Of a stretch of DNA of 64,000 bases, positions 1-64,000 are shown piece by piece. The stretch is from Polyangiaceae bacterium (GTDB taxonomy: Bacteria; Myxococcota_A; Polyangia; Polyangiales; Polyangiaceae). The position numbers and the translations under genes were made by a program. The stretch is taken from assembly GCA_009781005.1 (NCBI GenBank), contig WQYX01000004.1, positions 1 to 64,000 on the forward strand. Reading direction: 5' to 3'. Within the stretch, counting starts at the first letter, position 1; every line of letters starts with the position of its first letter. Below the pieces are notes generated by a model. The model was not told where the DNA came from. It searched no databases and saw only the letters and a program-made list of their open reading frames with translations.

Positions 1-162
1 ATCAAGGGGTTCACGGTGGTGCCGAAACGCTGGATTGTCGAGCGCACTTTCGGTTGGATGAATCGTGACCGACGGTTATCCAAAGACTACGAGCGAACGA
101 TGGAGAGTAGTGAAACATGGATTTAACTGAGTTTCATCAACCGCATGGCGCGACACTTGGCA
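1..162 (+). pseudogene. IS5-type transposase, 3' end only, with an in-frame stop
   Basis: Frame +1 from base 1 reads like the C-terminus of an IS5-family DDE transposase: it contains [20 protein letters not shown], whose glutamate sits where the third acidic catalytic residue lies in this family. The frame is cut by TAA at 124-126, after ETWI. Reading through the stop continues the family pattern (LSFINRMARHLA), so a TAC-to-TAA nonsense change is the simplest explanation. The 5' part lies outside the window. It marks the left edge of the accessory island, and its last codons fuse in frame to the next ORF. Confidence 0.8.
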
Positions 163-1107
163 GCGATAAAAATCGCGCTTCCTGGTAAACATGCTCTTAA
201 AGTAGTTCAATACGCGTTCAAAAATGAAAGTGGCGTCAAGCAATTTTACAATGAGGGGAGGCTTAAAAATGTAGCGCTATGCGGTACTGATTTCGATAAT
301 TCTGACGGTGCAGCATTTGTTACAGAAGACGGGAAGCTCTCTGTGCAGGGTAGATCGCGGTCCCTTTTTGACGAAGTCAACACCAATCCAAGAAGAGGCT
401 ATATTTACTCTCGAGGTTGGGGTTGCAGCCAATTGACGGCGCCGTTGTGTGAGTTGTCAGGCAGTTATTACGTTCTAGACTCACACGGTTCTTACATTCG
501 AGACGCTGCCGGAAACGTGTCCGACCCAATCGACGAGCTCAAAGTTGTGTCCGACAAGCACGAGCTCACGCGAGATGCGCCTCGTGGTCTCCCAATCATT
601 AATCATAGCAATGGGGAGGATTTTATCCCGGCCTACATTGCGTCACTGAAAACGAATTTACAGGGAGGCGTTGTCGTGTTCGCAAGTGCGTTCATGTCTA
701 CTCCAGTCAGACGGCCTTGTACGTACACTCCCAAATATGATTGCGACAATTGTCTGAGTCGATTCCGCGAGGCAGACATGTCCTTCGGCGAGACCCTCGT
801 CAAGGGAAAGGGAGGGCAGCCGGACAGGAAACGGCGGACGTACTCCATCTCGAGTGAAGCACGTCAGCAGATCCGCAACGATATGTTGAGTGCGAATCCG
901 TCGACTCCGGCAGAATCACTCCCCCCGCTTGAGGATGGGTTTGAGGCGGGAAAGGAGTGGCCTTGCTCCTGGCCGTTGGCGAGATTGTATTATGGTGGTG
1001 AAAGTCCCGAAGGCGACCAACACGTTCGTCAATGTATAAAATTTGCACGTAGTAATACCCACAACCCTGAGCCCCCAAAGGCATCCGCCAAGAAAGGGAG
1101 CAAATAA
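145..1107 (+). CDS. Hypothetical protein, probably truncated by the IS and fused to its 3' end
   Basis: This is a 320-aa protein of no recognised family. Its first six residues (MARHLA) are the tail of the IS5-type transposase in the same frame, so the present ATG probably comes from the insertion sequence and the original N-terminus has been lost. The body has several cysteines (for example a CDNC pair near residue 198) and a lysine-rich C-terminus; no signal peptide or membrane segment is seen. The stop TAA shares its last base with the ATG of the first lipoprotein gene (TAATG), so it lies in the same operon. It could be a decayed effector or an accessory gene of the injection cluster, but that is only inferred from position. 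Confidence 0.5.
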   Translation: MARHLAAIKIALPGKHALKVVQYAFKNESGVKQFYNEGRLKNVALCGTDFDNSDGAAFVTEDGKLSVQGRSRSLFDEVNTNPRRGYIYSRGWGCSQLTAPLCELSGSYYVLDSHGSYIRDAAGNVSDPIDELKVVSDKHELTRDAPRGLPIINHSNGEDFIPAYIASLKTNLQGGVVVFASAFMSTPVRRPCTYTPKYDCDNCLSRFREADMSFGETLVKGKGGQPDRKRRTYSISSEARQQIRNDMLSANPSTPAESLPPLEDGFEAGKEWPCSWPLARLYYGGESPEGDQHVRQCIKFARSNTHNPEPPKASAKKGSK

Positions 1108-2069
1108 TGAACCGCGCATGTCTTCCCATCTCCATGGCTACCGTATTTTTGATGATGGCATGCCATCATGAAGGTGGCTCGCACGCGCCTGTTCCGAGCA
1201 ATGCAATCGCGTCCAAGAACTTGGGAGCAGCGACAACTCCAGCAGATACCCGGTCCGCCTTCTCGGATGGTGGCATTATGTCCAACGACGCGGGGATGGT
1301 GAAGGCTTCGGCGGACGCGCGATCTGCAACGCAGGACAGTGGTGTCAATTCCACGGGTCAACTTCAGGGGGCTTCGGCTCTTGCCACAACAGAGGACGCG
1401 CCTCGGCAAGCTAAGCAGGAACTTGCGGCTTGCGACGCGTCTAAAGCAGTGGATGTCGACCGAAAAGCATTACCAGTGGTTAGGAATTGGCTCGAAACGT
1501 ACCGAGTTGTGATGAGAGGTGAGGGAAAGTCAGAAGTTGCAGGCAATTCTTCGGCAAAGCAAGCGCTGTGCGAACCTTATGGCTCTTGTGATGACCCTAA
1601 CGGAGCCTTCTTTTGGGCTCGATTCCCTTGGGGGACCGATCCGGACTCTCCCTCTTTGAACGGTTTATGGGAACCCAGTATCATTGTGCGGCGTACGGAT
1701 GGCAAGTTTGCTTTGATTGCTAGGCTTGAGAGTACGCAGTCATGGGGCGAATTGTGCGCCGGCGGTGACGGTTACCCCGTCGTCCTCCGATTTGAGCGAG
1801 ATGGACTTATTCATGTGTGGGTTTCCTACACGGCATCCAATGAATATCGCGTTGGTTGCTTCCCCCATCGATCGCAGGCTGACATCTTTGTGGATCCAAC
1901 CACCGGAGATCGAGTCTTCTCCTATTTTCAGGCAGGCAGCGAGAACTTGGTGGACGACGAGTCATTCCCTCCCATCCAATCGGTGAGCATTGTCAACAAT
2001 CAAGCAATCTTGACGGGACCTAAATGCCATGTCGCGATAAAGCTTCCTGCAAAGAATGAGACCAAATGA
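1107..2069 (+). CDS. Lipoprotein paralogue 1 of 4, putative periplasmic immunity protein
   Basis: This 320-aa protein has a type II signal peptide with lipobox LMMAC (Cys19). A Ser/Thr/Asp-Gly linker follows to about residue 100, carrying two copies of a degenerate module (ADTRSAFSDGG, ADARSATQDSG). The folded domain contains VVRNWLETYRVVM, ALCEP, DDPNGAFFW, VRRTDGKFAL, DIFVDPTTGDRVFSY and a C-terminal AILTGPKCHVAIKLP. It is clearly paralogous to the next three genes. The start overlaps the previous stop by one base, and the end overlaps gene 2 by ATGA. Because a PAAR-like amidase follows the array and immunity proteins against wall-degrading effectors are periplasmic, an immunity role is inferred but not shown. 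Confidence 0.75.
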   Translation: MNRACLPISMATVFLMMACHHEGGSHAPVPSNAIASKNLGAATTPADTRSAFSDGGIMSNDAGMVKASADARSATQDSGVNSTGQLQGASALATTEDAPRQAKQELAACDASKAVDVDRKALPVVRNWLETYRVVMRGEGKSEVAGNSSAKQALCEPYGSCDDPNGAFFWARFPWGTDPDSPSLNGLWEPSIIVRRTDGKFALIARLESTQSWGELCAGGDGYPVVLRFERDGLIHVWVSYTASNEYRVGCFPHRSQADIFVDPTTGDRVFSYFQAGSENLVDDESFPPIQSVSIVNNQAILTGPKCHVAIKLPAKNETK

Positions 2070-3082
2070 GCCGCGCATATCTACCTATTGCCATGGTGAC
2101 CGCGTTCGTGATGATGGCATGCCATCATGAAGGTGGCTCGCAAGCACCTATCTCAAGCAATGCAATCACGTCCAAGAACTTGGGAGCAGCGACAACTCCA
2201 GGAGAGACCCGGTCCATCTCCCCGGATGGTGGCATCATGTCCAGTGACGCGGGGATGGTGAAGACTCCGGTAGATGCCCGGTCTGTCTCGTCGGATGGTG
2301 GCGTTGATTCCTTGGGAGTCTCGACTCATGCTACGGCAGATGACGTGATCCGGCAAGCCAAGCAGGAGCTTGCGGCTTGCGGCGCGTACAACAGGGGTTG
2401 CGAAGAGACCTGTCCCGAGATACTGCCTGTTATTCAGGTTGATCGTCAGCATCTGATGACAGTTAGCAATTGGATTGAAACGTACCGAGTTGTGATGGGA
2501 AATGACGCAGAGCCAGAAGTTACAAGCAATTCTGCGGCAAAGAGCGCGCTGTGTGCGGCTAACCCTGATTTCATCTTTTTTCATGAAGGCGCTTGCAATA
2601 ACCCTGGCGGAGCCTTCTTCTGGACTCAATTTCCTGAGATGGGGGAGAGCTACGCTATTCAAGGTATTGAGATACGATCTGACCGATGGGATGCAAACAT
2701 CATAGTGCGGCTTAAGGATGGCACATTTGCTTTGGTTGAAGCATTTCAGCATACATCGTTCTCAACCGTTGGTTGCGGCTATGCCTCCGACAAAGAACAC
2801 GTCACCCCCATCGTCAGATTTGAGCGCGGCAAACTAATTCATGTGCGGGCCCGCTACGGGGCGGTCGACTATCGCGGCTGCAGCGTTAGCTTGTCACAGG
2901 TTGACATTTTTGTGGACCCAACCACCGGTGACCAAGTTTTCTACTATTTCCAGCAATCTCAGGGGGACGATAAACCATTCCCTCCCATCCAGTCGGTGAG
3001 CATAGTCGACAATCAAGCAATCTTGACGGGCCCCCAATGCCACGTCGCGATAAGACTTCCTGCGAAGAACGAGACCAAATGA
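2066..3082 (+). CDS. Lipoprotein paralogue 2 of 4, putative periplasmic immunity protein
   Basis: At 338 aa this is the longest of the four. Lipobox VMMAC puts the lipidated Cys at 19. It is closest to paralogue 1: the first roughly 60 codons are nearly identical at DNA level, which suggests a recent duplication. The linker again has two modules (GETRSISPDGG, VDARSVSSDGG). The folded domain keeps SNWIETYRVVM, NPGGAFFWTQF, IIVRLKDGTFALV, DIFVDPTTGDQVFYY and AILTGPQCHVAIRLP, with an insertion near residues 110-120 and extra residues near 180-205. It overlaps both neighbours by ATGA, implying translational coupling. Confidence 0.75.
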   Translation: MSRAYLPIAMVTAFVMMACHHEGGSQAPISSNAITSKNLGAATTPGETRSISPDGGIMSSDAGMVKTPVDARSVSSDGGVDSLGVSTHATADDVIRQAKQELAACGAYNRGCEETCPEILPVIQVDRQHLMTVSNWIETYRVVMGNDAEPEVTSNSAAKSALCAANPDFIFFHEGACNNPGGAFFWTQFPEMGESYAIQGIEIRSDRWDANIIVRLKDGTFALVEAFQHTSFSTVGCGYASDKEHVTPIVRFERGKLIHVRARYGAVDYRGCSVSLSQVDIFVDPTTGDQVFYYFQQSQGDDKPFPPIQSVSIVDNQAILTGPQCHVAIRLPAKNETK

Positions 3083-3972
3083 ATCGTGCATATCTGCCCA
3101 TCGCCGTTATAACCGCATTTTTGATGGTTTCATGCCATCATGCAGGTGGTGACTCGCGATTGGTGAAGGTTCCGGTAGAAGTCCGGTCTGTCTCGCCGGA
3201 TAGTAGCGTCAATTCTTCGGGAGCCAGGACCCATGCTGAAGTAGATGACGATAATGTGCTTCAGCAAGCCAGGCAGGATCTTTTAGATTGTGGCGCGTAT
3301 GGCGATATTCAGGTCAATCGTCAGGCGCTGTCAGTGGTCCGTGATTGGCTTGATATCTATGAAACCGTGATGGGAGGGGAGACGACTTCAGAAGTTGTAA
3401 GCAATTCTGACGAGGCAAAGAGTGCGCTGTGTGAGCCTGGAGGTTCAGGCTCCGAAGGCTTTTGCGATGACCCTAACGGTGCCTTCTTCTGGTCCAAATC
3501 CTTGACCTACGGATGCCGTGCCAATGTCCTTGTGCGACGCACAGATGGCCAGTTTGTTTTGGTTGATGATCTTGATACGACGTGGGGTCCGAGCGAGGAA
3601 CGCAGCGATGAGCGCAGCGAGGACGCGACGGACGACGTATCGGAAGCAAGGGATACGAGGTGCACCGACGGCACCAAACCCGTCGTCCATAGTTTCGAGC
3701 GTGGTGGGTTTCTTCATGTGCAGGCCAATTACATGGTGGCCCAGGACGTTACGTCTGGCACTTCTAGCTACTCGTCGCAACTTGACGTCTTTGTGGATCC
3801 GACCGCCGGTGACCAACTTTTCTCCTATTTACAGCGAGACATGGTGATAGGCGGCGAAGAACCATTTCCCATCCAATCGATAAATATTGTCGACAATCAT
3901 GCGATCTTGACGGGGCCAGATTGTCACGTCGCGATAAGGCTCCTCCCCGCAAAGAAAGTGACCAAAAAGTGA
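3079..3972 (+). CDS. Lipoprotein paralogue 3 of 4, putative periplasmic immunity protein
   Basis: This 297-aa paralogue has lipobox LMVSC (Cys19) and the shortest linker, with only one degenerate module (VEVRSVSPDSS). It carries a private acidic insertion (roughly EERSDERSEDATDDVSEA) between the VRRTDGQFVLV and HSFERGGFLHV segments. It keeps DDPNGAFFWSK, DVFVDPTAGDQLFSY and AILTGPDCHVAIRLL. The ATG at 3079 was chosen over an upstream in-frame codon because it overlaps the previous stop as ATGA and begins the conserved signal peptide. The divergence looks like diversification of binding surfaces on a constant scaffold; that is an inference. Confidence 0.72.
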   Translation: MNRAYLPIAVITAFLMVSCHHAGGDSRLVKVPVEVRSVSPDSSVNSSGARTHAEVDDDNVLQQARQDLLDCGAYGDIQVNRQALSVVRDWLDIYETVMGGETTSEVVSNSDEAKSALCEPGGSGSEGFCDDPNGAFFWSKSLTYGCRANVLVRRTDGQFVLVDDLDTTWGPSEERSDERSEDATDDVSEARDTRCTDGTKPVVHSFERGGFLHVQANYMVAQDVTSGTSSYSSQLDVFVDPTAGDQLFSYLQRDMVIGGEEPFPIQSINIVDNHAILTGPDCHVAIRLLPAKKVTKK

Positions 3973-4889
3973 GCCGCACCTGTCTACCCATCGCCGTGAT
4001 GACCGCATTCTTGATGATGTCATGTCGTCATGGAGGTGGTGATCCGCGAGTTCCCGTCTCAAGCCATGCAACCACATCCAAGAACGCAGGAGTAGAAAGG
4101 ACTCCGGCGGAGGCTCGGCCTGACACACCGGATGGTGGCGTTGATCCCGAGAGAGCCAGGCAGGATCTTGAAGCTTGCGGTGCTGGTCATATTCAGGTCG
4201 ATAGTGGGACGATGGATATCTGCAGCCTTGCCTCGTCTGGCGACTGCGGCGTGTCAGGCGCAATTGACGTCGATCGTAAGAAGCTGCCGGTAGTCCGCAA
4301 TTGGCTTGAAACGTACCAAGTCGTGATGAGAGCGGGGGATACAGGTTTGCGAGTTGCGAGCAATTCTTCGGCAAAGCGCGTGCTGTGCGAGCCCGATGGC
4401 TCTTGTGATGATCCTAACGGCGCCTTCTTCTGGGCCAAAAGTCCCTTTGGTTTCATTGCTTATGGGCAGGCTGGCCCTGGCTTTGAATGCCATGCCAATG
4501 TCCTTGTGCGACGCACGGATGGAAAATTTGCTTTGGTTGCAGACCTCGAGATGGCGAGGATTGCGAGCAGAGAGTATACGTTGCCCACGGACTCCGGGTG
4601 CGTCGACGGGGCCACCGTCATCAGTTTTGAGCAAGGGGGACTCATTCATGTGCGGGCCCAACACACGTTGTTCCATGACCAGATGATTGGCCGCCTTTCC
4701 CGCTCATCGCAAGTTGACATCTTTGTGGATCCAACCACCGGTGAGCGAGTCTTCTCCTATTTGCAGCAAGGCAGCGAAGATGGAGGAGACGACGACAACA
4801 AGCCGCTTTCCATCCAATCGGTAAGCGTTGTCAACAACCAGGCGATCTTGACGGGACCCAAATGTCATGTCGCGATAAGGCTCCCATGA
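3969..4889 (+). CDS. Lipoprotein paralogue 4 of 4, putative periplasmic immunity protein
   Basis: This 306-aa paralogue starts with GTG at 3969, overlapping the previous stop as GTGA, and continues with signal peptide SRTCLPIAVMTAFLMMSC (Cys19). It has one linker module (AEARPDTPDGG) and a Cys-containing insertion near residues 75-98. It keeps VVRNWLETYQVVM, DDPNGAFFWAK, VRRTDGKFALV, DIFVDPTTGERVFSY and AILTGPKCHVAIRLP. It is the member next to the amidase gene: its stop is 36 bases from that start, and a strong ribosome site (GGAGG and AGGAG) lies in the gap. If the immunity idea holds, this is the first copy to test against the adjacent amidase. Confidence 0.73.
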   Translation: MSRTCLPIAVMTAFLMMSCRHGGGDPRVPVSSHATTSKNAGVERTPAEARPDTPDGGVDPERARQDLEACGAGHIQVDSGTMDICSLASSGDCGVSGAIDVDRKKLPVVRNWLETYQVVMRAGDTGLRVASNSSAKRVLCEPDGSCDDPNGAFFWAKSPFGFIAYGQAGPGFECHANVLVRRTDGKFALVADLEMARIASREYTLPTDSGCVDGATVISFEQGGLIHVRAQHTLFHDQMIGRLSRSSQVDIFVDPTTGERVFSYLQQGSEDGGDDDNKPLSIQSVSVVNNQAILTGPKCHVAIRLP

Positions 4890-4925
4890 CGATGCGGGCT
4901 CTTACGGAGGAAAGGGTATAGGAGA

Positions 4926-6287
4926 ATGAAGCTTCTGGTGCACGGGGCACAACTTCAGTGCGATCAAGGGTCCAGCCCATCCCAGCTTACGGTGCTGCCC
5001 ACGAATCGTGGCGCCGTTACGGGCGCTCACGTCGCCACCGAACAGGACTTCGTCCCCCTCACGAATATCGCCCCCTTTGGCATGTGTCGCTCGCCCTCCA
5101 ACCCCCAGGTGGCTGCAGCAAAGGCACCGCAGCCGTGCGTTCCAAATATCACTGTGCCGTGGACGTCGGTCAGCTCGGAGATCAAGTTGAACGGCCTCCC
5201 TGTGCTCAACGACACGTCCATGTGCAAATGCGCGTGGGCGGGAACCATTCGTCCGGCAAGCGCCGGACAGGATCCCGTCAGCATTCATCCGTGGACAGCC
5301 CCCGCGCCAAGCAAGAAGGCAGCGTCAACTGCGGGTGCCAGCACTCCGGCGGGTCGTTCCAAGAACGCGCTTGTGTCCACGAGCAAGCCGGCTTCACAAC
5401 CTCCAGGACCCCAGGTCTCCAAACCTGCTGCGCCTAGCGCTGCCCCGAAGACGTACTTCCGTGTGAAGTTTGTCGACAAGCTCGCAACGAGCGATCCGAT
5501 TCCCGACTTGGATGCGATGGTGAAATCCGGGAACCGGAGCGCGCTCCTCTTTAGGGCAAACGGGATCGGTGCCCTCTGGCTCGATGAACCCGAGGTCTCA
5601 CCAGGGGACACCGTGAGCGTGACGTCGATCTTGGATCGACGGGAGGGGGACCAAAACATCATTGTTTACGACGAATATGCGGCGTCAAATTTGCCTACGG
5701 ACACCCCCAACAACGTCATCTTGATTCCAGACAAGCGAAAAATCGCCAATGCCATTGCGGCTGCGCATTCCATTCGCCGGCGGGCTTCATGGGGGGCGCG
5801 GCCGCCCAAAAAGAGACGCATGGACCAAGATTGGGACTTTACAACGGTGGTCATTCACCATTCTGGCAATCGCGACTTGAAAGATGCCAAGGCGATTCAA
5901 GACATGCATATGGACCCATCCGGTCCAGACAATTTTGACGATATTGGGTACCAGTACCTGATTGCCAACGACGGCACGATCTTCGAGGGGCGTTTTCTTG
6001 CTTACAAGGGATCGAACGTGCAGATGGCGAATACCGGCAAAATAGGAATTCTCCTCATGGGCGACTTTCAGCCAGACTGGTCTGATGGGTTCGGCATGTT
6101 TACGGACAAGCCGACACCTGCTCAGATCCAATCGACCATCGACCTCGTTGGAACACTCAAGAGATTTTTCCCGCTGAATGCACTTGGCGGGCATCGTGAC
6201 TACAAGCATGGGACAGAGTGTCCGGGCGATGTGCTTTATGTGCAAATGGGCTCACTTCGAGCGGCTACTGGGCTTGGCGGCCCATGA
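4926..6287 (+). CDS. PAAR-like (DUF4280) tip protein fused to a peptidoglycan amidase effector
   Basis: 453 aa in three parts. Residues 1-120 match the DUF4280 PAAR-like family (MKLLVHGAQLQC, NIAPFGMC, LPVLNDTSMCKC), a spike-tip domain of contractile injection systems. Residues 121-175 are an Ala/Pro/Ser linker, and 176-270 an unidentified beta-type region. Residues about 285-440 are an Amidase_2/PGRP domain: IHHSG (His311-312), YQY (342-344), GHRDYKHGTECPGD with His423, Thr430 and Cys432 matching zinc ligands and the active site. The expected activity is N-acetylmuramoyl-L-alanine amidase in the target periplasm. There is no signal peptide, which fits delivery by an injection machine. Four lipoprotein genes lie upstream and a membrane protein overlaps downstream. 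Confidence 0.85.
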   Translation: MKLLVHGAQLQCDQGSSPSQLTVLPTNRGAVTGAHVATEQDFVPLTNIAPFGMCRSPSNPQVAAAKAPQPCVPNITVPWTSVSSEIKLNGLPVLNDTSMCKCAWAGTIRPASAGQDPVSIHPWTAPAPSKKAASTAGASTPAGRSKNALVSTSKPASQPPGPQVSKPAAPSAAPKTYFRVKFVDKLATSDPIPDLDAMVKSGNRSALLFRANGIGALWLDEPEVSPGDTVSVTSILDRREGDQNIIVYDEYAASNLPTDTPNNVILIPDKRKIANAIAAAHSIRRRASWGARPPKKRRMDQDWDFTTVVIHHSGNRDLKDAKAIQDMHMDPSGPDNFDDIGYQYLIANDGTIFEGRFLAYKGSNVQMANTGKIGILLMGDFQPDWSDGFGMFTDKPTPAQIQSTIDLVGTLKRFFPLNALGGHRDYKHGTECPGDVLYVQMGSLRAATGLGGP

Positions 6288-6979
6288 TTGCAAAACCTGT
6301 CATGAAGGCCATTCTCGTCTTCATGCTCATACTATCCAGTATTCTGTGGATCCTTCGGCTATCTATCGTTGCAGTGTATTGTCCCGATCGAGGACTTGAC
6401 GGCATTGCCGTCCGTCGCAGCCTGGACCTGACGGTTCGCAAAGAAATCACGCCATCTGATCTCACGTCGTATTCTTACTTGCTGAAGCCAGGGCCAACTC
6501 ATCGCCTCCTTATAATAGCTGTTTATTTGTGGGGCATTGTCGTTGGGTCCTTCGTAACTACCAGCATCTTGCTGCTGTTGGCACTTCGATATTGGACCAC
6601 TCGCAAGACTCGGCCAAACGATTTGCTAGATCCTGGACAAGAACTTGCCTGGCTGAAGTTGGCACGAAACGTATTCATCGCCATCTTCTTTTTTTGCTTT
6701 GCACTGAGACTTTTTACCGTGGCAATCATCTACCCCGGTGACGCGCTAGAGGCGCTTGCTTTGCGGTCCATGCCGATGCTCGAGAATGAAGTTAAGGTTC
6801 ACGGTGACGAACCGAGCTTCACTTACGCATTCATTCTCGCACCCGACCACGGTCGGTCTGGTGAGCTTAATCTGTACTTCGCTTTCGTGAATGTAGTTTT
6901 CCCGATATCGGCCATTTTCAGCGCCATGCTGATTGCGGGCTGTCGTCGAATGAAAGTCCTATCCGGCGAAGCACCATGA
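6284..6979 (+). CDS. Small membrane protein coupled to the amidase gene, function unknown
   Basis: 231 aa with about four hydrophobic segments (near residues 8-27, 71-94, 121-141 and 200-220), spaced as two helix pairs around soluble loops of about 40-60 residues. The two halves look alike: each has hydrophobic-helix, YPGD/YCPD, LDGIAVRRS or LEALALRSM, then a loop, so the protein may be an internal duplication. The ATG overlaps the amidase stop as ATGA, which argues for joint expression. It could be a second, inner-membrane immunity or accessory factor. No known family was recognised. Confidence 0.65.
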   Translation: MIAKPVMKAILVFMLILSSILWILRLSIVAVYCPDRGLDGIAVRRSLDLTVRKEITPSDLTSYSYLLKPGPTHRLLIIAVYLWGIVVGSFVTTSILLLLALRYWTTRKTRPNDLLDPGQELAWLKLARNVFIAIFFFCFALRLFTVAIIYPGDALEALALRSMPMLENEVKVHGDEPSFTYAFILAPDHGRSGELNLYFAFVNVVFPISAIFSAMLIAGCRRMKVLSGEAP

Positions 6980-7135
6980 AGTGCTCGATTGCCCCAGGCA
7001 CAAATCGGCGTCGGCCTTTGCAGCTCGAGCCCTGAACAAGACCCCAATGCATGTGTACTCCACAATGGAGTACAGTCCCATCCCATCCCGCAAGCCATCC
7101 TCACTCCTCGAGCTGGCGCAGTCGCTCGTCGCAGT
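6980..7135. other. Gap between convergent genes with a small hairpin
   Basis: This stretch separates the accessory operon from the convergent nucleotidyltransferase gene. It holds a perfect 8-bp stem with a 3-base loop at 7055-7073 (GTACTCCA and its complement). There is no T-run, so a classical intrinsic terminator is not supported. Nothing else was recognised. Confidence 0.35.
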
Positions 7136-7966
7136 TCATGCACGCCCAACCTCGTGGGACGGCGAATCGCGCAGTCGCGAGCGTCGCACCGTGAGGAGCC
7201 AGTCGCGAAGTTCGTTTTCGTTCGGTGGATCCTCGGGCAGCAGACTCGTCTCGCGTGCTGCATCCAATCGATCGAAGAGCGCATCGATGCGTGGTCGCCA
7301 TGCTTCGAGCTGCTTCGGATCGAGCGGCACACGCTCTCCAGCACGCTTTCGTTCGATCAAGTCTGCGGCGTCGGGTACGTCGTAGTCACTCATGATCGCT
7401 GCGAGGTTCGGTTCGACTTCGCCGGTCTCGAGGAGATGAATGCCCGTGAGTGTCGTGCGAAGTACATAAAGAAGTTTCTTCGCCGTCGGCTCCTTTTCGA
7501 GAAAGCGAAGTTGGTTTCGTGCAAAGCCGTTGTAGTGACGATAAACGCGCCGGCTCAACGCTCGTTGAACGATGGGCCGCAGTTCGCCGACGAGTTTTGA
7601 CGCATACGGCGTCATCCGCCCGAGAACGCGCTCGATGAAGTTTCCGTTGCCGCCGAGGATGCCGGCGAGCGCATGCGCGAGCTCGTTCGACGTGTAATCG
7701 ACTTCGACGCCATCGATGATCTCCGCGCGGTCGATCGTCGGCGCGGGCGGTTCGAAGCCGAGAAGATCGGTGGTGTTTGCGACATGAATCGCCTTCAGAT
7801 CGAGATCGCTATCTGGCGAAGGAAAGCCGTATGCGTGTGCTCCGCTTAGGTACACAACGACGTGTTCCCGTAGCGCCTCCTCTTCTTCGAGGACGCGCTT
7901 CATCACTGCGGCCTGCGTGGTGGTGAGCACGTCGGTCACGTGTTTGGGCAACATCATTCGTTCCAT
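7136..7966 (-). CDS. RlaP-like nucleotidyltransferase (second of two)
   Basis: 276 aa from the ATG at 7966, which follows a GGAGG box; ATG 7957 would give an ATGA overlap with the upstream gene. The Pol-beta-type nucleotidyltransferase signature is visible near residues 40-62: LSGAHAYGFPSPDSDLDLK, with the metal-binding D-x-D. The remainder (YHNGF-like YRHYNGFARNQ, LRTTLTGIHLLETGE) matches the pattern of PF10127 proteins, called RNA-repair-pathway polymerase-beta-like because some sit next to RNA ligases. No RNA ligase is seen nearby. It forms an overlapping pair with a paralogue at 7954-9258. Confidence 0.75.
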   Translation of the reverse strand: MERMMLPKHVTDVLTTTQAAVMKRVLEEEEALREHVVVYLSGAHAYGFPSPDSDLDLKAIHVANTTDLLGFEPPAPTIDRAEIIDGVEVDYTSNELAHALAGILGGNGNFIERVLGRMTPYASKLVGELRPIVQRALSRRVYRHYNGFARNQLRFLEKEPTAKKLLYVLRTTLTGIHLLETGEVEPNLAAIMSDYDVPDAADLIERKRAGERVPLDPKQLEAWRPRIDALFDRLDAARETSLLPEDPPNENELRDWLLTVRRSRLRDSPSHEVGRA

Positions 7967-9258
7967 ATGGCCTCCGGCGCTGGCGGCGCATCCTTGCCGA
8001 ACGGTCCTTCCGCGCGCGTGATCCATCGACGAGCGAGCTCCTCACCAATGCGTCGAAGAAGTACGTCGATGCGAGCAACGTCGGGTCGCCGCGGCAAGCG
8101 AGAAGCATCTCGAGCGGCCTCGAGCTCGGGTGCCATCGCGTCGGCTTCGGCTAGGACATCCGCGAGCGCAACCTCGCCGCGCTTGATGGCAAGCAGGCGC
8201 GTGCGCAGCGGCTCGGCGACTGCAAACGTCGGCGTCCCTTCGCAAAGCCACCGCGTGGCCGTCGCAAGAAGCCGAACGAGGTTGTACGCGTTCTTCGGAC
8301 GAAGCTCGCGAGGCAGCTCGAAATCCGCGGACTTGTCGCGCGCGAAACGCACGAGTGCCGCGAACTCGTTCGCGTCGAGCAGTCCTTGATCGTGCATCGA
8401 GCGATAGAGCTGCTTGATGTACTGCTTGGCCAGATGGATGCGATCTGCTTCTGAGGGAGCCGCGCGCGTCGACACCTCCGCGAGTCTCTTTGCGAGAGCA
8501 TCGAGCGTGCGCTCCGGATCTTCGCGCAGCCAGTCGAGTACGACCGTGCGATGCTCCGCGAGCCGCAAGCCTTGTTCGAGCCGACGAAGTTGTCCGAGCG
8601 CGTAGCGTCCGAAGGTGCCGTAGATCTCAATCGAGACAAACGCATCGCGCGCCTCGAGCATCCACTCGCCGATGGGATCGCGCGCAGTTGCTTCCGGGAG
8701 GAACAACATCTCAAGCGTGTTCGGATCTGTGCGTAGTGCCTGCTTCGCGGCCTTCGTCGTCGACCAATACGTGGCGCTCCCGTCCGCGCTCACGAGATCT
8801 TCGGGCGCCGCAACGAGGCCCAGCGTCCACGGCAGCGGGAGCGCGAAGACGCCGCGTCGATCTTCGTCCGACGTCGCGTCGGCGAGACCCCACGCGCGCG
8901 ATCCCACGACGGTCTCGAGCACGACGCATGATTTGAGTGCGTCCCAGGCTTCGGCGCGTCGATGCGCATAGAGTGCTTGTCCAACGCGACGCGGGGTGAG
9001 CTCGTCGCGCGCGAACTGCAGGATACCAACTCCAACGACGGTCACGTCGATGGCATCGCCGTCCACTTTCGTCACGCGTCCCACAGTGCCTTGGGGAACG
9101 CGCCGCTCCCCGACAACACGATCGACACGCGTGACCACTTCTGTGCCGTGAGGAAGCGGTACGGAGCGCGAGTCGAGTCGCTCGAGATTGCGGAGCCGAA
9201 GGTCCATCTCGAAGTAGGCTACTTCATCGTTCGGCCGGGTTCCCTCCCTGTACACCAC
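7954..9258 (-). CDS. RlaP-like nucleotidyltransferase (first of two) with an N-terminal beta-barrel-like extension
   Basis: 434 aa from the longest start; Met at 9207 (MDLRLRNLERLDSRSV) is an alternative. Residues about 30-90 resemble a small SH3/KOW-like beta domain (HGTEVVTRVDRVVGERRVP, GTVGRVTKVDGDAIDV). The nucleotidyltransferase motif follows: VVGSRAWGLADATSDEDRRG with D-E-D. After it come LEMLFLPEA, YIKQLYRSMHDQGLL and KNAYNLVRLLATA, as in PF10127 proteins. It overlaps the downstream paralogue, so the two are probably co-translated and may act as a pair. The substrate is unknown; tRNA or other RNA 3' ends are one possibility. Confidence 0.75.
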   Translation of the reverse strand: MVYREGTRPNDEVAYFEMDLRLRNLERLDSRSVPLPHGTEVVTRVDRVVGERRVPQGTVGRVTKVDGDAIDVTVVGVGILQFARDELTPRRVGQALYAHRRAEAWDALKSCVVLETVVGSRAWGLADATSDEDRRGVFALPLPWTLGLVAAPEDLVSADGSATYWSTTKAAKQALRTDPNTLEMLFLPEATARDPIGEWMLEARDAFVSIEIYGTFGRYALGQLRRLEQGLRLAEHRTVVLDWLREDPERTLDALAKRLAEVSTRAAPSEADRIHLAKQYIKQLYRSMHDQGLLDANEFAALVRFARDKSADFELPRELRPKNAYNLVRLLATATRWLCEGTPTFAVAEPLRTRLLAIKRGEVALADVLAEADAMAPELEAARDASRLPRRPDVARIDVLLRRIGEELARRWITRAEGPFGKDAPPAPEAIWNE

Positions 9259-9279
9259 CGCAGTCGCGTCGAGAGCGGT

Positions 9280-9777
9280 CTATTGGGCCCGCCGCGGACG
9301 CCGCGGCGCGGGCCTGGTGGCAAGCTGCTTCTTCAATGCCGCGACCTCCTCTTCGAGCTCGCGGTGGACCGTGTCTGCGTGCCTTGACAGCTCAACGTCG
9401 AGTTCCGCGAAGCCTTTGGCGGTCTCGGCGCGATGCGCATCCACCTTGGCTTCGAGCGTGCCGAGCTTCGTCTCAAGCGCCGAAAGACCGTCCTTCGTTG
9501 CCATCTCATTGCGGAGCGCAGCGAGATCATTCTTCGTCTCGTCGCGGGCCGCAGCGAGATCATTCTTCGTTGCCATCTCACTGCGGAGCGCGGCGAGATC
9601 ATTCTTCGTCTCGTCGCGGAGCGCAGCGAGATCATTCTTCGTTGCCATCTCACTGCGGAGCGCGGCGAGATCATTCTTCGTCTCGTCGCGGAGCGCAGCG
9701 AGATCATTCTTCGTTGCCATCTCATCGCGGAGCTGCCGGAGCATCTCCATCACGTCACGAAGCGTCGGATCAGACAT
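9280..9777 (-). CDS. Coiled-coil protein with 24-residue tandem repeats
   Basis: 165 aa, almost entirely alpha-helical in appearance. Residues 19-90 are three near-perfect 24-residue repeats (each EMATKNDLAALR followed by DETKNDLAALRS), and a fourth partial unit follows at 91-102. The rest is heptad-rich (LETKLGTLEAKVDAHRAET, LEEEVAALKKQL), ending in a Pro/Arg-rich tail. No signal peptide is seen. Such proteins are usually oligomeric scaffolds or phage-tail-like coiled coils, but nothing shows a specific role. The gene lies 21 bases upstream of the nucleotidyltransferase pair on the same strand. Confidence 0.7.
   Translation of the reverse strand: MSDPTLRDVMEMLRQLRDEMATKNDLAALRDETKNDLAALRSEMATKNDLAALRDETKNDLAALRSEMATKNDLAAARDETKNDLAALRNEMATKDGLSALETKLGTLEAKVDAHRAETAKGFAELDVELSRHADTVHRELEEEVAALKKQLATRPAPRRPRRAQ
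9508..9723 (-). repeat. 72-bp tandem repeat, three units, inside the coiled-coil gene
   Basis: Three consecutive 72-bp units encode the 24-residue repeats; each unit contains two related 36-base halves. The near identity at DNA level suggests recent unit gain, so copy number is likely to vary between strains. It is not a CRISPR array because there are no unique spacers. Confidence 0.85.
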
Positions 9778-9868
9778 CGTGTTCTAACAGTAATGGAGCG
9801 CGCCGCATTCGGGCAAGGATCGCCGGGAACGCACACGGCAGGGAGCAGAGCGGGATCGCGGCGAGTCG

Positions 9869-10636
9869 TCACCCGCCGTCGGCCGGCGGCAGCTCCTCGC
9901 CATCGAAAGAAATGAACTCCGGCTCTGCATCCTCCTCGTGTTCGATGCCGAGCGTGGTCTCGAGACGGAGGATTCTCTCGCGGAGTTTTTCGTTCTGCGC
10001 GACGAGTGCGCGCACCATGTCGAGCACGGGATCGGGCAAGTTCGCGTGGTCGAGTGCAGCGTCGAAGCGATGCTTGGCCGGCACGATGACGCGCGCAGGA
10101 ACGCCCACGACCGTGGCGCCCGAGGGAACGGGCCTGACGACGACGCTCCCTGATCCAATGCGCGCTCCCTCGCCGACGTCGATCGCACCAAGGATGCACG
10201 CGTTCGATCCAACGACGACGCGCGACGCAAGCTGCGGGTGGCGCACGACGCGGTTCAGCGACACGCCGCCGAGCACGACCCCCTTGTAGAGCAGGCAATC
10301 GTCGCCCACCGTGGCGGTCTCGCCAATGACGATGCCCATGCCGTGATCGATGAAGACGCGACGACCCAGTTTCGCTCCCGGATGGATCTCGATGCCGGTC
10401 AGAAAACGATTCGTATGACTGATTGCACGCGCCGAGAGCGACGCGCCACTGGTCCATAAATCGTGTGCGATGCGGTGCATCCAGATCGCATGCACGCCCG
10501 GGTAGAGCAGTGTGACCTCGACGGCGGAGCGCGCGGCCGGATCGTTCTTACGTACGGCATCGACGTCCTCGCGAACGCGCGCGATCACCGTTGAAGCACT
10601 CTTGAGCCAGCGAAATGCAGCCTTGAGGAGAACCAT
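9869..10636 (-). CDS. cysE: Serine O-acetyltransferase (CysE/EpsC type)
   Basis: 255 aa from Met at 10636, chosen because longer versions run into the divergent NUDIX start. The enzyme transfers acetyl from acetyl-CoA to L-serine, the first step of cysteine synthesis. Visible are the helical N-terminal part (VREDVDAVRKNDPAARS, YPGVHAIWMHRIAHDLW) and left-handed beta-helix hexapeptides (IHPGAKLGRRVFIDHGMG, VIGETATVGDDCLLYKGV, LGGVSLNR, RHPQLASRVVVGSNACILG). A charged C-terminal tail of about 70 residues follows. A 13-base match to the end of the family A hairpin lies just upstream of the start. Confidence 0.88.
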   Translation of the reverse strand: MVLLKAAFRWLKSASTVIARVREDVDAVRKNDPAARSAVEVTLLYPGVHAIWMHRIAHDLWTSGASLSARAISHTNRFLTGIEIHPGAKLGRRVFIDHGMGIVIGETATVGDDCLLYKGVVLGGVSLNRVVRHPQLASRVVVGSNACILGAIDVGEGARIGSGSVVVRPVPSGATVVGVPARVIVPAKHRFDAALDHANLPDPVLDMVRALVAQNEKLRERILRLETTLGIEHEEDAEPEFISFDGEELPPADGG

Positions 10637-10640
10637 GGAC

Positions 10641-10654
10641 TCTTGAAAGCGGTC
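10641..10654. repeat. Possible solo end of a family A hairpin element
   Basis: The bases CTTGAAAGCGGTC here are identical to the right terminus of the family A elements. No partner end or core is present within 200 bases, so this may be a remnant or a chance match. It lies in the short divergent interval between cysE and the NUDIX gene, where the cysE promoter should be. Confidence 0.35.
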
Positions 10655-10700
10655 AAAACATGACCGCGCCCGCATCACATTAGCGTAAGTCTCTGAGTCC

Positions 10701-11504
10701 ATGACGTCCGTATTGCTTCCCCAGCGGGTCAAGAAACTCGAGATTTCGCGCCGCGACTCCGTGGCCGACTACGGCATGTTTCGTGTTGAGCGCCTCGCGT
10801 ATCCAATGCTGCCGCGTGACGTGTTCATCTTCGCGTGCTCCGACTGGTGCAACGTCGTCGCAGAGACGTCCGCAGGCGAACTCGTCTTCGTCTGGCAGTA
10901 TCGTTTCGGAACCGATGCGTTGTCGCTCGAAGTTCCCGGCGGCGTCATCGATCCCAGCGAAACGCCCGAGGAGGCCGCGCGGCGCGAGCTCCGCGAAGAG
11001 ACGGGCTACGAGGCAGAATCCTTCGAGCTCTTGTCCGTCGTCGAGCCGAACCCGCCGCTGCAAGGCAACCGGTGCTTCACCTACCTCGCGCGCGGCGCGA
11101 AGCTCACGGGCACGACGGCTTTCGACGAGCTCGAAGATCTCGAGGTCTTGCTCGTTCCGAAAGGCAGCGTCGAGGCGCTCATCACGGGCGGCGACGTCAC
11201 CCACGCGCTCGCGGTCGTTGCGATCGAATCCTATCTACGTATGCAGCGTGACGTCGCACCGAGTTGGAATGCGATCGAGCAAGAGCTCGAAGCTATCGAA
11301 AAGCTCCAGAAGGATAAAGTGTTTGAGCTCGCGCGCCGGCTCAAACCTGGACTCACGATGGAGGATATCCAGAATCCTCACGACTTTCCCGAGCTCGGCG
11401 ATCCCGATTGGCATTATGCCGACGGTATCCTCACGGGTATCCAATCTGTGATGAGCGCGTTGCGCGCCATGCGAAATCGTTATGGCGGCGCCCACTTGCG
11501 TTGA
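10701..11504 (+). CDS. NUDIX hydrolase with a C-terminal extension
   Basis: 267 aa. The Nudix box is complete at about residues 93-115 (GGVIDPSETPEEAARRELRE then ETGY), matching Gx5Ex7REUxEExGU. The surrounding region (VFVWQYRFGTDALSLEVPGG) resembles ADP-ribose or nucleotide-sugar pyrophosphatases. From about residue 185 to the end an extra alpha-helical segment is present (QELEAIEKLQKDKVFELARR, YADGILTGIQSVMSALRAM), not usual for the core family. The substrate cannot be assigned. The stop codon lies inside a long hairpin at 11499-11564. Confidence 0.82.
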   Translation: MTSVLLPQRVKKLEISRRDSVADYGMFRVERLAYPMLPRDVFIFACSDWCNVVAETSAGELVFVWQYRFGTDALSLEVPGGVIDPSETPEEAARRELREETGYEAESFELLSVVEPNPPLQGNRCFTYLARGAKLTGTTAFDELEDLEVLLVPKGSVEALITGGDVTHALAVVAIESYLRMQRDVAPSWNAIEQELEAIEKLQKDKVFELARRLKPGLTMEDIQNPHDFPELGDPDWHYADGILTGIQSVMSALRAMRNRYGGAHLR

Positions 11505-11564
11505 GCCCGAAATCCGTGGCTCACGCTCCGCTTCTTTCGAGAGCCACGGCTTTCGGGCTCAACG
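11499..11564. terminator. Long hairpin overlapping the NUDIX stop codon
   Basis: Two 24-base arms (starting CGTTGAGCCCGAAATCC and ending GGCTTTCGGGCTCAACG) pair with a single mismatch around an 18-base loop. The stop TGA 11502-11504 lies in the left arm. There is no T-run, so it is a terminator-like or repeat hairpin rather than a proven terminator. Its loop contains CGCTCCGC, a motif also seen in the hairpin repeat cores. Confidence 0.55.
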
Positions 11565-11602
11565 AAGCGCAATGTGTGCGCATGGCCATTGGACTTTTCA
11601 GA

Positions 11603-11627
11603 TTCAGCGCAACTGAGTTGCGCTGAA
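11603..11627. promoter_or_regulatory. Perfect 12-bp inverted repeat just before the smr start
   Basis: TTCAGCGCAACT and its exact complement flank one central base. The element ends 11 bases before the ATG at 11639, so it would occlude the ribosome site if folded in mRNA, or it could be an operator. Which applies cannot be decided from the sequence. Confidence 0.45.
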
Positions 11628-11638
11628 ATCGGGGAATC

Positions 11639-12424
11639 ATGAAAAAGAAACGCGACAAGAAAGATAAAGATACAGAATCCCATCGACCGAAGTTCGATGG
11701 ATTCAAGCCGCTCGCCGAATCGAAGGAACTCCAAGACCAATTCCAGACGAAGAAGAAAGAAGACGCGAAGAAGGCCGAAGGAGCGTCGAAGCATGAAGGC
11801 AAGCCCGCTCCCGCGCATCGTTCGAAGGCTCCCGTGCACGCGAGCACGCCGTCCTCGAGTGCCGATGACGAGCTCACCTTCCATCGCATGATGTCCGGGG
11901 TAACGCCGCTCGATCGCGAGGGCGCTTCGCGCATGCCGGTGACGAGCGAGGTGCACGCGCCGGATCCTCGCAGAGCGAAGGAGGCCGCGAGCGAGCGCAT
12001 GCGCCGAGAAACGGCTGAAGCGCTCGAGCACCTCCATGATCTCGTTGACGACGCCGCGAAGTTCGAAATCACCGACGATGGCACGCGCGTCGAAGGGCGT
12101 CGAACGGACGTATCGCCGAGCCTCTTGCGGAGCCTGCGACGCGGACTCGTTCCCATCGACGCACAGCTCGATCTCCACGGTCTCACCGCCGCCGAGGCAC
12201 GTGAACGCCTTGCGGACTTTCTTCGTGAGATGCGTACGCGCGGCGAGCGATGCGTGCTCGTCATCCACGGCAAGGGCGAACGTGCGCCGGGTGCCGGCGT
12301 TCTTCGCGGAGAGATGACCGCATGGCTTTCGCAGGGGCGCGCACGCAAACACGTCGCCGCATTCACAACCGCCGCCGCTGCGGACGGCGGTGAAGGGGCA
12401 ATCTACGTGGCCCTCCGCCGATAA
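11639..12424 (+). CDS. Smr-domain protein
   Basis: 261 aa. The first 75 residues are Lys/Glu-rich and probably disordered (MKKKRDKKDKDTE). The Smr domain occupies about residues 175-261: LDLHGLTAAEARERLADFL, VLVIHGKGERAPGAGVL, GGEGAIYVALRR. The LDLHG and HGKG motifs are those of Smr endonucleases, which act on branched DNA or, in SmrB, on mRNA at collided ribosomes. The stop TAA shares its last base with the beginning of a family A hairpin element. Confidence 0.85.
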   Translation: MKKKRDKKDKDTESHRPKFDGFKPLAESKELQDQFQTKKKEDAKKAEGASKHEGKPAPAHRSKAPVHASTPSSSADDELTFHRMMSGVTPLDREGASRMPVTSEVHAPDPRRAKEAASERMRRETAEALEHLHDLVDDAAKFEITDDGTRVEGRRTDVSPSLLRSLRRGLVPIDAQLDLHGLTAAEARERLADFLREMRTRGERCVLVIHGKGERAPGAGVLRGEMTAWLSQGRARKHVAAFTTAAAADGGEGAIYVALRR

Positions 12425-12592
12425 CCGCTTTCGATTTGCCGCGATCTCATCGTTGGGGCCTGCGCTGCGGTCCTCTGACGGAGCCGTGCGACGGCGTGTG
12501 CGTGTGCTACCAGCACACGCACCAAAGCCACACAAGGCTGTTCCGGTCCGCTGCTCGGCCCCGCCTCGACCTCGCGGCAACTTGAAAGCGGT
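12424..12592 (+). repeat. Family A hairpin element, copy A1
   Basis: It starts ACCGCTTTCGATTTGCC, ends GGCAACTTGAAAGCGGT, and the two ends pair. The inner stem is TTGGGGCC with TCGGCCCC. The apical module carries its own hairpin (GTGTGCTACCAGCACAC), shared with copy A9. Its first base is the last base of the smr stop codon. It lies between two co-directional genes. Confidence 0.85.
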
Positions 12593-12600
12593 CTGCCTCC

Positions 12601-13434
12601 ATGTATCTTCTCCTCTTGTTGCGCGCGCCCCTCGATACCAACGTTGCCGTCGAGTCGCCCGAGCACATCGTGTTCGACTACCGCGTTGCGGGACCCGCGC
12701 GGCGCTCGTTCGCGCACGTGATCGATTTGTTCTTGTGCTACGGCGCCGTCACGCTCCTCGTGCTCGTCATCGCCTTCGCATTCATGGGCGGCCGCACGCC
12801 GAGCATGTCCATGTTCGCTGCGAAGGTCGGCTTCAGTCTCGTGCTCCTCGCCCTCTTCGCTGCGCAATGGATTTACTTTGCCGCGTGGGAGGCCGTGCTC
12901 GGCCGAACGCCCGGGAAGATGTTGCTCAGTCTGCGCGTCGTGACGACCGAGGGACGACCGATCGGGATCAAGGCTGCGGCGCTCCGCAACCTCTTACGCG
13001 CTGCCGATTTGCTCCCAACTGCATACGTCGTTGGTGTCGTCTGCATGGCGGCGACAACGCGCTTTCAGCGCCTTGGAGATCTCGTTGCCGCAACGATGGT
13101 CGTCGTGCCCGCACGCGCAACGAAGGCAACGGCGCTTGCCCTCGTGCCGCCGGCAGCGCCCGACGAACTTGCGTCGTTGCCCGACGAAATCTCGCTCGAC
13201 GAAGACGAGCGATCGAGTATCGAGCTTTTCTTACGACGCCGGCACGCTCTCGGCCGCACGCGCGAGCAGGAACTTGCAGCCATGATCGCTCGTCCCATTG
13301 GGGAGCGCGTCGGATTTTGGCACCCCGATCCGGCGCGCCTGCTCGCACTCGTTTATGATCGCGCCGTCAACGCCGGCCGCACCGAGGCACCCTCATCGCG
13401 ACGCTGGCCTGCCGTCGTACCGGAGGCGCGATGA
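12601..13434 (+). CDS. RDD-family membrane protein
   Basis: 277 aa from ATG 12601; TTG 12616 or 12619 would give a start closer to the usual family N-terminus (ESPEHIVFDYRVAGPARR). About three hydrophobic segments lie in residues 35-180, with the RDD signature (RRSFAHVIDLF) and the typical RTPGKMLLSLRVVTTEG loop. The C-terminal 100 residues are soluble and charged. It overlaps the next gene by ATGA and begins a four-gene envelope operon (RDD, SpoIIM-like, membrane protein, DUF4129/4350) that in related bacteria accompanies MoxR and DUF58 proteins. Confidence 0.82.
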   Translation: MYLLLLLRAPLDTNVAVESPEHIVFDYRVAGPARRSFAHVIDLFLCYGAVTLLVLVIAFAFMGGRTPSMSMFAAKVGFSLVLLALFAAQWIYFAAWEAVLGRTPGKMLLSLRVVTTEGRPIGIKAAALRNLLRAADLLPTAYVVGVVCMAATTRFQRLGDLVAATMVVVPARATKATALALVPPAAPDELASLPDEISLDEDERSSIELFLRRRHALGRTREQELAAMIARPIGERVGFWHPDPARLLALVYDRAVNAGRTEAPSSRRWPAVVPEAR

Positions 13435-14459
13435 GTGTCGCGTCCGCGTTGACGGAGAGAGCGTTCGCTGATCGGCGCATGAGCGACTGGGAGGAGCTCG
13501 ACGCGATCTTGCGCAAAGCTTCCACCACGCGCTTGCGCAAACTTTCGAAACACGAGATTTTGCGCCTTCCGCCGCTCTATCGAAACGTCTGCGCCGATCT
13601 CGCTGCCTCGCAAGCCGCGCGCTACAGCGCGCCGCTCGTCGACTATCTCCGAGGTCTCGCGGCGGCGGCGCACACGCTGCTTTATGCGCGAGGCGGCTCG
13701 TTCGGTCGATTGCGCGACGGCACGCTCCGCTACGGTTGGTTCGTTGCATTTCCTCGCACGGTCCGCGCGCGATGGCGCGCGATGGCGCTCGCGGCCGGTC
13801 TCTTCTTCGTTCCGCTCGCGATCGGTGCAGTCCTCACGCTTCGTGATCCAAGCTTCGCATTTCGCATCGTTCCGGAGGCCATGCTTCGTCCGCTCACGGA
13901 GTCGTATGCGCGTGGGTTCGCAGACGGCCGTGACGCGGGCGAGTCCGCAATGATGGCGAGCTTCTACATCAACAACAACATCGGCATTGCGCTTCGCTGC
14001 TTCGCGCTCGGGATCTTCGGCGGTCTAGGCTCGGTGTTCTACCTCGTGCAAAACGGCATCTCGATCGGCGCCATCGTCGGTTACGTCACCTCGCAGGGGG
14101 CGGGCATGAACATCGTGACGTTCGTCGTTGGCCACGGTTCGCTCGAACTCGGCGCCATCGTTCTCGCCGGAGGCTCCGGGCTCTCGCTCGGCTGGTCGAT
14201 CATCTCTCCGGGCGATCGCACGCGCCTCGCTTCTCTGCAGTCGGCTGCCCGCGAAATCATCGTGATCGTGTTCGGTGCAGCCGTCATGCTGCTCATGGCT
14301 GCCGGTCTCGAGGGGTTCTGGTCCGCCTCGAGCGTGCCGCGCACGATCAAGCTTGCGGTGGGCGCGGCGCTCTTCCTTCTCCTCAGTCTCTACGTGGTCC
14401 TCGCGGGACGCGGCAAAGGCAGCCAACGCAGCAAGAGCAACCAAAAGGTTGCATCATGA
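13431..14459 (+). CDS. SpoIIM-like (DUF95) membrane protein
   Basis: 342 aa. The N-terminal soluble part (DWEELDAILRKASTTRLRKL, LPPLYRNVCADLAASQA) and the membrane part match the stage II sporulation M family: FYINNNIGIALRCFALGIFG, LVQNGISIGAIVGYV, FVVGHGSLELGAIVLAG, GWSIISPGDRTRLASLQSA. About six membrane segments are seen. Outside spore formers this family occurs in MoxR/DUF58 clusters and its biochemical role is unknown. It overlaps both neighbours by ATGA. Confidence 0.88.
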   Translation: MSVASALTERAFADRRMSDWEELDAILRKASTTRLRKLSKHEILRLPPLYRNVCADLAASQAARYSAPLVDYLRGLAAAAHTLLYARGGSFGRLRDGTLRYGWFVAFPRTVRARWRAMALAAGLFFVPLAIGAVLTLRDPSFAFRIVPEAMLRPLTESYARGFADGRDAGESAMMASFYINNNIGIALRCFALGIFGGLGSVFYLVQNGISIGAIVGYVTSQGAGMNIVTFVVGHGSLELGAIVLAGGSGLSLGWSIISPGDRTRLASLQSAAREIIVIVFGAAVMLLMAAGLEGFWSASSVPRTIKLAVGAALFLLLSLYVVLAGRGKGSQRSKSNQKVAS

Positions 14460-15250
14460 GCGGGCTCGATATCCTTCGCTCGCGTGTTACTTTTCGCGAC
14501 CGGCCGCTCGTCGACGTGTTGGATCTCGCGCTGCGATTCGTCGTCGTTCAGGGGAGCGCGTACACGAAAGTCGCGCTCGTCGTGCTCGTGCCCGCTCTCG
14601 CCGTGACGCTCGTGGTGGCTCGCCATGACGGTTGGCCGTGGGCGTGGGTGTCGGCTCTCGTTCTCGGACTGTTTGCCGAGGTGCCATTTACGATCCTTGC
14701 CTCGCGTCTCGTCTTTCAGGACGAAGTCCGGGTGAAGGACGTCGTTGTCGCTTCTTTTCGGGCGCTTCCGCGCGTTCTGGCAATGCGTTTTCTTTGGGCG
14801 CTCACGATCGTTGCCAGTGCGTTCATGTTGCTCATGCCCGCGCTATGGGTCGGAGCAAGTTTGGTCTTCGCGTCGGAGGTGCTTCTGCTCGAACATGCCG
14901 GCGTGGTGTCGTCGCTCTTGCGCTCGCTTCGGATCAGCACCTCGTCGCTCGGTGCAACCATCGCAGGCGCACTCTTGCTTGCGGTCTTCACGGCTCTTGC
15001 CGTGCCGCTTGCCGACATCAGCGGGCGCACGATCATCGATGATCTCTTGCAGTTCCGTCCGCCGGCATCTGCCTTCGACGAAGGAGGCAGCGTGCTCGCC
15101 ATGCTTGGCTGGTTCGGCGCCCTCCCGTACCTCACGACCGCGCGCTTTTTTCTCTATCTCAACGTGCGCACGCGCGACGAAGGTTGGGACATCCAAACTC
15201 GCTTCGCGACCATTGCGGCACGCGCCGATCACGAAGGGATGCGTTCGTGA
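14456..15250 (+). CDS. Integral membrane protein of the MoxR-type cluster
   Basis: 264 aa with about six hydrophobic segments (near 38-57, 62-82, 105-130, 135-150, 165-190 and 215-235). No family motif was recognised. The start overlaps the SpoIIM-like gene by ATGA and the stop overlaps the next gene by GTGA, so it is an obligate operon member. It probably contributes to the same envelope function as the RDD and SpoIIM-like proteins. Confidence 0.72.
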   Translation: MSGLDILRSRVTFRDRPLVDVLDLALRFVVVQGSAYTKVALVVLVPALAVTLVVARHDGWPWAWVSALVLGLFAEVPFTILASRLVFQDEVRVKDVVVASFRALPRVLAMRFLWALTIVASAFMLLMPALWVGASLVFASEVLLLEHAGVVSSLLRSLRISTSSLGATIAGALLLAVFTALAVPLADISGRTIIDDLLQFRPPASAFDEGGSVLAMLGWFGALPYLTTARFFLYLNVRTRDEGWDIQTRFATIAARADHEGMRS

Positions 15251-17142
15251 TCCCGCGTAGACTCGTGCATTGTGCAAATATTGGCGCGTTCGTCGTTGCG
15301 CTCGCCACCACGGCTTTCGCGGCTCCCGGATCCGATGCGCACGTCGACGAAGCACGCGCCGAACAGGCGCGCTCCGCGTTGAAGGCCGCACGGCGCGAGC
15401 GTCACGACACGTTCTGCACGGCGCCGACAACGCCGCTGTCTTTCGAAGGAATGTCGCTCTGTCCCCTCGCTTCCGAGATCGAGGACTGCGCGGGCTTTGC
15501 CGCCGCGTGCGAGATCAAGCCCGCCATCAAAGAGAGCCCCCCCTGGCTCGAGTCGCTCGGCCGACTGCTTGCGTCCGTCGCTCACGTGCTGCTCTGGCTT
15601 TTCGTTGGCGCCATCATCACAATCCTCTTTGTACCCATCGTCCTTGCGATCGCGCGGCGAACGCGCGACGCGAGGCTTCGATCCACGAAAGTGAAGCCGA
15701 ATCTCGCGACGGTGCTCGCTCCGGCGAATGAGGTCGATGCTGCAGTCCTCTCGGATGCTGAATCCGCGATGCGTCTTGCCGACGAGTACAGAGAGCGCGG
15801 TGAGTATGCACGAGCGACGTCGCTCTACCTCGCGGCGGCTCTCGCAGCGCTCGCGAATCGAGGCAGCATCCAGCTTGCGCGCCACCGCACGAACGGAGAA
15901 TACGTGCGGAGCTGCAGGCACGACGCTTCGCGTAGCGCGCTCCGAGAGATTGTCGCCGAGGTCGACAAGACCGAGTTCGGCCACGTCACGCCAACGGCCG
16001 AGAGCATGGCGCATGTTGCATCGCGAGCTTCGTGGCTCGTGCGAACGGCGATCATGACCGCACTCGTCGCGATGGCGCTCTCCGCCGTCGGCTGCGTGCG
16101 CGGTGTCTCTGCTGCGGCCGATCCAGCGGGGGATGTGCTGCCCATGGACGTCATTCAGCGCGCCGGCTTCGACGTCGGGTATCTCACGACTTCCATCGCA
16201 AGCTTGCCGATCCCGAAGGATGACGATCACGCGGCGATGCCGATCGTCGTTGTCGATGCTGACAAGGTTCCACTCGACGTTGAATCTGCCGCGCACCTCA
16301 TGCGCTGGGTCACGCGCGGTGGCGTGCTCATTGTCTTGGGTCCACCCGTTCGTTGGCCGGAAGAACTCCATGCATCGCGCGACGACGCGACAAGTCGCGA
16401 TCTGCGCGTCGGATCACTTGCGGGTGCTCGCGTTGCGCGTCAAGACGCGCTCGTTTTTCCTGGCGCCGATCCTGTCGCGCACCTTGGGGACAAGGTTTAT
16501 GCGGCCGTTCAATCGATCGGACGAGGCACGGTGCTCGGCATTGCGAACGACGACCTTTTTACGAATGCTGGCGTGGCCCGCGGAGACAACGCCGTTGCGC
16601 TCGTGACGTTGTTCGATCTCGCAGAAGATGTCCGCACGGACGACGATGAGGCCATCTCGTCGGGTCGCGTCGTGCGGGTTGCTCGCAGACAAGACGGTGT
16701 CTCGCCGCCGACCACGCCCGGTTCCGCGCTCTCGCAATCGGGCCTCGGCGCGGGAACGTGGCATGCACTTGGTGCTGCGCTCATCTTGTTCCTTGCAGTA
16801 GGTGTGAGGCACGCGCGTCCGAGGCGTGCTCCGGCGCCTGCGCGTCGCGCGTTTCGCGAGCACGTGGAAGCCACCGGCGCGTTCTACGAACGTGCGGGAG
16901 CAAGCGTGTACGCGCTCGCGTCGTACGGTCGTTTCGTCGAAATGCGTCTACGCGAACGCTTGCCTCGAGGCACCGATCCGGTGGCTTTTGTCGCGGCGCG
17001 TGCAGGTATTTCGGCCGAGGAGATCTCCCAGATCTATGAGCGTGCAACGCACGCCAAGGCGGAGGATCCTCCGAAAGGCGACGAGCTCGAAGTGATCGAG
17101 AAATTGCGCGACGCGCTCGTCACGACCTTTAGGTCGAGCTGA
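15247..17142 (+). CDS. DUF4129/DUF4350 fusion membrane protein
   Basis: 631 aa from GTG 15247, which overlaps the previous stop as GTGA. A signal-like N-terminus is followed by a membrane segment near residue 105-130, then a DUF4129-type helical region (EYRERGEYARATSLYLAAAL, HRTNGEYVRSCR), a second membrane segment (about 262-280), and a DUF4350-type GATase-like domain (about 310-430, with AAHLMRWVTRGGVLIVLG). A last membrane segment lies near 510-530. The two DUFs are usually separate neighbouring genes in MoxR clusters, so this is a fusion version. Confidence 0.72.
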   Translation: MIPRRLVHCANIGAFVVALATTAFAAPGSDAHVDEARAEQARSALKAARRERHDTFCTAPTTPLSFEGMSLCPLASEIEDCAGFAAACEIKPAIKESPPWLESLGRLLASVAHVLLWLFVGAIITILFVPIVLAIARRTRDARLRSTKVKPNLATVLAPANEVDAAVLSDAESAMRLADEYRERGEYARATSLYLAAALAALANRGSIQLARHRTNGEYVRSCRHDASRSALREIVAEVDKTEFGHVTPTAESMAHVASRASWLVRTAIMTALVAMALSAVGCVRGVSAAADPAGDVLPMDVIQRAGFDVGYLTTSIASLPIPKDDDHAAMPIVVVDADKVPLDVESAAHLMRWVTRGGVLIVLGPPVRWPEELHASRDDATSRDLRVGSLAGARVARQDALVFPGADPVAHLGDKVYAAVQSIGRGTVLGIANDDLFTNAGVARGDNAVALVTLFDLAEDVRTDDDEAISSGRVVRVARRQDGVSPPTTPGSALSQSGLGAGTWHALGAALILFLAVGVRHARPRRAPAPARRAFREHVEATGAFYERAGASVYALASYGRFVEMRLRERLPRGTDPVAFVAARAGISAEEISQIYERATHAKAEDPPKGDELEVIEKLRDALVTTFRSS

Positions 17143-17146
17143 TTTC

Positions 17147-18436
17147 TTACGCGAACGTACCCACGAGAGTTCGTGCTTCGACGACGTTGTCCTCGATGCT
17201 GCAATAGGTCCAGCCGCCGTACCGGCCGATCGAGTAAACGTCGTGCTCGCGCAGCATCGCGGCGAGACGTGTGCATTCTGCAATGGATCGCTGTGTAATA
17301 TGCACATATGCGGGATCCATCACGACCGAGTGCTCGGCGACGAGGCGATGATCCTGGATGACTCCGGCGCGTTTCAGATCGAGAAGGACGTTCTCGCGTG
17401 TCCGCACGACATCCACGGCGGCATCCTTCGCGTAGCCGAGCTCCACGTAGATGCTGAGTCGATCGGCGTCGAAAATGTTGTCGTAAAACCCAACGCGGTA
17501 AAACGACAGCAGTCGATCCGGAAAATAAATCCAGTGGACGTCAGATTGGCCCTTTTTGTCGAATCCGAAATTGAAAACAAGCACCTTGTTCCATGAGAAC
17601 GCGCCTCTGTCGTGCGGGACGTCCGCAAGCCGTACGAATTGCTCGAGCGGTATCGATGACACGAGCCGGCCAAAGGCGATCTCACGCTTCGACGTCTTCG
17701 CAACCTTCGCCGCGAGATCCACGGACATGAGGCGCTCGCCAAGCGCAATGCCGTCCTCGCGTACCGCGCCTGCGATGGCCTTGACGTACTCCATCGCGCC
17801 GCCCTCGGGATACGTGAATGATGCGTTGTAACTTGCGTTGTTTGCGATCTTCATGTTGCGCACGATGTCCGTCAAATCTGCCTTCGGGAAGAAGCGGCCC
17901 ATGGCGTCTTTGTCGAGCGCGGAGAGATCCGTGGCATAGAGCTTTTCGTTGTACGGAATGAGGAATTTCTCTGCGATGGATCGGCCGAAGCGCGCATAGA
18001 GCATCGCTTTGAAATTGTTCTCGTCGGTGATGGGTGGGGCGGAGGCTCCGAGCAGTTCGCGCGGCGCGCGTGCAAAGTACAAATCGTAGAGGCAATCAAT
18101 GAAATCTTCGCGAGGGAGCTGATGAATGTTCTTTTGGAATGGAAAATCGATTTGCCGCCCTTTGAATGCAATCAACGATTTTTTTGTGATTTTGCGGATA
18201 CGCTGCCCCGTCATGCGCTCGCGGAGCCAAGCCTCGATCTCCGGGTGTTTGAAGTGGAAGAAGTGCCCCGAATAATCCCAGACGAATCCATCCTTCTTGA
18301 CGGTTTTGCAGTAACCGCCAATCTCGCGGTCCGCCTCCATCACGAGGTAATCCGAATCTCCGCGTGCGCTCAGAGCCGCAGCGGTGGCGAGCCCGGTGAT
18401 GCCTGCACCAACGATCAACGTTGCGAACTTCTCCAT
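17147..18436 (-). CDS. FAD-dependent amine-oxidase-like / protoporphyrinogen-oxidase-like oxidoreductase
   Basis: 429 aa. The N-terminal FAD-binding Rossmann motif is clear (LIVGAGITGLATAAALSARG, then EADREIGGYCKT). The region DYSGHFFHFKHPEIEAWL and later FPYNEKLYA-like IPYNEKLYATDLSALDKDAM resemble UDP-galactopyranose-mutase/PPOX-like flavoproteins, often encoded in polysaccharide loci. The C-terminal IGRYGGWTYCSIEDNV fits the FAD-binding tail. The substrate is not assignable. The gene is transcribed opposite to the flanking envelope clusters and separates the DUF4350 gene from moxR. Confidence 0.78.
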   Translation of the reverse strand: MEKFATLIVGAGITGLATAAALSARGDSDYLVMEADREIGGYCKTVKKDGFVWDYSGHFFHFKHPEIEAWLRERMTGQRIRKITKKSLIAFKGRQIDFPFQKNIHQLPREDFIDCLYDLYFARAPRELLGASAPPITDENNFKAMLYARFGRSIAEKFLIPYNEKLYATDLSALDKDAMGRFFPKADLTDIVRNMKIANNASYNASFTYPEGGAMEYVKAIAGAVREDGIALGERLMSVDLAAKVAKTSKREIAFGRLVSSIPLEQFVRLADVPHDRGAFSWNKVLVFNFGFDKKGQSDVHWIYFPDRLLSFYRVGFYDNIFDADRLSIYVELGYAKDAAVDVVRTRENVLLDLKRAGVIQDHRLVAEHSVVMDPAYVHITQRSIAECTRLAAMLREHDVYSIGRYGGWTYCSIEDNVVEARTLVGTFA

Positions 18437-18494
18437 CGGACAGCCAACCTAATGTGCCATTGCAGCGCGAGCAAAGGTAAGCTCCCGTCCGTCC

Positions 18495-19466
18495 ATGAAC
18501 GCAGAGCAGTTTCAACTCGTCTTCGATCGCATGATCCGCCAGATGGCCAGAGTCGTCGTCGGTCAAGAGGATCTCGTGACCGGCGTGCTCGTGGCGTCAC
18601 TTGCCGGCGGCCACGTGCTCGTCGAGGGCGTACCGGGACTCGGAAAGACACTCTTGGCACGCGCATTCGCACGCGTCACGGGTGCGAGCTTCAAGCGCGT
18701 GCAATTTACACCCGATCTCATGCCGAGCGATATCACGGGCTCGAGCATCCACGATCGCAGGAGCGCTGATGCCGCTCACGCCTTCACGTTCGCGCCAGGC
18801 CCCATCTTCTGTCAGCTCTTGCTCGCCGACGAGATCAACCGCGCGCCAGCAAAGACGCAGTCCGCATTGCTCGAAGCCATGCAAGATCGGCAGGTGACCG
18901 TCGACGGCGTCTCGCGCCCGTTGCCCGCACCGTTCGTCGTCGTCGCAACCCAGAATCCCGTCGAGTCGCAGGGCACTTATCCGCTGCCCGAAGCGCAGCT
19001 CGATCGCTTCCTCGTCAAGCTCACGGTGACTGATCCGCCGCGCGAGGTAGAGCAGCAGATCGTCAAAAACCACACGCTCGGCTTCAACCCGAGCGATCTG
19101 TCTCTCCTCGACGCTGTGACGACGCCCGAGGAAATCCTCCAGATGCACGCGTTCGCAACCAGCGTGCACGTCGACGACGCGATCATCGCCTACGCCGTCG
19201 ACCTCACTCGCCGCACGCGCGAAGATCGCGCGATCGAACTCGGCGCTTCCCCGCGCGCATCGATTGCCATGATGAAGACCGCGCAGGTGATTGCTGCGAG
19301 CGCCGGACGAAGTTTCGTTACGCCCGACGACGTCAAGCCGATGGCGAAAGCCGTCCTCCGCCACCGCGTGATCTTGCATCCGGACGCCGAGTTGCAGGGC
19401 ATCACCGCCGACGAGCGCATCGAAGACATCTTGCGCTCGTTGCCCGTCCCACGCGCGGTCGCATGA
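18495..19466 (+). CDS. MoxR-family AAA ATPase
   Basis: 323 aa. Walker A is GVPGLGKT (about 45-52) and Walker B LLADEINRAPAKTQSALLEA (about 107-126). Sensor I is VVATQNPVESQGTYPLPEAQ and the arginine finger region QLDRFLVKL. MoxR ATPases act as chaperones or activators together with DUF58 (VWA-like) partners. The DUF58 gene follows with an ATGA overlap, confirming the pair. It is divergent from the flavoprotein gene across 58 bases. Confidence 0.92.
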   Translation: MNAEQFQLVFDRMIRQMARVVVGQEDLVTGVLVASLAGGHVLVEGVPGLGKTLLARAFARVTGASFKRVQFTPDLMPSDITGSSIHDRRSADAAHAFTFAPGPIFCQLLLADEINRAPAKTQSALLEAMQDRQVTVDGVSRPLPAPFVVVATQNPVESQGTYPLPEAQLDRFLVKLTVTDPPREVEQQIVKNHTLGFNPSDLSLLDAVTTPEEILQMHAFATSVHVDDAIIAYAVDLTRRTREDRAIELGASPRASIAMMKTAQVIAASAGRSFVTPDDVKPMAKAVLRHRVILHPDAELQGITADERIEDILRSLPVPRAVA

Positions 19467-20791
19467 CACTCATCCCAACACGGAGGTTCGTCGTGCTCGC
19501 GTTCGCCTCGACGGCGATCGCGGTGGCGACGGGTCTTGCGCGTCTCCCCAACGCACCGTGGATGGTTCTCGACGTCGTCGTCATCGCGATAATTTCCATC
19601 GATGCCGTCCTTCTCCGTACGGGTCGCCCGCGCCGCTCGAGGGCCTTCGAGGTGGAGCGCCGCGCGGCGCAAATCTTCTCGGTCGGGCGCGGCAATGCGG
19701 TCACCCTAACGTTGCATAATACAACCACGCGCAGGCTGCGCGGCACGGTGATGGATGATCCGATCGACGATGGGGTGGTGTCGGGTCTGCCGGGCATTTT
19801 CGATTTGTTGCCGGGTGCGAGTGCAGCGCTCAAGTACGAAATCACGCCCACGCGGCGAGGCAAGCGTCAGCTTCGCGCCGTCACGGTGCGCTACGGCTCA
19901 CCGCTCGGCCTGCTCGATCGACAAGAGCGTTTCGAGCGTCCGCAAGACGTCGATGTCTACCCTGACGTGCATGCTGCACGCACCCTCGAGATGCTGCGTC
20001 GCCAAGGTCGCCAAGACGCGCGCATGGGCAGTCTTCGCGTGCGCGGCGGAGACACCGAGTTCGAGCGACTTCGGCCTTACCAAGTCGGCGACGAAATCCG
20101 GCGCATCGATTGGCGCGCCTCGGCGCGGCGCGACGAGCTTGTCGTGCGGCAGTTCCAAGCTGAATCCGATCAAAACGTCGTCTTCGCGATCGACGTCGGT
20201 CGCGGCATGCGCGGCGAGAGCCAAGGCATCACGAGCATCGATCGCGCACTCGGCGCCTCTCTCCTTGCCGCAGATGTTGCTCTTCGCGGCGGCGATCGCG
20301 CGGGTCTCTTGACGTTCGACGACAAACCTCGAAGCTTCCTCCGACCGAGCGGGGGCGCGCTTGGCGGACGCAAGCTGACGCGCGCCGCATATGCGCTCGA
20401 CGCGGGACTTGCAGCGACCGACTACCGTTCTGCGATGCTGTTTTTGAAGACGCACGTAAAAGCGCGCTCGCTCTTCGTCGTCTTCACGAATCTTCTCGAG
20501 CCGCGGAGCGCGCGCGATCTCGCCTCGGCGGTCAAGAGCCTTCTGCCCCGGCACCTGCCGCTCTGCGTGCTCATGCGCGACGAAGAGATCGAACAGCTAG
20601 CGACTGCTCCCGTGCGGGGCGAAGGCGACGTCTTCGTTCGCGCGGCCGCCGCCGAGTCGCTCGTGTGGCGAGACAGCATTGTCCGAAGTCTGCGCAACGC
20701 CGGTGCATTGGTGCTCGACGCGCGTCCATCGGAAGTCACACCGCTGCTCGTGAAGCGCTATCTCGAGATCAAAGCCCGCCGCCTTCTTTAG
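19463..20791 (+). CDS. DUF58 protein, partner of the MoxR ATPase
   Basis: 442 aa. Two hydrophobic segments lie near residues 8-50. A beta-rich region follows, then the DUF58 signature (ELVVRQFQAESDQNVVFAID preceded by EIRRIDWRASARRD) and a VWA-like domain (DVGRGMRG, RAGLLTFDD). It overlaps moxR by ATGA. MoxR/DUF58 pairs are linked to envelope stress or assembly functions. The TAG stop shares its last base with the start of hairpin element A2. Confidence 0.88.
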   Translation: MTLIPTRRFVVLAFASTAIAVATGLARLPNAPWMVLDVVVIAIISIDAVLLRTGRPRRSRAFEVERRAAQIFSVGRGNAVTLTLHNTTTRRLRGTVMDDPIDDGVVSGLPGIFDLLPGASAALKYEITPTRRGKRQLRAVTVRYGSPLGLLDRQERFERPQDVDVYPDVHAARTLEMLRRQGRQDARMGSLRVRGGDTEFERLRPYQVGDEIRRIDWRASARRDELVVRQFQAESDQNVVFAIDVGRGMRGESQGITSIDRALGASLLAADVALRGGDRAGLLTFDDKPRSFLRPSGGALGGRKLTRAAYALDAGLAATDYRSAMLFLKTHVKARSLFVVFTNLLEPRSARDLASAVKSLLPRHLPLCVLMRDEEIEQLATAPVRGEGDVFVRAAAAESLVWRDSIVRSLRNAGALVLDARPSEVTPLLVKRYLEIKARRLL

Positions 20792-21156
20792 CCGCTTTCG
20801 ATTTGGCGCGATCTCATCATCGACGGCGCCTTCGGCGCTGTCGGCCCCGCCTACGGCGGGACCTCCGTGGCCCTTCCTGCGCACGGACGGGGAAGGCTGT
20901 TCCCGGTCCGCTGCTCGGCCCCGCCGGGAACCCCGAGCAGGTTGCGGACCGAGTATTTTGGCCGAGTTGCGAGGTGCGTGTGCAAGTAGCACACGCACAC
21001 GGCGTCGCACCGCGAAGCCAGTAGCGCGAGGCGCTCCGACGAGAGCTGCTGGTGCAGCTTGAGGAGGAGCAACGAAGCGATGCGACGCAAATCGACCAAA
21101 AGACGACGGGAGCAACCTACGAGGGATTCCAAACCTCGCGCCAACTTGAAAGCGGC
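20791..21156 (+). repeat. Family A hairpin element, copy A2 (long form)
   Basis: 366 bp, the longest copy. The ends are GCCGCTTTCGATTTGGCG and CGCCAACTTGAAAGCGGC. The outermost pair is G:C where other copies have A:T, and the variable stem base is G:C where A1 has C:G and A3 A:T. It includes an extra module with the hairpin GTGTGCAAGTAGCACAC, related to the tips of A1 and A9. It fills the whole space between two convergent genes and touches both stop codons. Confidence 0.8.
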
Positions 21157-21440
21157 TAAGCAGCGCCTTCGATTTTATCGAGGCGCGTAGCGTGATTGTC
21201 GATCTTGGCTTTGATGTGCTTCACGTCATCGGAAACGTCCAACACGGCACGCTGGGTCAGTTTTACGTCCCGTTTGAGTTCTTTCAACTCACATTTGAGT
21301 TCTTTCAACTCGCACTCGAGTTCTTTCAACTCACATTTGAGTTCTTTCAACTCACACGAAACGGTCTGCCGAAAGTCGCCCACTTCGGACAAGACCTGCT
21401 CCATCAATCTCTCAAGCCTGTCCGGATCCACGGCCATCAC
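21156..21440 (-). CDS. Small coiled-coil protein with 7-residue repeats
   Basis: 94 aa. Residues 29-56 are four perfect or near-perfect heptads (CELKELK, CELKELE, CELKELK, CELKELK), giving a cysteine at the same heptad position each turn. The flanks (LMEQVLSEVGDFRQTVS, VSDDVKHIKAKIDNHATRLD) are also heptad-like. It resembles small bacterial coiled-coil proteins of unknown role. The regularly spaced cysteines could form interchain disulfides or bind metal, but that is speculation. The stop overlaps hairpin element A2, and the S1-protein gene lies just upstream on the same strand. Confidence 0.65.
   Translation of the reverse strand: MMAVDPDRLERLMEQVLSEVGDFRQTVSCELKELKCELKELECELKELKCELKELKRDVKLTQRAVLDVSDDVKHIKAKIDNHATRLDKIEGAA
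21273..21356 (-). repeat. 21-bp tandem repeat, four units, inside the small coiled-coil gene
   Basis: Four 21-base units encode the CELKELK heptads. They differ by one or two bases only, consistent with slippage-driven expansion. Copy number is likely to vary between isolates. Confidence 0.85.
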
Positions 21441-21446
21441 GACACC

Positions 21447-23630
21447 TTACTTCGTGGGCGGGATGTTGCGCTTCGCAAGGAGGTCGGCGAATGTTCCAAA
21501 CTTCGCCTCGCGCTTCACTTGAGCGCGATATTGCTGATAGGCCGTGCGCTCCGTCTCGTCATTGAGCGCTTTGATGGAAAGTTTGAGCTCGCCGCGGCGA
21601 GGATCCATCTCTATGACTTTGACCTCGAGCTCCTTGCCAACGGGAAACAGCTTCCGCAACTCCGTCCCGCGCGGTGTGCCCGTGGCCGACGCGCTCACGA
21701 AGCCGCGTGCGTGACGCCCCGTTGCTCCAAGGACGCGGACCGAAAGCCCGCCGGTTTCGATGCCAATGACGACGACCTTGACGGTCTTGTGAAGTTGAAC
21801 GCGCTGAGGCGTTTCGTTCGCTGCTTCGCCCGTGGGCGCCGGATGGAGCGCAATGCGATGCTGATGCGAGTCGACGCTTGCGACAACCACGTCGATGTCG
21901 CTTCCGACCTTCACCACCTCTTCGGGGTGCTCGATGCGCTTGACGGAAAGATCAGCGGTGTGAATGAGGCCGTCAATGCCCGGCTCGAGCTCGATGAACG
22001 CACCGAACGGTTGCAGGCGCGCGACCTTGCCCGTGTGGCGCGTGCCCGGCGCGTACTTTTGCGCGACATGGCTCCACGGATCCTCGATGGCTGCCCGACG
22101 CGAGAGCCACAGTTTGCCCTTGTCGTCGATGCGCAGGATCTTGACCTTTTGGGTCTCGCCGGCCTTGAAGACATCCTTCGGTTGATCGGCGCGGTTGTGG
22201 CTCATCTCGCTGAGCGGGACGAGTCCCTCGACACCGCCGACGTCGATGAAGGCGCCGAACGGAACGACCGTGCGGACGATGCCTTCGACGACGGATCCCA
22301 TTTCGAGTTTCTTCAGCGCCTCTTCGCGCTTCTCCTTCGCTTCACTCTCGAGCATGGCGCGGCGCGAAAGAACGACATCGCGACCGCGCTTGGCGTACTG
22401 CGTGACCGCAAACGTCATGCGCTTGCCGACGAGATGCGAGAGATCCGCGCCGGGTCGAAGCTCCACGTGCGAAGCCGGCGCGAACGCGCGCAGACCATCG
22501 ACGTCCACTTCGACGCCACCCTTGATGGTGCCGGTGACCAGACCGAAGACGAGCGCGCCGCTCTTCGAAGCGTCGCCAACGATTCGCTTGGCTTTCGCGA
22601 GACGCTTCGGGTGATGCGTGAGAACGACGAGGCCTCCGCGACCGCCGTCGTTGTGCACCAGACCGACGAAGGGCGCACCGGGTTCGAGGACGACGTGCGG
22701 AAGCGGCGGTGATTTCTCGTGCTCCTTCGGAGCTACGGTACTTGCAGCGGCTTCACTTGCAACGGCTTCACCCTCGGTCGCTGCCGGCGCTTCGGCTGCT
22801 GGCGTAGGCTCTGCGGGCTCCGCGGGCTCCGCTTCGGCTGCCGGTGCGGGCTCTGCGAGTTCCTCCTCGTCACTAGGTGCAGTCTGCACGGGTGCTTCTT
22901 CGTCACTAGGTGCAGTTTGCGCAGACGCGGTGTCCGTGATTTGCGCGGGCGGCGTCTCGGCTGCTGCCTCGCCTTCGACGGCCGGTGTGCCTGCGTGCTC
23001 GCCTTCTTCCCGTTCCTCCAGCGCCTGTTTTCGTTCGGCCGTGTGCGCGCGGTTGTACTCCTCCGCTTCATCCTCGGTGATGAGGAGCTCACGGAGATCG
23101 AAGATGGCCTTTGCTTTGCCGGCAAGGTCGACGAAGAGCGCGTCGTCGGTGAACTCAATCACCTTGCCGAAAACGACATCGCCCACGTTGAATGCTGGGC
23201 GCTCGCGCTCGGGCCTCTCCTTCTTTGGTTTTGGCGCGTGCGTCGTGCCGTGGTCGGGCGAAGCTCCTTCTGCTTGCGCCGTCCCTTCTGCAGGCGTGGC
23301 GCTTTCGCCGCCTTCGGCACCTGCATGTGTGCCCTCGCCCGTCTTCTTCTTGCGACGGCGACGGCGTTTGCGTTTGTGCTGCGTGCCTTCGGCATCGGCT
23401 TGCGCCGCACCCTCGCCTGCGTTCTCTGCGCTTTCGCCTGGTTCACCGTTGGTTTCGCCTTCATCGGCGTTGTCCGCAGGTGCGGAGCTACCTGCATCAA
23501 CGGACGCAGGTGCGCCATCCAACGTGGAGGTTTCGGGGTTGTTCGGAGCTTGGTCGCTCACCTCCGAAGTTTCGGCGGCGGCGTCAGCAGGCTTCGATGC
23601 GGTGGGATCGGGATTGTCCGTTTGGCTCAT
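21447..23630 (-). CDS. S1-domain RNA-binding protein with long acidic and basic disordered regions
   Basis: 727 aa from ATG 23630. A longer frame would run through repeat A3 and is rejected. Residues 1-140 are Ala/Glu/Asp-rich with a basic patch KRKRRRRRKKK. A first S1-like stretch lies near 145-190 (VGDVVFGKVIEFTDDALFVD), then an Ala/Glu/Pro linker with a short duplication (QTAPSDEE twice). At least four S1-like units follow, including GSVVEGIVRTVVPFGAFIDV and HTGKVARLQPFGAFIELEPG. It differs from ribosomal protein S1 by its linker and could be a translation or RNA-turnover factor. A 21-base-repeat gene and repeat A3 flank it. Confidence 0.82.
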   Translation of the reverse strand: MSQTDNPDPTASKPADAAAETSEVSDQAPNNPETSTLDGAPASVDAGSSAPADNADEGETNGEPGESAENAGEGAAQADAEGTQHKRKRRRRRKKKTGEGTHAGAEGGESATPAEGTAQAEGASPDHGTTHAPKPKKERPERERPAFNVGDVVFGKVIEFTDDALFVDLAGKAKAIFDLRELLITEDEAEEYNRAHTAERKQALEEREEGEHAGTPAVEGEAAAETPPAQITDTASAQTAPSDEEAPVQTAPSDEEELAEPAPAAEAEPAEPAEPTPAAEAPAATEGEAVASEAAASTVAPKEHEKSPPLPHVVLEPGAPFVGLVHNDGGRGGLVVLTHHPKRLAKAKRIVGDASKSGALVFGLVTGTIKGGVEVDVDGLRAFAPASHVELRPGADLSHLVGKRMTFAVTQYAKRGRDVVLSRRAMLESEAKEKREEALKKLEMGSVVEGIVRTVVPFGAFIDVGGVEGLVPLSEMSHNRADQPKDVFKAGETQKVKILRIDDKGKLWLSRRAAIEDPWSHVAQKYAPGTRHTGKVARLQPFGAFIELEPGIDGLIHTADLSVKRIEHPEEVVKVGSDIDVVVASVDSHQHRIALHPAPTGEAANETPQRVQLHKTVKVVVIGIETGGLSVRVLGATGRHARGFVSASATGTPRGTELRKLFPVGKELEVKVIEMDPRRGELKLSIKALNDETERTAYQQYRAQVKREAKFGTFADLLAKRNIPPTK

Positions 23631-23692
23631 GACGAATGCACATGGGGACGGAGAGCGGCGGACAATAGCGCACTGCGCTCGCCGCGCGCTAC

Positions 23693-23812
23693 CCCGCTTT
23701 CGATTTGACGCGATCTCTTCGTTGGGGCCTGCGGTGCGGTCCTCAAAGCCTTCAAGGCTGTTCCGGTCCGCTCCTCGGCCCCGCCTCGACCTCGCGTCAA
23801 CTTGAAAGCGGT
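23693..23812 (+). repeat. Family A hairpin element, copy A3 (minimal form)
   Basis: 120 bp and the simplest copy. Ends CCGCTTTCGATTTGACGCGA and TCGCGTCAACTTGAAAGCGG pair. The inner stem is TTGGGGCC with TCGGCCCC, and the tip hairpin AGCCTTCAAGGCT. Folded, almost the entire element is one imperfect hairpin. It lies between two co-directional minus-strand genes, 10 bases from the plsB-like stop. Confidence 0.88.
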
Positions 23813-23822
23813 CCACCTCTCA

Positions 23823-25436
23823 TTATGAGTGCAGCGTTCCCGCTTTCGGTGCGATGGCATCGAAGGCAAGCCCGTGCGCGGCAAGGCGATTTTGATAGTA
23901 GAAAAGAAGATTGGTGTCGCGGAGAACGAGCTCTGCTCCGCGCGGCATGAGCACCGGCTGCGTGTGATAGCCGGCAAAAGCGCGCAAAGCATCCGCGAGC
24001 ACTTCGTCGCCGCGTTTGCCCTTGACGGCGGGGGCCGCAACGATCTGACCCCTTTCCTCGAGCATCGCGATCTTGTGAAGCATCCCGTCGATGTCCTCCG
24101 CGAGCTCCGAGCGGTGCACTGCGACGTCATCACGATACCGAAGGATGGCGAACAAATCCGTGTCGCTTACCGCGCGGCGAAGGCGCGCGAAGGCGCATGC
24201 CGCGACCACGTGCGTTGCCATGACGACCGTGTCTCGTGCGTACGCACGGACGATCTGCTCGCCGAGCTCTCGCGTGTATTCTGCATCTCGTGCTGGATCG
24301 AACGCTGGCGTTCCGTCTCGCCCGAGCACGTAGGTCGTGGCGTCCACGATGTGGCCGCGCTCGTCGTGGCTCCGGCCGTCTAGGTCGACGAGGTTGCCGA
24401 AACAGTCGAGCGGCTTCGATAGGCGAACGACACACGCGCCGTCGAGCCCGAGAAGCTTTTTCATGAAGGCCGCAACGCGTCCAATACGGCTCGACTCGTC
24501 ATCTTCGATGATGTAGCGAGCCTTGCCTTCTTCCTGCAGAAAGTCTTCGATGAGTGTTTCGGCCTCGAGGGTCAACAGGTAGTTGATGGTTGCCGGAACG
24601 AAGAAAACTTTTTGTGTGCGCCCGCGCACGGTCGTGCGCACGAATGCCTCGACACCGGTGCCGGCGAGGCCGAGTTTGAGTCTGCGCTCCACACCGCCCG
24701 ATCGCGAACGCGTCCCTCCAGGGAAGAAGAGCGAGTGGTAGCCGCGCTCGATGAGCGTTGATGAATACGTCTTGAGCACGTCTTTGTAGAGACCGTGCCG
24801 AAGGCGGCGATCGACGCGATACGCGCCGAGGTTGTGCATGAAGTAACTGAGCACGGGGTTCGTGAAGAGATTTTTCCCAGCGCCGTAAACCGCGGGCGGA
24901 AGCCCCGCGCGCTCGATCGCGAAGCCGAACACCACGGAGTCGAGGTTCGACAGGTGCGTCGGCACGTGAATGACGGTGCCGATTTCGGAGAGCCGGCGGA
25001 TGTGTTCGCGCGGCCCCTGAACGATGATGCGTCCGTCGAGTGCCGTTAGATCGAGCGACTCACCGAGGTGACGCACCATGTTCCTTGGCGACAGGAGCGC
25101 GCCCAAGAGCGGCGCGATGGCTTTCGATGCGAACTTGTAAACGCGACGATCGAAGTTGCCGGCGATGTCCCGCGCATAGCGCTCTGCATAAGCCCGAAGC
25201 GTGCTCTCGAGTTCGTCGTTCGTCATGCGCCCCAAACTCGAGGCGAGCCTTTTCCATTCGCCTAGCTCGGCGCTGTCTCCGTGCAAAAGTCGCCTTGTTT
25301 CGAAGTAGGCCGCCTCATTTAGCGCAAGAAGGGGATCGGGCGTCTGCGCCGAAATTCGATTGACGACCTCCTCCACGATGGCAGTCCTTTGTGCATTGAA
25401 GTCGTAGATGGGGGCGCTCACGACTCCATCAGACAT
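23823..25436 (-). CDS. Glycerol-3-phosphate acyltransferase (PlsB-like)
   Basis: 537 aa from ATG 25436 (MSDGVVSAPIYDFNAQ). Longer forms would translate hairpin element A4. The acyltransferase motifs are in order: H-x4-D as HLSNLD, then YGAGKNLFTNPVLSYFMHNL, and FFPGGTRSRSGGVERRLKLG as the substrate-binding block. A long helical C-terminus follows. The enzyme acylates glycerol-3-phosphate in phospholipid synthesis. It is shorter than E. coli PlsB (about 800 aa). Hairpin elements lie on both sides of the gene. Confidence 0.8.
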   Translation of the reverse strand: MSDGVVSAPIYDFNAQRTAIVEEVVNRISAQTPDPLLALNEAAYFETRRLLHGDSAELGEWKRLASSLGRMTNDELESTLRAYAERYARDIAGNFDRRVYKFASKAIAPLLGALLSPRNMVRHLGESLDLTALDGRIIVQGPREHIRRLSEIGTVIHVPTHLSNLDSVVFGFAIERAGLPPAVYGAGKNLFTNPVLSYFMHNLGAYRVDRRLRHGLYKDVLKTYSSTLIERGYHSLFFPGGTRSRSGGVERRLKLGLAGTGVEAFVRTTVRGRTQKVFFVPATINYLLTLEAETLIEDFLQEEGKARYIIEDDESSRIGRVAAFMKKLLGLDGACVVRLSKPLDCFGNLVDLDGRSHDERGHIVDATTYVLGRDGTPAFDPARDAEYTRELGEQIVRAYARDTVVMATHVVAACAFARLRRAVSDTDLFAILRYRDDVAVHRSELAEDIDGMLHKIAMLEERGQIVAAPAVKGKRGDEVLADALRAFAGYHTQPVLMPRGAELVLRDTNLLFYYQNRLAAHGLAFDAIAPKAGTLHS

Positions 25437-25472
25437 CGATGTGGCGCGTTCCGCAAAGGCTGTTTTTGCCAG

Positions 25473-25649
25473 ACCGCTTTCGATTTGACGCGATTTCATC
25501 GTTAGCGGCTGCGGTGCGGTCCTCAAAGCCGAAGCAGGCTGTTCACTTCGCTTCGCTCCGTCGCTCTCACTGCACTGCGTCCACTTCGTGGACTCCGTGC
25601 AGTTCGAGTCCGGTCGCGTCTCAGGCCGGCCGCCTCGAACTCGCGTCAT
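25473..25649 (+). repeat. Family A hairpin element, copy A4, right end missing
   Basis: The left end ACCGCTTTCGATTTGACGCGA is intact. On the right it stops at CTCGCGTCA, without the AACTTGAAAGCGG tail. The apical module contains TGCAC...GTCCACTTCGTGGAC...GTGCA; in A7 the same stem reads TGTAC...GTACA, a compensatory change. It sits in the divergent interval between plsB and doxX. The next 100 bases to the doxX start carry only a ribosome site. Confidence 0.8.
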
Positions 25650-25750
25650 GAATTATCCGGGCTAGACACCTGATCACGAAGCATCGGCACAAAGCATGAA
25701 TGCTACTTTCAGGAATTTCGAAAACACAATCGAATGGGAGGAGCCGAACT

Positions 25751-26290
25751 ATGTCCGCAACGACCAGCAGTACGTTTCGTCATCCTGCAGGCGAGCAAAA
25801 AGCCGAAACAACAGCGCTCGCGCCGTCTTCCGTCGATCGTGTGGTCTCCACCAGCGCGTCGTTCGCCGGCACGGTCGCCCGGCTCACACTGGGTATCGTG
25901 ATGTTCCCGCACGGCGCGCAGCACGTGCTTGGCTGGTTCGGAGGCCAGGGATGGAGCGCGGCGATGGATATGTTTACGAACAAGCTCCATATCCCAGCGC
26001 CGCTTGCCGCAATTGCCGTTCTCGTCGAATTCTTTGGCTCGATCGCCCTCATCATTGGCGCGTTCAGCCGAATCGCTGCGCTAGGAATCCTCGGTTTGAT
26101 GGTCGGCGCCATTGTGACGGTCCATTTGCCAAATGGCTTTTTCATGAATTGGTTCGGTCAGAAGGCGGGGGAGGGATTCGAATATCACCTGCTCGCGATT
26201 GGACTTGCACTCGTCACGGTCGTCGTCGGCGGCGGGCGCGGTTCAATTGACTACAACTTGTGGAATCGGCGGCACGCGATTCGCGGTTGA
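25751..26290 (+). CDS. DoxX-family membrane protein
   Basis: 179 aa from ATG 25751, preceded by GGGAGGAG. After about 35 polar residues come four hydrophobic segments with family motifs: ARLTLGIVMFPHGAQHVLGW, LAAIAVLVEFFGSIALIIGA, RIAALGILGLMVGAIVTVHL and YHLLAIGLALVTVVVGGG. DoxX/DoxD-like proteins are linked to redox and detoxification in the membrane; the exact function here is open. Its stop is nearly adjacent to the convergent ridA stop. Confidence 0.85.
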   Translation: MSATTSSTFRHPAGEQKAETTALAPSSVDRVVSTSASFAGTVARLTLGIVMFPHGAQHVLGWFGGQGWSAAMDMFTNKLHIPAPLAAIAVLVEFFGSIALIIGAFSRIAALGILGLMVGAIVTVHLPNGFFMNWFGQKAGEGFEYHLLAIGLALVTVVVGGGRGSIDYNLWNRRHAIRG

Positions 26291-26291
26291 A

Positions 26292-26696
26292 TCATGAATT
26301 CCGAGGCAACAGCGCGATGCCTTCGATCTCGACGAGCGCACCCGGCTCCATCAAGCCCGCCACCCTCACGAGGCTCATGGCTGGGTAGTGACGGTCCATG
26401 CGTGCGCGCCAGCCTTCGCCAATTGCGCGCGTGGCGGTGCGGTAAGCGTCAAGGTTGGTAACGAAGACGAGGAGCTTGATGATGTGCGTCGTCGCCCCGC
26501 CGGCTGCACGGACGACCTCGATCACGTTGTCGAGCGCTTGGAGAAACTGCGTGGCGAAATCCGGGCTGACAATTCGCGCGTCCTGGTCTGTGCCGATCTG
26601 CCCCGAAATGAAGAGGGCCTTACCTACCCCCATCATCCCATTCGAATAGCCGCGCGGCTTCGGAAATTGCGCCGGATGAACGACCTTATGTGCCAT
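26292..26696 (-). CDS. RidA-family protein
   Basis: 134 aa, the usual family length. The fold is recognised from GYSNGMMGVGKALFISGQIG, ATQFLQALDNVIEVVRAAGG, KLLVFVTNLDAYRTATRAIG and PAMSLVRVAGLMEPGALVEI, with the expected arginine in the SLVRV segment. RidA proteins deaminate reactive enamines and imines. It lies downstream of sua5 on the same strand, 94 bases apart, and may be its operon partner. Confidence 0.85.
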   Translation of the reverse strand: MAHKVVHPAQFPKPRGYSNGMMGVGKALFISGQIGTDQDARIVSPDFATQFLQALDNVIEVVRAAGGATTHIIKLLVFVTNLDAYRTATRAIGEGWRARMDRHYPAMSLVRVAGLMEPGALVEIEGIALLPRNS

Positions 26697-26790
26697 GGGT
26701 CAGCGCCTCCAAGCTTCTTTGGTATACGCGATTGCTTAGGATGTAAAGGATCCCCAGCGGTCCAGAATTCAGGGTGGCGGAGGCGGTGTT

Positions 26791-27810
26791 TCACGTAGGC
26801 GACGCGGCGCGACGCAGACGATCCGCGACCGCCCACCACGCAGGGTGATCCGGTACGCGCTCAACGATGACCTCCTCGCATCCGCTCGCGTCGACGTCGT
26901 AGAGGGCGGCAAAGAGTGCATGCGCATACGCTTCGGCGTTGTCCGGCAGCGTGATGATTTTTGTGCGCAGCGCATCCGGGACGGCCTGTCGCGCTCTCGA
27001 GCTCCAGACGATCGCGCAGACGGATCGAGATGCTGCGCGAGCACGGCGCATATCTTCCGCAATGGCGTCGGCGTTGTCGGCGAGCGTCATGCGCGCAAGC
27101 GGGCAATAGTGCTTGTGTGACAGGCCGGGCGAGGTGCGCGTGGCATCGCCCGCGACCGTGATCGACTCGAAAACGACCTGTGGAACGATCGTGCGAAGTC
27201 GCTCGAGAGACAAGGCACCAGGGCGAAGCACGCGTGGCGGATCGACGGCGAGGCTAAGCACCGTTGACTCGATGCCGAATGCGCATGGCCCGCCGTCGAG
27301 CACCAGATCGACCGCGTCACCGAGCGAGCGAACGACGTGCTCGGCGGTCGTTGGCGACACGTGCGTGTGCGCATTGGCGCTCGGCGCTGCGAGAGGCTCG
27401 CCAACGGTGCGAATCAGTGCACGCGCAACCGGATGGTTGGGTACGCGAACGCCGACGGAGTCGAGACCGCCCGTGACTTCGAGCGGCACGTGCCCGCCGC
27501 GCGCGACGACGAGGGTGAGCGGTCCAGGCCAGAACGTACGCGCAAGTTGCGACGCTTGCTCCGACCAGCGCGAAGTGATGCCGGAGGCCATCGCCTCGCC
27601 GTCCGTGTGCAAGATGAGCGGGTGACCGTGAGGCCTTTTTTTTGCGAGAAAGATCTTCTGCACGTCGTCGCCGTGCAGGCCGCGTGCACCGAGGCCGTAC
27701 ACCGTTTCGGTTGGAAATGCGACGAGACCTCCGCGTGCGAGAACGCCGGCAGCTTCGGCAATGGCGGTCTCGTGCGGGTGACTGGGATCGACGACGATGA
27801 CGCGCGGCAC
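26791..27810 (-). CDS. L-threonylcarbamoyladenylate synthase (Sua5 type)
   Basis: 339 aa from a GTG at 27810 (PRVIVVDPSH), chosen because the family begins just before the first beta strand. The N-terminal Sua5/YrdC domain shows GLVAFPTETVYGLGARGLHG, KIFLAKKRPHGHPLILH, TFWPGPLTLVV and EPLAAPSANAHTHVSPTTAE. Residues about 230-339 form the extra Sua5 C-terminal domain after the linker SPGLSHKHYCPLA. The enzyme makes the threonylcarbamoyl-AMP used for t6A37 in tRNA. It lies 34 bases downstream of the exporter operon and may be read with it. Confidence 0.88.
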   Translation of the reverse strand: MPRVIVVDPSHPHETAIAEAAGVLARGGLVAFPTETVYGLGARGLHGDDVQKIFLAKKRPHGHPLILHTDGEAMASGITSRWSEQASQLARTFWPGPLTLVVARGGHVPLEVTGGLDSVGVRVPNHPVARALIRTVGEPLAAPSANAHTHVSPTTAEHVVRSLGDAVDLVLDGGPCAFGIESTVLSLAVDPPRVLRPGALSLERLRTIVPQVVFESITVAGDATRTSPGLSHKHYCPLARMTLADNADAIAEDMRRARAASRSVCAIVWSSRARQAVPDALRTKIITLPDNAEAYAHALFAALYDVDASGCEEVIVERVPDHPAWWAVADRLRRAASPT

Positions 27811-27844
27811 TGCGCACGGAGCATAACGCGAGGGGAAATGAAGG

Positions 27845-29092
27845 TCACTCGTGATGCAGAGCCGTGATGGGATCGAGTTTCGCTGCGCGCCGCGCGGGCA
27901 AGAAGCCGAACGCGATACCTGTGAGGGCACTCGTTGCAACCGCGATCCCGAGCGCGATGGGATCGAGCCTCATGGGCCAGCCGAGCGTGCTCGACAGGAG
28001 CTCGATGGCGCCGATCCCCGCGAGCGCGCCGAGCAGGCCCCCGAGGAGCGCGAGGACAACGGCCTCGACCAAGAACTGGATCATGATGTCGTTCGCGCGT
28101 GCTCCGATCGCCATGCGAATGCCAATCTCGCGCGTTCGTTCGGTGACGCTGACGAGCATGATGTTCATGACGCCGATGCCGCCGACGACGAGGCTCACGG
28201 CGGCGATGCAGACGAGCAGCGCGGTGAGAAGGCCGTAGATGGCGCCCTGGATGGCTTGAAACTCTTGCTGCGTGCGAATCCAGAAGTCAGGCTCCCGCCC
28301 TTCTTCGATGCGGTGGCGCTGGCGGAGGATGGCGTCGATCTGACGGACCGCACGGTCCGTCGTCTCCGCGCTGGTGGCCGAAACGAGAAGCACACCCGCG
28401 AAGCCAGGGGCGGTGCGCAACACGCGCGCACGCATGCTGCCGATGGGCATGAGCACCATGTTGTCTTGGTCACCACCGAACGGCGCTTCACCTTTCGACT
28501 CGAGCACGCCGAGCACGCGGAAGACATAACGGCCAATGCGGATCTGCCGCCCGATGGGATCCTCGGCGCCGAAGAGTTTGTCCGCGACGGTCGTGCCGAG
28601 AACGCAAACCTTTGCCTTCGTTGCTTCGTCGTGATCGTCCCACGCCGAGCCGCGCGCAACGTTCCAGTTGCGTACTGGGAAGAACGACCGCGTCGAGCCG
28701 ATGACCTGCGCCGACCAATTCTTTTCACCGGCGATGATTTGCGCGCTGGCGCGCAGGGCAGGTGCGACGGCCGACACGCTCACGGCCTCGCGTGCGATGG
28801 CCTTGCCGTCGTCTTCCGTCAGGCGAATGCCGGAGCCGAGCGCGCCTTTCGCACCCGATGCCGCCGCGCTCTGCGGCGCGATCATGATCACGTTCGACCC
28901 AATGTTCTGGATCTGATCGGCCACCTGATCGCGCGCGCCGGCGCCAAGAGCCGTGACCGTAACGACCGCTGCAACGCCGATCAGGATGCCGAGGATGGTG
29001 AGGGACGCACGCAGAACACTGCGCACGATGGATCGAAGAGCGAGCCCTACGCCGACGGCAAACGCCAGAACTTCGTTCGGCACCAGTTTCAT
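27845..29092 (-). CDS. MacB-like ABC transporter permease (second copy)
   Basis: 415 aa. It has an N-terminal membrane segment (LRASLTILGILIGVAAVVTV), a MacB-type periplasmic core (about 50-280), and three C-terminal helices beginning AIYGLLTALLVCIAAVSLVV with the FtsX signature GGIGVMNIMLVSVTERTREI. It overlaps the upstream permease gene by ATGA. Two paralogous permeases with one ATPase and one adaptor suggest a heterodimeric exporter of the macrolide/lipopeptide type. Confidence 0.88.
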   Translation of the reverse strand: MKLVPNEVLAFAVGVGLALRSIVRSVLRASLTILGILIGVAAVVTVTALGAGARDQVADQIQNIGSNVIMIAPQSAAASGAKGALGSGIRLTEDDGKAIAREAVSVSAVAPALRASAQIIAGEKNWSAQVIGSTRSFFPVRNWNVARGSAWDDHDEATKAKVCVLGTTVADKLFGAEDPIGRQIRIGRYVFRVLGVLESKGEAPFGGDQDNMVLMPIGSMRARVLRTAPGFAGVLLVSATSAETTDRAVRQIDAILRQRHRIEEGREPDFWIRTQQEFQAIQGAIYGLLTALLVCIAAVSLVVGGIGVMNIMLVSVTERTREIGIRMAIGARANDIMIQFLVEAVVLALLGGLLGALAGIGAIELLSSTLGWPMRLDPIALGIAVATSALTGIAFGFLPARRAAKLDPITALHHE

Positions 29093-30309
29093 TCCTGCCT
29101 CAGGGCCTCGATGGGATCGAGCGACGCTGCGCGACGTGCTGGCAGAAAGCCGAAGGCTACACCGATGAATGCGCTCGTTGCCGTGGCAACGAAGATCGAG
29201 TCGACGCTCGGTACGGCGTTCCAGCCGAGGGCGCGACCGAGACCGATCGTTGCTGCCGATCCGAGAAGAATGCCGAGCACGCCGCCAACCATGCTGAGTG
29301 CCACGGCTTCGATCAGAAACTGCACGAGGATGTCGCGTTCGCGTGCGCCAATGGAGAGACGAATGCCAATCTCGCGCGTTCGTTCGGCGACGCTGACGAG
29401 CATGATGTTCATGACGCCGATGCCACCGACCACGAGGCTCACGCCTGCGACCGCGAGCAAGAGCGCCGAGAGGACACGGGTGATGGCTTCTTGTGCCTGA
29501 CGGAATTCGGCTTGCGTGTTGACTTTGAAGTCGGCGTCCTTGCCTTCGGCGATGCGATGACGCTGTCTGAGCAGCGACGTGATCTCGGCTTGCGCGCGCG
29601 CCGTCGTAAGCTCGGACGTGGAGCTTGCCATGAGCATGTCCGTGCGTTCCGGTGCGGTGTGCATGACGCGCGCGCGGAAGCTGCCGATGGGCATGAGGAC
29701 GCGGTCGTCTTGATCATCGCCAAAGGCGGACGTGCCCTTCGGTTCGAGCACGCCGATGACGCGGAACGGCGCGCGGCCGATGCGCACCGTGCGCCCGATG
29801 GGATCGCCCGTGCCAAAGAGTTTCTCGGCTACGGTCTGACCGAGGACACAGACCTTCGTCTTCATCGATTCGTCCGACTCGGACCACAGCTCGCCTCTGC
29901 CGATCTTGAAGCGGCGAATCGGAAAGTATGCGCGCGTCGTTCCGCCGAACGAGGTCTGCACGTTCTTGTCGCCGTAGACCACCTGGCCCATCGTCGAGAG
30001 CCACGGCGCAACGTCCGACACGCTGACAGCTTCGCGCGCGATGGCGCGGGCGTCGGCCTCCGTGAGCCGTCCGGTCACTTTGCCGCGCACGCCCGACTGT
30101 TGAACGTTCTCGGGATTGATGAAGATGAGATTCGATCCGAAGCTGTCGATCTGGTTGCCGACGCTCTCGGACGCGCCGCCCGCGAGCGCGGTCACCATCA
30201 CGACCGCGGTGACGCCAATGAGGATGCCGAGCACCGTGAGCGTTGCGCGCATCTTGTTGCGCGCGATGGCCGACAGAGCGAGGCGGATCGCGCTCAGGAA
30301 AAGATTCAC
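29089..30309 (-). CDS. MacB-like ABC transporter permease (first copy)
   Basis: 406 aa from GTG 30309 ([14 protein letters not shown]), which overlaps the ATPase stop as GTGA. The topology matches its neighbour: one N-terminal helix (MRATLTVLGILIGVTAVVMV), a periplasmic core, and three C-terminal helices with GGIGVMNIMLVSVAERTREI. The two permeases are alike over the whole length but clearly diverged, indicating an old duplication with pair formation. Confidence 0.88.
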   Translation of the reverse strand: MNLFLSAIRLALSAIARNKMRATLTVLGILIGVTAVVMVTALAGGASESVGNQIDSFGSNLIFINPENVQQSGVRGKVTGRLTEADARAIAREAVSVSDVAPWLSTMGQVVYGDKNVQTSFGGTTRAYFPIRRFKIGRGELWSESDESMKTKVCVLGQTVAEKLFGTGDPIGRTVRIGRAPFRVIGVLEPKGTSAFGDDQDDRVLMPIGSFRARVMHTAPERTDMLMASSTSELTTARAQAEITSLLRQRHRIAEGKDADFKVNTQAEFRQAQEAITRVLSALLLAVAGVSLVVGGIGVMNIMLVSVAERTREIGIRLSIGARERDILVQFLIEAVALSMVGGVLGILLGSAATIGLGRALGWNAVPSVDSIFVATATSAFIGVAFGFLPARRAASLDPIEALRQE

Positions 30310-31535
30310 GTTGTGCTCTTCGCCCGCGGCCGCACGAGGGGCGCGACGAGCGCGAGCACGAGGTATCGTGCGAGCGACACGGTCGCGAGTGCGAACGTTG
30401 TAATACAAACAACTACGAAGAGACCTCCGCGCGCAGGCATCGCTTCGATGCGATCTAGAAGAGGTTTACCAGCTTGCGACAGCGCGATGACGGGCGCGAC
30501 GATGCAAGCAACGGCGAGCGTGTAGTAGATTGAAATACGCGCACGTTGGTCATTCGTCAGCGGACGACCAAAACGCCTGTTTGCGTACCACGCCGCGCAC
30601 AGCGCCTCGAACACGAAGGCAAACACGAACGATGGCACCGACGTTTTCATGTCGAGCACGTTCTTCGCGTAGATCGATCCAACGGCGACCCCGCCGATTC
30701 CCGCGAGCGCCATGACGATGTACATCATGAGGGGGACGGGGCCGCCGATCTTGGTTCGCGCGTCGTCCGGAGAATCCTTGTCGTGCGCGAGCTTCGAGAC
30801 GTCTTCGGATGGCAATGCAGCGAGCTCGCGTGCCGCGTCGGTGGGCGCCTCCGAGAGAACATCGCTGACGATTTGCCCGTCGCGAAAGGTGACGATGCGC
30901 GAGGCGCACGCGGCGATATCGTGTTCGTGCGTGACGAGGACGATCGTGATGCCGCGCTCACGGTTCAGGCGCTGAAGGAGCCCGAGCACTTCCAGGCTCG
31001 TGCGCGTGTCGAGATTGCCCGTGGGTTCGTCGGCAAGGAGCATGGGCGGGCCAGTGACCAGGGCGCGCGCGATGGCGACGCGCTGCTGCTGACCTCCGGA
31101 GAGTTGATTAGGTGTATGATGCACGCGTCCGGTGAGGCCGACGGCGTCGAGCGCCTCCGTTGCGAGCTTGCGCCTATGCCCTGGCGACACTCCGCGATAG
31201 ACGAGCGGCAGTTCCACGTTCTCGAGCGCCGTCGTGCGCGGCAAGAGGTTGAAGCCTTGAAAGATGAAGCCGATGAGCCGGTTTCGCAGGATGGCGCGCG
31301 CGTCGCTCGAGCGGCCGCCAACGTCGAAGCCTGCGAGTTCGTAGGTGCCACGTGTGGGTCGATCGAGGCAGCCAAGGATGTTCATCAGCGTGCTCTTGCC
31401 CGACCCACTGGTGCCGACGACGGCAACGAACTCACCCTGGCGAATTTCTAGATTCACGTTGCAGAGGGCACGCACGATGCCCGCGCCAGATTCGTAATCC
31501 TTTTCAACGTGACGAAGCGTAATGAGATCCGTCAA
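30306..31535 (-). CDS. MacB/LolD-type ABC ATPase with an added C-terminal membrane domain
   Basis: 409 aa. Residues 1-225 are a complete ATPase: Walker [10 protein letters not shown]-loop FQGFNLL, signature LSGGQQQR, Walker [11 protein letters not shown] and H-loop VTHEHD. Residues about 275-409 hold four hydrophobic segments (for example [20 protein letters not shown] and [19 protein letters not shown]). Stand-alone LolD/MacB-type ATPases normally end near 230 aa, so this fused membrane part is unusual. The gene overlaps the adaptor upstream (ATGA) and permease downstream (GTGA). Confidence 0.88.
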
Positions 31536-32794
31536 AAGAGCTTGCCCTTCTTCTTTTTCGGATCGAGTTCGTCGGTCTCGTCGGTCACGACCTTTGCGCC
31601 GAGATCGAGCCCAGAGACAATCTCGGTTTGGATGCCGTCGGTGACGCCAATCTGAACAAAACGCGGTTCGGCCTTCTCCTCGCCCGGCTTGTCATTCATC
31701 ACGAGAAAAACGCGCCCCGTGCCCTTGGTGAGGGGCGACTCCGGTGGCTGCGGAACGGGCGCGCCGTTTGGTCCGAGAGGCGGCGATGGTTTGTAGCGCA
31801 GCGCCGCGTTCGGCAACCGCAAGACGTCTTTTGATTCGCGCGTTTTGATCGTGACCGTGGCCGTCATGCCCGGTCGAAGTTTCTCATCTAGGTTTTCGAC
31901 TTCGACGACCGCCGAGTACGTGACGACGCCTTGCACGTTGTTCGGGCTGAAGCGCACCTGCTCGACTTTGCCGTGAAACGACTCGCCCGGGAATGCGTCG
32001 ACGACCGCCTCCGCATCCATGCCTTCCCTCAGTTTGCCGACATCGGCTTCGTCGACGTCGGCCATCACGCGCATGCGACGGAGATCTTGCGCGATGACGA
32101 ACAGCACCGGCGCCTGAAAACTTGCGACGACAGTTGCGCCGGGATCAATCGAGCGCGAGACGACGACTCCATCGACGGGTGAGTAAATCTTCGTCCAACC
32201 GACATTCGTTTGTTGTTGCGACAGTTGCGCCTGAATCGCACCGATTTGCGCCTCGGCCGAGGCGACTTGGGCCTTGGCAACTTCGTATTGTCCCGCGGCT
32301 GTGTCGAGCTCGCTCTTCGACGCGAGCGCCTGCTGCGCGAGTCGGTTCATTCGATCGTAAGCGACTTTGGCGGCTGCGGCGTTTGCCTTTGCGCTCTCGA
32401 GGTTGGCGCGCTGAGCAGAGAGCTGCGCCGAGGCCTGACTGACTTGCTGATCGTATTGAATGGGATCGATCTCGGCGAGAACATCGCCCTTCTTCACGAC
32501 GGAGTTGAAGTCAACGGTGACGCGCGCGACGCGGCCGTTGACCTGCGAGCCAACGTTGACTTGGAGCACGGGCTGCACGGCGCCGGTTGCTTGTACTTTC
32601 TCTGCAATGTCGCCCTTCGTGGGCGCGGCCATCACGTAACGCGCCGGTGGTGCGGGACGGTTCTTCGCGCGAATGACCAAGCCCCCGCCGATGACCACGG
32701 CCACGATACCGAGCGCCGCGAGACGACGTAACCACCGCCGCCCGCCCTCCTCGGCAGCAAGTGCGCGGCGAACGTCTTCGGTGATTTCGGTCAT
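31532..32794 (-). CDS. MacA/HlyD-like periplasmic adaptor
   Basis: 420 aa from ATG 32794. One membrane anchor lies at about 24-43 (LRRLAALGIVAVVIGGGLVI). A lipoyl half-motif (VNVGSQVNGRVARVTVDFNS), a long coiled-coil hairpin (about 105-185), the second lipoyl half (YSPVDGVVVSRSIDPGATV) and beta-barrel domains follow. A Pro-rich insertion is present near 325-350. Together with the ATPase and two permeases it forms a tripartite-type exporter; no outer-membrane TolC gene is seen here. Confidence 0.88.
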   Translation of the reverse strand: MTEITEDVRRALAAEEGGRRWLRRLAALGIVAVVIGGGLVIRAKNRPAPPARYVMAAPTKGDIAEKVQATGAVQPVLQVNVGSQVNGRVARVTVDFNSVVKKGDVLAEIDPIQYDQQVSQASAQLSAQRANLESAKANAAAAKVAYDRMNRLAQQALASKSELDTAAGQYEVAKAQVASAEAQIGAIQAQLSQQQTNVGWTKIYSPVDGVVVSRSIDPGATVVASFQAPVLFVIAQDLRRMRVMADVDEADVGKLREGMDAEAVVDAFPGESFHGKVEQVRFSPNNVQGVVTYSAVVEVENLDEKLRPGMTATVTIKTRESKDVLRLPNAALRYKPSPPLGPNGAPVPQPPESPLTKGTGRVFLVMNDKPGEEKAEPRFVQIGVTDGIQTEIVSGLDLGAKVVTDETDELDPKKKKGKLF

Positions 32795-32905
32795 GGCGAG
32801 GAAGCTCCAGTCGCAGTTCGATAGGCGGTAAAGACTGCGCAAGAATAGATATTCCACTTCCTTGCCGCAAATGTGCGGGCGCGGCACACCAAGCGCGGAG
32901 GTATG

Positions 32906-32935
32906 ATGGAGTCATGCATGCTGCACGTAAGCAAA
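32906..32935 (+). pseudogene. Displaced original 5' end of the Uma2 gene
   Basis: These 30 bases from ATG 32906 read MESCMLHVSK. If the 121-bp element A5 is removed, the frame continues exactly into QATYEDLFALGE, giving a typical Uma2 N-terminus (MLHV-K-ATYEDL). With the element present this frame enters the repeat and stops after about 20 codons. This supports insertion of A5 between codons 10 and 11. Confidence 0.6.
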
Positions 32936-33056
32936 ACCGCTTTCGAGTTGACGCGAGGTCAAGGCGGGGCCGAGGAGCGGACCGGAACAGCCTTGTAGGG
33001 CTTTGAGGACCGCACCGCAGGCCCCAACGATGAGATCGCGGCAAATCGAAAGCGGT
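32936..33056 (-). repeat. Family A hairpin element, copy A5, inserted in uma2
   Basis: 121 bp in the opposite orientation to most copies. Ends ACCGCTTTCGAGTTGACGCG and TCGCGGCAAATCGAAAGCGGT; inner stem CGGGGCC with GGCCCC. It interrupts the inferred original uma2 reading frame and provides alternative start codons (TTG 33003, ATG 33030) in the right frame. No clear target-site duplication is seen. Confidence 0.85.
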
Positions 33057-33608
33057 CAAGCGACCTACGAGGATCTGTTCGCGCTTGGTGAAGACGCGCG
33101 CGTCGAGCTCCTGGACGGCAACATCGTGGCGCTTCCGCCGCTGCTTCCGGAGCATGGACTTGCTCAGAGCGCACTTGGTTCGTTCGTGGGGCGTCCGTTT
33201 CACCACGATGACGGTCGCGGCGGTCCGGGTGGTTGGTGGATCCTGCCCGAAGTCGACATCCAACTCACTCCCCACGATGTCGTGCGGCCGGACATGGCCG
33301 GGTGGAAGCGTGAGCGCCTGCCGTCGCCGTGGGGTCAAAGACCCATTCGCGTTGTTCCGGATTGGATTTGCGAAGTGCTTTCGCCTTCGAACGAACGCCA
33401 CGATCGATTCGTGAAGATGAGGCTCTACGCGCACGCTGGTGTGGCATTTTATTGGATCATCAATCCTGCTGAGCGCCTGCTCGAGGCCTTCGAACTGCAC
33501 GAAGGTCGCTGGTTGCAGCTAGGCACGTGGGACGACGAAGCGGTCGCGCGCATCCCACCCTTCGAACTCATCGAGCTCGAGGTCGGACGACTCTTTCCTC
33601 CTCGTTGA
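33030..33608 (+). CDS. Uma2-family endonuclease-like protein, start inside a repeat
   Basis: 192 aa from ATG 33030; TTG 33003 is also possible. The first nine residues (MRSRQIESG) are encoded by hairpin element A5 and the family sequence begins at QATYEDLFALGEDARVELLD. The PD-(D/E)XK-like Uma2 core follows: GGWWILPEVDIQL, VVRPDMAGWKRERLP, VVPDWICEVLSPS, FVKMRLYAHAGVAFYWIINP. Uma2 proteins are abundant in myxobacteria and cyanobacteria; their role is unsettled. Whether the protein is still made depends on the repeat-borne start. The stop abuts element A6. Confidence 0.75.
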   Translation: MRSRQIESGQATYEDLFALGEDARVELLDGNIVALPPLLPEHGLAQSALGSFVGRPFHHDDGRGGPGGWWILPEVDIQLTPHDVVRPDMAGWKRERLPSPWGQRPIRVVPDWICEVLSPSNERHDRFVKMRLYAHAGVAFYWIINPAERLLEAFELHEGRWLQLGTWDDEAVARIPPFELIELEVGRLFPPR

Positions 33609-33761
33609 ACCGCTTTCAAGTTGGCGCGAGGTCGAGGCGGGGCATGGGATGCGACCGGACTCGAACTGCACGGAGTCCAGCCTTGCTGACGGAGGCCTTG
33701 TAGGGCTTTGAGGACCGCACCGCAGGCCCCAACGATGAGATCGCGCCAAATCGAAAGCGGT
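33609..33761 (-). repeat. Family A hairpin element, copy A6
   Basis: 153 bp. Ends ACCGCTTTCAAGTTGGCGCG and CGCGCCAAATCGAAAGCGGT, with the variable stem base as G:C. It fills the space between two convergent genes, from directly after the uma2 stop to the stop codon of the DUF4388 gene, which it overlaps by one base. The tip includes the ACTGCACGGAGTCC module related to A4 and A7. Confidence 0.85.
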
Positions 33762-35290
33762 CAGGGGCGCGCTTCGATCGCGCGTCGGTACCGATCACGT
33801 CGCGGCCCGTCTTTGAGGATCTCGTAGGCTTCTTCGAGAACGACGGCGATCTTGCGTACGTCCTTTTCCAGATCATGCAGTCGAGGCGTGAGGATGCGCG
33901 TAGGCTCGAAGGTCTTGCGGAGTTCGAGGAACGCGCGGCGCACCTCGTAGCTCGTCGCTGTTCGCGCAACGCCGAGCACCGCGAAGTAGTCGCCTTCGTC
34001 GACGAGCTCGAGGCGCGCGCGGATCCGCGCCCGCGCCGCCTCCTCGTCGAGGAACGCGTCAGCCGCTTCGTCGCGCGCGCCGTTGCGGCGCGCACGGTCC
34101 GGCAGGATCTCGATTTCGAGCACTCCAAGGAGCGACAGCGCATGCACGATGGACACGATCTCCGCGTCCGGTGCGCGCGCCAGCAGATCACCGACTGTCC
34201 CGCCGCGGCTACGTGACAGGAGTTCGCGCTCGTGACCGATAATATTGCATTCTGCAAGCAACGCGGCGTGAGGACCGTCCACGATTCGGCTTGCTTCACC
34301 GCCGACTGCCGAAAGCGCTTCCTCCGGCGGTATCGCGCGGCGTACGAGTTCGACAAACACCGCAGGTCCGGTGGATGCGCCGAAGACGCTCGGCTCGGAG
34401 TTGAGGCGCGCTGGCATTTCGGTCTCGAGCTTGGCGGTTCCTCCTGACACACCGAGGACCATGGACGCGATCCACTCCGCGTGTGCGCGCAACACCACCC
34501 AGAGCTGATCTTGCTGAAGCCAGCCGTGCGCGACGAGCGCTGCGCCTGCGTGCCGACCGTATGGAGGAAGTCGCAAGGCGAGCTTGTCGATCTCCTCGCG
34601 AGGAAGCTCCCCTCGAGCCGCGAGAAAGTGCACGATCGACTCGTGTGCGCCTTCAGAGGATGCCGTTACGAGATCACCATCACGAAGGACTACGCGCCGA
34701 ACGACACCCTCGTGTTCGAAAGAGAGCGCGCCGGTTTTGCGGCCTGCCACGGCGTTCGCGAAAAACCGTCGAGCCTCGTTGGCATTTCCAACCGCGATGG
34801 ACGAGGCTTCGCGCGCGACGCTTTGGTCCTGCGACGGCGCAGATGCCGAGGCGTGCATGGACTCCCCGCGCACGCTCGATACCCCCGACGTGCTCACCGA
34901 CGCAGATCCACCGGATCCCGTCGTTGGGTACCGCGTTCCTCCGGAAGTCGTGATCTTCGCGTGTCCGTAACCGTCGCGGTCCGGCGATGGTTCGCTTCTG
35001 CGGCCATCATGCAAATCGTCGTCGTCGTCATCGAGCGGTTCATCGAGCGACGCGAGGACGTCTGCAGGAAGTACCGCCTCGATCTCCTCTTGCGGCGTTG
35101 GCGCGGCTTCGGCAAAAGGTGCAATTTGTATACGCTTTTCCGCCTCCGCAAGGAGCTGCAGCAGTTCGTCGCTCATGACACCCATCGACGCGAGCCATTG
35201 CGGCGGATCAGCGAGACCAGAGGGCGCGCTCGGCCGATCACTGCTGGCGGGACCGGTTGAGCGCCCCGAACCTTGTGACTCTTTCGCCAT
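33761..35290 (-). CDS. DUF4388 protein with a C-terminal J-like domain lacking HPD
   Basis: 509 aa from ATG 35290. Residues 1-165 are low in complexity, with an acidic run (DEPLDDDDDDLHDG). A DUF4388/PATAN-like domain lies near 170-290 (GRKTGALSFEHEGVVRRVVL, RDGDLVTASSEGAHESIVHF). Residues about 435-505 resemble a J domain (DYFAVLGVARTATSYEVRRA, EEAYEILKDGPRRDRYRRA), but the HPD motif needed to stimulate DnaK is replaced by TFEPTRI. It is probably a protein-interaction or signalling module of the type found in myxobacteria. The gene converges on uma2 across element A6. Confidence 0.75.
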   Translation of the reverse strand: MAKESQGSGRSTGPASSDRPSAPSGLADPPQWLASMGVMSDELLQLLAEAEKRIQIAPFAEAAPTPQEEIEAVLPADVLASLDEPLDDDDDDLHDGRRSEPSPDRDGYGHAKITTSGGTRYPTTGSGGSASVSTSGVSSVRGESMHASASAPSQDQSVAREASSIAVGNANEARRFFANAVAGRKTGALSFEHEGVVRRVVLRDGDLVTASSEGAHESIVHFLAARGELPREEIDKLALRLPPYGRHAGAALVAHGWLQQDQLWVVLRAHAEWIASMVLGVSGGTAKLETEMPARLNSEPSVFGASTGPAVFVELVRRAIPPEEALSAVGGEASRIVDGPHAALLAECNIIGHERELLSRSRGGTVGDLLARAPDAEIVSIVHALSLLGVLEIEILPDRARRNGARDEAADAFLDEEAARARIRARLELVDEGDYFAVLGVARTATSYEVRRAFLELRKTFEPTRILTPRLHDLEKDVRKIAVVLEEAYEILKDGPRRDRYRRAIEARP

Positions 35291-35308
35291 CCCCAAACCG
35301 CCCGTCTC

Positions 35309-35437
35309 TCAGTCTTCCTTGGCCTTTCGCGGTGCCGAAGACAGATGCGCCACGATCTTTGGCAATAGGCCTGCCACGTAGATGAGGGCGAAGATGAACG
35401 TCGAAAGAACAATCTCGCCGCGTGTCAGGCCGAACAT
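35309..35437 (-). CDS. Small single-helix membrane protein
   Basis: 42 aa from ATG 35437: a short polar start, one hydrophobic segment (IVLSTFIFALIYVAGLLP) and a basic tail with Lys/Arg. The layout (MFGL, helix, proline, charged tail) superficially resembles TatA-type or small accessory membrane proteins, but no family can be assigned. It is divergent from the trehalose-synthase-type gene, with 63 bases between the starts. Confidence 0.5.
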   Translation of the reverse strand: MFGLTRGEIVLSTFIFALIYVAGLLPKIVAHLSSAPRKAKED

Positions 35438-35500
35438 CACCGCGTCCTTAATATCACGGCGTCCTCGTTCGTGCGCGAGCCTGGTTAAACATGCTCTGAA

Positions 35501-36961
35501 ATGTTCGAAGAGATAGACGTCAACGAACCTATTGGCCTCGACGACTACGAGAGCGAAGATCATCTCTCCGCGGACGTTGCTGCACTGCGCGCCGAGGCTG
35601 CGGGACTTGCTCCGCGCCTTGCTGGACGCACGGTCTGGATGGTGAATTCAACGTCGCAAGGTGGCGGTGTCGCCGAGATGATGCCGAAGCTCGTAAGTCT
35701 GCTCGGCGAGGTCGGCGTGCGTTGTCGTTGGGGCGTCATCCGCTCCGATCGCGCGGCGTTCTTCGCGCTTACCAAACGCATTCACAACATGCTCCACGGG
35801 CAAGAGGGAGGCAGCCTCGATGCACAGGACCGCGCGCTCTTCGAGTGCGTCAACCGTCGCAACGGAAACGATCTCCGCGGCATGCTCGCTCCCGGCGACA
35901 TCGTCGTCATTCACGATCCCCAGCCTCTCGCGCTCGGCGCATTCCTCAAAGCCGAGCACGGGGTGATCACGATCTTTCGAAGTCACATCGGCCTCGAGCG
36001 CGAGACACCCTCCACCGAAGCAGCCTGGGCGTTCTTGAAGCCGTACGCCGCCGTTGTCTTCACCGCGGACGCGTACGCGCCATCGTTTCTTGCCTCGCGT
36101 GCCGTGACGATTCGCCCGAGCATCGATCCGTGGAGCCACAAGAATCGCGACCTGACCCCTCACAAATTAATGGGTGTACTCTGCAATGCAGGACTGCAAC
36201 GAGCTGCGCAGCCGATGGTCACGCCGCCCTTCGATCATCAAGCCATGCGCATGGGCAACGCGGAGGGGCATCCGTCCGTGGATGCGATCGAGGACATCGG
36301 GCTCCTCTATCGCCCCATCGTCACACAGGTCTCGCGCTGGGACAGGCTCAAAGGCTTTCATCCGCTCCTCCTTGCATTCGTGCGACTGAAGGAGCGGCGG
36401 ATGCGCGGCGCGATCCTCCCCGGAGACCGTCACGCGCGCCGCATCGAGCTATTGCGTCTCGTGCTCGCAGGGCCCGATCCGTCGAGCATTCAGGATGATC
36501 CGGACGCGCAGGATGTCCTTCACTCGCTCACGACGTCCTACGCAAAACTCTCGCCCGAGCTCCGACGCGATATTGCGATTATCAGTTTGCCAATGCAGTC
36601 GCGCAAAGAAAATGCGCTCATCGTTAATGCCATTCAGCGCTGCTCGACATTGATTGTGCAAAACTCAATTGAAGAAGGCTTCGGGCTGACGGCCACCGAA
36701 GCCATGTGGAAACGTGGAACCGTTCTCGGCACGCGTGCCTACGGATTATGTTGTCAGATTCGCGACGGCATGGACGGCTTGCTCACCAAAAATCCAGAGG
36801 ACCCAGAGGAGATTGCCAATCACCTCGACATGCTGCTGTCGGATGGAGCCCGCCGCGAACTCATGGGGAACGCCGCGCAACGCCGTGTGCACGCCGAATC
36901 GCTCGTATTCTCGCAAGTGGCGGCGTGGCTCCGCCTCTTCACCCGTTGTATTCACTCTTGA
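35501..36961 (+). CDS. Trehalose-synthase-type GT4 glycosyltransferase (TreT-like)
   Basis: 486 aa. The N-terminal motif GRTVWMVNSTSQGGGVAEMM is characteristic of the TreT/trehalose-synthase group, which joins NDP-glucose to glucose. The GT-B C-terminal domain has VTQVSRWDRLKGFHPLLLAF and the E-x7-E-like SIEEGFGLTATEAMWK. Length fits the family. The likely role is trehalose formation, an osmoprotectant, but a different acceptor cannot be excluded. Downstream lies hairpin element B1 and the convergent polyphosphate kinase gene. Confidence 0.8.
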   Translation: MFEEIDVNEPIGLDDYESEDHLSADVAALRAEAAGLAPRLAGRTVWMVNSTSQGGGVAEMMPKLVSLLGEVGVRCRWGVIRSDRAAFFALTKRIHNMLHGQEGGSLDAQDRALFECVNRRNGNDLRGMLAPGDIVVIHDPQPLALGAFLKAEHGVITIFRSHIGLERETPSTEAAWAFLKPYAAVVFTADAYAPSFLASRAVTIRPSIDPWSHKNRDLTPHKLMGVLCNAGLQRAAQPMVTPPFDHQAMRMGNAEGHPSVDAIEDIGLLYRPIVTQVSRWDRLKGFHPLLLAFVRLKERRMRGAILPGDRHARRIELLRLVLAGPDPSSIQDDPDAQDVLHSLTTSYAKLSPELRRDIAIISLPMQSRKENALIVNAIQRCSTLIVQNSIEEGFGLTATEAMWKRGTVLGTRAYGLCCQIRDGMDGLLTKNPEDPEEIANHLDMLLSDGARRELMGNAAQRRVHAESLVFSQVAAWLRLFTRCIHS

Positions 36962-36974
36962 TCAGGGCATGATT

Positions 36975-37096
36975 GCAAACCGTCGCGAGCGACACGAGGT
37001 CGAGGCTTTTTCCGAGGAGCGCGCGGAGCGTACTTGAAGTACGTGAGCACGCACCGCAGGAAAAAACGAAGAGATCGTGGCGCGCAGCAGGTTTGC
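36975..37096. repeat. Family B hairpin element, copy B1 (hybrid with the family A core)
   Basis: The outer stem GCAAACC/GGTTTGC encloses the family B ends (GTCGCGAGCG and GCGCAGCAGG). Its inner stem reads GGCTTTTTCCGAGGAGCG with CGCACCGCAGGAAAAAACG; family A has GGCGGGGCCGAGGAGCG with CGCACCGCAGGCCCCAACG in the same place. The tip is GTACTTGAAGTAC. It lies between convergent genes and its last base begins the ppk stop codon. Confidence 0.8.
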
Positions 37097-39462
37097 TATG
37101 TGTCGTCGCGGCGGGGGCGACGCCGCTGTGCGCGAGGGACCTTGCCTTCGAGCGGTGATCGCTGCGCCGTCGGCATCATGTGGAAGCGGCTCGAGGGTCG
37201 CGCCGCCTGATCGGCGACCTTCACCTTGTCGCGCGTCTGTTCAACGAACTTTTGCTGGCTCCGAACGACGGGGCCGCCCGGACGAGGCTGCGCGCGCACG
37301 TAAGCGCCGCTCGACTCGAGGAGCCACCCCTTGACGTTATCCGACCACGTGATGCTCAGAATCTCGATGAGGCGCGCGCGAATCTGCGGATCGTCGATGG
37401 GCACCATGACCTCGACGCGACGGTGGAAATTCCTCGGCATCCAATCCGCGCTCGAGATGTAGACATCGTCCTTGCCAGCATTCGCGAAGTGGAAAATGCG
37501 ACCGTGCTCGAGATACCGATCGATGATCGCGCGCACCTCGATGTTTTCGCTGACGCCCGGTACGCCGGGCCGCAGGCAACAGATACCGCGAACGAGCAGG
37601 GAGATGGGCACTCCCGCCTGCGACGCCCGGTAGAGTGCCTCGATGACGTCTTCATCGACGAGCGAGTTCATCTTCGCGACGATGCGAGCGGGTTTGCCCT
37701 GGCGCGCATTCTCGGCCTCGCGTGCGATGAGCCCGAGGATGGCCTCGTGCAGACCGAGCGGAGCCACGACGAGAGAGTTCCACGTCGTTGGCGCGCTGTA
37801 GCCCGTGAGCAGATTGAAGAGCGACGATGCGTCCGCGCCGAAGGCGGGGCGCGCGGTGATGAGCGCAACATCCGTGTAGAGGCGCGTCGTCGTCGTGTTG
37901 TAGTTGCCCGTGGAGAGGTGGACGTAGCGGCGAAGCCCTCCGCGCTCGCGGCGGATGATGAGCAAACACTTTGCGTGCGTCTTCAAACCGAGCAGGCCGT
38001 AGACGACGTGCACGCCGCTCTGCTCGAGCGTGCGCGCCCAAACGATGTTCGACTCCTCATCGAAGCGCGCTTTGAGCTCGACGATCGCGGTGACTTGTTT
38101 GCCCGTTTCCGCGGCGCGCGCGAGGGCCTTGACGATGGGCGAGTCACCACCCGCGCGATAGAGCGTCTGTTTGATCGCGAGCACGTCGGGATCTTCAGCC
38201 GCGCGCGTAATGAGCTCGACGATCGAATCGAACGACTCATACGGGTGATGCAGAAGGATGTCGCCTTCGCGGATGACGGCGAAGATGTCATCCGCGTCGC
38301 GCAGCGGTGCGGTGACGAGCGGACTGTAAGGATCGTCGCGGAGATCTCGACGCTCTTCGCGCGATGTCCGACCCATGAGATCGGAGACATTGAGAAATGG
38401 CGTGCGATAGACATCGCGCTCGGGATCGAGCTTGAGCGCACGAACGAGTTTGGCGAGTGAGTCTTGTGTCGGTTCGCCCGCCACCTCGAGGCGGACCGCA
38501 GCACCGCGTTCGCGACGGCGAAGTTCCTGCTGGATCGTTTGCAGGAGATCTTGCGCTTCCTCTTCATCGATCTCGAGATCGAAGTTGCGCGTGACGCGGA
38601 AGGAGTAGACGCCCTTGAGCCGCACGCCCGGGAAGATGGCGCCGACGTGCCGCGCGATGAGATCCTCGAGCAGCACGTACGCGTGGCGTGCCCGTTGGCC
38701 GTCCACGCGCACGCCGGAGACGTCGAGCAGGCGGGGCAGCATCATCGGCACTTGCACGACGCCGAACCCGGGCTCGGCCTCGCCCTCGCGCAGGAACATG
38801 ACGCCGAGGTTCAGGCTCTTGTTGCGCACGTGCGGGAAAGGGTGCCCGGGGTCAATCGCGATCGGGGTGAGGATTGGAAAGACTTCGTTGTGAAAGCGCT
38901 CGTCCATCACGGCGAGTGCGTCGGCGGGGAGCTGCTCGGGTTTGAGCAAGACGAACGTGCCGTCCGAAGCAAGGCGCGGCAGCAAGTTGCCCATGAGACT
39001 TGCCGCTTGCTGCGCCATGAGTTCGTGCGCACGGACCGAGATCTTCACGAGCTGCTCGTGCGCCGTGAGACCATCGGCGGGAAGCTCACCGACCTCACCG
39101 GTGAGTTGCTGCTTGAGACCCGCCACGCGAACCATGAAAAATTCGTCGAGATTCGACGCAACGATGGCGTGGAATTTCAGCCGCTCGAGCAGCGGTACGC
39201 GTTCGTTCTCCGCTTCGGCGAGCACGCGCGCGTTGAACTCGAGCCACGAGAGCTCTCGGTTCAAGTAGAGCGATGTTGCGCGCAGATCGGGAGACTCCGC
39301 TGCGGCTTCGGGAGGAACCGCGGCAGGAGAACTGATCGGGCCGCTCTGCGCCAAGGATGGCGACGACGTTGGCTCCGCCGGGAGCGACGCTGCTGATGGC
39401 GGTGCCGCAGGTGGCATCGCGGTCAGGTTCGGTGACGACGACCCATCGGCAGGAGTTCTCAT
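37096..39462 (-). CDS. ppk1: Polyphosphate kinase 1
   Basis: 788 aa, about 90 more than typical because of an Ala/Pro/Ser-rich N-terminal extension (residues 1-60); the exact start is uncertain. Diagnostic parts are LYLNRELSWLEFNARVLAEA, IVASNLDEFFMVRVAGLKQQ, GLKTHAKCLL (first catalytic-site His), VHLSTGNYNTTTTRLYTD, and YLEHGRIFHFANAG (second His). The enzyme reversibly makes polyphosphate from ATP. It lies downstream of the GT-C-like gene on the same strand and converges on the TreT-like gene. Confidence 0.93.
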   Translation of the reverse strand: MRTPADGSSSPNLTAMPPAAPPSAASLPAEPTSSPSLAQSGPISSPAAVPPEAAAESPDLRATSLYLNRELSWLEFNARVLAEAENERVPLLERLKFHAIVASNLDEFFMVRVAGLKQQLTGEVGELPADGLTAHEQLVKISVRAHELMAQQAASLMGNLLPRLASDGTFVLLKPEQLPADALAVMDERFHNEVFPILTPIAIDPGHPFPHVRNKSLNLGVMFLREGEAEPGFGVVQVPMMLPRLLDVSGVRVDGQRARHAYVLLEDLIARHVGAIFPGVRLKGVYSFRVTRNFDLEIDEEEAQDLLQTIQQELRRRERGAAVRLEVAGEPTQDSLAKLVRALKLDPERDVYRTPFLNVSDLMGRTSREERRDLRDDPYSPLVTAPLRDADDIFAVIREGDILLHHPYESFDSIVELITRAAEDPDVLAIKQTLYRAGGDSPIVKALARAAETGKQVTAIVELKARFDEESNIVWARTLEQSGVHVVYGLLGLKTHAKCLLIIRRERGGLRRYVHLSTGNYNTTTTRLYTDVALITARPAFGADASSLFNLLTGYSAPTTWNSLVVAPLGLHEAILGLIAREAENARQGKPARIVAKMNSLVDEDVIEALYRASQAGVPISLLVRGICCLRPGVPGVSENIEVRAIIDRYLEHGRIFHFANAGKDDVYISSADWMPRNFHRRVEVMVPIDDPQIRARLIEILSITWSDNVKGWLLESSGAYVRAQPRPGGPVVRSQQKFVEQTRDKVKVADQAARPSSRFHMMPTAQRSPLEGKVPRAQRRRPRRDDT

Positions 39463-39515
39463 GACATTTCAGTCTATCGCAGCTTTGATGGCGCGGTCGC
39501 GTGACAAGTGCAGCG

Positions 39516-41225
39516 TCAGAGCCGATCGCGACGAAGCCAGACGCGAATCGTGTCGAAATTGGCTGCTTCAACGTAGTGCTCGAGGACCCACGCGGCCGCG
39601 GTAGGGCAGTGCGCACGGAAATCGGCAACGGCATCTGGTGAGCTTATGAGCGGCGATCGTCCAATGAAGATGAATGCAGGCGGAGGGGCCCGCTCGAGGC
39701 GCTCGAGCATGTCGCGTTCGTGGTTGTCACGCATGGCGTGAATGACGCGCCGTTGTGCGGGCGTTGGGTGAACCCCGTCCCGCTCGAAGCTCCCAACGAG
39801 TGCGGTGTCGACGTCGAGATCGTAAGCGTAGATGTACGGTGTCGCGCTCGTTCGCCGGGCGAGAAAGAGGACGTAAGGGTCCATGCCGTACGTCTGCACG
39901 GTCTCGTCGGGCGCCGTTCGCGCGGCGACGAAAGCCGCTGCCTGACGGATCGCAAAGGGCATGAAATCGACACGGTTGTAGTGTCGAAGACGATCCTCGC
40001 TGCTTAGTGACGCCGGATCGCGCGCGATCGGAACGGGAGGGTAGGGGACATCTTCGAGCACGCGACGAGCTTGCAAGCCGAGCGCGATGGCGAGCGCGAT
40101 GGCGAGAAGGCGCGCACAGATCCCGAACACGCTGAATCGCAGAGCGTCGGCGCGCACCCACGCATGATGAACGATCGCGAGCAGCGCGAACGCCGCGCCG
40201 AGCGACACCGGATGGAAGTGGTAGAGAAACCCTTTCCCTTGGACAACGACCGACGCAAGTCCGGCGAGCGGCATCGTCGCGAAGACGAGAGCGCGTCGTG
40301 GCATCTGCCGGGTGACCACGAGAAGGATCACGACGAACGCGGCGAACAACGCGAGATTGCTGATCGCGCCGTAGCCATCGAAGAGAACAGCGTGCGCCGA
40401 TCGCGGCCAGATGAAGCGATACATGGCGGGCACGTCGACGAACGAGATGTGCGCCCACGCGCGAGCGTCACCGCGCACGAGCAGATAAACGAACGGTAGG
40501 GCCACGCCGAATGCCGCACCCGAGAGAAACGATGCAAAGCGCTTCCTTCGAGGGATTGGTGTCTCGTCCATGGTGAGCGTGAAGAGCTGACCGAGCGTGA
40601 AGAGGACGAACGTAGGCTTGCCGAGCCACGGGATCGCTGAAGCAACCCCTGCACAGAAGAGCAACCTTTTGGTTGCACGGCCGCCTCCTGCCGCGAGGAC
40701 TTGTAACCCCATCGACGTCACGACGAACCAGTCGAAAAAGCTTTCGCGTTGCGCCGTGTCCCAGAACCCGTAGGCGATGTACTCTGCCAACGCGAGCGCT
40801 CCTGCAGCGAGCGCCATCGAAGCCGCGCGAAGCCACGGCGTGCGCGATGGTTTCGATCTCGATGGCGGTTCGAGCTTGCACAAACATGCACCGCAGAAGG
40901 CTGCCGTGAGTCCGGTCATCGTCAAATCGAGGACGCGAAAACGATGCTCGTTACTGCCTCCGAGTGCGAGCAGGATCTCGTGCAGCATGGGCATCAGGGG
41001 TCCGTTGACGTCGCGCATGTCGCGATAGATCACGTGCCCGCGCGCGGCGGCCCACGCGATGTATTGAAAGATCCCCTGGTCGCGACCGAGCGTTGCCCAC
41101 GAGGCGCGCGAGAGGCCGCCCGCGAGACGGTCCACGATGGGTAGTGCAACGAGGATCCCTGGCGCTAGCGTTCGCCCAGCGTCACGCAGCCGCGCGAAGT
41201 CACGCAGCCGCGCGAACGACGTCAT
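39516..41225 (-). CDS. GT-C-like polytopic membrane protein
   Basis: 569 aa from ATG 41225. It has roughly ten to eleven hydrophobic segments and an early acidic loop (RDQGIFQYIAWAAARGHVIYRD, then DVNGPLMP), the arrangement of GT-C glycosyltransferases using lipid-linked sugars. The C-terminal soluble part (TYGMDPYVLFLARRTSATP) is periplasmic in such enzymes. The substrate is unknown. Codons 3-14 contain the duplicated FARLRD from an 18-bp direct repeat. The 236-base interval to the divergent DHH gene shows no clear motif. Confidence 0.7.
   Translation of the reverse strand: MTSFARLRDFARLRDAGRTLAPGILVALPIVDRLAGGLSRASWATLGRDQGIFQYIAWAAARGHVIYRDMRDVNGPLMPMLHEILLALGGSNEHRFRVLDLTMTGLTAAFCGACLCKLEPPSRSKPSRTPWLRAASMALAAGALALAEYIAYGFWDTAQRESFFDWFVVTSMGLQVLAAGGGRATKRLLFCAGVASAIPWLGKPTFVLFTLGQLFTLTMDETPIPRRKRFASFLSGAAFGVALPFVYLLVRGDARAWAHISFVDVPAMYRFIWPRSAHAVLFDGYGAISNLALFAAFVVILLVVTRQMPRRALVFATMPLAGLASVVVQGKGFLYHFHPVSLGAAFALLAIVHHAWVRADALRFSVFGICARLLAIALAIALGLQARRVLEDVPYPPVPIARDPASLSSEDRLRHYNRVDFMPFAIRQAAAFVAARTAPDETVQTYGMDPYVLFLARRTSATPYIYAYDLDVDTALVGSFERDGVHPTPAQRRVIHAMRDNHERDMLERLERAPPPAFIFIGRSPLISSPDAVADFRAHCPTAAAWVLEHYVEAANFDTIRVWLRRDRL
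41181..41216 (-). repeat. 18-bp perfect direct repeat at the 5' end of the GT-C-like gene
   Basis: GTCACGCAGCCGCGCGAA occurs twice in tandem (41181-41198 and 41199-41216) and encodes the duplicated FARLRD near the N-terminus. It looks like a replication-slippage product and may vary in copy number. Confidence 0.85.
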
Positions 41226-41461
41226 TCGCGCCACGCTACCGTCTTGACCGTGCGTGAGCGATGCTTTTCCTTGCGCGATGCCGAGCTTATGTGCATCGAG
41301 CGTGCCACGGCCCCTGTCGCGTTCTGCTCGACCGGCGTGCTCGATTCGGGTCACAATTGGCTGTTGGCGTGAGTGCGCCGCATGCCATCCGTTGGAAAAC
41401 CGCCGACCGCACGACTGACTTGGGTCGCGGGCGATCGACGCTAGGAGCAGTTTAGAGAGTC

Positions 41462-42610
41462 ATGAACGAGCCGGTTCGTCGTTTGCCAGTGCCACAACAA
41501 GACCGGGTGGAGCGCGCGCGCGGATTCGCTGACGCGCTCTCCCAAGCGAAGGGCAAACACTTGCTCATCGCGCTCCGCGGCCATCCCGATCCCGACGGGA
41601 TCGCATCTGCCCTTGCCCAAGCCCACATTGCCGCGCGGATGGGGGTCGGCAAGACGACCATCGGTTATTGCCACGAGCTCAGTCACCGCGAGAACCGCGC
41701 GCTCGTGAAGCTTCTCAACGTCGACTTGAAGAAGATGAAGAGCGTAGCCGACATCGAGAAGGTCGATTTCATCGGCCTCGTCGACGCGCATGATCTCGAT
41801 CCGGAGCTCTTGGGCGCCGACGGCATCGAACTGCTCACGATCGTCGATCACCACAGGGCGCCTCTGCCACCGCGTGCGCGGTTCGTCGACATGCGCAATG
41901 ACGTCGGCGCTACGGCGACGATCTTCGTCGAGTACTTGATGGAGCTCTTTCCGATGTCGCCCGAACAAGACGACGATCGGCGCGTCGCGACCGCGCTCAT
42001 GCACGGCCTCGCCACGGACACCGACGACTTCACCGTTGCGCGCGTCACCGATTTTCGCGCAGCGAGCCAACTTGCGGACGTGTGCGATCGCGAGCTGCTT
42101 CAGGATCTCTCGCGGCGCCTCATCGCACCGAGCGCGATGGACGTCATCGCGCGTGCGCTGGCAGCGCTCGTCGTGCGCCGCAATTTCGCCATGGCCGGCG
42201 TCGGGTTCGTCGCCGAGAGCGAGCGCGACACCATCGCTCAGGCCGCAGATTTTCTCATTCGCCGCGAGGACATCGACACCGTCGTCGTCTACGGCATCGT
42301 CAACGATCGCTTCATCGAAGGATCACTCCGCACGCATTCACCGAGCGTCGATCCGGCCGCGTGGCTCGAACAGGCCTTCGGCCACGACGAACGCGGTCGT
42401 GCCTTCGGCGGTGGTCGTCGCGACAAAGGCGGTTTCAAGATACCGATCGGCTTTCTCGGCCGCGCCACGGATCGCGCGCAACTCTGGTCGCTCGTTGAAC
42501 ATGCCGCGCGTCAGGCACTGCTCAAGCAACTCGGCGAAGAGCCGAGTCCGCCCGTCGTCATCACACCCGTTCTGACCAAGCCCGTCTCCGGTGCCGAGAA
42601 AGAAGTTTAA
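41462..42610 (+). CDS. DHH-family phosphoesterase (NrnA-like)
   Basis: 382 aa. DHH-domain motifs are LLIALRGHPDPDGIASALAQ (motif I), VDFIGLVDAHDLDP, and TIVDHHRAPLPPRARFVDM (the DHH itself). The DHHA1 substrate site is FGGGRRDKGGFKIP. NrnA-type enzymes degrade short oligoribonucleotides and pAp; other DHH proteins act on cyclic dinucleotides or are exonucleases. The usual length is about 320, so N- and C-terminal tails are extra here. Its stop is two bases before hairpin element B2. Confidence 0.82.
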   Translation: MNEPVRRLPVPQQDRVERARGFADALSQAKGKHLLIALRGHPDPDGIASALAQAHIAARMGVGKTTIGYCHELSHRENRALVKLLNVDLKKMKSVADIEKVDFIGLVDAHDLDPELLGADGIELLTIVDHHRAPLPPRARFVDMRNDVGATATIFVEYLMELFPMSPEQDDDRRVATALMHGLATDTDDFTVARVTDFRAASQLADVCDRELLQDLSRRLIAPSAMDVIARALAALVVRRNFAMAGVGFVAESERDTIAQAADFLIRREDIDTVVVYGIVNDRFIEGSLRTHSPSVDPAAWLEQAFGHDERGRAFGGGRRDKGGFKIPIGFLGRATDRAQLWSLVEHAARQALLKQLGEEPSPPVVITPVLTKPVSGAEKEV

Positions 42611-42612
42611 TA

Positions 42613-42754
42613 AAGCGTGTTTCCCAGCCGTCGCGAGCGAACCGAGGCTAGGGCGGAGCGCGAGCACCGCGCGGAACAGGCTTAAGGCCTTTGAGCACGG
42701 AGCAGAGCGCCCAACCGACGCATCGGTTTGCGCAGCAGGCTGGGAAACATGCTT
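42613..42754. repeat. Family B hairpin element, copy B2
   Basis: Outer stem AAGC-TGTTTCCCAGCC pairs with GGCTGGGAAACA-GCTT. Inside are GTCGCGAGCGAACCGAGGC on one side and CGACGCATCGGTTTGCGCAG on the other, with GGGCGGAGCG facing AGAGCGCCC. The element runs into the formyltransferase-like gene and supplies its TTG start and first codons. Confidence 0.82.
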
Positions 42755-43656
42755 TTCGAGTCGTCTTCGTTGGTCTTCCTATCGCGGCGCTCTTGCTCGC
42801 GAAGGATGGTCACACCGTCGTGTGGGCTGGAGTCTGCCGGCGCGAAGCGGCAGGCACGCGAAGACTCGTGCGGGTGCTTGGTCGAGATCGCGTCATGATG
42901 ATGCCCGATCTGTCGCGACCGGAGCTTCATGCGAGGGTCAAAAGCCTCGCGCCAGATCTCATCGTGAGCTGGTTCTGGACGAAGAAGATGCCGGCATCGT
43001 TCCGCGCGTGTGCGAAGCATGGCGCCATCGGCGTGCACCCATCTCTTTTGCCGCGCCATCGCGGCAGAGACCCATTTTTCTGGGCGATCGATCGCGGCGA
43101 CGAGATGACCGGTGTGAGCGCGCACATCCTTGACGACGAGTACGACACGGGCGCGGTGCTCGGGCAGCGTGCACTCTACATCGATCCGTCGTGGAACGCG
43201 TGGACGCTCGCGAAGAAACTCGATCGACCCTCGCTCGCGCTCTTGCGGGAGATCGTGGCGAGCTACGCGCGCGGTGAGCCGCCGCCGCCGACTGTGCAGA
43301 ACGACGCACTCGCGACCGAGGCACCGCGGCCGAGCGACGACGATCTCGAGCTGCGATGGGATGCGCCCTCAGCAGACATCGCGCGTCGCGTGCGCGCAGC
43401 GAGTCCATGGCCGGGTGCGTTCACGGCCATCGGTGATGAGATCCTCGTCCTTCTGCGAGTGCGAGAGACGCGCAACTTTCCGCGCGTGCTCACGCCCGGG
43501 CAAGCCTTCGTGCGTAAAGACGGCATCCCGATCGTGCGCACGGGCGACGGCGCCATCGAGCTTCTCGGCGCGCGTTTCGATGATGACGAAGATGCCCCCG
43601 AGCTCGATGCCTCGGCGATCGCCGAGATCGTGCATGCCGCCCGCGAGATCTCTTGA
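42691..43656 (+). CDS. Formyltransferase-like protein with a repeat-derived N-terminus
   Basis: 321 aa from TTG 42691; no ATG precedes the conserved core RVVFVGLPIAALLLAKDGH, so the first roughly 22 residues (through FAQQAGKHAF) come from element B2. The formyltransferase fold is seen in APDLIVSWFWTKKMP, GVHPSLLPRHRGRDPFFWAI and YDTGAVLGQ. The catalytic Asn of the family (N-x-H-x-S-L-L-P) is Gly here (AIGVHPSLLP), while His and Asp are kept. It is therefore not safely a methionyl-tRNA formyltransferase; it may modify an amino sugar or be inactive. Confidence 0.7.
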   Translation: MSTEQSAQPTHRFAQQAGKHAFRVVFVGLPIAALLLAKDGHTVVWAGVCRREAAGTRRLVRVLGRDRVMMMPDLSRPELHARVKSLAPDLIVSWFWTKKMPASFRACAKHGAIGVHPSLLPRHRGRDPFFWAIDRGDEMTGVSAHILDDEYDTGAVLGQRALYIDPSWNAWTLAKKLDRPSLALLREIVASYARGEPPPPTVQNDALATEAPRPSDDDLELRWDAPSADIARRVRAASPWPGAFTAIGDEILVLLRVRETRNFPRVLTPGQAFVRKDGIPIVRTGDGAIELLGARFDDDEDAPELDASAIAEIVHAAREIS

Positions 43657-43841
43657 CCGCTTTCGATTTGCCGCGATCTCGTCGTTGGGGCCTGCGGTGC
43701 GGTCCTCAAAGCCTTCAAGGCTGTTCACTTCGCTTCGCTCCGTCGCTCTCACTGTACTCTGTCCACTTCGTGGACTCCGTACAGTTCGAGTCCGGTCGCA
43801 TCCCATGCCCCGCCTCGACCTCGCGTCAACTTGAAAGCGGT
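43656..43841 (+). repeat. Family A hairpin element, copy A7
   Basis: 186 bp. Ends ACCGCTTTCGATTTGCCGC and GCGTCAACTTGAAAGCGGT. The tip module is the same as in A4, but with TGTAC/GTACA replacing TGCAC/GTGCA around GTCCACTTCGTGGAC. It begins on the last base of the formyltransferase-like stop TGA and ends five bases before the convergent glycerophosphodiesterase stop. Confidence 0.87.
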
Positions 43842-43845
43842 CTAT

Positions 43846-44604
43846 CTAGCGACCGAGCGCGGTGCGTATGGCGCACACGTCGTTCGTCACGATCCCGTCG
43901 GCGCCCATTGCTACGAGCTCGTTGGCTCGCCCGGGATCGTCGATCGTCCAGAAGTCGACGCGCAGTCCGCACGCGTGCAGCCGATCGATCGCGCGAGTGC
44001 TTGCGAAGGTGATGCCCCAGGCGCGCTCCGGCACCTGCGCGGCATCGCCAGCAATAGGCAGACGCGTTGCCAGCGTTCGCGGCAAGAGCATCACCTTCGC
44101 GAGATCCGCCGGGGCCATGCCGAGAATGCCGTGACCGAGCGCGCGTGCACGACGGAGATTTCGTGCCGAGAAGCTTGCAATCCGCACGCGATCGGTCGCG
44201 CGTGCTTCGCGGAGGATTTGCAGCACGGCGGGGACCATGCCGGGCGCGACCGGCTTGACGTCGATGTTGAAGAACGCGTCTGGAAATGCGTCGAGGGCTT
44301 CGTTGAGCGTCGGCATCCGGTAAGTGCGGGGTTCACGTCTCGATGCCTCGGTGAACCTGGCTCCGATGTTCCACGTGCGCACCTCTTCGAGCGTTGCATC
44401 TTGAATGGCGATCGGCACGCCGGCCACGCGTTCGCCTGATGAATCGTGACAGAGCACCACCCTCCCGTCGCGTGTCATGTGTGCGTCGGTTTCGATGGCG
44501 TTTGCGCCGAGTTCGAGCGCGCGCGCAAATGCTTCGAGACTGTTCTCGGGGAGCTCGAGACTCGCGCCTCGATGGGCGTAGACAATCGGGCTCGCGTGAC
44601 GCAC
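43846..44604 (-). CDS. Glycerophosphodiester phosphodiesterase
   Basis: 252 aa from GTG 44604. The GDPD motifs are IVYAHRGASLELPENSLEAF (His-Arg-Gly, Glu-Asn), GANAIETDAHMTRDGRVVLCHD (Glu-x-Asp ... His) and FFNIDVKPVAPG. The C-terminal WTIDDPGRANELVAMGADGI also fits. No signal peptide, so it is probably cytosolic, releasing glycerol-3-phosphate from phospholipid headgroups. It is divergent from the 995-aa gene with only 26 bases between start codons. Confidence 0.88.
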   Translation of the reverse strand: MRHASPIVYAHRGASLELPENSLEAFARALELGANAIETDAHMTRDGRVVLCHDSSGERVAGVPIAIQDATLEEVRTWNIGARFTEASRREPRTYRMPTLNEALDAFPDAFFNIDVKPVAPGMVPAVLQILREARATDRVRIASFSARNLRRARALGHGILGMAPADLAKVMLLPRTLATRLPIAGDAAQVPERAWGITFASTRAIDRLHACGLRVDFWTIDDPGRANELVAMGADGIVTNDVCAIRTALGR

Positions 44605-44608
44605 GCTC

Positions 44609-44622
44609 GCGACTATAGTCGC
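44609..44622. promoter_or_regulatory. 14-bp palindrome in a 26-base divergent interval
   Basis: GCGACTATAGTCGC is a perfect palindrome midway between two divergent start codons. Its centre reads as TATAGT on either strand, like a -10 box in both directions; a start about seven bases on would leave almost no leader for either gene. It could also be an operator. No -35 box is obvious. Confidence 0.4.
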
Positions 44623-44630
44623 TCGCGCCG

Positions 44631-47618
44631 ATGGCTCTCCACGAGCGTATCTCGCGGCGAAAGAGCTCGGTCGCTGCCCTTGCGATCTGCGTCGCGCTCG
44701 CGATCCTCGTGGTCGCGAGGCCCGCGGGTGCCGTCAGCGATCCCTCGCTTGCATGGTACACGATTGAGACTCCGCACTTTCGCGTCACGTATCACTCCGG
44801 CATCGAGGAAGTCGCCGAACACGTCGCCAGCGTTGCGGAGAGCATTCACGACAGCATGGCGTGGCACGTCGGTTGGGATCCCAAAGAGCCGGTGGAAATC
44901 CAGCTCATCGACTCGAGCGAGAGCGCGAACGGATTGTCCACCGCACTTCCGTACAACGCGATAAGCCTCTTCGTGACGGCGCCCGATGATCTCTCGCCGC
45001 TCGGCGACATCGACGATTGGTATCTCACGCTCGTCACGCACGAGTACACGCACATCCTGCACGCCGATCAGATCCGAGGATTGCCCGCGATCGTCAACGC
45101 GGTGCTCGGAAAGACACTTGCGCCGAACCAGGCGCAGCCGCGATGGATCCTCGAAGGGCTCGCCGTCTACCAAGAGAGCGCGCGCACGAGCGGCGGGCGT
45201 CTGCGCAGCTCGCAGTGGGACATGTGGATGCGCGCCGATGTCCTGTCGGACCATATCGCGTCGATCGATCAAATCTCGAATTCGGTGCGGCGCTGGCCAC
45301 AAGGCAATATCTGGTACCTCTACGGCTCGTACTTCACGCAGTGGATGGCCGACAATTACGGAGAAGAAGTCCTCCGCAAAGCTGCTGCCGATTACGGCAG
45401 CCAGATCATTCCCTATGGCTTCAATCGGTCCATCCATCGCGCAACGGGAAGCACGTATGTCGATATGTATTCCAGATGGATTGCCGATATGCGGCGGAAG
45501 TACCTGGCGCAAGCGGCCGACGTGAAGAAGAAAGGCTTGCGAGAAGGCGTTCGTCTCACGCACCACGGACAGATTGCGCGCTATCCACGGTGGATTCCAA
45601 GAGGTGCGTGGCCCGAGCACGAAGGGGGGCTTCTTTATTACCGCGACGACCAACACCAACGCACGGGTCTCTGGGCACTGCCAATTCGGCGCGATGCGCG
45701 TGGTGCGGTGGCCACCGTAGACGAGGCACACGTCGATCTCATCGCGAGAACGAGCGGCGAATCGTACGCGAGCTTTGTTCCTGACGGCGGCGTCGTCTTC
45801 AATTCAGAGGACTTCTACAAGAACGTCTTTCTCTATTCCGATCTCGAGCGCATGGCGCCGGGCCAAAAGAGTCGGTTCGGCACGCAGGACGGTGGGCGCA
45901 CGGTCATCGCTGACGTGAACGAGCGGGCGAGTGATCCAGCGGTTTCTCCGGATGGCCGGCGCATCGTCTACGTCAAGAACCACGCCGGCACTCGCGGTAT
46001 CTACATTGCCAATCTCGAACGCGATCACCTCGAACATGAGCGACCGCTCGTGCCAGCGCTGAAATTCGAGCAGGCCTATACGCCTCGATGGTCGCCCGAC
46101 GGAACGCATGTAGCTTACAGCATTTGGAAGCATGGCGGCTTTCGCGACATCCGTTACGTCGACGTAGACGGCGGCAGTTTTCGCGACGTCACGGTCGATC
46201 GCGCGATCGACGGCGGTCCAAGTTTTTCGGCCGACGGGCGCTTTCTCTACTTTCACTCGGATCGCACGGGCATCTCGAACATCTACGCTTGGGAAATCGC
46301 GGCAGACCGCACCTTCCAGGTTACGAATGTCATCACGGGTGCCTTTAGCCCTGAACCATCACCGGACAACAAAACGCTCGCATACGTTGGTTACACGACG
46401 GACGGCTTCGATCTGTTCGCCATGCCGATCGACGAATCCTCGTGGACGGAGGCGCGAGCTTTCGTCGACGACCGCCCCGAAGCGCCGGAGATCCCGGACC
46501 GCAAATGGGAGAGTAAACCGTACAGCCCGTGGCGCACGATCTGGCCGCGGCGCTACGGCGTACAAATCACGCCGGGTAACTTCGGTCAGGAGGTGATCAT
46601 CACTGCAAGCGGTACGGACATTTCTGGATTCCATACGATTTCTGCGAGCACGACGACGGAGATCGAAAGGCCCACGCTACAAGGCACGCTCTCCTACGTT
46701 TACGCGCGCTTGCCGTTCAACTTCAGCACGTCGCTTTTTCGCTCTGTTACTCCGCGTGGTGGCTTCGCGATCGGCAGCTACCAGCCCACGGTTCTGCAAG
46801 AGAGAGTGGGCTTTGCATCGAGCATCGCGTACACGCGCGCCACCCCGTACGACGCGAACTCCTTCGTTATCACGCACTCGCTCTCGCGCGTTGGCATCGA
46901 TGTGTCATTTCCGAATGACAAACTCGATCCGTATGAGACTCCAACGGTGCCCCGCGGCGGCCTCGCGAGTACGCTGCACCTCGGCTACGCGTATTCGAAT
47001 GCCGAACGTTACCTTTACAGCGTTGGAGCCGAACGCGGACTCTCGATTTCGACGAGCATCGACGTCACCGACCCGTCGCTTGGCAGCGAGTTCTCGGGCT
47101 TCGCCGTGCGCGGCGATTTCTCGACGTATTTTCTCATGCCGTGGCTTCAACATCATTCGCTCGCTCTGCATGCGGGCGGCGGCACGAGCGGCGGCTCATT
47201 CCCGGGACAAGGTGCATTCTATATCGGTGGTTTCGTTGATCTGCCTCTCGTCGACACCATTCGCAACGTCCTCATCCAAGGTGGCATTACGCTTCGCGGC
47301 TATCCGCCCGTCATCGAGGCCGGGCGCAGCTACGTACTCGGCAATGCCGAGTACCGTTTCCCCATCCTCAATGTCGATCGCGGTATCGAGACATTGCCCA
47401 TTTTTCTGAATCGCGTCACGGGCGCAGTATTTCTCGACTACGGAAGCGCCTTCGACGAATTCGATTCTGCGAAATTCAAGACGGGCGCGGGCGGCGAACT
47501 TTGGTTTGACACGACCCTTGGATATATCCAATCCTTCACTTTCCGCGTTGGCTACGCCAAAGGCCTCGCGAGCGGCGGCATCGACAAGATCTACTTCGTC
47601 GCCGCGATTCCTTATTGA
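44631..47618 (+). CDS. Gluzincin-like metallopeptidase / WD40-like propeller / outer-membrane barrel protein
   Basis: 995 aa. Signal peptide at 1-34 (AALAICVALAILVVARPAGA). Residues 40-300 resemble a gluzincin peptidase: HEYTH at 137-141 as the zinc site and an ILEGLAVYQ segment with Glu175 as the third ligand. Residues about 310-610 contain TolB/PD40-like blades (DPAVSPDGRRIVYV, TPRWSPDGTHVAYS, PSFSADGRFLYF). From about 640 on the pattern is alternating beta strands ending in a Tyr terminus, with FRVGYAKGL, as in BamA-type surface antigens. This predicts a cell-surface or periplasm-facing protease anchored in the outer membrane. Confidence 0.78.
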   Translation: MALHERISRRKSSVAALAICVALAILVVARPAGAVSDPSLAWYTIETPHFRVTYHSGIEEVAEHVASVAESIHDSMAWHVGWDPKEPVEIQLIDSSESANGLSTALPYNAISLFVTAPDDLSPLGDIDDWYLTLVTHEYTHILHADQIRGLPAIVNAVLGKTLAPNQAQPRWILEGLAVYQESARTSGGRLRSSQWDMWMRADVLSDHIASIDQISNSVRRWPQGNIWYLYGSYFTQWMADNYGEEVLRKAAADYGSQIIPYGFNRSIHRATGSTYVDMYSRWIADMRRKYLAQAADVKKKGLREGVRLTHHGQIARYPRWIPRGAWPEHEGGLLYYRDDQHQRTGLWALPIRRDARGAVATVDEAHVDLIARTSGESYASFVPDGGVVFNSEDFYKNVFLYSDLERMAPGQKSRFGTQDGGRTVIADVNERASDPAVSPDGRRIVYVKNHAGTRGIYIANLERDHLEHERPLVPALKFEQAYTPRWSPDGTHVAYSIWKHGGFRDIRYVDVDGGSFRDVTVDRAIDGGPSFSADGRFLYFHSDRTGISNIYAWEIAADRTFQVTNVITGAFSPEPSPDNKTLAYVGYTTDGFDLFAMPIDESSWTEARAFVDDRPEAPEIPDRKWESKPYSPWRTIWPRRYGVQITPGNFGQEVIITASGTDISGFHTISASTTTEIERPTLQGTLSYVYARLPFNFSTSLFRSVTPRGGFAIGSYQPTVLQERVGFASSIAYTRATPYDANSFVITHSLSRVGIDVSFPNDKLDPYETPTVPRGGLASTLHLGYAYSNAERYLYSVGAERGLSISTSIDVTDPSLGSEFSGFAVRGDFSTYFLMPWLQHHSLALHAGGGTSGGSFPGQGAFYIGGFVDLPLVDTIRNVLIQGGITLRGYPPVIEAGRSYVLGNAEYRFPILNVDRGIETLPIFLNRVTGAVFLDYGSAFDEFDSAKFKTGAGGELWFDTTLGYIQSFTFRVGYAKGLASGGIDKIYFVAAIPY

Positions 47619-47692
47619 CCGCTTTCGATTTGGCGCGATCTGCGTAGGTTGGGGGCGAGCTTGCGAACCCCAACATTGGATAGACACGCTCG
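47618..47692 (+). repeat. Half element A8 (family A left end) plus a short hairpin
   Basis: It begins ACCGCTTTCGATTTGGCGCG on the last base of the upstream TGA stop, then departs from the family. A stem GTTGGGG/CCCCAAC lies at 47648-47674. No family A right end is found; the element appears replaced by the adjacent B5 hairpin. Confidence 0.65.
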
Positions 47693-47871
47693 AGCCCGAA
47701 TCATTCATGACGCGATTGCGGTAAAAGGTCGAGACCGCAGCGAAAAGGGCGCACGCCGTATCGCAGGACCGAGGCGTACTGTACGTACGCCGCAGGTCCG
47801 ACAAAAGCCGTACGCCCTTTGCAGCAAAGGGATCGGCTCTTTTAAGCGGAGTCGTATGAATGATTCGGGCT
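47693..47871. repeat. Family B-like hairpin element, copy B5
   Basis: Outer stem AGCCCGAATCATTCAT pairs with ATGAATGATTCGGGCT. Inside, a long imperfect stem around AAAGGGCG/CGCCCTTT leads to a perfect tip GGCGTACTGTACGTACGCC flanked by GGACC/GGTCC. Family membership rests on architecture rather than core identity. Confidence 0.65.
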
Positions 47872-47924
47872 AGAGATCCTGGATCTTGACGGGAGAGGCG
47901 AAGTGGCGTTGTCTCCCGCAAACT

Positions 47925-48083
47925 ATGGGTAAGTTCGACCGTCGCAAGACACAAAAGATGAAGCGTCGCAAGGGGCAGGCGAAAAAGAAAGCCCGCCTCA
48001 AGCGAATGCGCACGGCCACGACCAAGTCCGCGGTGCCAAGGAAGGCAGCCGCGAAGAAATCCACGGCACCGCCGAAGAACTAG
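47925..48083 (+). CDS. Small highly basic protein
   Basis: 52 aa from ATG 47925: MGKFDRRKTQKMKRRKGQ, then a Lys/Arg/Ala-rich tail ending KKSTAPPKN. About half the residues are Lys or Arg. It probably binds nucleic acid or the ribosome; no family can be named with confidence. A strong intrinsic terminator follows 17 bases after the stop, supporting it as a real transcription unit. Confidence 0.65.
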   Translation: MGKFDRRKTQKMKRRKGQAKKKARLKRMRTATTKSAVPRKAAAKKSTAPPKN

Positions 48084-48100
48084 CTGTATCTTGCACACAA

Positions 48101-48134
48101 GAGGCTCCGTGTTTGCGCACGGAGCCTCTTTTTT
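48101..48134 (+). terminator. Intrinsic terminator shared by convergent genes
   Basis: An 11-bp perfect stem GAGGCTCCGTG/CACGGAGCCTC with a 6-base loop, followed by six T. The stop codon of the convergent lipoprotein gene lies in the T-run, and the stem is preceded by AA on the other strand side, so it mainly ends the plus-strand transcript. Confidence 0.88.
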
Positions 48135-48639
48135 AATCCGTGTTGCCCTGGCCGAGGCGGATCGTCGGGAACTGTGTTCGCTTTGGCTCGGGCGCGGCGG
48201 CTGGGGGCTCGGGTTCGCCGAGCAGTCCGTAGTCGCCGTCACTGCGCTCTTCGTCCACGAGTTTCCAATCGCCGGTGAAGGCGCGCCATTTTTGCTTCAG
48301 GGTCGATGTTCGCAAGTCGCCTTCGTTGGTGCGAAACCATGCAATCTTCACAAATACCTCGGCGTTCGAATCGTCCTTCATTTTGAGGCCCGCAAATTCG
48401 TAGTCTGCGATGCGAATGGTGCCGCCCCAGGTTTTGCGTCGTTCGAAAAATTGGTCGCGTGCACTCGGCGCAACCTGTTCGGCGGCGATCTCCATGCGAC
48501 CGAAACGCGTGTTGAGATTCAATTCCATGGCCGCTTCTTGAGCGCGCACGGGCGGCGGTTGGTGCACCGCCGGACAGCCTGCAAGCGCGAACATGAACGG
48601 ACAGGCAAGAGCCCACGAAGCACGCGCGTGTTTCGACAT
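48133..48639 (-). CDS. Lipoprotein of unknown function
   Basis: 168 aa from ATG 48639 (MSKHARASWALACPFMFALAGC), with lipobox ALAGC. A longer frame from 48750 would be translated from hairpin element B3 (its FAQQAG matches the B2-encoded peptide) and is rejected. The mature part (RFGRMEIAAEQVAPSARDQF, TWGGTIRIADYEFAGLKMKD) has a beta-rich pattern. No known domain was recognised. It converges on the small basic protein gene across a terminator. Confidence 0.65.
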   Translation of the reverse strand: MSKHARASWALACPFMFALAGCPAVHQPPPVRAQEAAMELNLNTRFGRMEIAAEQVAPSARDQFFERRKTWGGTIRIADYEFAGLKMKDDSNAEVFVKIAWFRTNEGDLRTSTLKQKWRAFTGDWKLVDEERSDGDYGLLGEPEPPAAAPEPKRTQFPTIRLGQGNTD

Positions 48640-48687
48640 GCAGACGACCGATGGCATGGCTGCTGTCTTTGGGCCAAGTTCTCCTCT

Positions 48688-48778
48688 AAGAGCGAGTTCG
48701 CCAGCCTGCTGCGCGAATCGATTCGGCTTCGGCGCTGTCGATGCAGGCATCGCGGCGCGCAGCAGGTTAGCGAACGCG
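48688..48778. repeat. Family B hairpin element, copy B3 (short form)
   Basis: Arms GAGTTCGCCAGCCTGCTGCGCG and CGCGCAGCAGGTTAGCGAAC pair apart from a few central bases. The core between is only about 40 bases (AATCGATTCGGCTTCGGCG...). It lies between two same-strand genes and just downstream of the next gene's stop. Confidence 0.7.
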
Positions 48779-48780
48779 TT

Positions 48781-49038
48781 TTAGCCGGCGCTTTCGGCGA
48801 CGGCGTCTTCGCGGCTGCGCACTTCGAGGCGGTAGCGACTGTTGAGGGTCTCGATGTAGAAAACCTCGCGACCCGCAAGCCGGAGCACCCGCTTCACCGG
48901 TGTTGTCACGTACTCGTGCATACCGTCCGGAAACTCGATCACGACGACCGACCCTTTCCGAGGCGCTCTCACGAGACGACCGACAACGGCACGGGACCCC
49001 TTCCCGAGCTTGCGGAGAACTACTTCCACATAGCCCAA
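48781..49038 (-). CDS. Small conserved-looking hypothetical protein
   Basis: 85 aa: MGYVEVVLRKLGKGSRAVVG, then a beta-rich part (GSVVVIEFPDGMHEYVTTPV, FYIETLNSRYRLEV). Mildly basic, with no signal or membrane segment. No family was recognised. Upstream to the next gene lies a 273-base interval. Confidence 0.5.
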   Translation of the reverse strand: MGYVEVVLRKLGKGSRAVVGRLVRAPRKGSVVVIEFPDGMHEYVTTPVKRVLRLAGREVFYIETLNSRYRLEVRSREDAVAESAG

Positions 49039-49311
49039 TCTAGCATTCTTCCTGGCCTCGTCTACGGCTCGAGACGAACCGAGGCGCGTTCGCGCGTGGT
49101 GAAAATGCCGTGCACGTGGTTGAGTTCGGCAGAGCAGCTTCAGGGGTGAGCTTCTAGCCCGACACTGGGGTCTCCACCGACACGCCCGCTAACCCCGAGA
49201 ACAATTCTGCTGTTGGGCCCGTGCCTTCGTGTCGCCCATTGCGCCGGTACATTGCGCCACGCGACGCGAAGCCTCCCTCAATGTGGGGCTCAGGCGGATG
49301 TTTTCCTAACC
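49039..49311. other. Gene-free interval
   Basis: 273 bases between the 85-aa protein gene and the transpeptidase stop. No ORF with a plausible product, no strong hairpin and no repeat was noticed. It probably holds the promoter of the small minus-strand gene. Confidence 0.4.
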
Positions 49312-50625
49312 TTACGGCGAGCGTCTCTTCTTCTTCTTCGCTATCGGCGGTTTGCTTGAGCGAAGGTGCGGCATGGTGATGCCTGCCACCTCGTGCTCGG
49401 CGAAGTAAGCGCGCAAGACTTCGCGCGCAACGACGTTCGCTTTGACCGTCCAGGTTGGCCCGTTGACGACGAGCACGCCGATCGCGACCGGCGTCGGCGC
49501 ACTCTCCTTGTTCGATGACGCGGGCGCGTGAGAAAAGCCTGAAAACCAGGTGTAAAAGCGTTGCGCCGTCGCGTCCGTGAGCGTGCCCGTCTTTCCTGCC
49601 ATGGGGATATCGGCGAGAAACGATCTGCCCGCAGCGTCGTGAAAGGCCTTGTACGACGTGCCGTCGGTGATGGTGTTCTCCATCATCGTCGCGATGGATT
49701 GAGCCGTCTTGGGCTTGATCGCGCGTTCGAGTGCTGCGGGCTCTGGTGCAGTCCACACGATTGCGCCGGACGCGTCGGCGACCTCGCGCACGATGCGCGG
49801 GCGAACGGGTTCGCCGCCTCGCGCAACGGTCGCAGAGATCCATGCAGCATGCAAAGGTGAGAGCGTCGTGTTCCAGAAGCCTGCGGCCATACGAGCGAAA
49901 CCGAGCGGATCCTCGGGGACATGGAGCTCGCTTGGCTCTACGGGAACGTCGAACGCGAGGGGCGCGCCAAAGCCAAAGCTGTGCGCGGTTTCTGCGAGAA
50001 TGGGTGCCTTGAGATACTTTCGCGCGAAGCGTGCGAAGACCGTGTTGATGCTTCGGCCCATGGCACCGCCCAGGGTCGTGCACCACTTGTCCTTCTTCGG
50101 ATCGTCGATGAGATCACGCTCCGTGATGCGCTGCTCGCCGCCCGAGTAACATGTGCGCTCGTCGGGCGAGAGCCCCGCGTTCTCCACCAGCGCAGCACTG
50201 GTGACGATCTTGAAAACGCTTGCCGCGGGTGCGGTCGCTTCTGCACAAAGATCGCGTGCGGGACCCTTCTCGATGTGGCTCGCGTAAACGAGGACGTTGC
50301 CCGTGGCCGTGTCCATCAGCACGACCGCCGCTTCGGGCACGTGATGCATCCTCATCAAGGCCTTCGCTGTATTCTGCAACTTTGGGTCGACGGTCAGGTG
50401 CGCCGTCTTCTCGCCAAGGAGAGGTGCGGTCGCGCCACCCTCTCCGAGCTCGATCCTCGTCAGATTGAGCCCCGCGAGCGGAGGCAACATTTTGGTTGCA
50501 TCGGGCGACGAGGCGGCCGGAGTCGTTGCCTTGGTGATGGGGACGGCGTCGCTTTGGGGCTTGCTGCATGCCTGCAAAACCACGATGGGAACCCCAAGCC
50601 AGAGGGCCATCCACGTGCCGCGCAT
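49312..50625 (-). CDS. Lipoprotein penicillin-binding transpeptidase
   Basis: 437 aa from ATG 50625, with a type II signal (MALWLGVPIVVLQAC). The transpeptidase domain has the three serine-enzyme motifs: S-x-x-K in APAASVFKIVTSAAL, S-x-N in AMGRSINTVFARF and K-T-G in PMAGKTGTLTD. There is no obvious transglycosylase domain. Lipid anchoring of a class B-like enzyme is unusual. The substrate would be peptidoglycan in the periplasm. It is divergent from the HEAT-repeat gene, 62 bases apart. Confidence 0.85.
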   Translation of the reverse strand: MRGTWMALWLGVPIVVLQACSKPQSDAVPITKATTPAASSPDATKMLPPLAGLNLTRIELGEGGATAPLLGEKTAHLTVDPKLQNTAKALMRMHHVPEAAVVLMDTATGNVLVYASHIEKGPARDLCAEATAPAASVFKIVTSAALVENAGLSPDERTCYSGGEQRITERDLIDDPKKDKWCTTLGGAMGRSINTVFARFARKYLKAPILAETAHSFGFGAPLAFDVPVEPSELHVPEDPLGFARMAAGFWNTTLSPLHAAWISATVARGGEPVRPRIVREVADASGAIVWTAPEPAALERAIKPKTAQSIATMMENTITDGTSYKAFHDAAGRSFLADIPMAGKTGTLTDATAQRFYTWFSGFSHAPASSNKESAPTPVAIGVLVVNGPTWTVKANVVAREVLRAYFAEHEVAGITMPHLRSSKPPIAKKKKRRSP

Positions 50626-50687
50626 GACCGACCGTGTGACACGCCCGCGCGAATCAGGGCAAGAAAATGATATCCGGGGGTGCTGAC

Positions 50688-53057
50688 ATGCTGCGTAGCC
50701 TCTTGCTCGCACCTTTCGCGATCGCTCTCGTTCTCGCCGTTGGACCTTCACGTGCCGAGACGAAGACGAGCGATCTACACCGAGTCATTCCTGCGGGCGG
50801 AGGTCTCAGCGCCCTCGACGTCACGGTGGATCCGGCTTTGCGCGTCGTCCGCGCGCGAAGCTGCGCGGTCTCGGACTGCACGCGCGCAGCGGCCTTCCTG
50901 GACGTGCCCATCCCAATGGACCCGGCGCGCATCGATCTCGCGAACGTAGAGATCACGTCGATTGCCATCGGCAACGACAAGCACGTTGCTCACGTGCGCG
51001 TGCCCGACGCGCAACGCAAGGATCTCGCGTTCGAGGCCGTCCTCTCGTCGCAGGCGGCGGCGCCTATCTTCGCTGACTTTACGGGCTTTGCCGAGGGGAG
51101 CGAAGGCGATCGGCGCGGTCACATGATTCGTATTTTCGATCGCGACGAGACGTCCAAGTTCGTCATCGTTGCCGATTCAAGGGAAGATACACGTATCTGT
51201 GGACAATCGAGCACCATGCTCTCGCCGCGCGGGCTCGATCCGAAAACGATGCAGCTTCGCGCGGCCACGCTGCATCGCATCGACAAGCAAAGCCGCGACG
51301 GCGCCGAACGAGTTCTGTCGCGTGCGCGCCACGCGAACGACAGGCCCGTTCTCGCTCGCATCCTCGTGGCAACGGGCGCGAGTGCACCGGGCGCCGCGGC
51401 GCTTACCGATGGAAACATCGATTCCACGTGGTCGGAGCAACGACCCGGCGACGGGCACGGTGAGTTCGTCACGATGCGCGCTCCCGCGGAGCTGCCCATC
51501 GACGCTTTCGCCATCACCGTTGCGCCGCCTTCTCTGCCGAAGGCGTCGCAGACCGCTGGCGCCGCGCCGAAGACGTTTTTTCTTGCGACCGACGACCGGC
51601 TCTTTCACGTCACGATGCCGGAAGATGCGTGGCAGAAACCTGGTGCATCGTACGAGATCCCGCTGCCGCATCCCGTGCGCACGACCTGCGTGGCGATCGT
51701 TCTCGACGAAGCTTACGCGCAAACCAAAGCCGCGCCGAAAGTGACCATCGCGGAGATCTCTGCGCTCACGAAATTCGATACCGAGGGTGCAACGCTCGGC
51801 GACGTTGCCAAGGCACTCGGCAGCAGCCGAGCCGACGAGGCAGCAGCATTGCTCAAGCGCACAGGTGACGAGGGCGTTGCCGCTGTCGTCGGCGTTTACG
51901 CGACGCTCGATGATAAAGGTCGGGCCCTCGCGATCGACGTTGCAGCAAGTGCCGCGCAGTGCACCGGACCGAGCATCGGTCTGATGACGCGCGCGCTTGC
52001 GGACAAGGACGCCGAAGTTCGAAGGCGTGCCCTCGGTCGCGTTGAACGGTGCGGGAGCGCGGCGCTCGAGCCGCTCGCCGATGTCATGGGCATCGGCACG
52101 CCCGAGACACGCCGGACCGTTCGCAATGCGTTCGCGCGCGCCGCGAGATCCGGCTCGCGCGACGAACTCTCCAAGTTGCTCGGTCGGCGGCAAGCGTCGC
52201 CCGCTGCTCGTCGCGACTTGCTACGTGCGATGGGGCCAAAGCTCGCCGAGCTTCGTCCCGAATCCGACATGGCGGTGACGGATCTGCTTCGAGCATCGCC
52301 CGACATGGCGACGCGCTATCTGCTCGCAGAGCCGCTCGCACATCTCGCGCGCTCCCAAGACGCAATGGCAAGCGAGCGCCTCGCCGAATTCGCGCGCCGC
52401 GATCCCGCATGGCCCGTGCGCGCACGGGCTGTGGAAGTGTCCAGCGGCATCCCCGCGCTCTTGCCGATCGTGCGTGCGGCTGCCGACGATCCGGAGCCGC
52501 GCGTGCGTGAGGCAGCCCTTCAGGCCATCGCGTCGTCGAGCGACATTGCTGGCAGAGATGCGGCCGCACACGCGCTTGCGGGTGACGAGTGGACGTTCGT
52601 GCGCGTCGCGGCCGCCGAAGCCATCGGTGCGTTGCCGGCGGACTCGAGCAGCTCGGGTGCGCTCGGTCGAGCCCTCACTGATGCGAGCGCGAACGTGCGC
52701 GTGGCGGCAATGACGTCGCTCGGCAAGCTGCGAGCCATTCGCGAAGCGCCTCGCGTTCGCGCGCGGCTCGACGACGCCGAGGAAGATACGGAGGTGCGTG
52801 CTCTCGCGGCTCGCACGCTCGGTGTCATGTGCGTGCAGAATGCAACGGGTCGCCTTACGAAACTTGCCGAGCGTTTACGTGCACCGCGTGACGAAGCCGA
52901 CGAACGCATCGGCGTCGCAGCCATCGATGCGCTCGCGATGCTTCACCCAATGGATCTTCCGAAGCGTCTTGCCCCGTTGGTCGACAAGAACGTCCGGATG
53001 CCCGTTCGCCGCGCTGCCGAGCGCGCGCTGGCAGAGCCGGGAAGCTGCGGTCAATAG
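50688..53057 (+). CDS. Secreted HEAT-repeat protein with a discoidin-like region
   Basis: 789 aa from ATG 50688, with a signal peptide (MLRSLLLAPFAIALVLAVG). Residues about 220-370 have a discoidin/F5-8-like pattern (GAAALTDGNIDSTWSEQRPG, FVTMRAPAELPIDAF). From about 375 to the end run HEAT-type helical repeats (DAEVRRRALGRVERCGSAAL, DPEPRVREAALQAIASSSD, DASANVRVAAMTSLGKLRA, KNVRMPVRRAAERALAE). It is probably a periplasmic or surface scaffold. No enzyme motif is seen. Confidence 0.75.
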   Translation: MLRSLLLAPFAIALVLAVGPSRAETKTSDLHRVIPAGGGLSALDVTVDPALRVVRARSCAVSDCTRAAAFLDVPIPMDPARIDLANVEITSIAIGNDKHVAHVRVPDAQRKDLAFEAVLSSQAAAPIFADFTGFAEGSEGDRRGHMIRIFDRDETSKFVIVADSREDTRICGQSSTMLSPRGLDPKTMQLRAATLHRIDKQSRDGAERVLSRARHANDRPVLARILVATGASAPGAAALTDGNIDSTWSEQRPGDGHGEFVTMRAPAELPIDAFAITVAPPSLPKASQTAGAAPKTFFLATDDRLFHVTMPEDAWQKPGASYEIPLPHPVRTTCVAIVLDEAYAQTKAAPKVTIAEISALTKFDTEGATLGDVAKALGSSRADEAAALLKRTGDEGVAAVVGVYATLDDKGRALAIDVAASAAQCTGPSIGLMTRALADKDAEVRRRALGRVERCGSAALEPLADVMGIGTPETRRTVRNAFARAARSGSRDELSKLLGRRQASPAARRDLLRAMGPKLAELRPESDMAVTDLLRASPDMATRYLLAEPLAHLARSQDAMASERLAEFARRDPAWPVRARAVEVSSGIPALLPIVRAAADDPEPRVREAALQAIASSSDIAGRDAAAHALAGDEWTFVRVAAAEAIGALPADSSSSGALGRALTDASANVRVAAMTSLGKLRAIREAPRVRARLDDAEEDTEVRALAARTLGVMCVQNATGRLTKLAERLRAPRDEADERIGVAAIDALAMLHPMDLPKRLAPLVDKNVRMPVRRAAERALAEPGSCGQ

Positions 53058-53080
53058 CGACCAAGCCGGCCAAGGCCGGG

Positions 53081-54103
53081 TCAGAGGCGGATATCGATGT
53101 AGACGCCGCGTCTTAGTTCTTGCAGCCACAGCTTTCGCTGACGATCCGTTGCCTCGATGAACGCGCGCTCCATCATCTGGTCGCGGACTTGATCGAACGG
53201 AGGCACCGTGGTCCGGGCTTCGGCAAGCTGCACGACGAGGACGGCCTGATTGCCGTTGGGATCCTGGAACCGAATGGGCGACGACACTTCGCCAGCCTTG
53301 AGCGATCGCGCGGCCCGCTGAAGATCAGGAAAGAGCGCCGAGAGCGGCACGGGCCCGCGCGAACCGCACGTGTTCTTCGTGGTTGGATCCTGACTGTAAT
53401 CGAGGACGAGCTCGCAGAAGTCGGCACCCTCCCGTCCGCGCTTGGAGAGTTCCTCCGCCAGCGTGACGCGCGCCGCGACGCTCTGCGACGTCGCTCCCGC
53501 AGGAATTTGAAGAACGAGAATGCGCAGATCGACAGGAGACTGCTCCTCGGTCTCTCTGACAACGTGTTGATAGGCGGCGCGAGCATCTTGTTCGGTGACG
53601 CGCACGCGACCGCGCACGCGTAGCTGAACGAGTTTGCCCTCGAGGAGCTGGCGACGGATCTCGTCGCGGTAGTCTTGTTCGCTGAGCCCCTGGCGCTTTG
53701 CTTCCGCGATGACGTCGGCCGGCGAGATCTTCGCACCTGCTGCAACCTGGCGGATACCCGCATCCACCTCTTCGGGTGTAACCGAGATGCGGCTTTTGTC
53801 GGCTGCCGTCTCCTCGAGACGCTCGTCAATCATGTGGTTGAGGAGTTCGCGGAACATCTCGCTTTCGGCCGCGGCCTGTTGTGAAGGATCTGGGTTCTGC
53901 ATCACGATCCGCTGGAGGTGCGGCCGAGCCCGCTGACGCAGATCCGAGAGCAGAATGGGGCGCTCACCGACAACGGCGACGATGCGCTCGACGATGGACG
54001 CATGCGCAGAATGTTCGGCCAATGAAGCTCCGCCGAGAACGAGCGCGGCTGTCGCAAGAGCGCGCTTCGTGGAGAGCCAAGGCATTGCTCGACGCAGATT
54101 CAC
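53081..54103 (-). CDS. SurA-like periplasmic chaperone with a parvulin domain
   Basis: 340 aa, with a signal peptide to about residue 36. The SurA N-terminal domain is recognised in IVERIVAVVGERPILLSDLR and LLNHMIDERLEETAADKSRI, plus the EEVDAGIRQVA helix. A parvulin-type (PpiC) segment follows (RILVLQIPAG, GADFCELVLDYSQDP, SRGPVPLSALFPDLQRA, LVVQLAEAR). SurA proteins escort outer-membrane proteins. The stop is close to the convergent HEAT-repeat gene end. Confidence 0.85.
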   Translation of the reverse strand: MNLRRAMPWLSTKRALATAALVLGGASLAEHSAHASIVERIVAVVGERPILLSDLRQRARPHLQRIVMQNPDPSQQAAAESEMFRELLNHMIDERLEETAADKSRISVTPEEVDAGIRQVAAGAKISPADVIAEAKRQGLSEQDYRDEIRRQLLEGKLVQLRVRGRVRVTEQDARAAYQHVVRETEEQSPVDLRILVLQIPAGATSQSVAARVTLAEELSKRGREGADFCELVLDYSQDPTTKNTCGSRGPVPLSALFPDLQRAARSLKAGEVSSPIRFQDPNGNQAVLVVQLAEARTTVPPFDQVRDQMMERAFIEATDRQRKLWLQELRRGVYIDIRL

Positions 54104-54182
54104 GGCGCCGTTCTTATCACTTTCGGTACTTGGGCGAAGGGGTCTATTCTCACATGTCGTTAACGTCGTGAGGAGAAACGGG

Positions 54183-55256
54183 ATGCGTTACGTGTCGTCA
54201 CCTCTATTCAAGTTCGTCGTCATCGGAACATTCGCAGGGCTGTTTGCGAGCAATCTTGGTTGCAGAAAGCTGGTTAGCAAAGCCTTACAACAAATTGACG
54301 GGGGGACGTCCACGACCGGTACGTCGGAAGCGCAGTCGAATGATCCGGACGAACGGCTTCGTGAGAAGATCGAGCCGTACATCGAGTGCCTCAATTCGCT
54401 CTCGTCAGAGATCCGTGGGATGGAGAAATCCTATTTATCGAATATCCCGGGAACCGGACCAACAGGCAAAGAGCGATCGGCCTACATGCCAGCGCTCTCC
54501 AAAGGTGACGCCACGAAGTGCTCCACGAACCTCGCGAAGGCAAAGACGATGCAGCCTTCCCTCCCTGCACTCGAGCAGGCGGGCGAGGCCTTCGCGAAAG
54601 CTGCAAACCAAATCGATCCGCTCGCTGCGCAACTTCATGAATACTTCGACAAAAAGAACTATCTTGATGACCATTGGGCCAAAGCCAAAGAATTGCATCC
54701 GCAGATCATGGCAGCGTTCAAGGACTTTAATCGAGCCAACGACGATTTACACACTGCGCTCGATGGCATTACCAAGCCTCTCTCTCAACGCGAACTCGCC
54801 AGGATTGAAAAAGAGGACGGCAAGAAATTTCGCTATCACCGAAAGCACGTGCTCAATACCGCGCGTGATCTCGTTGAAGTAAGCAATCCGGATAGTCAGG
54901 AAATCGACTTCAACGCGTACAGCGCGGCGATGACGGAATTCGAGAAGGCGCTCGAAGATCTCACGACGTACGGCGGCAGTCACAAATCCGACCTTAGCGA
55001 CGAGAAGAAGCGCGTGAACGTTCTTGCCGAACACAATTACGATTCCTTTGTCCGCGCGGCAAATGACTATCAGAAGGCACAGAAGACTTTCTGGCGTTGC
55101 CTTCGCGATGCGCCCGCGAAAGCAAAGCTCGCAAATGGCAGGGTCGACGTGGACAAGGCTGCGTGTCCTAAAGATGTCATCAACGGTCGCGCAGACCAGG
55201 CAGCAATGAAGAAGTATAACGAATTTATCAACACTTCGAACCGCAGCCAATTTTAG
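54183..55256 (+). CDS. DUF3829 lipoprotein, copy 1 of 2
   Basis: 357 aa from ATG 54183 after a GAGGAGAAACGGG ribosome site. Signal peptide FKFVVIGTFAGLFASNLGC, with the lipidated Cys near residue 27. The rest is helical: EKIEPYIECLNSLSSEIRGM, AKTMQPSLPALEQAGEAFAK, YHRKHVLNTARDLVEVSNPD, MTEFEKALEDLTTYGGSHKS, fitting the DUF3829 (YiiG-like) family. It is a close paralogue of the next gene. GC looks lower than in the flanks, as in the island at the left edge. Confidence 0.75.
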   Translation: MRYVSSPLFKFVVIGTFAGLFASNLGCRKLVSKALQQIDGGTSTTGTSEAQSNDPDERLREKIEPYIECLNSLSSEIRGMEKSYLSNIPGTGPTGKERSAYMPALSKGDATKCSTNLAKAKTMQPSLPALEQAGEAFAKAANQIDPLAAQLHEYFDKKNYLDDHWAKAKELHPQIMAAFKDFNRANDDLHTALDGITKPLSQRELARIEKEDGKKFRYHRKHVLNTARDLVEVSNPDSQEIDFNAYSAAMTEFEKALEDLTTYGGSHKSDLSDEKKRVNVLAEHNYDSFVRAANDYQKAQKTFWRCLRDAPAKAKLANGRVDVDKAACPKDVINGRADQAAMKKYNEFINTSNRSQF

Positions 55257-55267
55257 GGCCCCAGCAG

Positions 55268-55285
55268 CCACGGCGTACGCCGTGG
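55268..55285. repeat. 18-bp perfect palindrome between the two DUF3829 genes
   Basis: CCACGGCGTACGCCGTGG is its own complement. It lies 11 bases after the first stop. Without a T-run it is not a clear terminator; it could be a small hairpin repeat. Confidence 0.5.
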
Positions 55286-55392
55286 AGGCGCGGGCGGGGA
55301 AGGCCCGTGACTCCATCCGTGTTTTTATTTCTTTTGGTACGCGTGCGAAGGAGTTATTGTCGCATGCCGTCAACGCACGAGGAGAAAACGGG

Positions 55393-56529
55393 ATGGGTAA
55401 CGTCGTGTCGTCGCCGCTGTTCAAGTTCGTTGTTCTCGGAACATTCGTGGGGCTGTTTGCGAGCAGCCTCGGTTGCAAAAAGCTAGTCGACAAAGTCCTA
55501 CATGTTGACGGAGGGGCAACGCCAACCAGTTCGCCGGAAGCGAAATCTAGAGAGTCGTCCACAACCAGTGCACCGGAGGCGAAGTCGAAGGATCCGGACG
55601 AACCCAATTCACCGGAGGCGAAGTCGTCTACGGTCGGTTTGATGGACCCGGACGAACAGCTCGCCAAGAAGATCGAGCCGTACATCGAGTGCCTCAACTC
55701 GCTTTCTTCAAGCACCCGCGACGCGGAGAAGAGTTATCTGCATTACATCCCGAAGACTGGACCAACGGGCAGAGAAAGCCCCTCCATCTACAAGCTTCCC
55801 AAAGACGCGGCCGCGAAGTGCTCCACGAGTCTTGCGGAGGCGAAGACGATGCAGCCGTCCGCTCCGGCGCTGGAGCAGGCGGGCGAGGCCTTTGCGAAGG
55901 CCACAACCCAGCTCGATCCACTCCTGATGCAACTTGAACAGTACTTCGAAAATAAGGATTACCTTGATGACCATTGGGCCAAAGGCAAACAATTGCATCC
56001 GCAGGTCATGGCGGCATTCAAGGACTTTAATCCAGCCGACGACGATTTGCGCAATGTGCTCGATGGTATAACCAAGCCTCTCTCTCAGCGTGAGCTCGCA
56101 AAGATTGAAAGAGAGGAAGGTAAGAAAATTCGCTATCATCGAAAGCACGTGCTCAATACCGCGCGCGAGCTCATTGAAGTAAGCAATCCGGACGGTGGGG
56201 AAGTCAACTCCACCCTGTACAATGCGGCAATGACGGAATTCGACAAGGCGCTCGAAGACCTCACGGCGTACGGTAGCAGCCATAAGTCCGACATTAAAGA
56301 CGAAATCCGTTATGATTCTTTTGTCAAAGCGGCGAACGACTATCGCAAGGTACAGAAGGATCTCTGGCGTTGCCTCCGTAATGCGCCCGCAAAGGTGAAG
56401 CTTTCAAATGACAAGATCAACGTGAAAAAGCTCTCGTGCCCTGACGACAATATTATTGATCGTGTTGCGGACAGGCCGATCGAGAAATACAACGATTTCA
56501 TCCGTTGGCCGAATACCCAAGAATTTTAG
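55393..56529 (+). CDS. DUF3829 lipoprotein, copy 2 of 2
   Basis: 378 aa from ATG 55393, after GAGGAGAAAACGGG. The signal is FKFVVLGTFVGLFASSLGC. It differs from copy 1 mainly in a longer Ser/Pro/Glu linker (with PEAKS repeated three times) and a deletion near residue 300. Conserved: KKIEPYIECLNSLSSSTRDA, DDHWAKGKQLHPQVMAAFKD, GITKPLSQRELAKIEREEGK, YHRKHVLNTARELIEVSNPD. The leader before the start resembles that of copy 1, so the duplication included the upstream region. Confidence 0.75.
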   Translation: MGNVVSSPLFKFVVLGTFVGLFASSLGCKKLVDKVLHVDGGATPTSSPEAKSRESSTTSAPEAKSKDPDEPNSPEAKSSTVGLMDPDEQLAKKIEPYIECLNSLSSSTRDAEKSYLHYIPKTGPTGRESPSIYKLPKDAAAKCSTSLAEAKTMQPSAPALEQAGEAFAKATTQLDPLLMQLEQYFENKDYLDDHWAKGKQLHPQVMAAFKDFNPADDDLRNVLDGITKPLSQRELAKIEREEGKKIRYHRKHVLNTARELIEVSNPDGGEVNSTLYNAAMTEFDKALEDLTAYGSSHKSDIKDEIRYDSFVKAANDYRKVQKDLWRCLRNAPAKVKLSNDKINVKKLSCPDDNIIDRVADRPIEKYNDFIRWPNTQEF

Positions 56530-56548
56530 GAAAAAATCCGTAAACGTC

Positions 56549-56713
56549 ATGGCAAAAGCAGGGGATGAATGGAAGGTTCTCCGCCACGGCGCCATCGAGC
56601 AGCTCGCGGAGAACCTCTGGCGCGTCTCGGGAGATCTGCCTGGGATGCACGAGAAGGTTGCAAGCGGCCGAGAAGCGGCTGCAGCGTTGCGTAAAGCCGC
56701 CATGTCTCTCTGA
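56549..56713 (+). pseudogene. 5' fragment of a DUF4336-type gene
   Basis: 54 codons. The first roughly 33 residues (DEWKVLRHGAIEQLAENLWR, then VSGDLPGM) follow the N-terminal pattern of DUF4336 metallo-beta-lactamase-like proteins, which are about 220-250 aa long. After that the sequence leaves the family and stops at 56711-56713, where hairpin element B4 begins. It looks like a gene cut off during insertion or deletion at the repeat. Confidence 0.5.
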
Positions 56714-56858
56714 GAGCGAGTTCGACAGCCTGCTGCGCGAAATCGATGCGTCGGTTGGGCGCTGCGGTGCCTGCGCACGTACGATAAGTACGCTTACGCG
56801 GGCTCCTCGCGCTCCGCCCTAGCCTCGATTCGCTCGCAACGGCTGTCGAACTCGCTCT
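56713..56858. repeat. Family B hairpin element, copy B4
   Basis: Outer stem AGAGCGAGTTCGACAGCC pairs exactly with GGCTGTCGAACTCGCTCT. Inner parts TGCTGCGCGAAATCGATGCG and AGCCTCGATTCGCTCGCAAC match B2 read on the other strand. The tip is CGTACGATAAGTACG. The outer stem is unlike that of B1, B2 or B5. Confidence 0.85.
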
Positions 56859-56862
56859 GAGA

Positions 56863-56957
56863 GCGCCGCGATGCCCGCTCGCGACGGCTGGCGAACTCGC
56901 TATGAGAGCGTGCTTACCAGCGTGCTACGCGCCGCGATGCCCGCTCGCGACGGCTGG
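56863..56957. repeat. Tandem partial copies of the family B right end
   Basis: GCGCCGCGATGCCCGCTCGC followed by GACGGCTGG occurs at 56863-56891 and again at 56929-56957, a 66-base period. Between them is GCGAACTCGCTATGAGAGCG, a variant of the B4 outer arm. It looks like stepwise duplication of element ends and reaches to within ten bases of the PP2C stop. Confidence 0.7.
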
Positions 56958-56967
56958 GGCCCGAGAA

Positions 56968-57747
56968 CTAAGTGCCGTCGGAAACCCAGCGGGCGAGGAT
57001 GGCGGTGACGTTGTCAGGACCGCCGTTCTCGTTGGCGCGTTTGATGAGGTTCGCTGCGGCTGCCTTCAGGTCGCTCTCGTTGCTGGTGATGATCTGGAGC
57101 ATCTCGGGATCCTGCACTGGGCCAGACAAACCGTCAGAGCAGAGGATGTAAACGTCGCCCGCGCGCGGCGCTTCGAAGCGCGTGTCGACCTTCACCGTGT
57201 CCTTCATTCCGAGCGCGCGCACGATGACGTTCTTGTGCGGGAAGTTCGCGATCTCCTCGGCCGTGAGGCGCTTCATCTTGATGTAGTCGTTGAGCAGCGA
57301 GTGATCTTCCGTAAGCTGCTCGATCTTCCCGTCGCGAACGCGATAGCTGCGCGAGTCGCCGACGTGCGCAACGTAGATGCCTTCGTCGACAGCAAAGAGC
57401 ACCACGATCGTCGTGCCCATGCCGCGCTTGCTGGCTTCGCGTTGAGCCGTTTCGTAGATGCGCAGGTTCGCGAGTTTGATGCCCGTGATGAGCCGGTTCT
57501 CTTCGTATCCTCTCGCGCAATCCATCTTGTACGGCCACGTGCGCTCAGGATCGCGAGCCGTTGCCGCGAAAAACTCCTTGAGAGCATCGACCGCCATCTT
57601 GCTGGCTACCTCGCCGGACGCATGTCCACCCATTCCATCGGCGACCACGTAGAGGCCACTGTCCTCGATGATCGAGAAATTATCCTCGTTGTGTGTGCGC
57701 TTCATGCCGACGTTCGTCTCGCCAGCAACCTCAATGCGGAATCCCAC
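56968..57747 (-). CDS. PP2C-family serine/threonine phosphatase
   Basis: 259 aa. All PP2C metal-site motifs are present: GMKRTHNEDNFSIIEDSGLY, VVADGMGGHASGEVASKMAV, VAHVGDSRSYRVRDGKIEQL, YILCSDGLSGPV and GGPDNVTAILARW. It is similar in length to Stp1/PrpC-type phosphatases, which counteract Hanks-type kinases. No kinase gene is seen in the window. It lies downstream of the HtrA-like gene on the same strand. Confidence 0.92.
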   Translation of the reverse strand: MGFRIEVAGETNVGMKRTHNEDNFSIIEDSGLYVVADGMGGHASGEVASKMAVDALKEFFAATARDPERTWPYKMDCARGYEENRLITGIKLANLRIYETAQREASKRGMGTTIVVLFAVDEGIYVAHVGDSRSYRVRDGKIEQLTEDHSLLNDYIKMKRLTAEEIANFPHKNVIVRALGMKDTVKVDTRFEAPRAGDVYILCSDGLSGPVQDPEMLQIITSNESDLKAAAANLIKRANENGGPDNVTAILARWVSDGT

Positions 57748-57870
57748 GACAGACGATGGTCGGAGGGAGCGAGGTTTCTGTCAACCGCCATCCTTCGCAG
57801 ATGATTTTTGGCGAGCAACTGTCTTGACAGTTGCTCTCGGCTGGGCTCGCTACGGCAGGGAAACTCCCTC

Positions 57871-59001
57871 TCACGGCGCCGCGCGCAGTGTCACACCCAC
57901 CTCGCGGAATTTTCCGTTTCCGAAGATGAGGAGCTTGACCTCTTGACCGACTGCGCACGCGGCGATGATCTTGGCGAGCTCGTCAGGGTCCGAAACTGGG
58001 GTGCCGTCAACGGCGACGACGACGTCCGACCGATCTCCGCTCGGCGTGAGCCCTGCGGTTTCTGCAGGGCTGCTTGGCGCAACTCCCATCACGCGGACGC
58101 CGCGCACGTTGCCCTCGTCCGTTGGCGCGCCGGCGAGTCCAAGCCACGCGGCCGGCTCCACGGCATCCGCGGGCGTCTTCGACAAGAATCCACGCAGCGC
58201 AAAGACGGGCGCGCCAACGTTGATCGGCGTGCATTTCTTTTCGTTCTGACCTTGCCGCGGCTGCGGCGCGTTCGTGACGGCAGGCGTGCTCCCACGGGCA
58301 TTGCTCTCTTTGCACGCGCGGACGGTGATGCCGATCACCTTGCCATCGGGGTCGATGAGCGGAGCACCGGGCACCGTCGTCGCGCCCTTCCAATCGAGGT
58401 TGAGGACGCTCGTCAGCGACTCGCCTTCGCGCGATCGCGCGTTGATGCGTCCCCTGTACGCGACGAGGGTTGGACCGAGCTTTCGGCCCTTCGGTGCAAA
58501 CGACATGAGCTCGAGATTCTGAGGATCTGCCGCGGACGGCACGAGGCCGTCGAGCCATTTTCCTTTCTGCGGAACGAGCAGCGCGAGGTCCCAGGTTTTG
58601 TCCTTGTGGCCCACGTTGGTCTTTACGACGGTGCCGTCGGAGTAGCGAACGTCAGGATGCTCGCCCGTTCCAAGGGCCGAGAGCGACGTGATGATGCGAC
58701 CATCTTTCGAGAGCACCGTGCCGATCGCGATGGGGTGACCGCTTTGCTCCACTTGGACGATGCCCAATCGCGTGGAGTTGCGCGCGGAATTGGGTGATGC
58801 CGGCTGCACCTCGCCAGGGGCGTTGTCCGCGTTGTCGCCGGGCAGCCGAGGCAATGCTGCTTGAGGAGATCCCGCTGTCTTGTGGGCCGACTGTGCCGAA
58901 CGCGTCGATGGTGTCGCAACCGGCGCGGCACGCACGGAGCTCGCCGTGAAAGCGAACATGGCAACGGCAACGAGAGTGGAGACGCGGATGGAGGGCAGCA
59001 T
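57871..59001 (-). CDS. HtrA-like trypsin-fold/PDZ protein without catalytic residues
   Basis: 376 aa from ATG 59001, with a signal peptide (STLVAVAMFAFTASSVRA). Residues about 80-250 follow the HtrA fold (IAIGTVLSKDGRIITSLSAL, YSDGTVVKTNVGHKDKTWDL, IDPDGKVIGITV), and about 280-376 a PDZ domain (AWLGLAGAP, VMGVAPSSPAETAGL, VVVAVDGTPVSDPDELAKII). The histidine expected in TNxHV is missing (TSLSAL), and the GNSGGPL loop reads TTVPGAPL, so the nucleophilic serine is gone. It is probably a binding or regulatory pseudoprotease. Confidence 0.8.
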   Translation of the reverse strand: MLPSIRVSTLVAVAMFAFTASSVRAAPVATPSTRSAQSAHKTAGSPQAALPRLPGDNADNAPGEVQPASPNSARNSTRLGIVQVEQSGHPIAIGTVLSKDGRIITSLSALGTGEHPDVRYSDGTVVKTNVGHKDKTWDLALLVPQKGKWLDGLVPSAADPQNLELMSFAPKGRKLGPTLVAYRGRINARSREGESLTSVLNLDWKGATTVPGAPLIDPDGKVIGITVRACKESNARGSTPAVTNAPQPRQGQNEKKCTPINVGAPVFALRGFLSKTPADAVEPAAWLGLAGAPTDEGNVRGVRVMGVAPSSPAETAGLTPSGDRSDVVVAVDGTPVSDPDELAKIIAACAVGQEVKLLIFGNGKFREVGVTLRAAP

Positions 59002-59111
59002 CGCAGCCAACTCTAGCATTCGACGTGCCGCGCATTCCGTGAGGGCGAAGGGCCCGCGCATTTCTGGAGTTCTTGACAGAAACCGAGGAACCCGGAAAGA
59101 CTGCCCCCGAA

Positions 59112-59258
59112 ATGAGCGAAGGTGAGGAAGACTCGCACGCATCCCATGCGCATGGACCGCCTCCACTTCCGGAGCCGAAGACCCCGTTGTGGTTGACGGC
59201 CGTTGGTGCCGTGCTGTTTTTGATCGTCGGTCTTGTCTGGGGTCTGAGCACACCCTAG
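59112..59258 (+). CDS. Small tail-anchored membrane protein
   Basis: 48 aa from ATG 59112 (a TTG at 59073 would add 13 residues). A His/Pro-rich polar part (SHASHAHGPPPLPEPKTP) precedes one C-terminal helix (LWLTAVGAVLFLIVGLVWGL). No family was recognised. It lies between the divergent HtrA-like gene and argH, and its TAG stop abuts hairpin element A9. Confidence 0.5.
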   Translation: MSEGEEDSHASHAHGPPPLPEPKTPLWLTAVGAVLFLIVGLVWGLSTP

Positions 59259-59427
59259 CCCGCCTTCGATTTGCCGCGATCCCTTCGTTGGGGCCTGCGG
59301 TGCGGTCCTCTGACGGAGCCGTGCGACGCCGTGTGCGTGTGCTACCAGCACACGCACCAGAGCCACACAAGGCTATTCCGGTCCGCTCCTCGGCCCCGCC
59401 TCGGCCTCGCGTCAACTTGAAGGCGGT
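59258..59427 (+). repeat. Family A hairpin element, copy A9
   Basis: Ends CCGCCTTCGATTTGCCGCG and CGCGTCAACTTGAAGGCGG. A T:A pair of other copies (GCTTTC/GAAAGC) is C:G here (GCCTTC/GAAGGC), a compensatory change. The tip module with GTGTGCTACCAGCACAC is shared with A1. It separates the 48-aa gene from argH, 33 bases before that start. Confidence 0.87.
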
Positions 59428-59459
59428 CTCACTCTCACCTGGAAATTCATGAGTCGCAA

Positions 59460-60932
59460 ATGACCGAACTCACAGCTCCCGAAGGCAACATCGCTCGTAC
59501 GAGTGCCACAGGGCGTGACGAAATGGTGCCGGAGCTCCTCGCGTGGAGTTCCTCGCTGTCTCATGATCGTCTGCTCGTTCGTGAAGATCTCCTTGGCAGT
59601 GCGGCGCACGTCACGATGCTTCGCAAGGTGGGGTTGCTCGAAGAGGACGATGCGAGGAAGCTTCGCGGCGCCCTCTTCGCGATGTTCGACGAAGCGTCCG
59701 CGGGCACGCTCGTCGTGCCCGACGGCGAAGAAGACATCCACATGGCGATCGAGGCGCGCCTCACGCGTGATCTCGCACACGTCGGCAAGCGGCTGCACAC
59801 GGCGCGCTCGCGCAACGATCAGGTTGCACTCGCGCTGCGTCTTCACGTGCGCGATCAGGCCGCGCGCACGCTCGGTGAAGTCGGGGGGCTCGTTCGCGAG
59901 CTCGCCATGCGCGCACGAAGAGAAACGGGCGTCATCCTGCCGGCGTACACGCATCGCCAGCGCGCTCAACCCGTGTCAGCCGCGTTCGTCCTCGGTGCGT
60001 GGGCCATGCAGCTTCTCCGCGCGGGCGAGGTGCTGTCCGTGGCGATCGATCGCGCGAACCAGTCGCCGCTCGGCTGCGGCGCGTGTTCGGGCACGAGCTT
60101 GCCCATCGATCGCAATGTGGTCGCGAACGTGCTCGATTTTCCAGCCGTCACCGACAACGCGCTCGACACGATCGGCGATCGCGACTTCGCCATCGATTGG
60201 ACGTACGCCGGCGCGCGCGTCCTGCTTGCTCTCTCGCGGCTCGCCACGGACGTCGTTGATTTCACGACGAGCGAGTTTGCGTTCTTGCGCATCGGCGATG
60301 CCATCGCGGCCGGCTCGAGCATGATGCCGCAAAAGAAGAATCCCGACGTCTTCGAGCTCGTGCGCGGCAAAGCCTCGCGCGGCGTCGGCAATCTCTCGTC
60401 GATGCTCGTGCTCGTCAAGGGACTGCCGAGCGGTTACGCGCGCGACTTGCAGGATGATCGCGAAGCCGTGCTCAGCACGGGGCCGCTCGTCCGCGGCGCG
60501 GTGCGTGCGGTGCGTGCGGGGATCGTACATCTATCGTTCGATCCCGAGACGTGCATCGCGGCCGTGTCGGACGGCTCCACGCAAGCGACCGACGTGGCCG
60601 AGGCGCTCGTTCGCAAAGGCATGCCGTTTCGTGAAGCGTACAAGGCAACGGGGCAATTGGTGCATTCTGCACGCGAGCGGAAGATCCCGCTTTCGAAGGT
60701 TTCGCTCGCGGATGCGTGCGCAATACATCCTTCGTTCGACGAGGGTGTACTCGCCGTGCTCGATCCGCGCGTTGCCGTGGCGGCAAAGAAGAGCGCCGGT
60801 GGGACCGCGCCAGAGCGCGTGAGCGAGCAACTCGTGACGATCGATCGAAAAGCCTCCGAGCTCGCGCGCAAAGCCGAAGGCATCCCGACGCTCGATGCTC
60901 TCAAGACACGAGTTGAGTCGGCGGCGATCTAA
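59460..60932 (+). CDS. argH: Argininosuccinate lyase
   Basis: 490 aa, slightly longer than the usual 460. The fumarase/aspartase-superfamily signature is GSSMMPQKKNPDVFELVRG, with the catalytic-loop serine. Also HTARSRNDQVALALRLHV, LPAYTHRQRAQPVSAAFVLG and YARDLQDDREAVLSTGPLV. It splits argininosuccinate into arginine and fumarate, the last arginine step. Its stop overlaps the convergent dinB stop by 3 bases. Confidence 0.93.
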   Translation: MTELTAPEGNIARTSATGRDEMVPELLAWSSSLSHDRLLVREDLLGSAAHVTMLRKVGLLEEDDARKLRGALFAMFDEASAGTLVVPDGEEDIHMAIEARLTRDLAHVGKRLHTARSRNDQVALALRLHVRDQAARTLGEVGGLVRELAMRARRETGVILPAYTHRQRAQPVSAAFVLGAWAMQLLRAGEVLSVAIDRANQSPLGCGACSGTSLPIDRNVVANVLDFPAVTDNALDTIGDRDFAIDWTYAGARVLLALSRLATDVVDFTTSEFAFLRIGDAIAAGSSMMPQKKNPDVFELVRGKASRGVGNLSSMLVLVKGLPSGYARDLQDDREAVLSTGPLVRGAVRAVRAGIVHLSFDPETCIAAVSDGSTQATDVAEALVRKGMPFREAYKATGQLVHSARERKIPLSKVSLADACAIHPSFDEGVLAVLDPRVAVAAKKSAGGTAPERVSEQLVTIDRKASELARKAEGIPTLDALKTRVESAAI

Positions 60933-62122
60933 CTTTCTTCGTCGTCGTCCGCTCTTCCGTGAGCGTGGGGCAGAAGCGTTGCGAACGTGATGGGACGGCC
61001 GCCGAAGCGATCCTTTGCCGAGAGGAGCACAGACTCGATGTCCCTCCTTCGTGCTGCGGCTCGATCCGGGAAAAGAGTTCTTTGAACGCCGCCCGCTGCC
61101 GTGAGCTCGTGCGCCGCGACGCCGGTGAGCCTCACGCGCGCGCCGGCGAGCGGGAAGCGGCCGAGCAGTTCTGTGCATACTGCATGCAGCGTGGTCGTGT
61201 CGCTTGCGGGCTCGGGCAACGCCATCTGCCGGGTCAGGATCGTAAAGTCAGCATATTTCAATTTCACGACGACGATGCGCGCGGACAGATCGGCCGCCGT
61301 CAGGCGCTCGGCCACTTTTGCCGCGTGCTCGAGCAAGGATCGCTCGACGGCCTCGCGCGTCGTGAGATCTTCTTCATACGTGCGTTCTGCACCAATCGAC
61401 TTGGCCTCGCGATCGGGCACGACTTCGCGCGGATCCTCCCCGCGTGCAAGATGCCGTACCTCGGGTCCCCATGAGCCGAGCATGCATTCGAGACTCGCTT
61501 CGTCGGCGCGCGCGAGATCGCCTAGCGTTTTGTAACCGAGCTTCCGGAGGAGCGGCGCCGTCTTCGGACCAATGCCCCACATGCGCTCGACCGGCAGCGG
61601 CGCGAGGAATGCCGCAACGTCGTCACCGACAATCGTGAGCCCGTCGGGCTTGTTCATGTCGCTCGCAATCTTGGCCGCGAACTTCACCGGCGCGACGCCG
61701 GCCGAGCACGTGAGGCCCGTTGCATGGCGCACGTCTCTGCGGATGGCGCGCGCGATGGTCTCGCCGTCGCCAAAGAGCGACTGGCTGGCCGTGACATCGA
61801 GGAAGGCCTCGTCGATCGAGAGCCCCTCGACGAGCGGCGTATACTTGTAAAATACATCGAAAACTTGCCGGCTCACGTCTTCGTAGTGACCATGCTTGGG
61901 CGTCACGACGATCGCGTGCGGACAACGCCGGAGCGCCTCCGCCATCGGCATGGCCGAGCGCGCACCGAACACGCGCGCCTCGTAGGATGCCGTCGAGACG
62001 ACGCCCCGACGCGCTCGGCCGCCGACGAGCACCGGTTTCCCGCGAAGACGCGGATCGTCGCGCTGCTCCACCGAGGCGAAGAACGCGTCCATGTCGATGT
62101 GGAGGATCTGACGGTCTGTCAC
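60929..62122 (-). CDS. dinB: DNA polymerase IV (Y family)
   Basis: 397 aa. Catalytic and fold motifs: ILHIDMDAFFASVEQRDDPR, VVSTASYEARVFGARSAMPM, YTPLVEGLSIDEAFLDVT (the second acidic cluster), and FAAKIASDMNKPDGLTIV. A helix-hairpin-helix thumb (RMWGIGPKTAPLLRKLG) and the little-finger domain follow. No clear C-terminal clamp-binding motif can be picked out by eye. It performs translesion synthesis. It is convergent with argH. Confidence 0.93.
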   Translation of the reverse strand: MTDRQILHIDMDAFFASVEQRDDPRLRGKPVLVGGRARRGVVSTASYEARVFGARSAMPMAEALRRCPHAIVVTPKHGHYEDVSRQVFDVFYKYTPLVEGLSIDEAFLDVTASQSLFGDGETIARAIRRDVRHATGLTCSAGVAPVKFAAKIASDMNKPDGLTIVGDDVAAFLAPLPVERMWGIGPKTAPLLRKLGYKTLGDLARADEASLECMLGSWGPEVRHLARGEDPREVVPDREAKSIGAERTYEEDLTTREAVERSLLEHAAKVAERLTAADLSARIVVVKLKYADFTILTRQMALPEPASDTTTLHAVCTELLGRFPLAGARVRLTGVAAHELTAAGGVQRTLFPDRAAARRRDIESVLLSAKDRFGGRPITFATLLPHAHGRADDDEES

Positions 62123-62210
62123 GATGACCTAACGATGTTGTGTAACGCGTTCTAGGAAAAATCGAAGCGGAGTCAGATCGATGGCGTGGGGCGTGCAGAG
62201 ATGCGTCGCC

Positions 62211-64000
62211 ATGAAAAGCCATACGCTCGTTGCCGTCCTCTCCTTCACGTTCACCATCGCGTCTTGCGGCCTAGAAATAGGTCATGACTCGATAGACAAC
62301 TCGACGTCCGCCGACGAGGATACGCCGTCGCGGACAGCGCCAACTGGCGGAGCGACAGTCGACACCATTGCGCCGAGCGACGTGACCGATCTCGTCGCCA
62401 CCGAAGTCTCGCATGCGGCTGTGAAGCTGACGTGGACAGCGCCAGGTGACGATGGCGACATCGGTAAAGCCGCTTCGTACGAGGTTCGTTATTCGAAAAC
62501 GCCCATCACGACGGACGCGGAGTTCAGCGCGGCAACGGCAGCAACGGGGCTACGTGCACCGGCGTTTGCGGGGACAGCCGAGAGCGCGACGATCGGCAAG
62601 CTCGATCCCGAAACGACGTACTACTTCGGTCTTCGCACGTACGACAAAGCGAGGAACGTGAGCGCCATCGCGCTCTCCAACGTCGTGACCACGAAGGCGC
62701 GCGCGAAGATGATCATCACGGAGGTATCTCCTGCAAACCCGTCGAAAGCGGATTTCGTCGAGCTCGTCGTGACGAAGGCTGGCTGGGCAGGAGATCTCGA
62801 GATCACGCAGGCGAATAGCTCGCTGCACAGGTTCTCGGGCTTCGATGTGGCAGCGGGTGATTATATCGTCGTGCACGCGTCAGGCCTGCCCGGTCCAGCC
62901 GGCTTTCAGCAGGAGGACGAAGTGCACAGCAAGACTGCCTCCACGGCGCTGGGAGCGGCGTCGTCCGCGGAAGCCTTCGATGTGTATTCATCGCAAACGA
63001 AGATCACCGGGACGGACAACGTCGTGTCACTCATGGACGGCGCCGCGCCGCTCGACGCGGTTGCTTTCTCGCAGCGCTCCGGCGTCGCGTCGGCGGCCGC
63101 CATGGCGGCGTTCGCAACAGCGAGGTCGAATGGCATGTGGAACTTTTCGGTTGCACCGATCCGCGGCGTGAACGACTGCGAGACGCAGGCCGAGGCCGTC
63201 GCGGTCTCCACCGTGAATGCCGCGACGTGCGGGAGGTTCGCAACGGGAATCACGGCGGGTATTTCCATCAACCGCCAAGAGCAGGTCGACACGAACAGCC
63301 GCGCGGATTTCTACCTCGCCGAAGAAACACCGGGCGCGGTCAACACGCCCGTGGCGGCGCCTCGACTCAAGGGCGTGACAACCACGAGTGCAACGCAACT
63401 CGAACTCTCCTTCGATCAAGAAATCGCGCCGAGCACCATCAGCGCTCAGGCCTTTACGATTCCCGCTCCTACCATCACGGCCGCAACGAGGACTGGCCCG
63501 AACCGTGTGCTGCTCACCGCGAGTGCGCCTATCTCAGGCCCATTGGTGGTGACCGTTTCGTCTTCGGTCACGAACCTCCAGGGTGTGTCCGCACGGCAGA
63601 CCGCGAGTCTGTGCGCTGGCGTCGATCCCGCGCTCACGATCAGCGAAGTCAATCCGAATCTGCCGGGTGGAGCAGATCTCATCGAGCTCGCGGTCACACG
63701 CGGCGGTCCGCTCGAGCGCTTCGAGGTTCGCGCAAATCCAACGGCCGCGGGCGCAACCGGAACGTTGCTCGCAACGCTGCCCGCGATCTGTGCGGCCGCG
63801 GGCGATGTCGTCGTCGTTCATCTCAACCCGGCGGCCGCACCGGGCGCAGCGCCCGCATCCGAGACAACGTCGATGATGCAGTATGCACACATCGCGAACG
63901 CCGCGAACTACGACAGCGCTTGGGATGTCTTGGGCGGCAAGACGGATCTCTCCACGAAGAGCAACGTGGTCGCGCTGCGCAATCCGGCAGGCGCATATGT
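62211..64000 (+). CDS. Surface lipoprotein with fibronectin III and lamin-tail-like domains (3' end outside the window)
   Basis: At least 596 codons, open to the right edge. Signal peptide VAVLSFTFTIASC gives a lipidated Cys19. Residues about 60-160 form a fibronectin type III domain (VTDLVATEVSHAAVKLTWTA, SYEVRYSKTPIT, YYFGLRTYDKARNVSAIALS). Two lamin-tail-like units follow, starting IITEVSPANPSKADFVELVV and LTISEVNPNLPGGADLIELA, separated by an Ig-like stretch. This layout is typical of large secreted or surface proteins of myxobacteria and suggests adhesion. Reading frame checked without a stop from 62211 to about 63020. Confidence 0.75.
   Translation, partial: MKSHTLVAVLSFTFTIASCGLEIGHDSIDNSTSADEDTPSRTAPTGGATVDTIAPSDVTDLVATEVSHAAVKLTWTAPGDDGDIGKAASYEVRYSKTPITTDAEFSAATAATGLRAPAFAGTAESATIGKLDPETTYYFGLRTYDKARNVSAIALSNVVTTKARAKMIITEVSPANPSKADFVELVVTKAGWAGDLEITQANSSLHRFSGFDVAAGDYIVVHASGLPGPAGFQQEDEVHSKTASTALGAASSAEAFDVYSSQTKITGTDNVVSLMDGAAPLDAVAFSQRSGVASAAAMAAFATARSNGMWNFSVAPIRGVNDCETQAEAVAVSTVNAATCGRFATGITAGISINRQEQVDTNSRADFYLAEETPGAVNTPVAAPRLKGVTTTSATQLELSFDQEIAPSTISAQAFTIPAPTITAATRTGPNRVLLTASAPISGPLVVTVSSSVTNLQGVSARQTASLCAGVDPALTISEVNPNLPGGADLIELAVTRGGPLERFEVRANPTAAGATGTLLATLPAICAAAGDVVVVHLNPAAAPGAAPASETTSMMQYAHIANAANYDSAWDVLGGKTDLSTKSNVVALRNPAGAY

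Follow-up and report, generated by a model that had tools for sequence, protein, structure and literature searches.

In a draft genome of a Polyangiaceae bacterium, a copy (A5) of a mobile palindromic repeat has inserted after codon 7 of a uma2 gene, adding 125 bp and breaking the reading frame, and the conserved Uma2 body now most likely starts at ATG 33030, a codon located within the repeat itself; we assign this reading a probability of roughly 0.55. The locus lies in a stretch of 64,000 nucleotides, referred to here as the window, and the features that are relevant for the following analysis are compiled in Table 1.

The ORF located 3' of A5 matched the Uma2 family (PF05685, E 3.6e-26, profile positions 4-165 of 172), the members of which we take to be putative nucleases. 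The gene shares with this family the complete domain, the conserved residues and the C-terminus, but differs in that its N-terminus is split by A5. All of the 41 columns that are near-invariant among 35 homologues were unchanged (41/41), showing that the body is intact. In members of the family, the ATYEDL block is preceded by 6-7 residues, the typical N-terminus being M-x-P/A-A-R/K-K-L-ATYEDL, and in most homologues a TAnnnT box is located 29-37 bases 5' of the codon aligned to the Q with which the body begins here. A TAnnnT box ~10-18 bases 5' of the start codon is common to Uma2-family genes of the order (e.g., L023, L131, L011), a position that suggests very short leaders or leaderless mRNAs. 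A close element-free orthologue of the gene was not found, whereby the best relatives were 66% identical and not syntenic, and the same-genus genome G009 has the neighbour gene without a uma2 gene beside it.

Table 1. Features of the uma2 locus in window coordinates, and genes that carry the element in frame
Feature	Position or locus	Strand	Basis or remark
GGAGG, Shine-Dalgarno-like, 5' of the old uma2 start	32897..32901	+	sequence; anti-SD duplex -10.8 kcal/mol for ATG 32914
TATGAT, -10-like box of uma2	32902..32907	+	equivalent TAnnnT box in most homologues
Old uma2 start ATG 32914 with 30-codon leader ORF MHAARKQNRFRVDARSRRGRGADRNSLVGL	32914..33006	+	stop TGA 33004-33006
CAAA, left member of imperfect 4-base repeat	32932..32935	+	counted within the 125-bp insert
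Palindromic element A5, 121 bp	32936..33056	+	sequence, fold, copy number
uma2 as now readable from ATG 33030 in A5	33030..33608	+	192 aa; frame open from 32952
CAAG, right member of imperfect 4-base repeat	33057..33060	+	Q codon with which the conserved body opens
Second element A6, 153 bp, directly 3' of the uma2 stop	33609..33761	+	shares its final base with the minus-strand gene's TGA (third position)
Convergent gene	33761..35296	-	orthologues in G009, G006 and G010 end one residue later
In-frame hosts by Pfam: MtnA, Eco57I methylase, LigD, UvrD-like helicase, PMT_2, Rsm22-like, calcineurin-like phosphoesterase	L244, L182, L076, L254, L303, L165, L079		

A5 is a near-palindrome of 121 bp with the ends ACCGCTTTCGAGTTGACGCG...CGCGGCAAATCGAAAGCGGT, and its DNA fold is far more stable than that of shuffled sequence (z = -7.9). 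In the window's genome (G000; 4.77 Mb, 199 contigs, draft), a search for the element termini yielded 281 forward and 281 reverse matches, compared to 0 + 0 for a control pattern, and these ~281 palindromic repeats are not due to chance. The original prediction of a repeat element at exactly 32936-33056 held. Many copies with ~93% identity are also present in the same-genus Polyangiaceae MAG G009 (isolate Emb289P4bin44, presumably of termite-gut origin as we read the isolate name), and at a threshold of E 1e-8 none of the remaining 377 among the 379 genomes searched in the phylum gave a match. At 4.8 and 4.2 Mb, G000 and G009 are smaller than all other genomes compared in the genus, which measure 6.6-11.9 Mb (comparison within G001-G011). 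A length of 121 bp was found for 77, and one of 122 bp for 26, of the 147 unique copies. Changes at the terminal base pair are matched between the two arms (14 copies, p 3e-11), which indicates that the hairpin is maintained. Longer variants of 153-366 bp (window 20791-21156; L050, L055, L064, L154) have the same ends and extra inner sequence, in which no transposase ORF was noticed. Several contigs of G000 (C2, C5, C8, C16 and others) start or end inside the element, thus the repeat breaks the assembly. A5 itself differs from the consensus of the window's genome at three of its 121 positions, one of them in the variable loop. In the window's genome, 31 of 44 copies have the T of the in-frame ATG, and the G009 consensus reads AAG at this place; the ATG is common, yet no conserved part of the element.

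The sequence of the gene before the insertion was deduced by scoring every join with an ATG or GTG located 6 or 7 codons 5' of the Q codon against a profile of 39 homologue N-termini. The best join of all tested was the removal of 125 bp (sequence kept to 32931 and resumed at 33057), which yielded ATG CAT GCT GCA CGT AAG CAA GCG ACC TAC (MHAARKQATY; MHAARKQATYEDL) from ATG 32914 and scored 22.0 bits, falling within the range of the 39 native N-termini (14.1-31.4 bits). After this removal, the TATGAT box begins 30 bases 5' of the Q codon, which is one of its two commonest positions. The likeliest join therefore predicts an empty site of the sequence ATGCATGCTGCACGTAAG-CAAG-CGACC (MHAARK-QATYEDL). 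The original prediction had placed the insertion to the base at exactly 121 bp, in a gene that began at ATG 32906 as MESCMLHVSK-QATYEDL and matched the usual Uma2 beginning. Removing 121 bp does open a frame from ATG 32906, which is correct as arithmetic but does not yield a plausible ancestral gene: the joined N-terminus (MLHVSK-QATYEDL) scored only 5.9 bits, lower than all 39 homologues, and ATG 32906 overlaps the TATGAT box at 32902-32907. Because of this score, compared to 22.0 bits for the 125-bp join, and because of the overlap, we rejected both the start and the joined peptide of the 121-bp version, which is hardly tenable. There is good support for the more general claim that a mobile repeat inserted into the N-terminal part of uma2, namely the repeat family and the family-like N-terminus that remains after removal.

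The 125-bp insert exceeds the element by four bases, and the same was found at a second gene for which a filled and an empty site could be compared. The MtnA gene of G009 contains a 122-bp copy in frame, whereas MtnA of G000 (85% identical) is without a copy; the filled site reads ...LPLL-[ARFQ...RQIESG]-LEGTLRKP... and the empty one ...LPLL-QATPHKP.... The insert comprises 42 codons, i.e., 126 bp, made up of the 122-bp element and four bases (CTAG on the left, CTGG on the right). As judged from the sequences, this pair follows the same +4-base rule as the insert in uma2, from which the 121-bp version departs. The element is flanked by imperfect 4-base repeats at both sites, CAAA/CAAG in uma2 and CTAG/CTGG in MtnA; thus the absence of a target-site duplication, proposed earlier as a check on the insertion, is an unsafe assumption. 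A general target-site duplication of 2-9 bp was not found, and over 149 copies the two flanks match no better than expected. The four extra bases per insert may stem from duplication of the target or may belong to the element itself.

According to this rule, copies of 122 + 4 and 119 + 4 bp keep the frame, whereas 121 + 4 bp, as in uma2, does not. Since the 125-bp insert breaks the frame, the old start ATG 32914 (MHAARKQ...) now runs into TGA 33004-33006 inside A5, and the Uma2 frame, being open from 32952, overlaps the resulting leader ORF. The Uma2 body thus lies in another frame than the old start, and its translation requires initiation at an internal codon, ribosomal slippage by -1 where the two frames overlap, or else an assembly that is wrong by one base. 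Conceptual translation confirmed the original prediction that the Uma2 body can be read in phase from ATG 33030, its N-terminus then being MRSRQIESG-QATYEDL. This codon sits in the hairpin arm of A5, and the predicted ribosome-site duplex is weak (-2.6 kcal/mol) compared to the good one of ATG 32914 (-10.8 kcal/mol). It follows the leader stop at a distance of 23 bases, a spacing from which we infer that re-initiation might be suited. TTG 33003 is a possible alternative internal start, while ATG 33030 is the best in-frame start that A5 contains for the intact body. Supply of a start codon by A5 would be the likeliest route to continued translation of the Uma2 body, although both this translation and its beginning at ATG 33030 are deduced from the DNA sequence.

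The course of events might accordingly be pictured as follows. A mobile, hairpin-forming repeat of mostly 119-122 bp reached hundreds of copies in two genomes of the same genus, and the copy A5 entered uma2 after codon 7, adding the 121-bp element and four bases (CAAA/CAAG). Unlike the inserts of in-frame family members, this insert is not a multiple of three, and the frame was lost. Without a ribosomal slip, the Uma2 body could only be made from a start within A5, most likely ATG 33030, which would be used by re-initiation or by weak internal initiation on a transcript from the untouched uma2 promoter. The product of the element start, MRSRQIESG-QATYEDL, would carry the N-terminal peptide MRSRQIESGQATYEDLF..., with or without the first M.

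It could also be that the recent insertion simply knocked out uma2 by breaking its frame, whereby the in-frame ATG would be coincidental and the body would be beginning to decay. The shift caused by 121 + 4 bp and the weakness of the internal ribosome site point in this direction, and the ATG is carried by most copies anyway (31/44), one of three frames fitting by chance. The intact body with all of its near-invariant residues argues against a knock-out, but this is weak evidence: A5 is close to the consensus, which marks a recent insertion, so that decay has had hardly any time to set in and the body should be intact whether or not selection acts on it. Overall, we regard a knock-out as possible but rather doubtful. 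For the same reasons, namely the weak ribosome site and a near-consensus, hence young copy, the proposed exaptation of the repeat as part of the gene is a possible outcome rather than a demonstrated one. Furthermore, the product might be a full fusion MHAARKQ-[~40 element residues]-QATYEDL, which would require either that one loop base is missing from the assembly (true length 122 bp) or that a -1 slip occurs in 32952-33003. The entry and exit frames at uma2 are those of in-frame copies elsewhere (cf. the phosphoesterase copy NRFQVDARSRRGRGADRNSLSMALRTAPQAPTMRSRQIESG), only one base apart, the element is hypervariable in its loop, the draft assembly is fragmented, with contigs that end in the element, and a 122-bp copy lies in frame at MtnA. 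However, 121 bp with the loop length of A5 is the commonest form (77/147 copies), and inspection of the overlap by eye revealed no classical slippery heptamer, so that we consider a full fusion quite improbable. The preferred reading remains a frame-breaking insertion with a new start at ATG 33030.

Copies that keep the frame are found in a number of unrelated genes. In no fewer than seven cases, a copy interrupts a gene recognised by Pfam, or is joined to one, without loss of the frame (Table 1), with Pfam domains beside or across the insert; LuxE-like, ImuB-like and RimI-like genes, named from reading of their sequences and without a Pfam hit, are likely further hosts. The in-frame copies encode ~41 residues, which read DRFQVDARSRR...RSRQIESG or, from the other strand, DRFRFDAISS...SRQLESG. 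Frame-keeping lengths were enriched among copies inside ORFs (13/39 vs. 8/108, p 2e-4; also 11/11), an enrichment that is partly circular, since frame-broken host genes would go unrecognised.

Outside of genes, the element is frequently located at gene ends, and ~45% of the copies abut a stop codon. A convergent gene lies between -30 and +40 bases from the right end in 62 copies; for these, gene calls from a simple codon-usage script revealed that 38 of 62 share exactly one base with the stop codon, whereby the gene gives TG or TA and the element gives the A that completes TGA or TAA; a further 8 of 62 abut the stop. In total, 113 copies in G000 and G009 bear on this pattern, e.g., those at 12424-12592, 20791-21156, 33609-33761 and 43656-43841 of the window. 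The third of these is A6, and the orthologues of the two genes around it end at about the same residue. A special association of the element with uma2 genes (~4 of 24 with an element within 40 bp of the stop) was considered and dropped, because it is a post hoc observation for which the general stop-codon pattern already accounts.

By analogy, the family appears to resemble, in form and insertion behaviour, the Rickettsia palindromic elements (RPE; Ogata et al. 2000, 2002), which according to the summaries in PMC10969869 and PMC2229807 fuse in frame to genes. Both are ~100-150 bp long, with a long stem-loop, inverted ends and high copy number, and both insert in frame into unrelated protein genes, adding a recurrent peptide. 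The analysis revealed an interspersed palindrome of this size with inverted ends, including compensating changes at the terminal pair, as well as in-frame insertion into unrelated genes, documented by open frames, seven Pfam proteins and the MtnA empty site. In contrast to the RPE, the element occurs in another phylum, has 61% G+C, and most of its copies are 121 bp long, lie outside genes and have their right end at stop codons. GTAG REPs are palindromes located mostly 3' of genes that often give the stop codon, some of which lie inside repair genes, and they are associated with RAYT transposases (PMC3733652). The element shares with them the placement at gene ends, the supply of stop codons, intragenic copies and a tetranucleotide tag at one end. 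However, its tag in the left flank is YTAG and rarely GTAG, with G at the first place in only 9 of 102 copies, it is several times longer, and it is without a linked Y1 transposase in G000 and G009. Specifically, G009 contains no Y1 (RAYT) transposase; G000 has a single one, of the IS200-like type, and element ends were not seen next to it. Mobilisation by RAYT is thus unsupported, as no linked Y1 transposase is present in either genome. Small non-autonomous MITEs such as the 107-bp Correia element and ERIC also have inverted ends, and some are fused in frame to host genes (PMC2229807), but the element differs in showing no general target-site duplication and in that no parent insertion sequence was found in a search that covered the Y1 transposase family. 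Integron attC sites were considered as well, since the elements abut gene ends; core sites were not evident by eye.

The element represents a high-copy, high-GC family of coding palindromes in the Polyangiaceae, together with a second genome that has its own insertions. To our knowledge, palindromes that code in frame have been described chiefly in Rickettsia and Wolbachia. Because the second genome has its own insertions, paired filled and empty sites are available, by which the tolerance of in-frame inserts, the placement at stop codons and the supply of starts become directly testable. It is conceivable, albeit unlikely at present, that this one family rewrites gene boundaries genome-wide by adding in-frame internal peptides, by completing stop codons and occasionally, as in uma2, by providing a new start through re-initiation after a leader stop in its own hairpin. 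The window also contains unrelated repeats at 1106-4885, 9476-9733 and 54342-56447, which comprise a ~950-bp unit in about four diverged copies, a tandem repeat of 72 bp and a stretch that is duplicated at a spacing of ~1300 bp.
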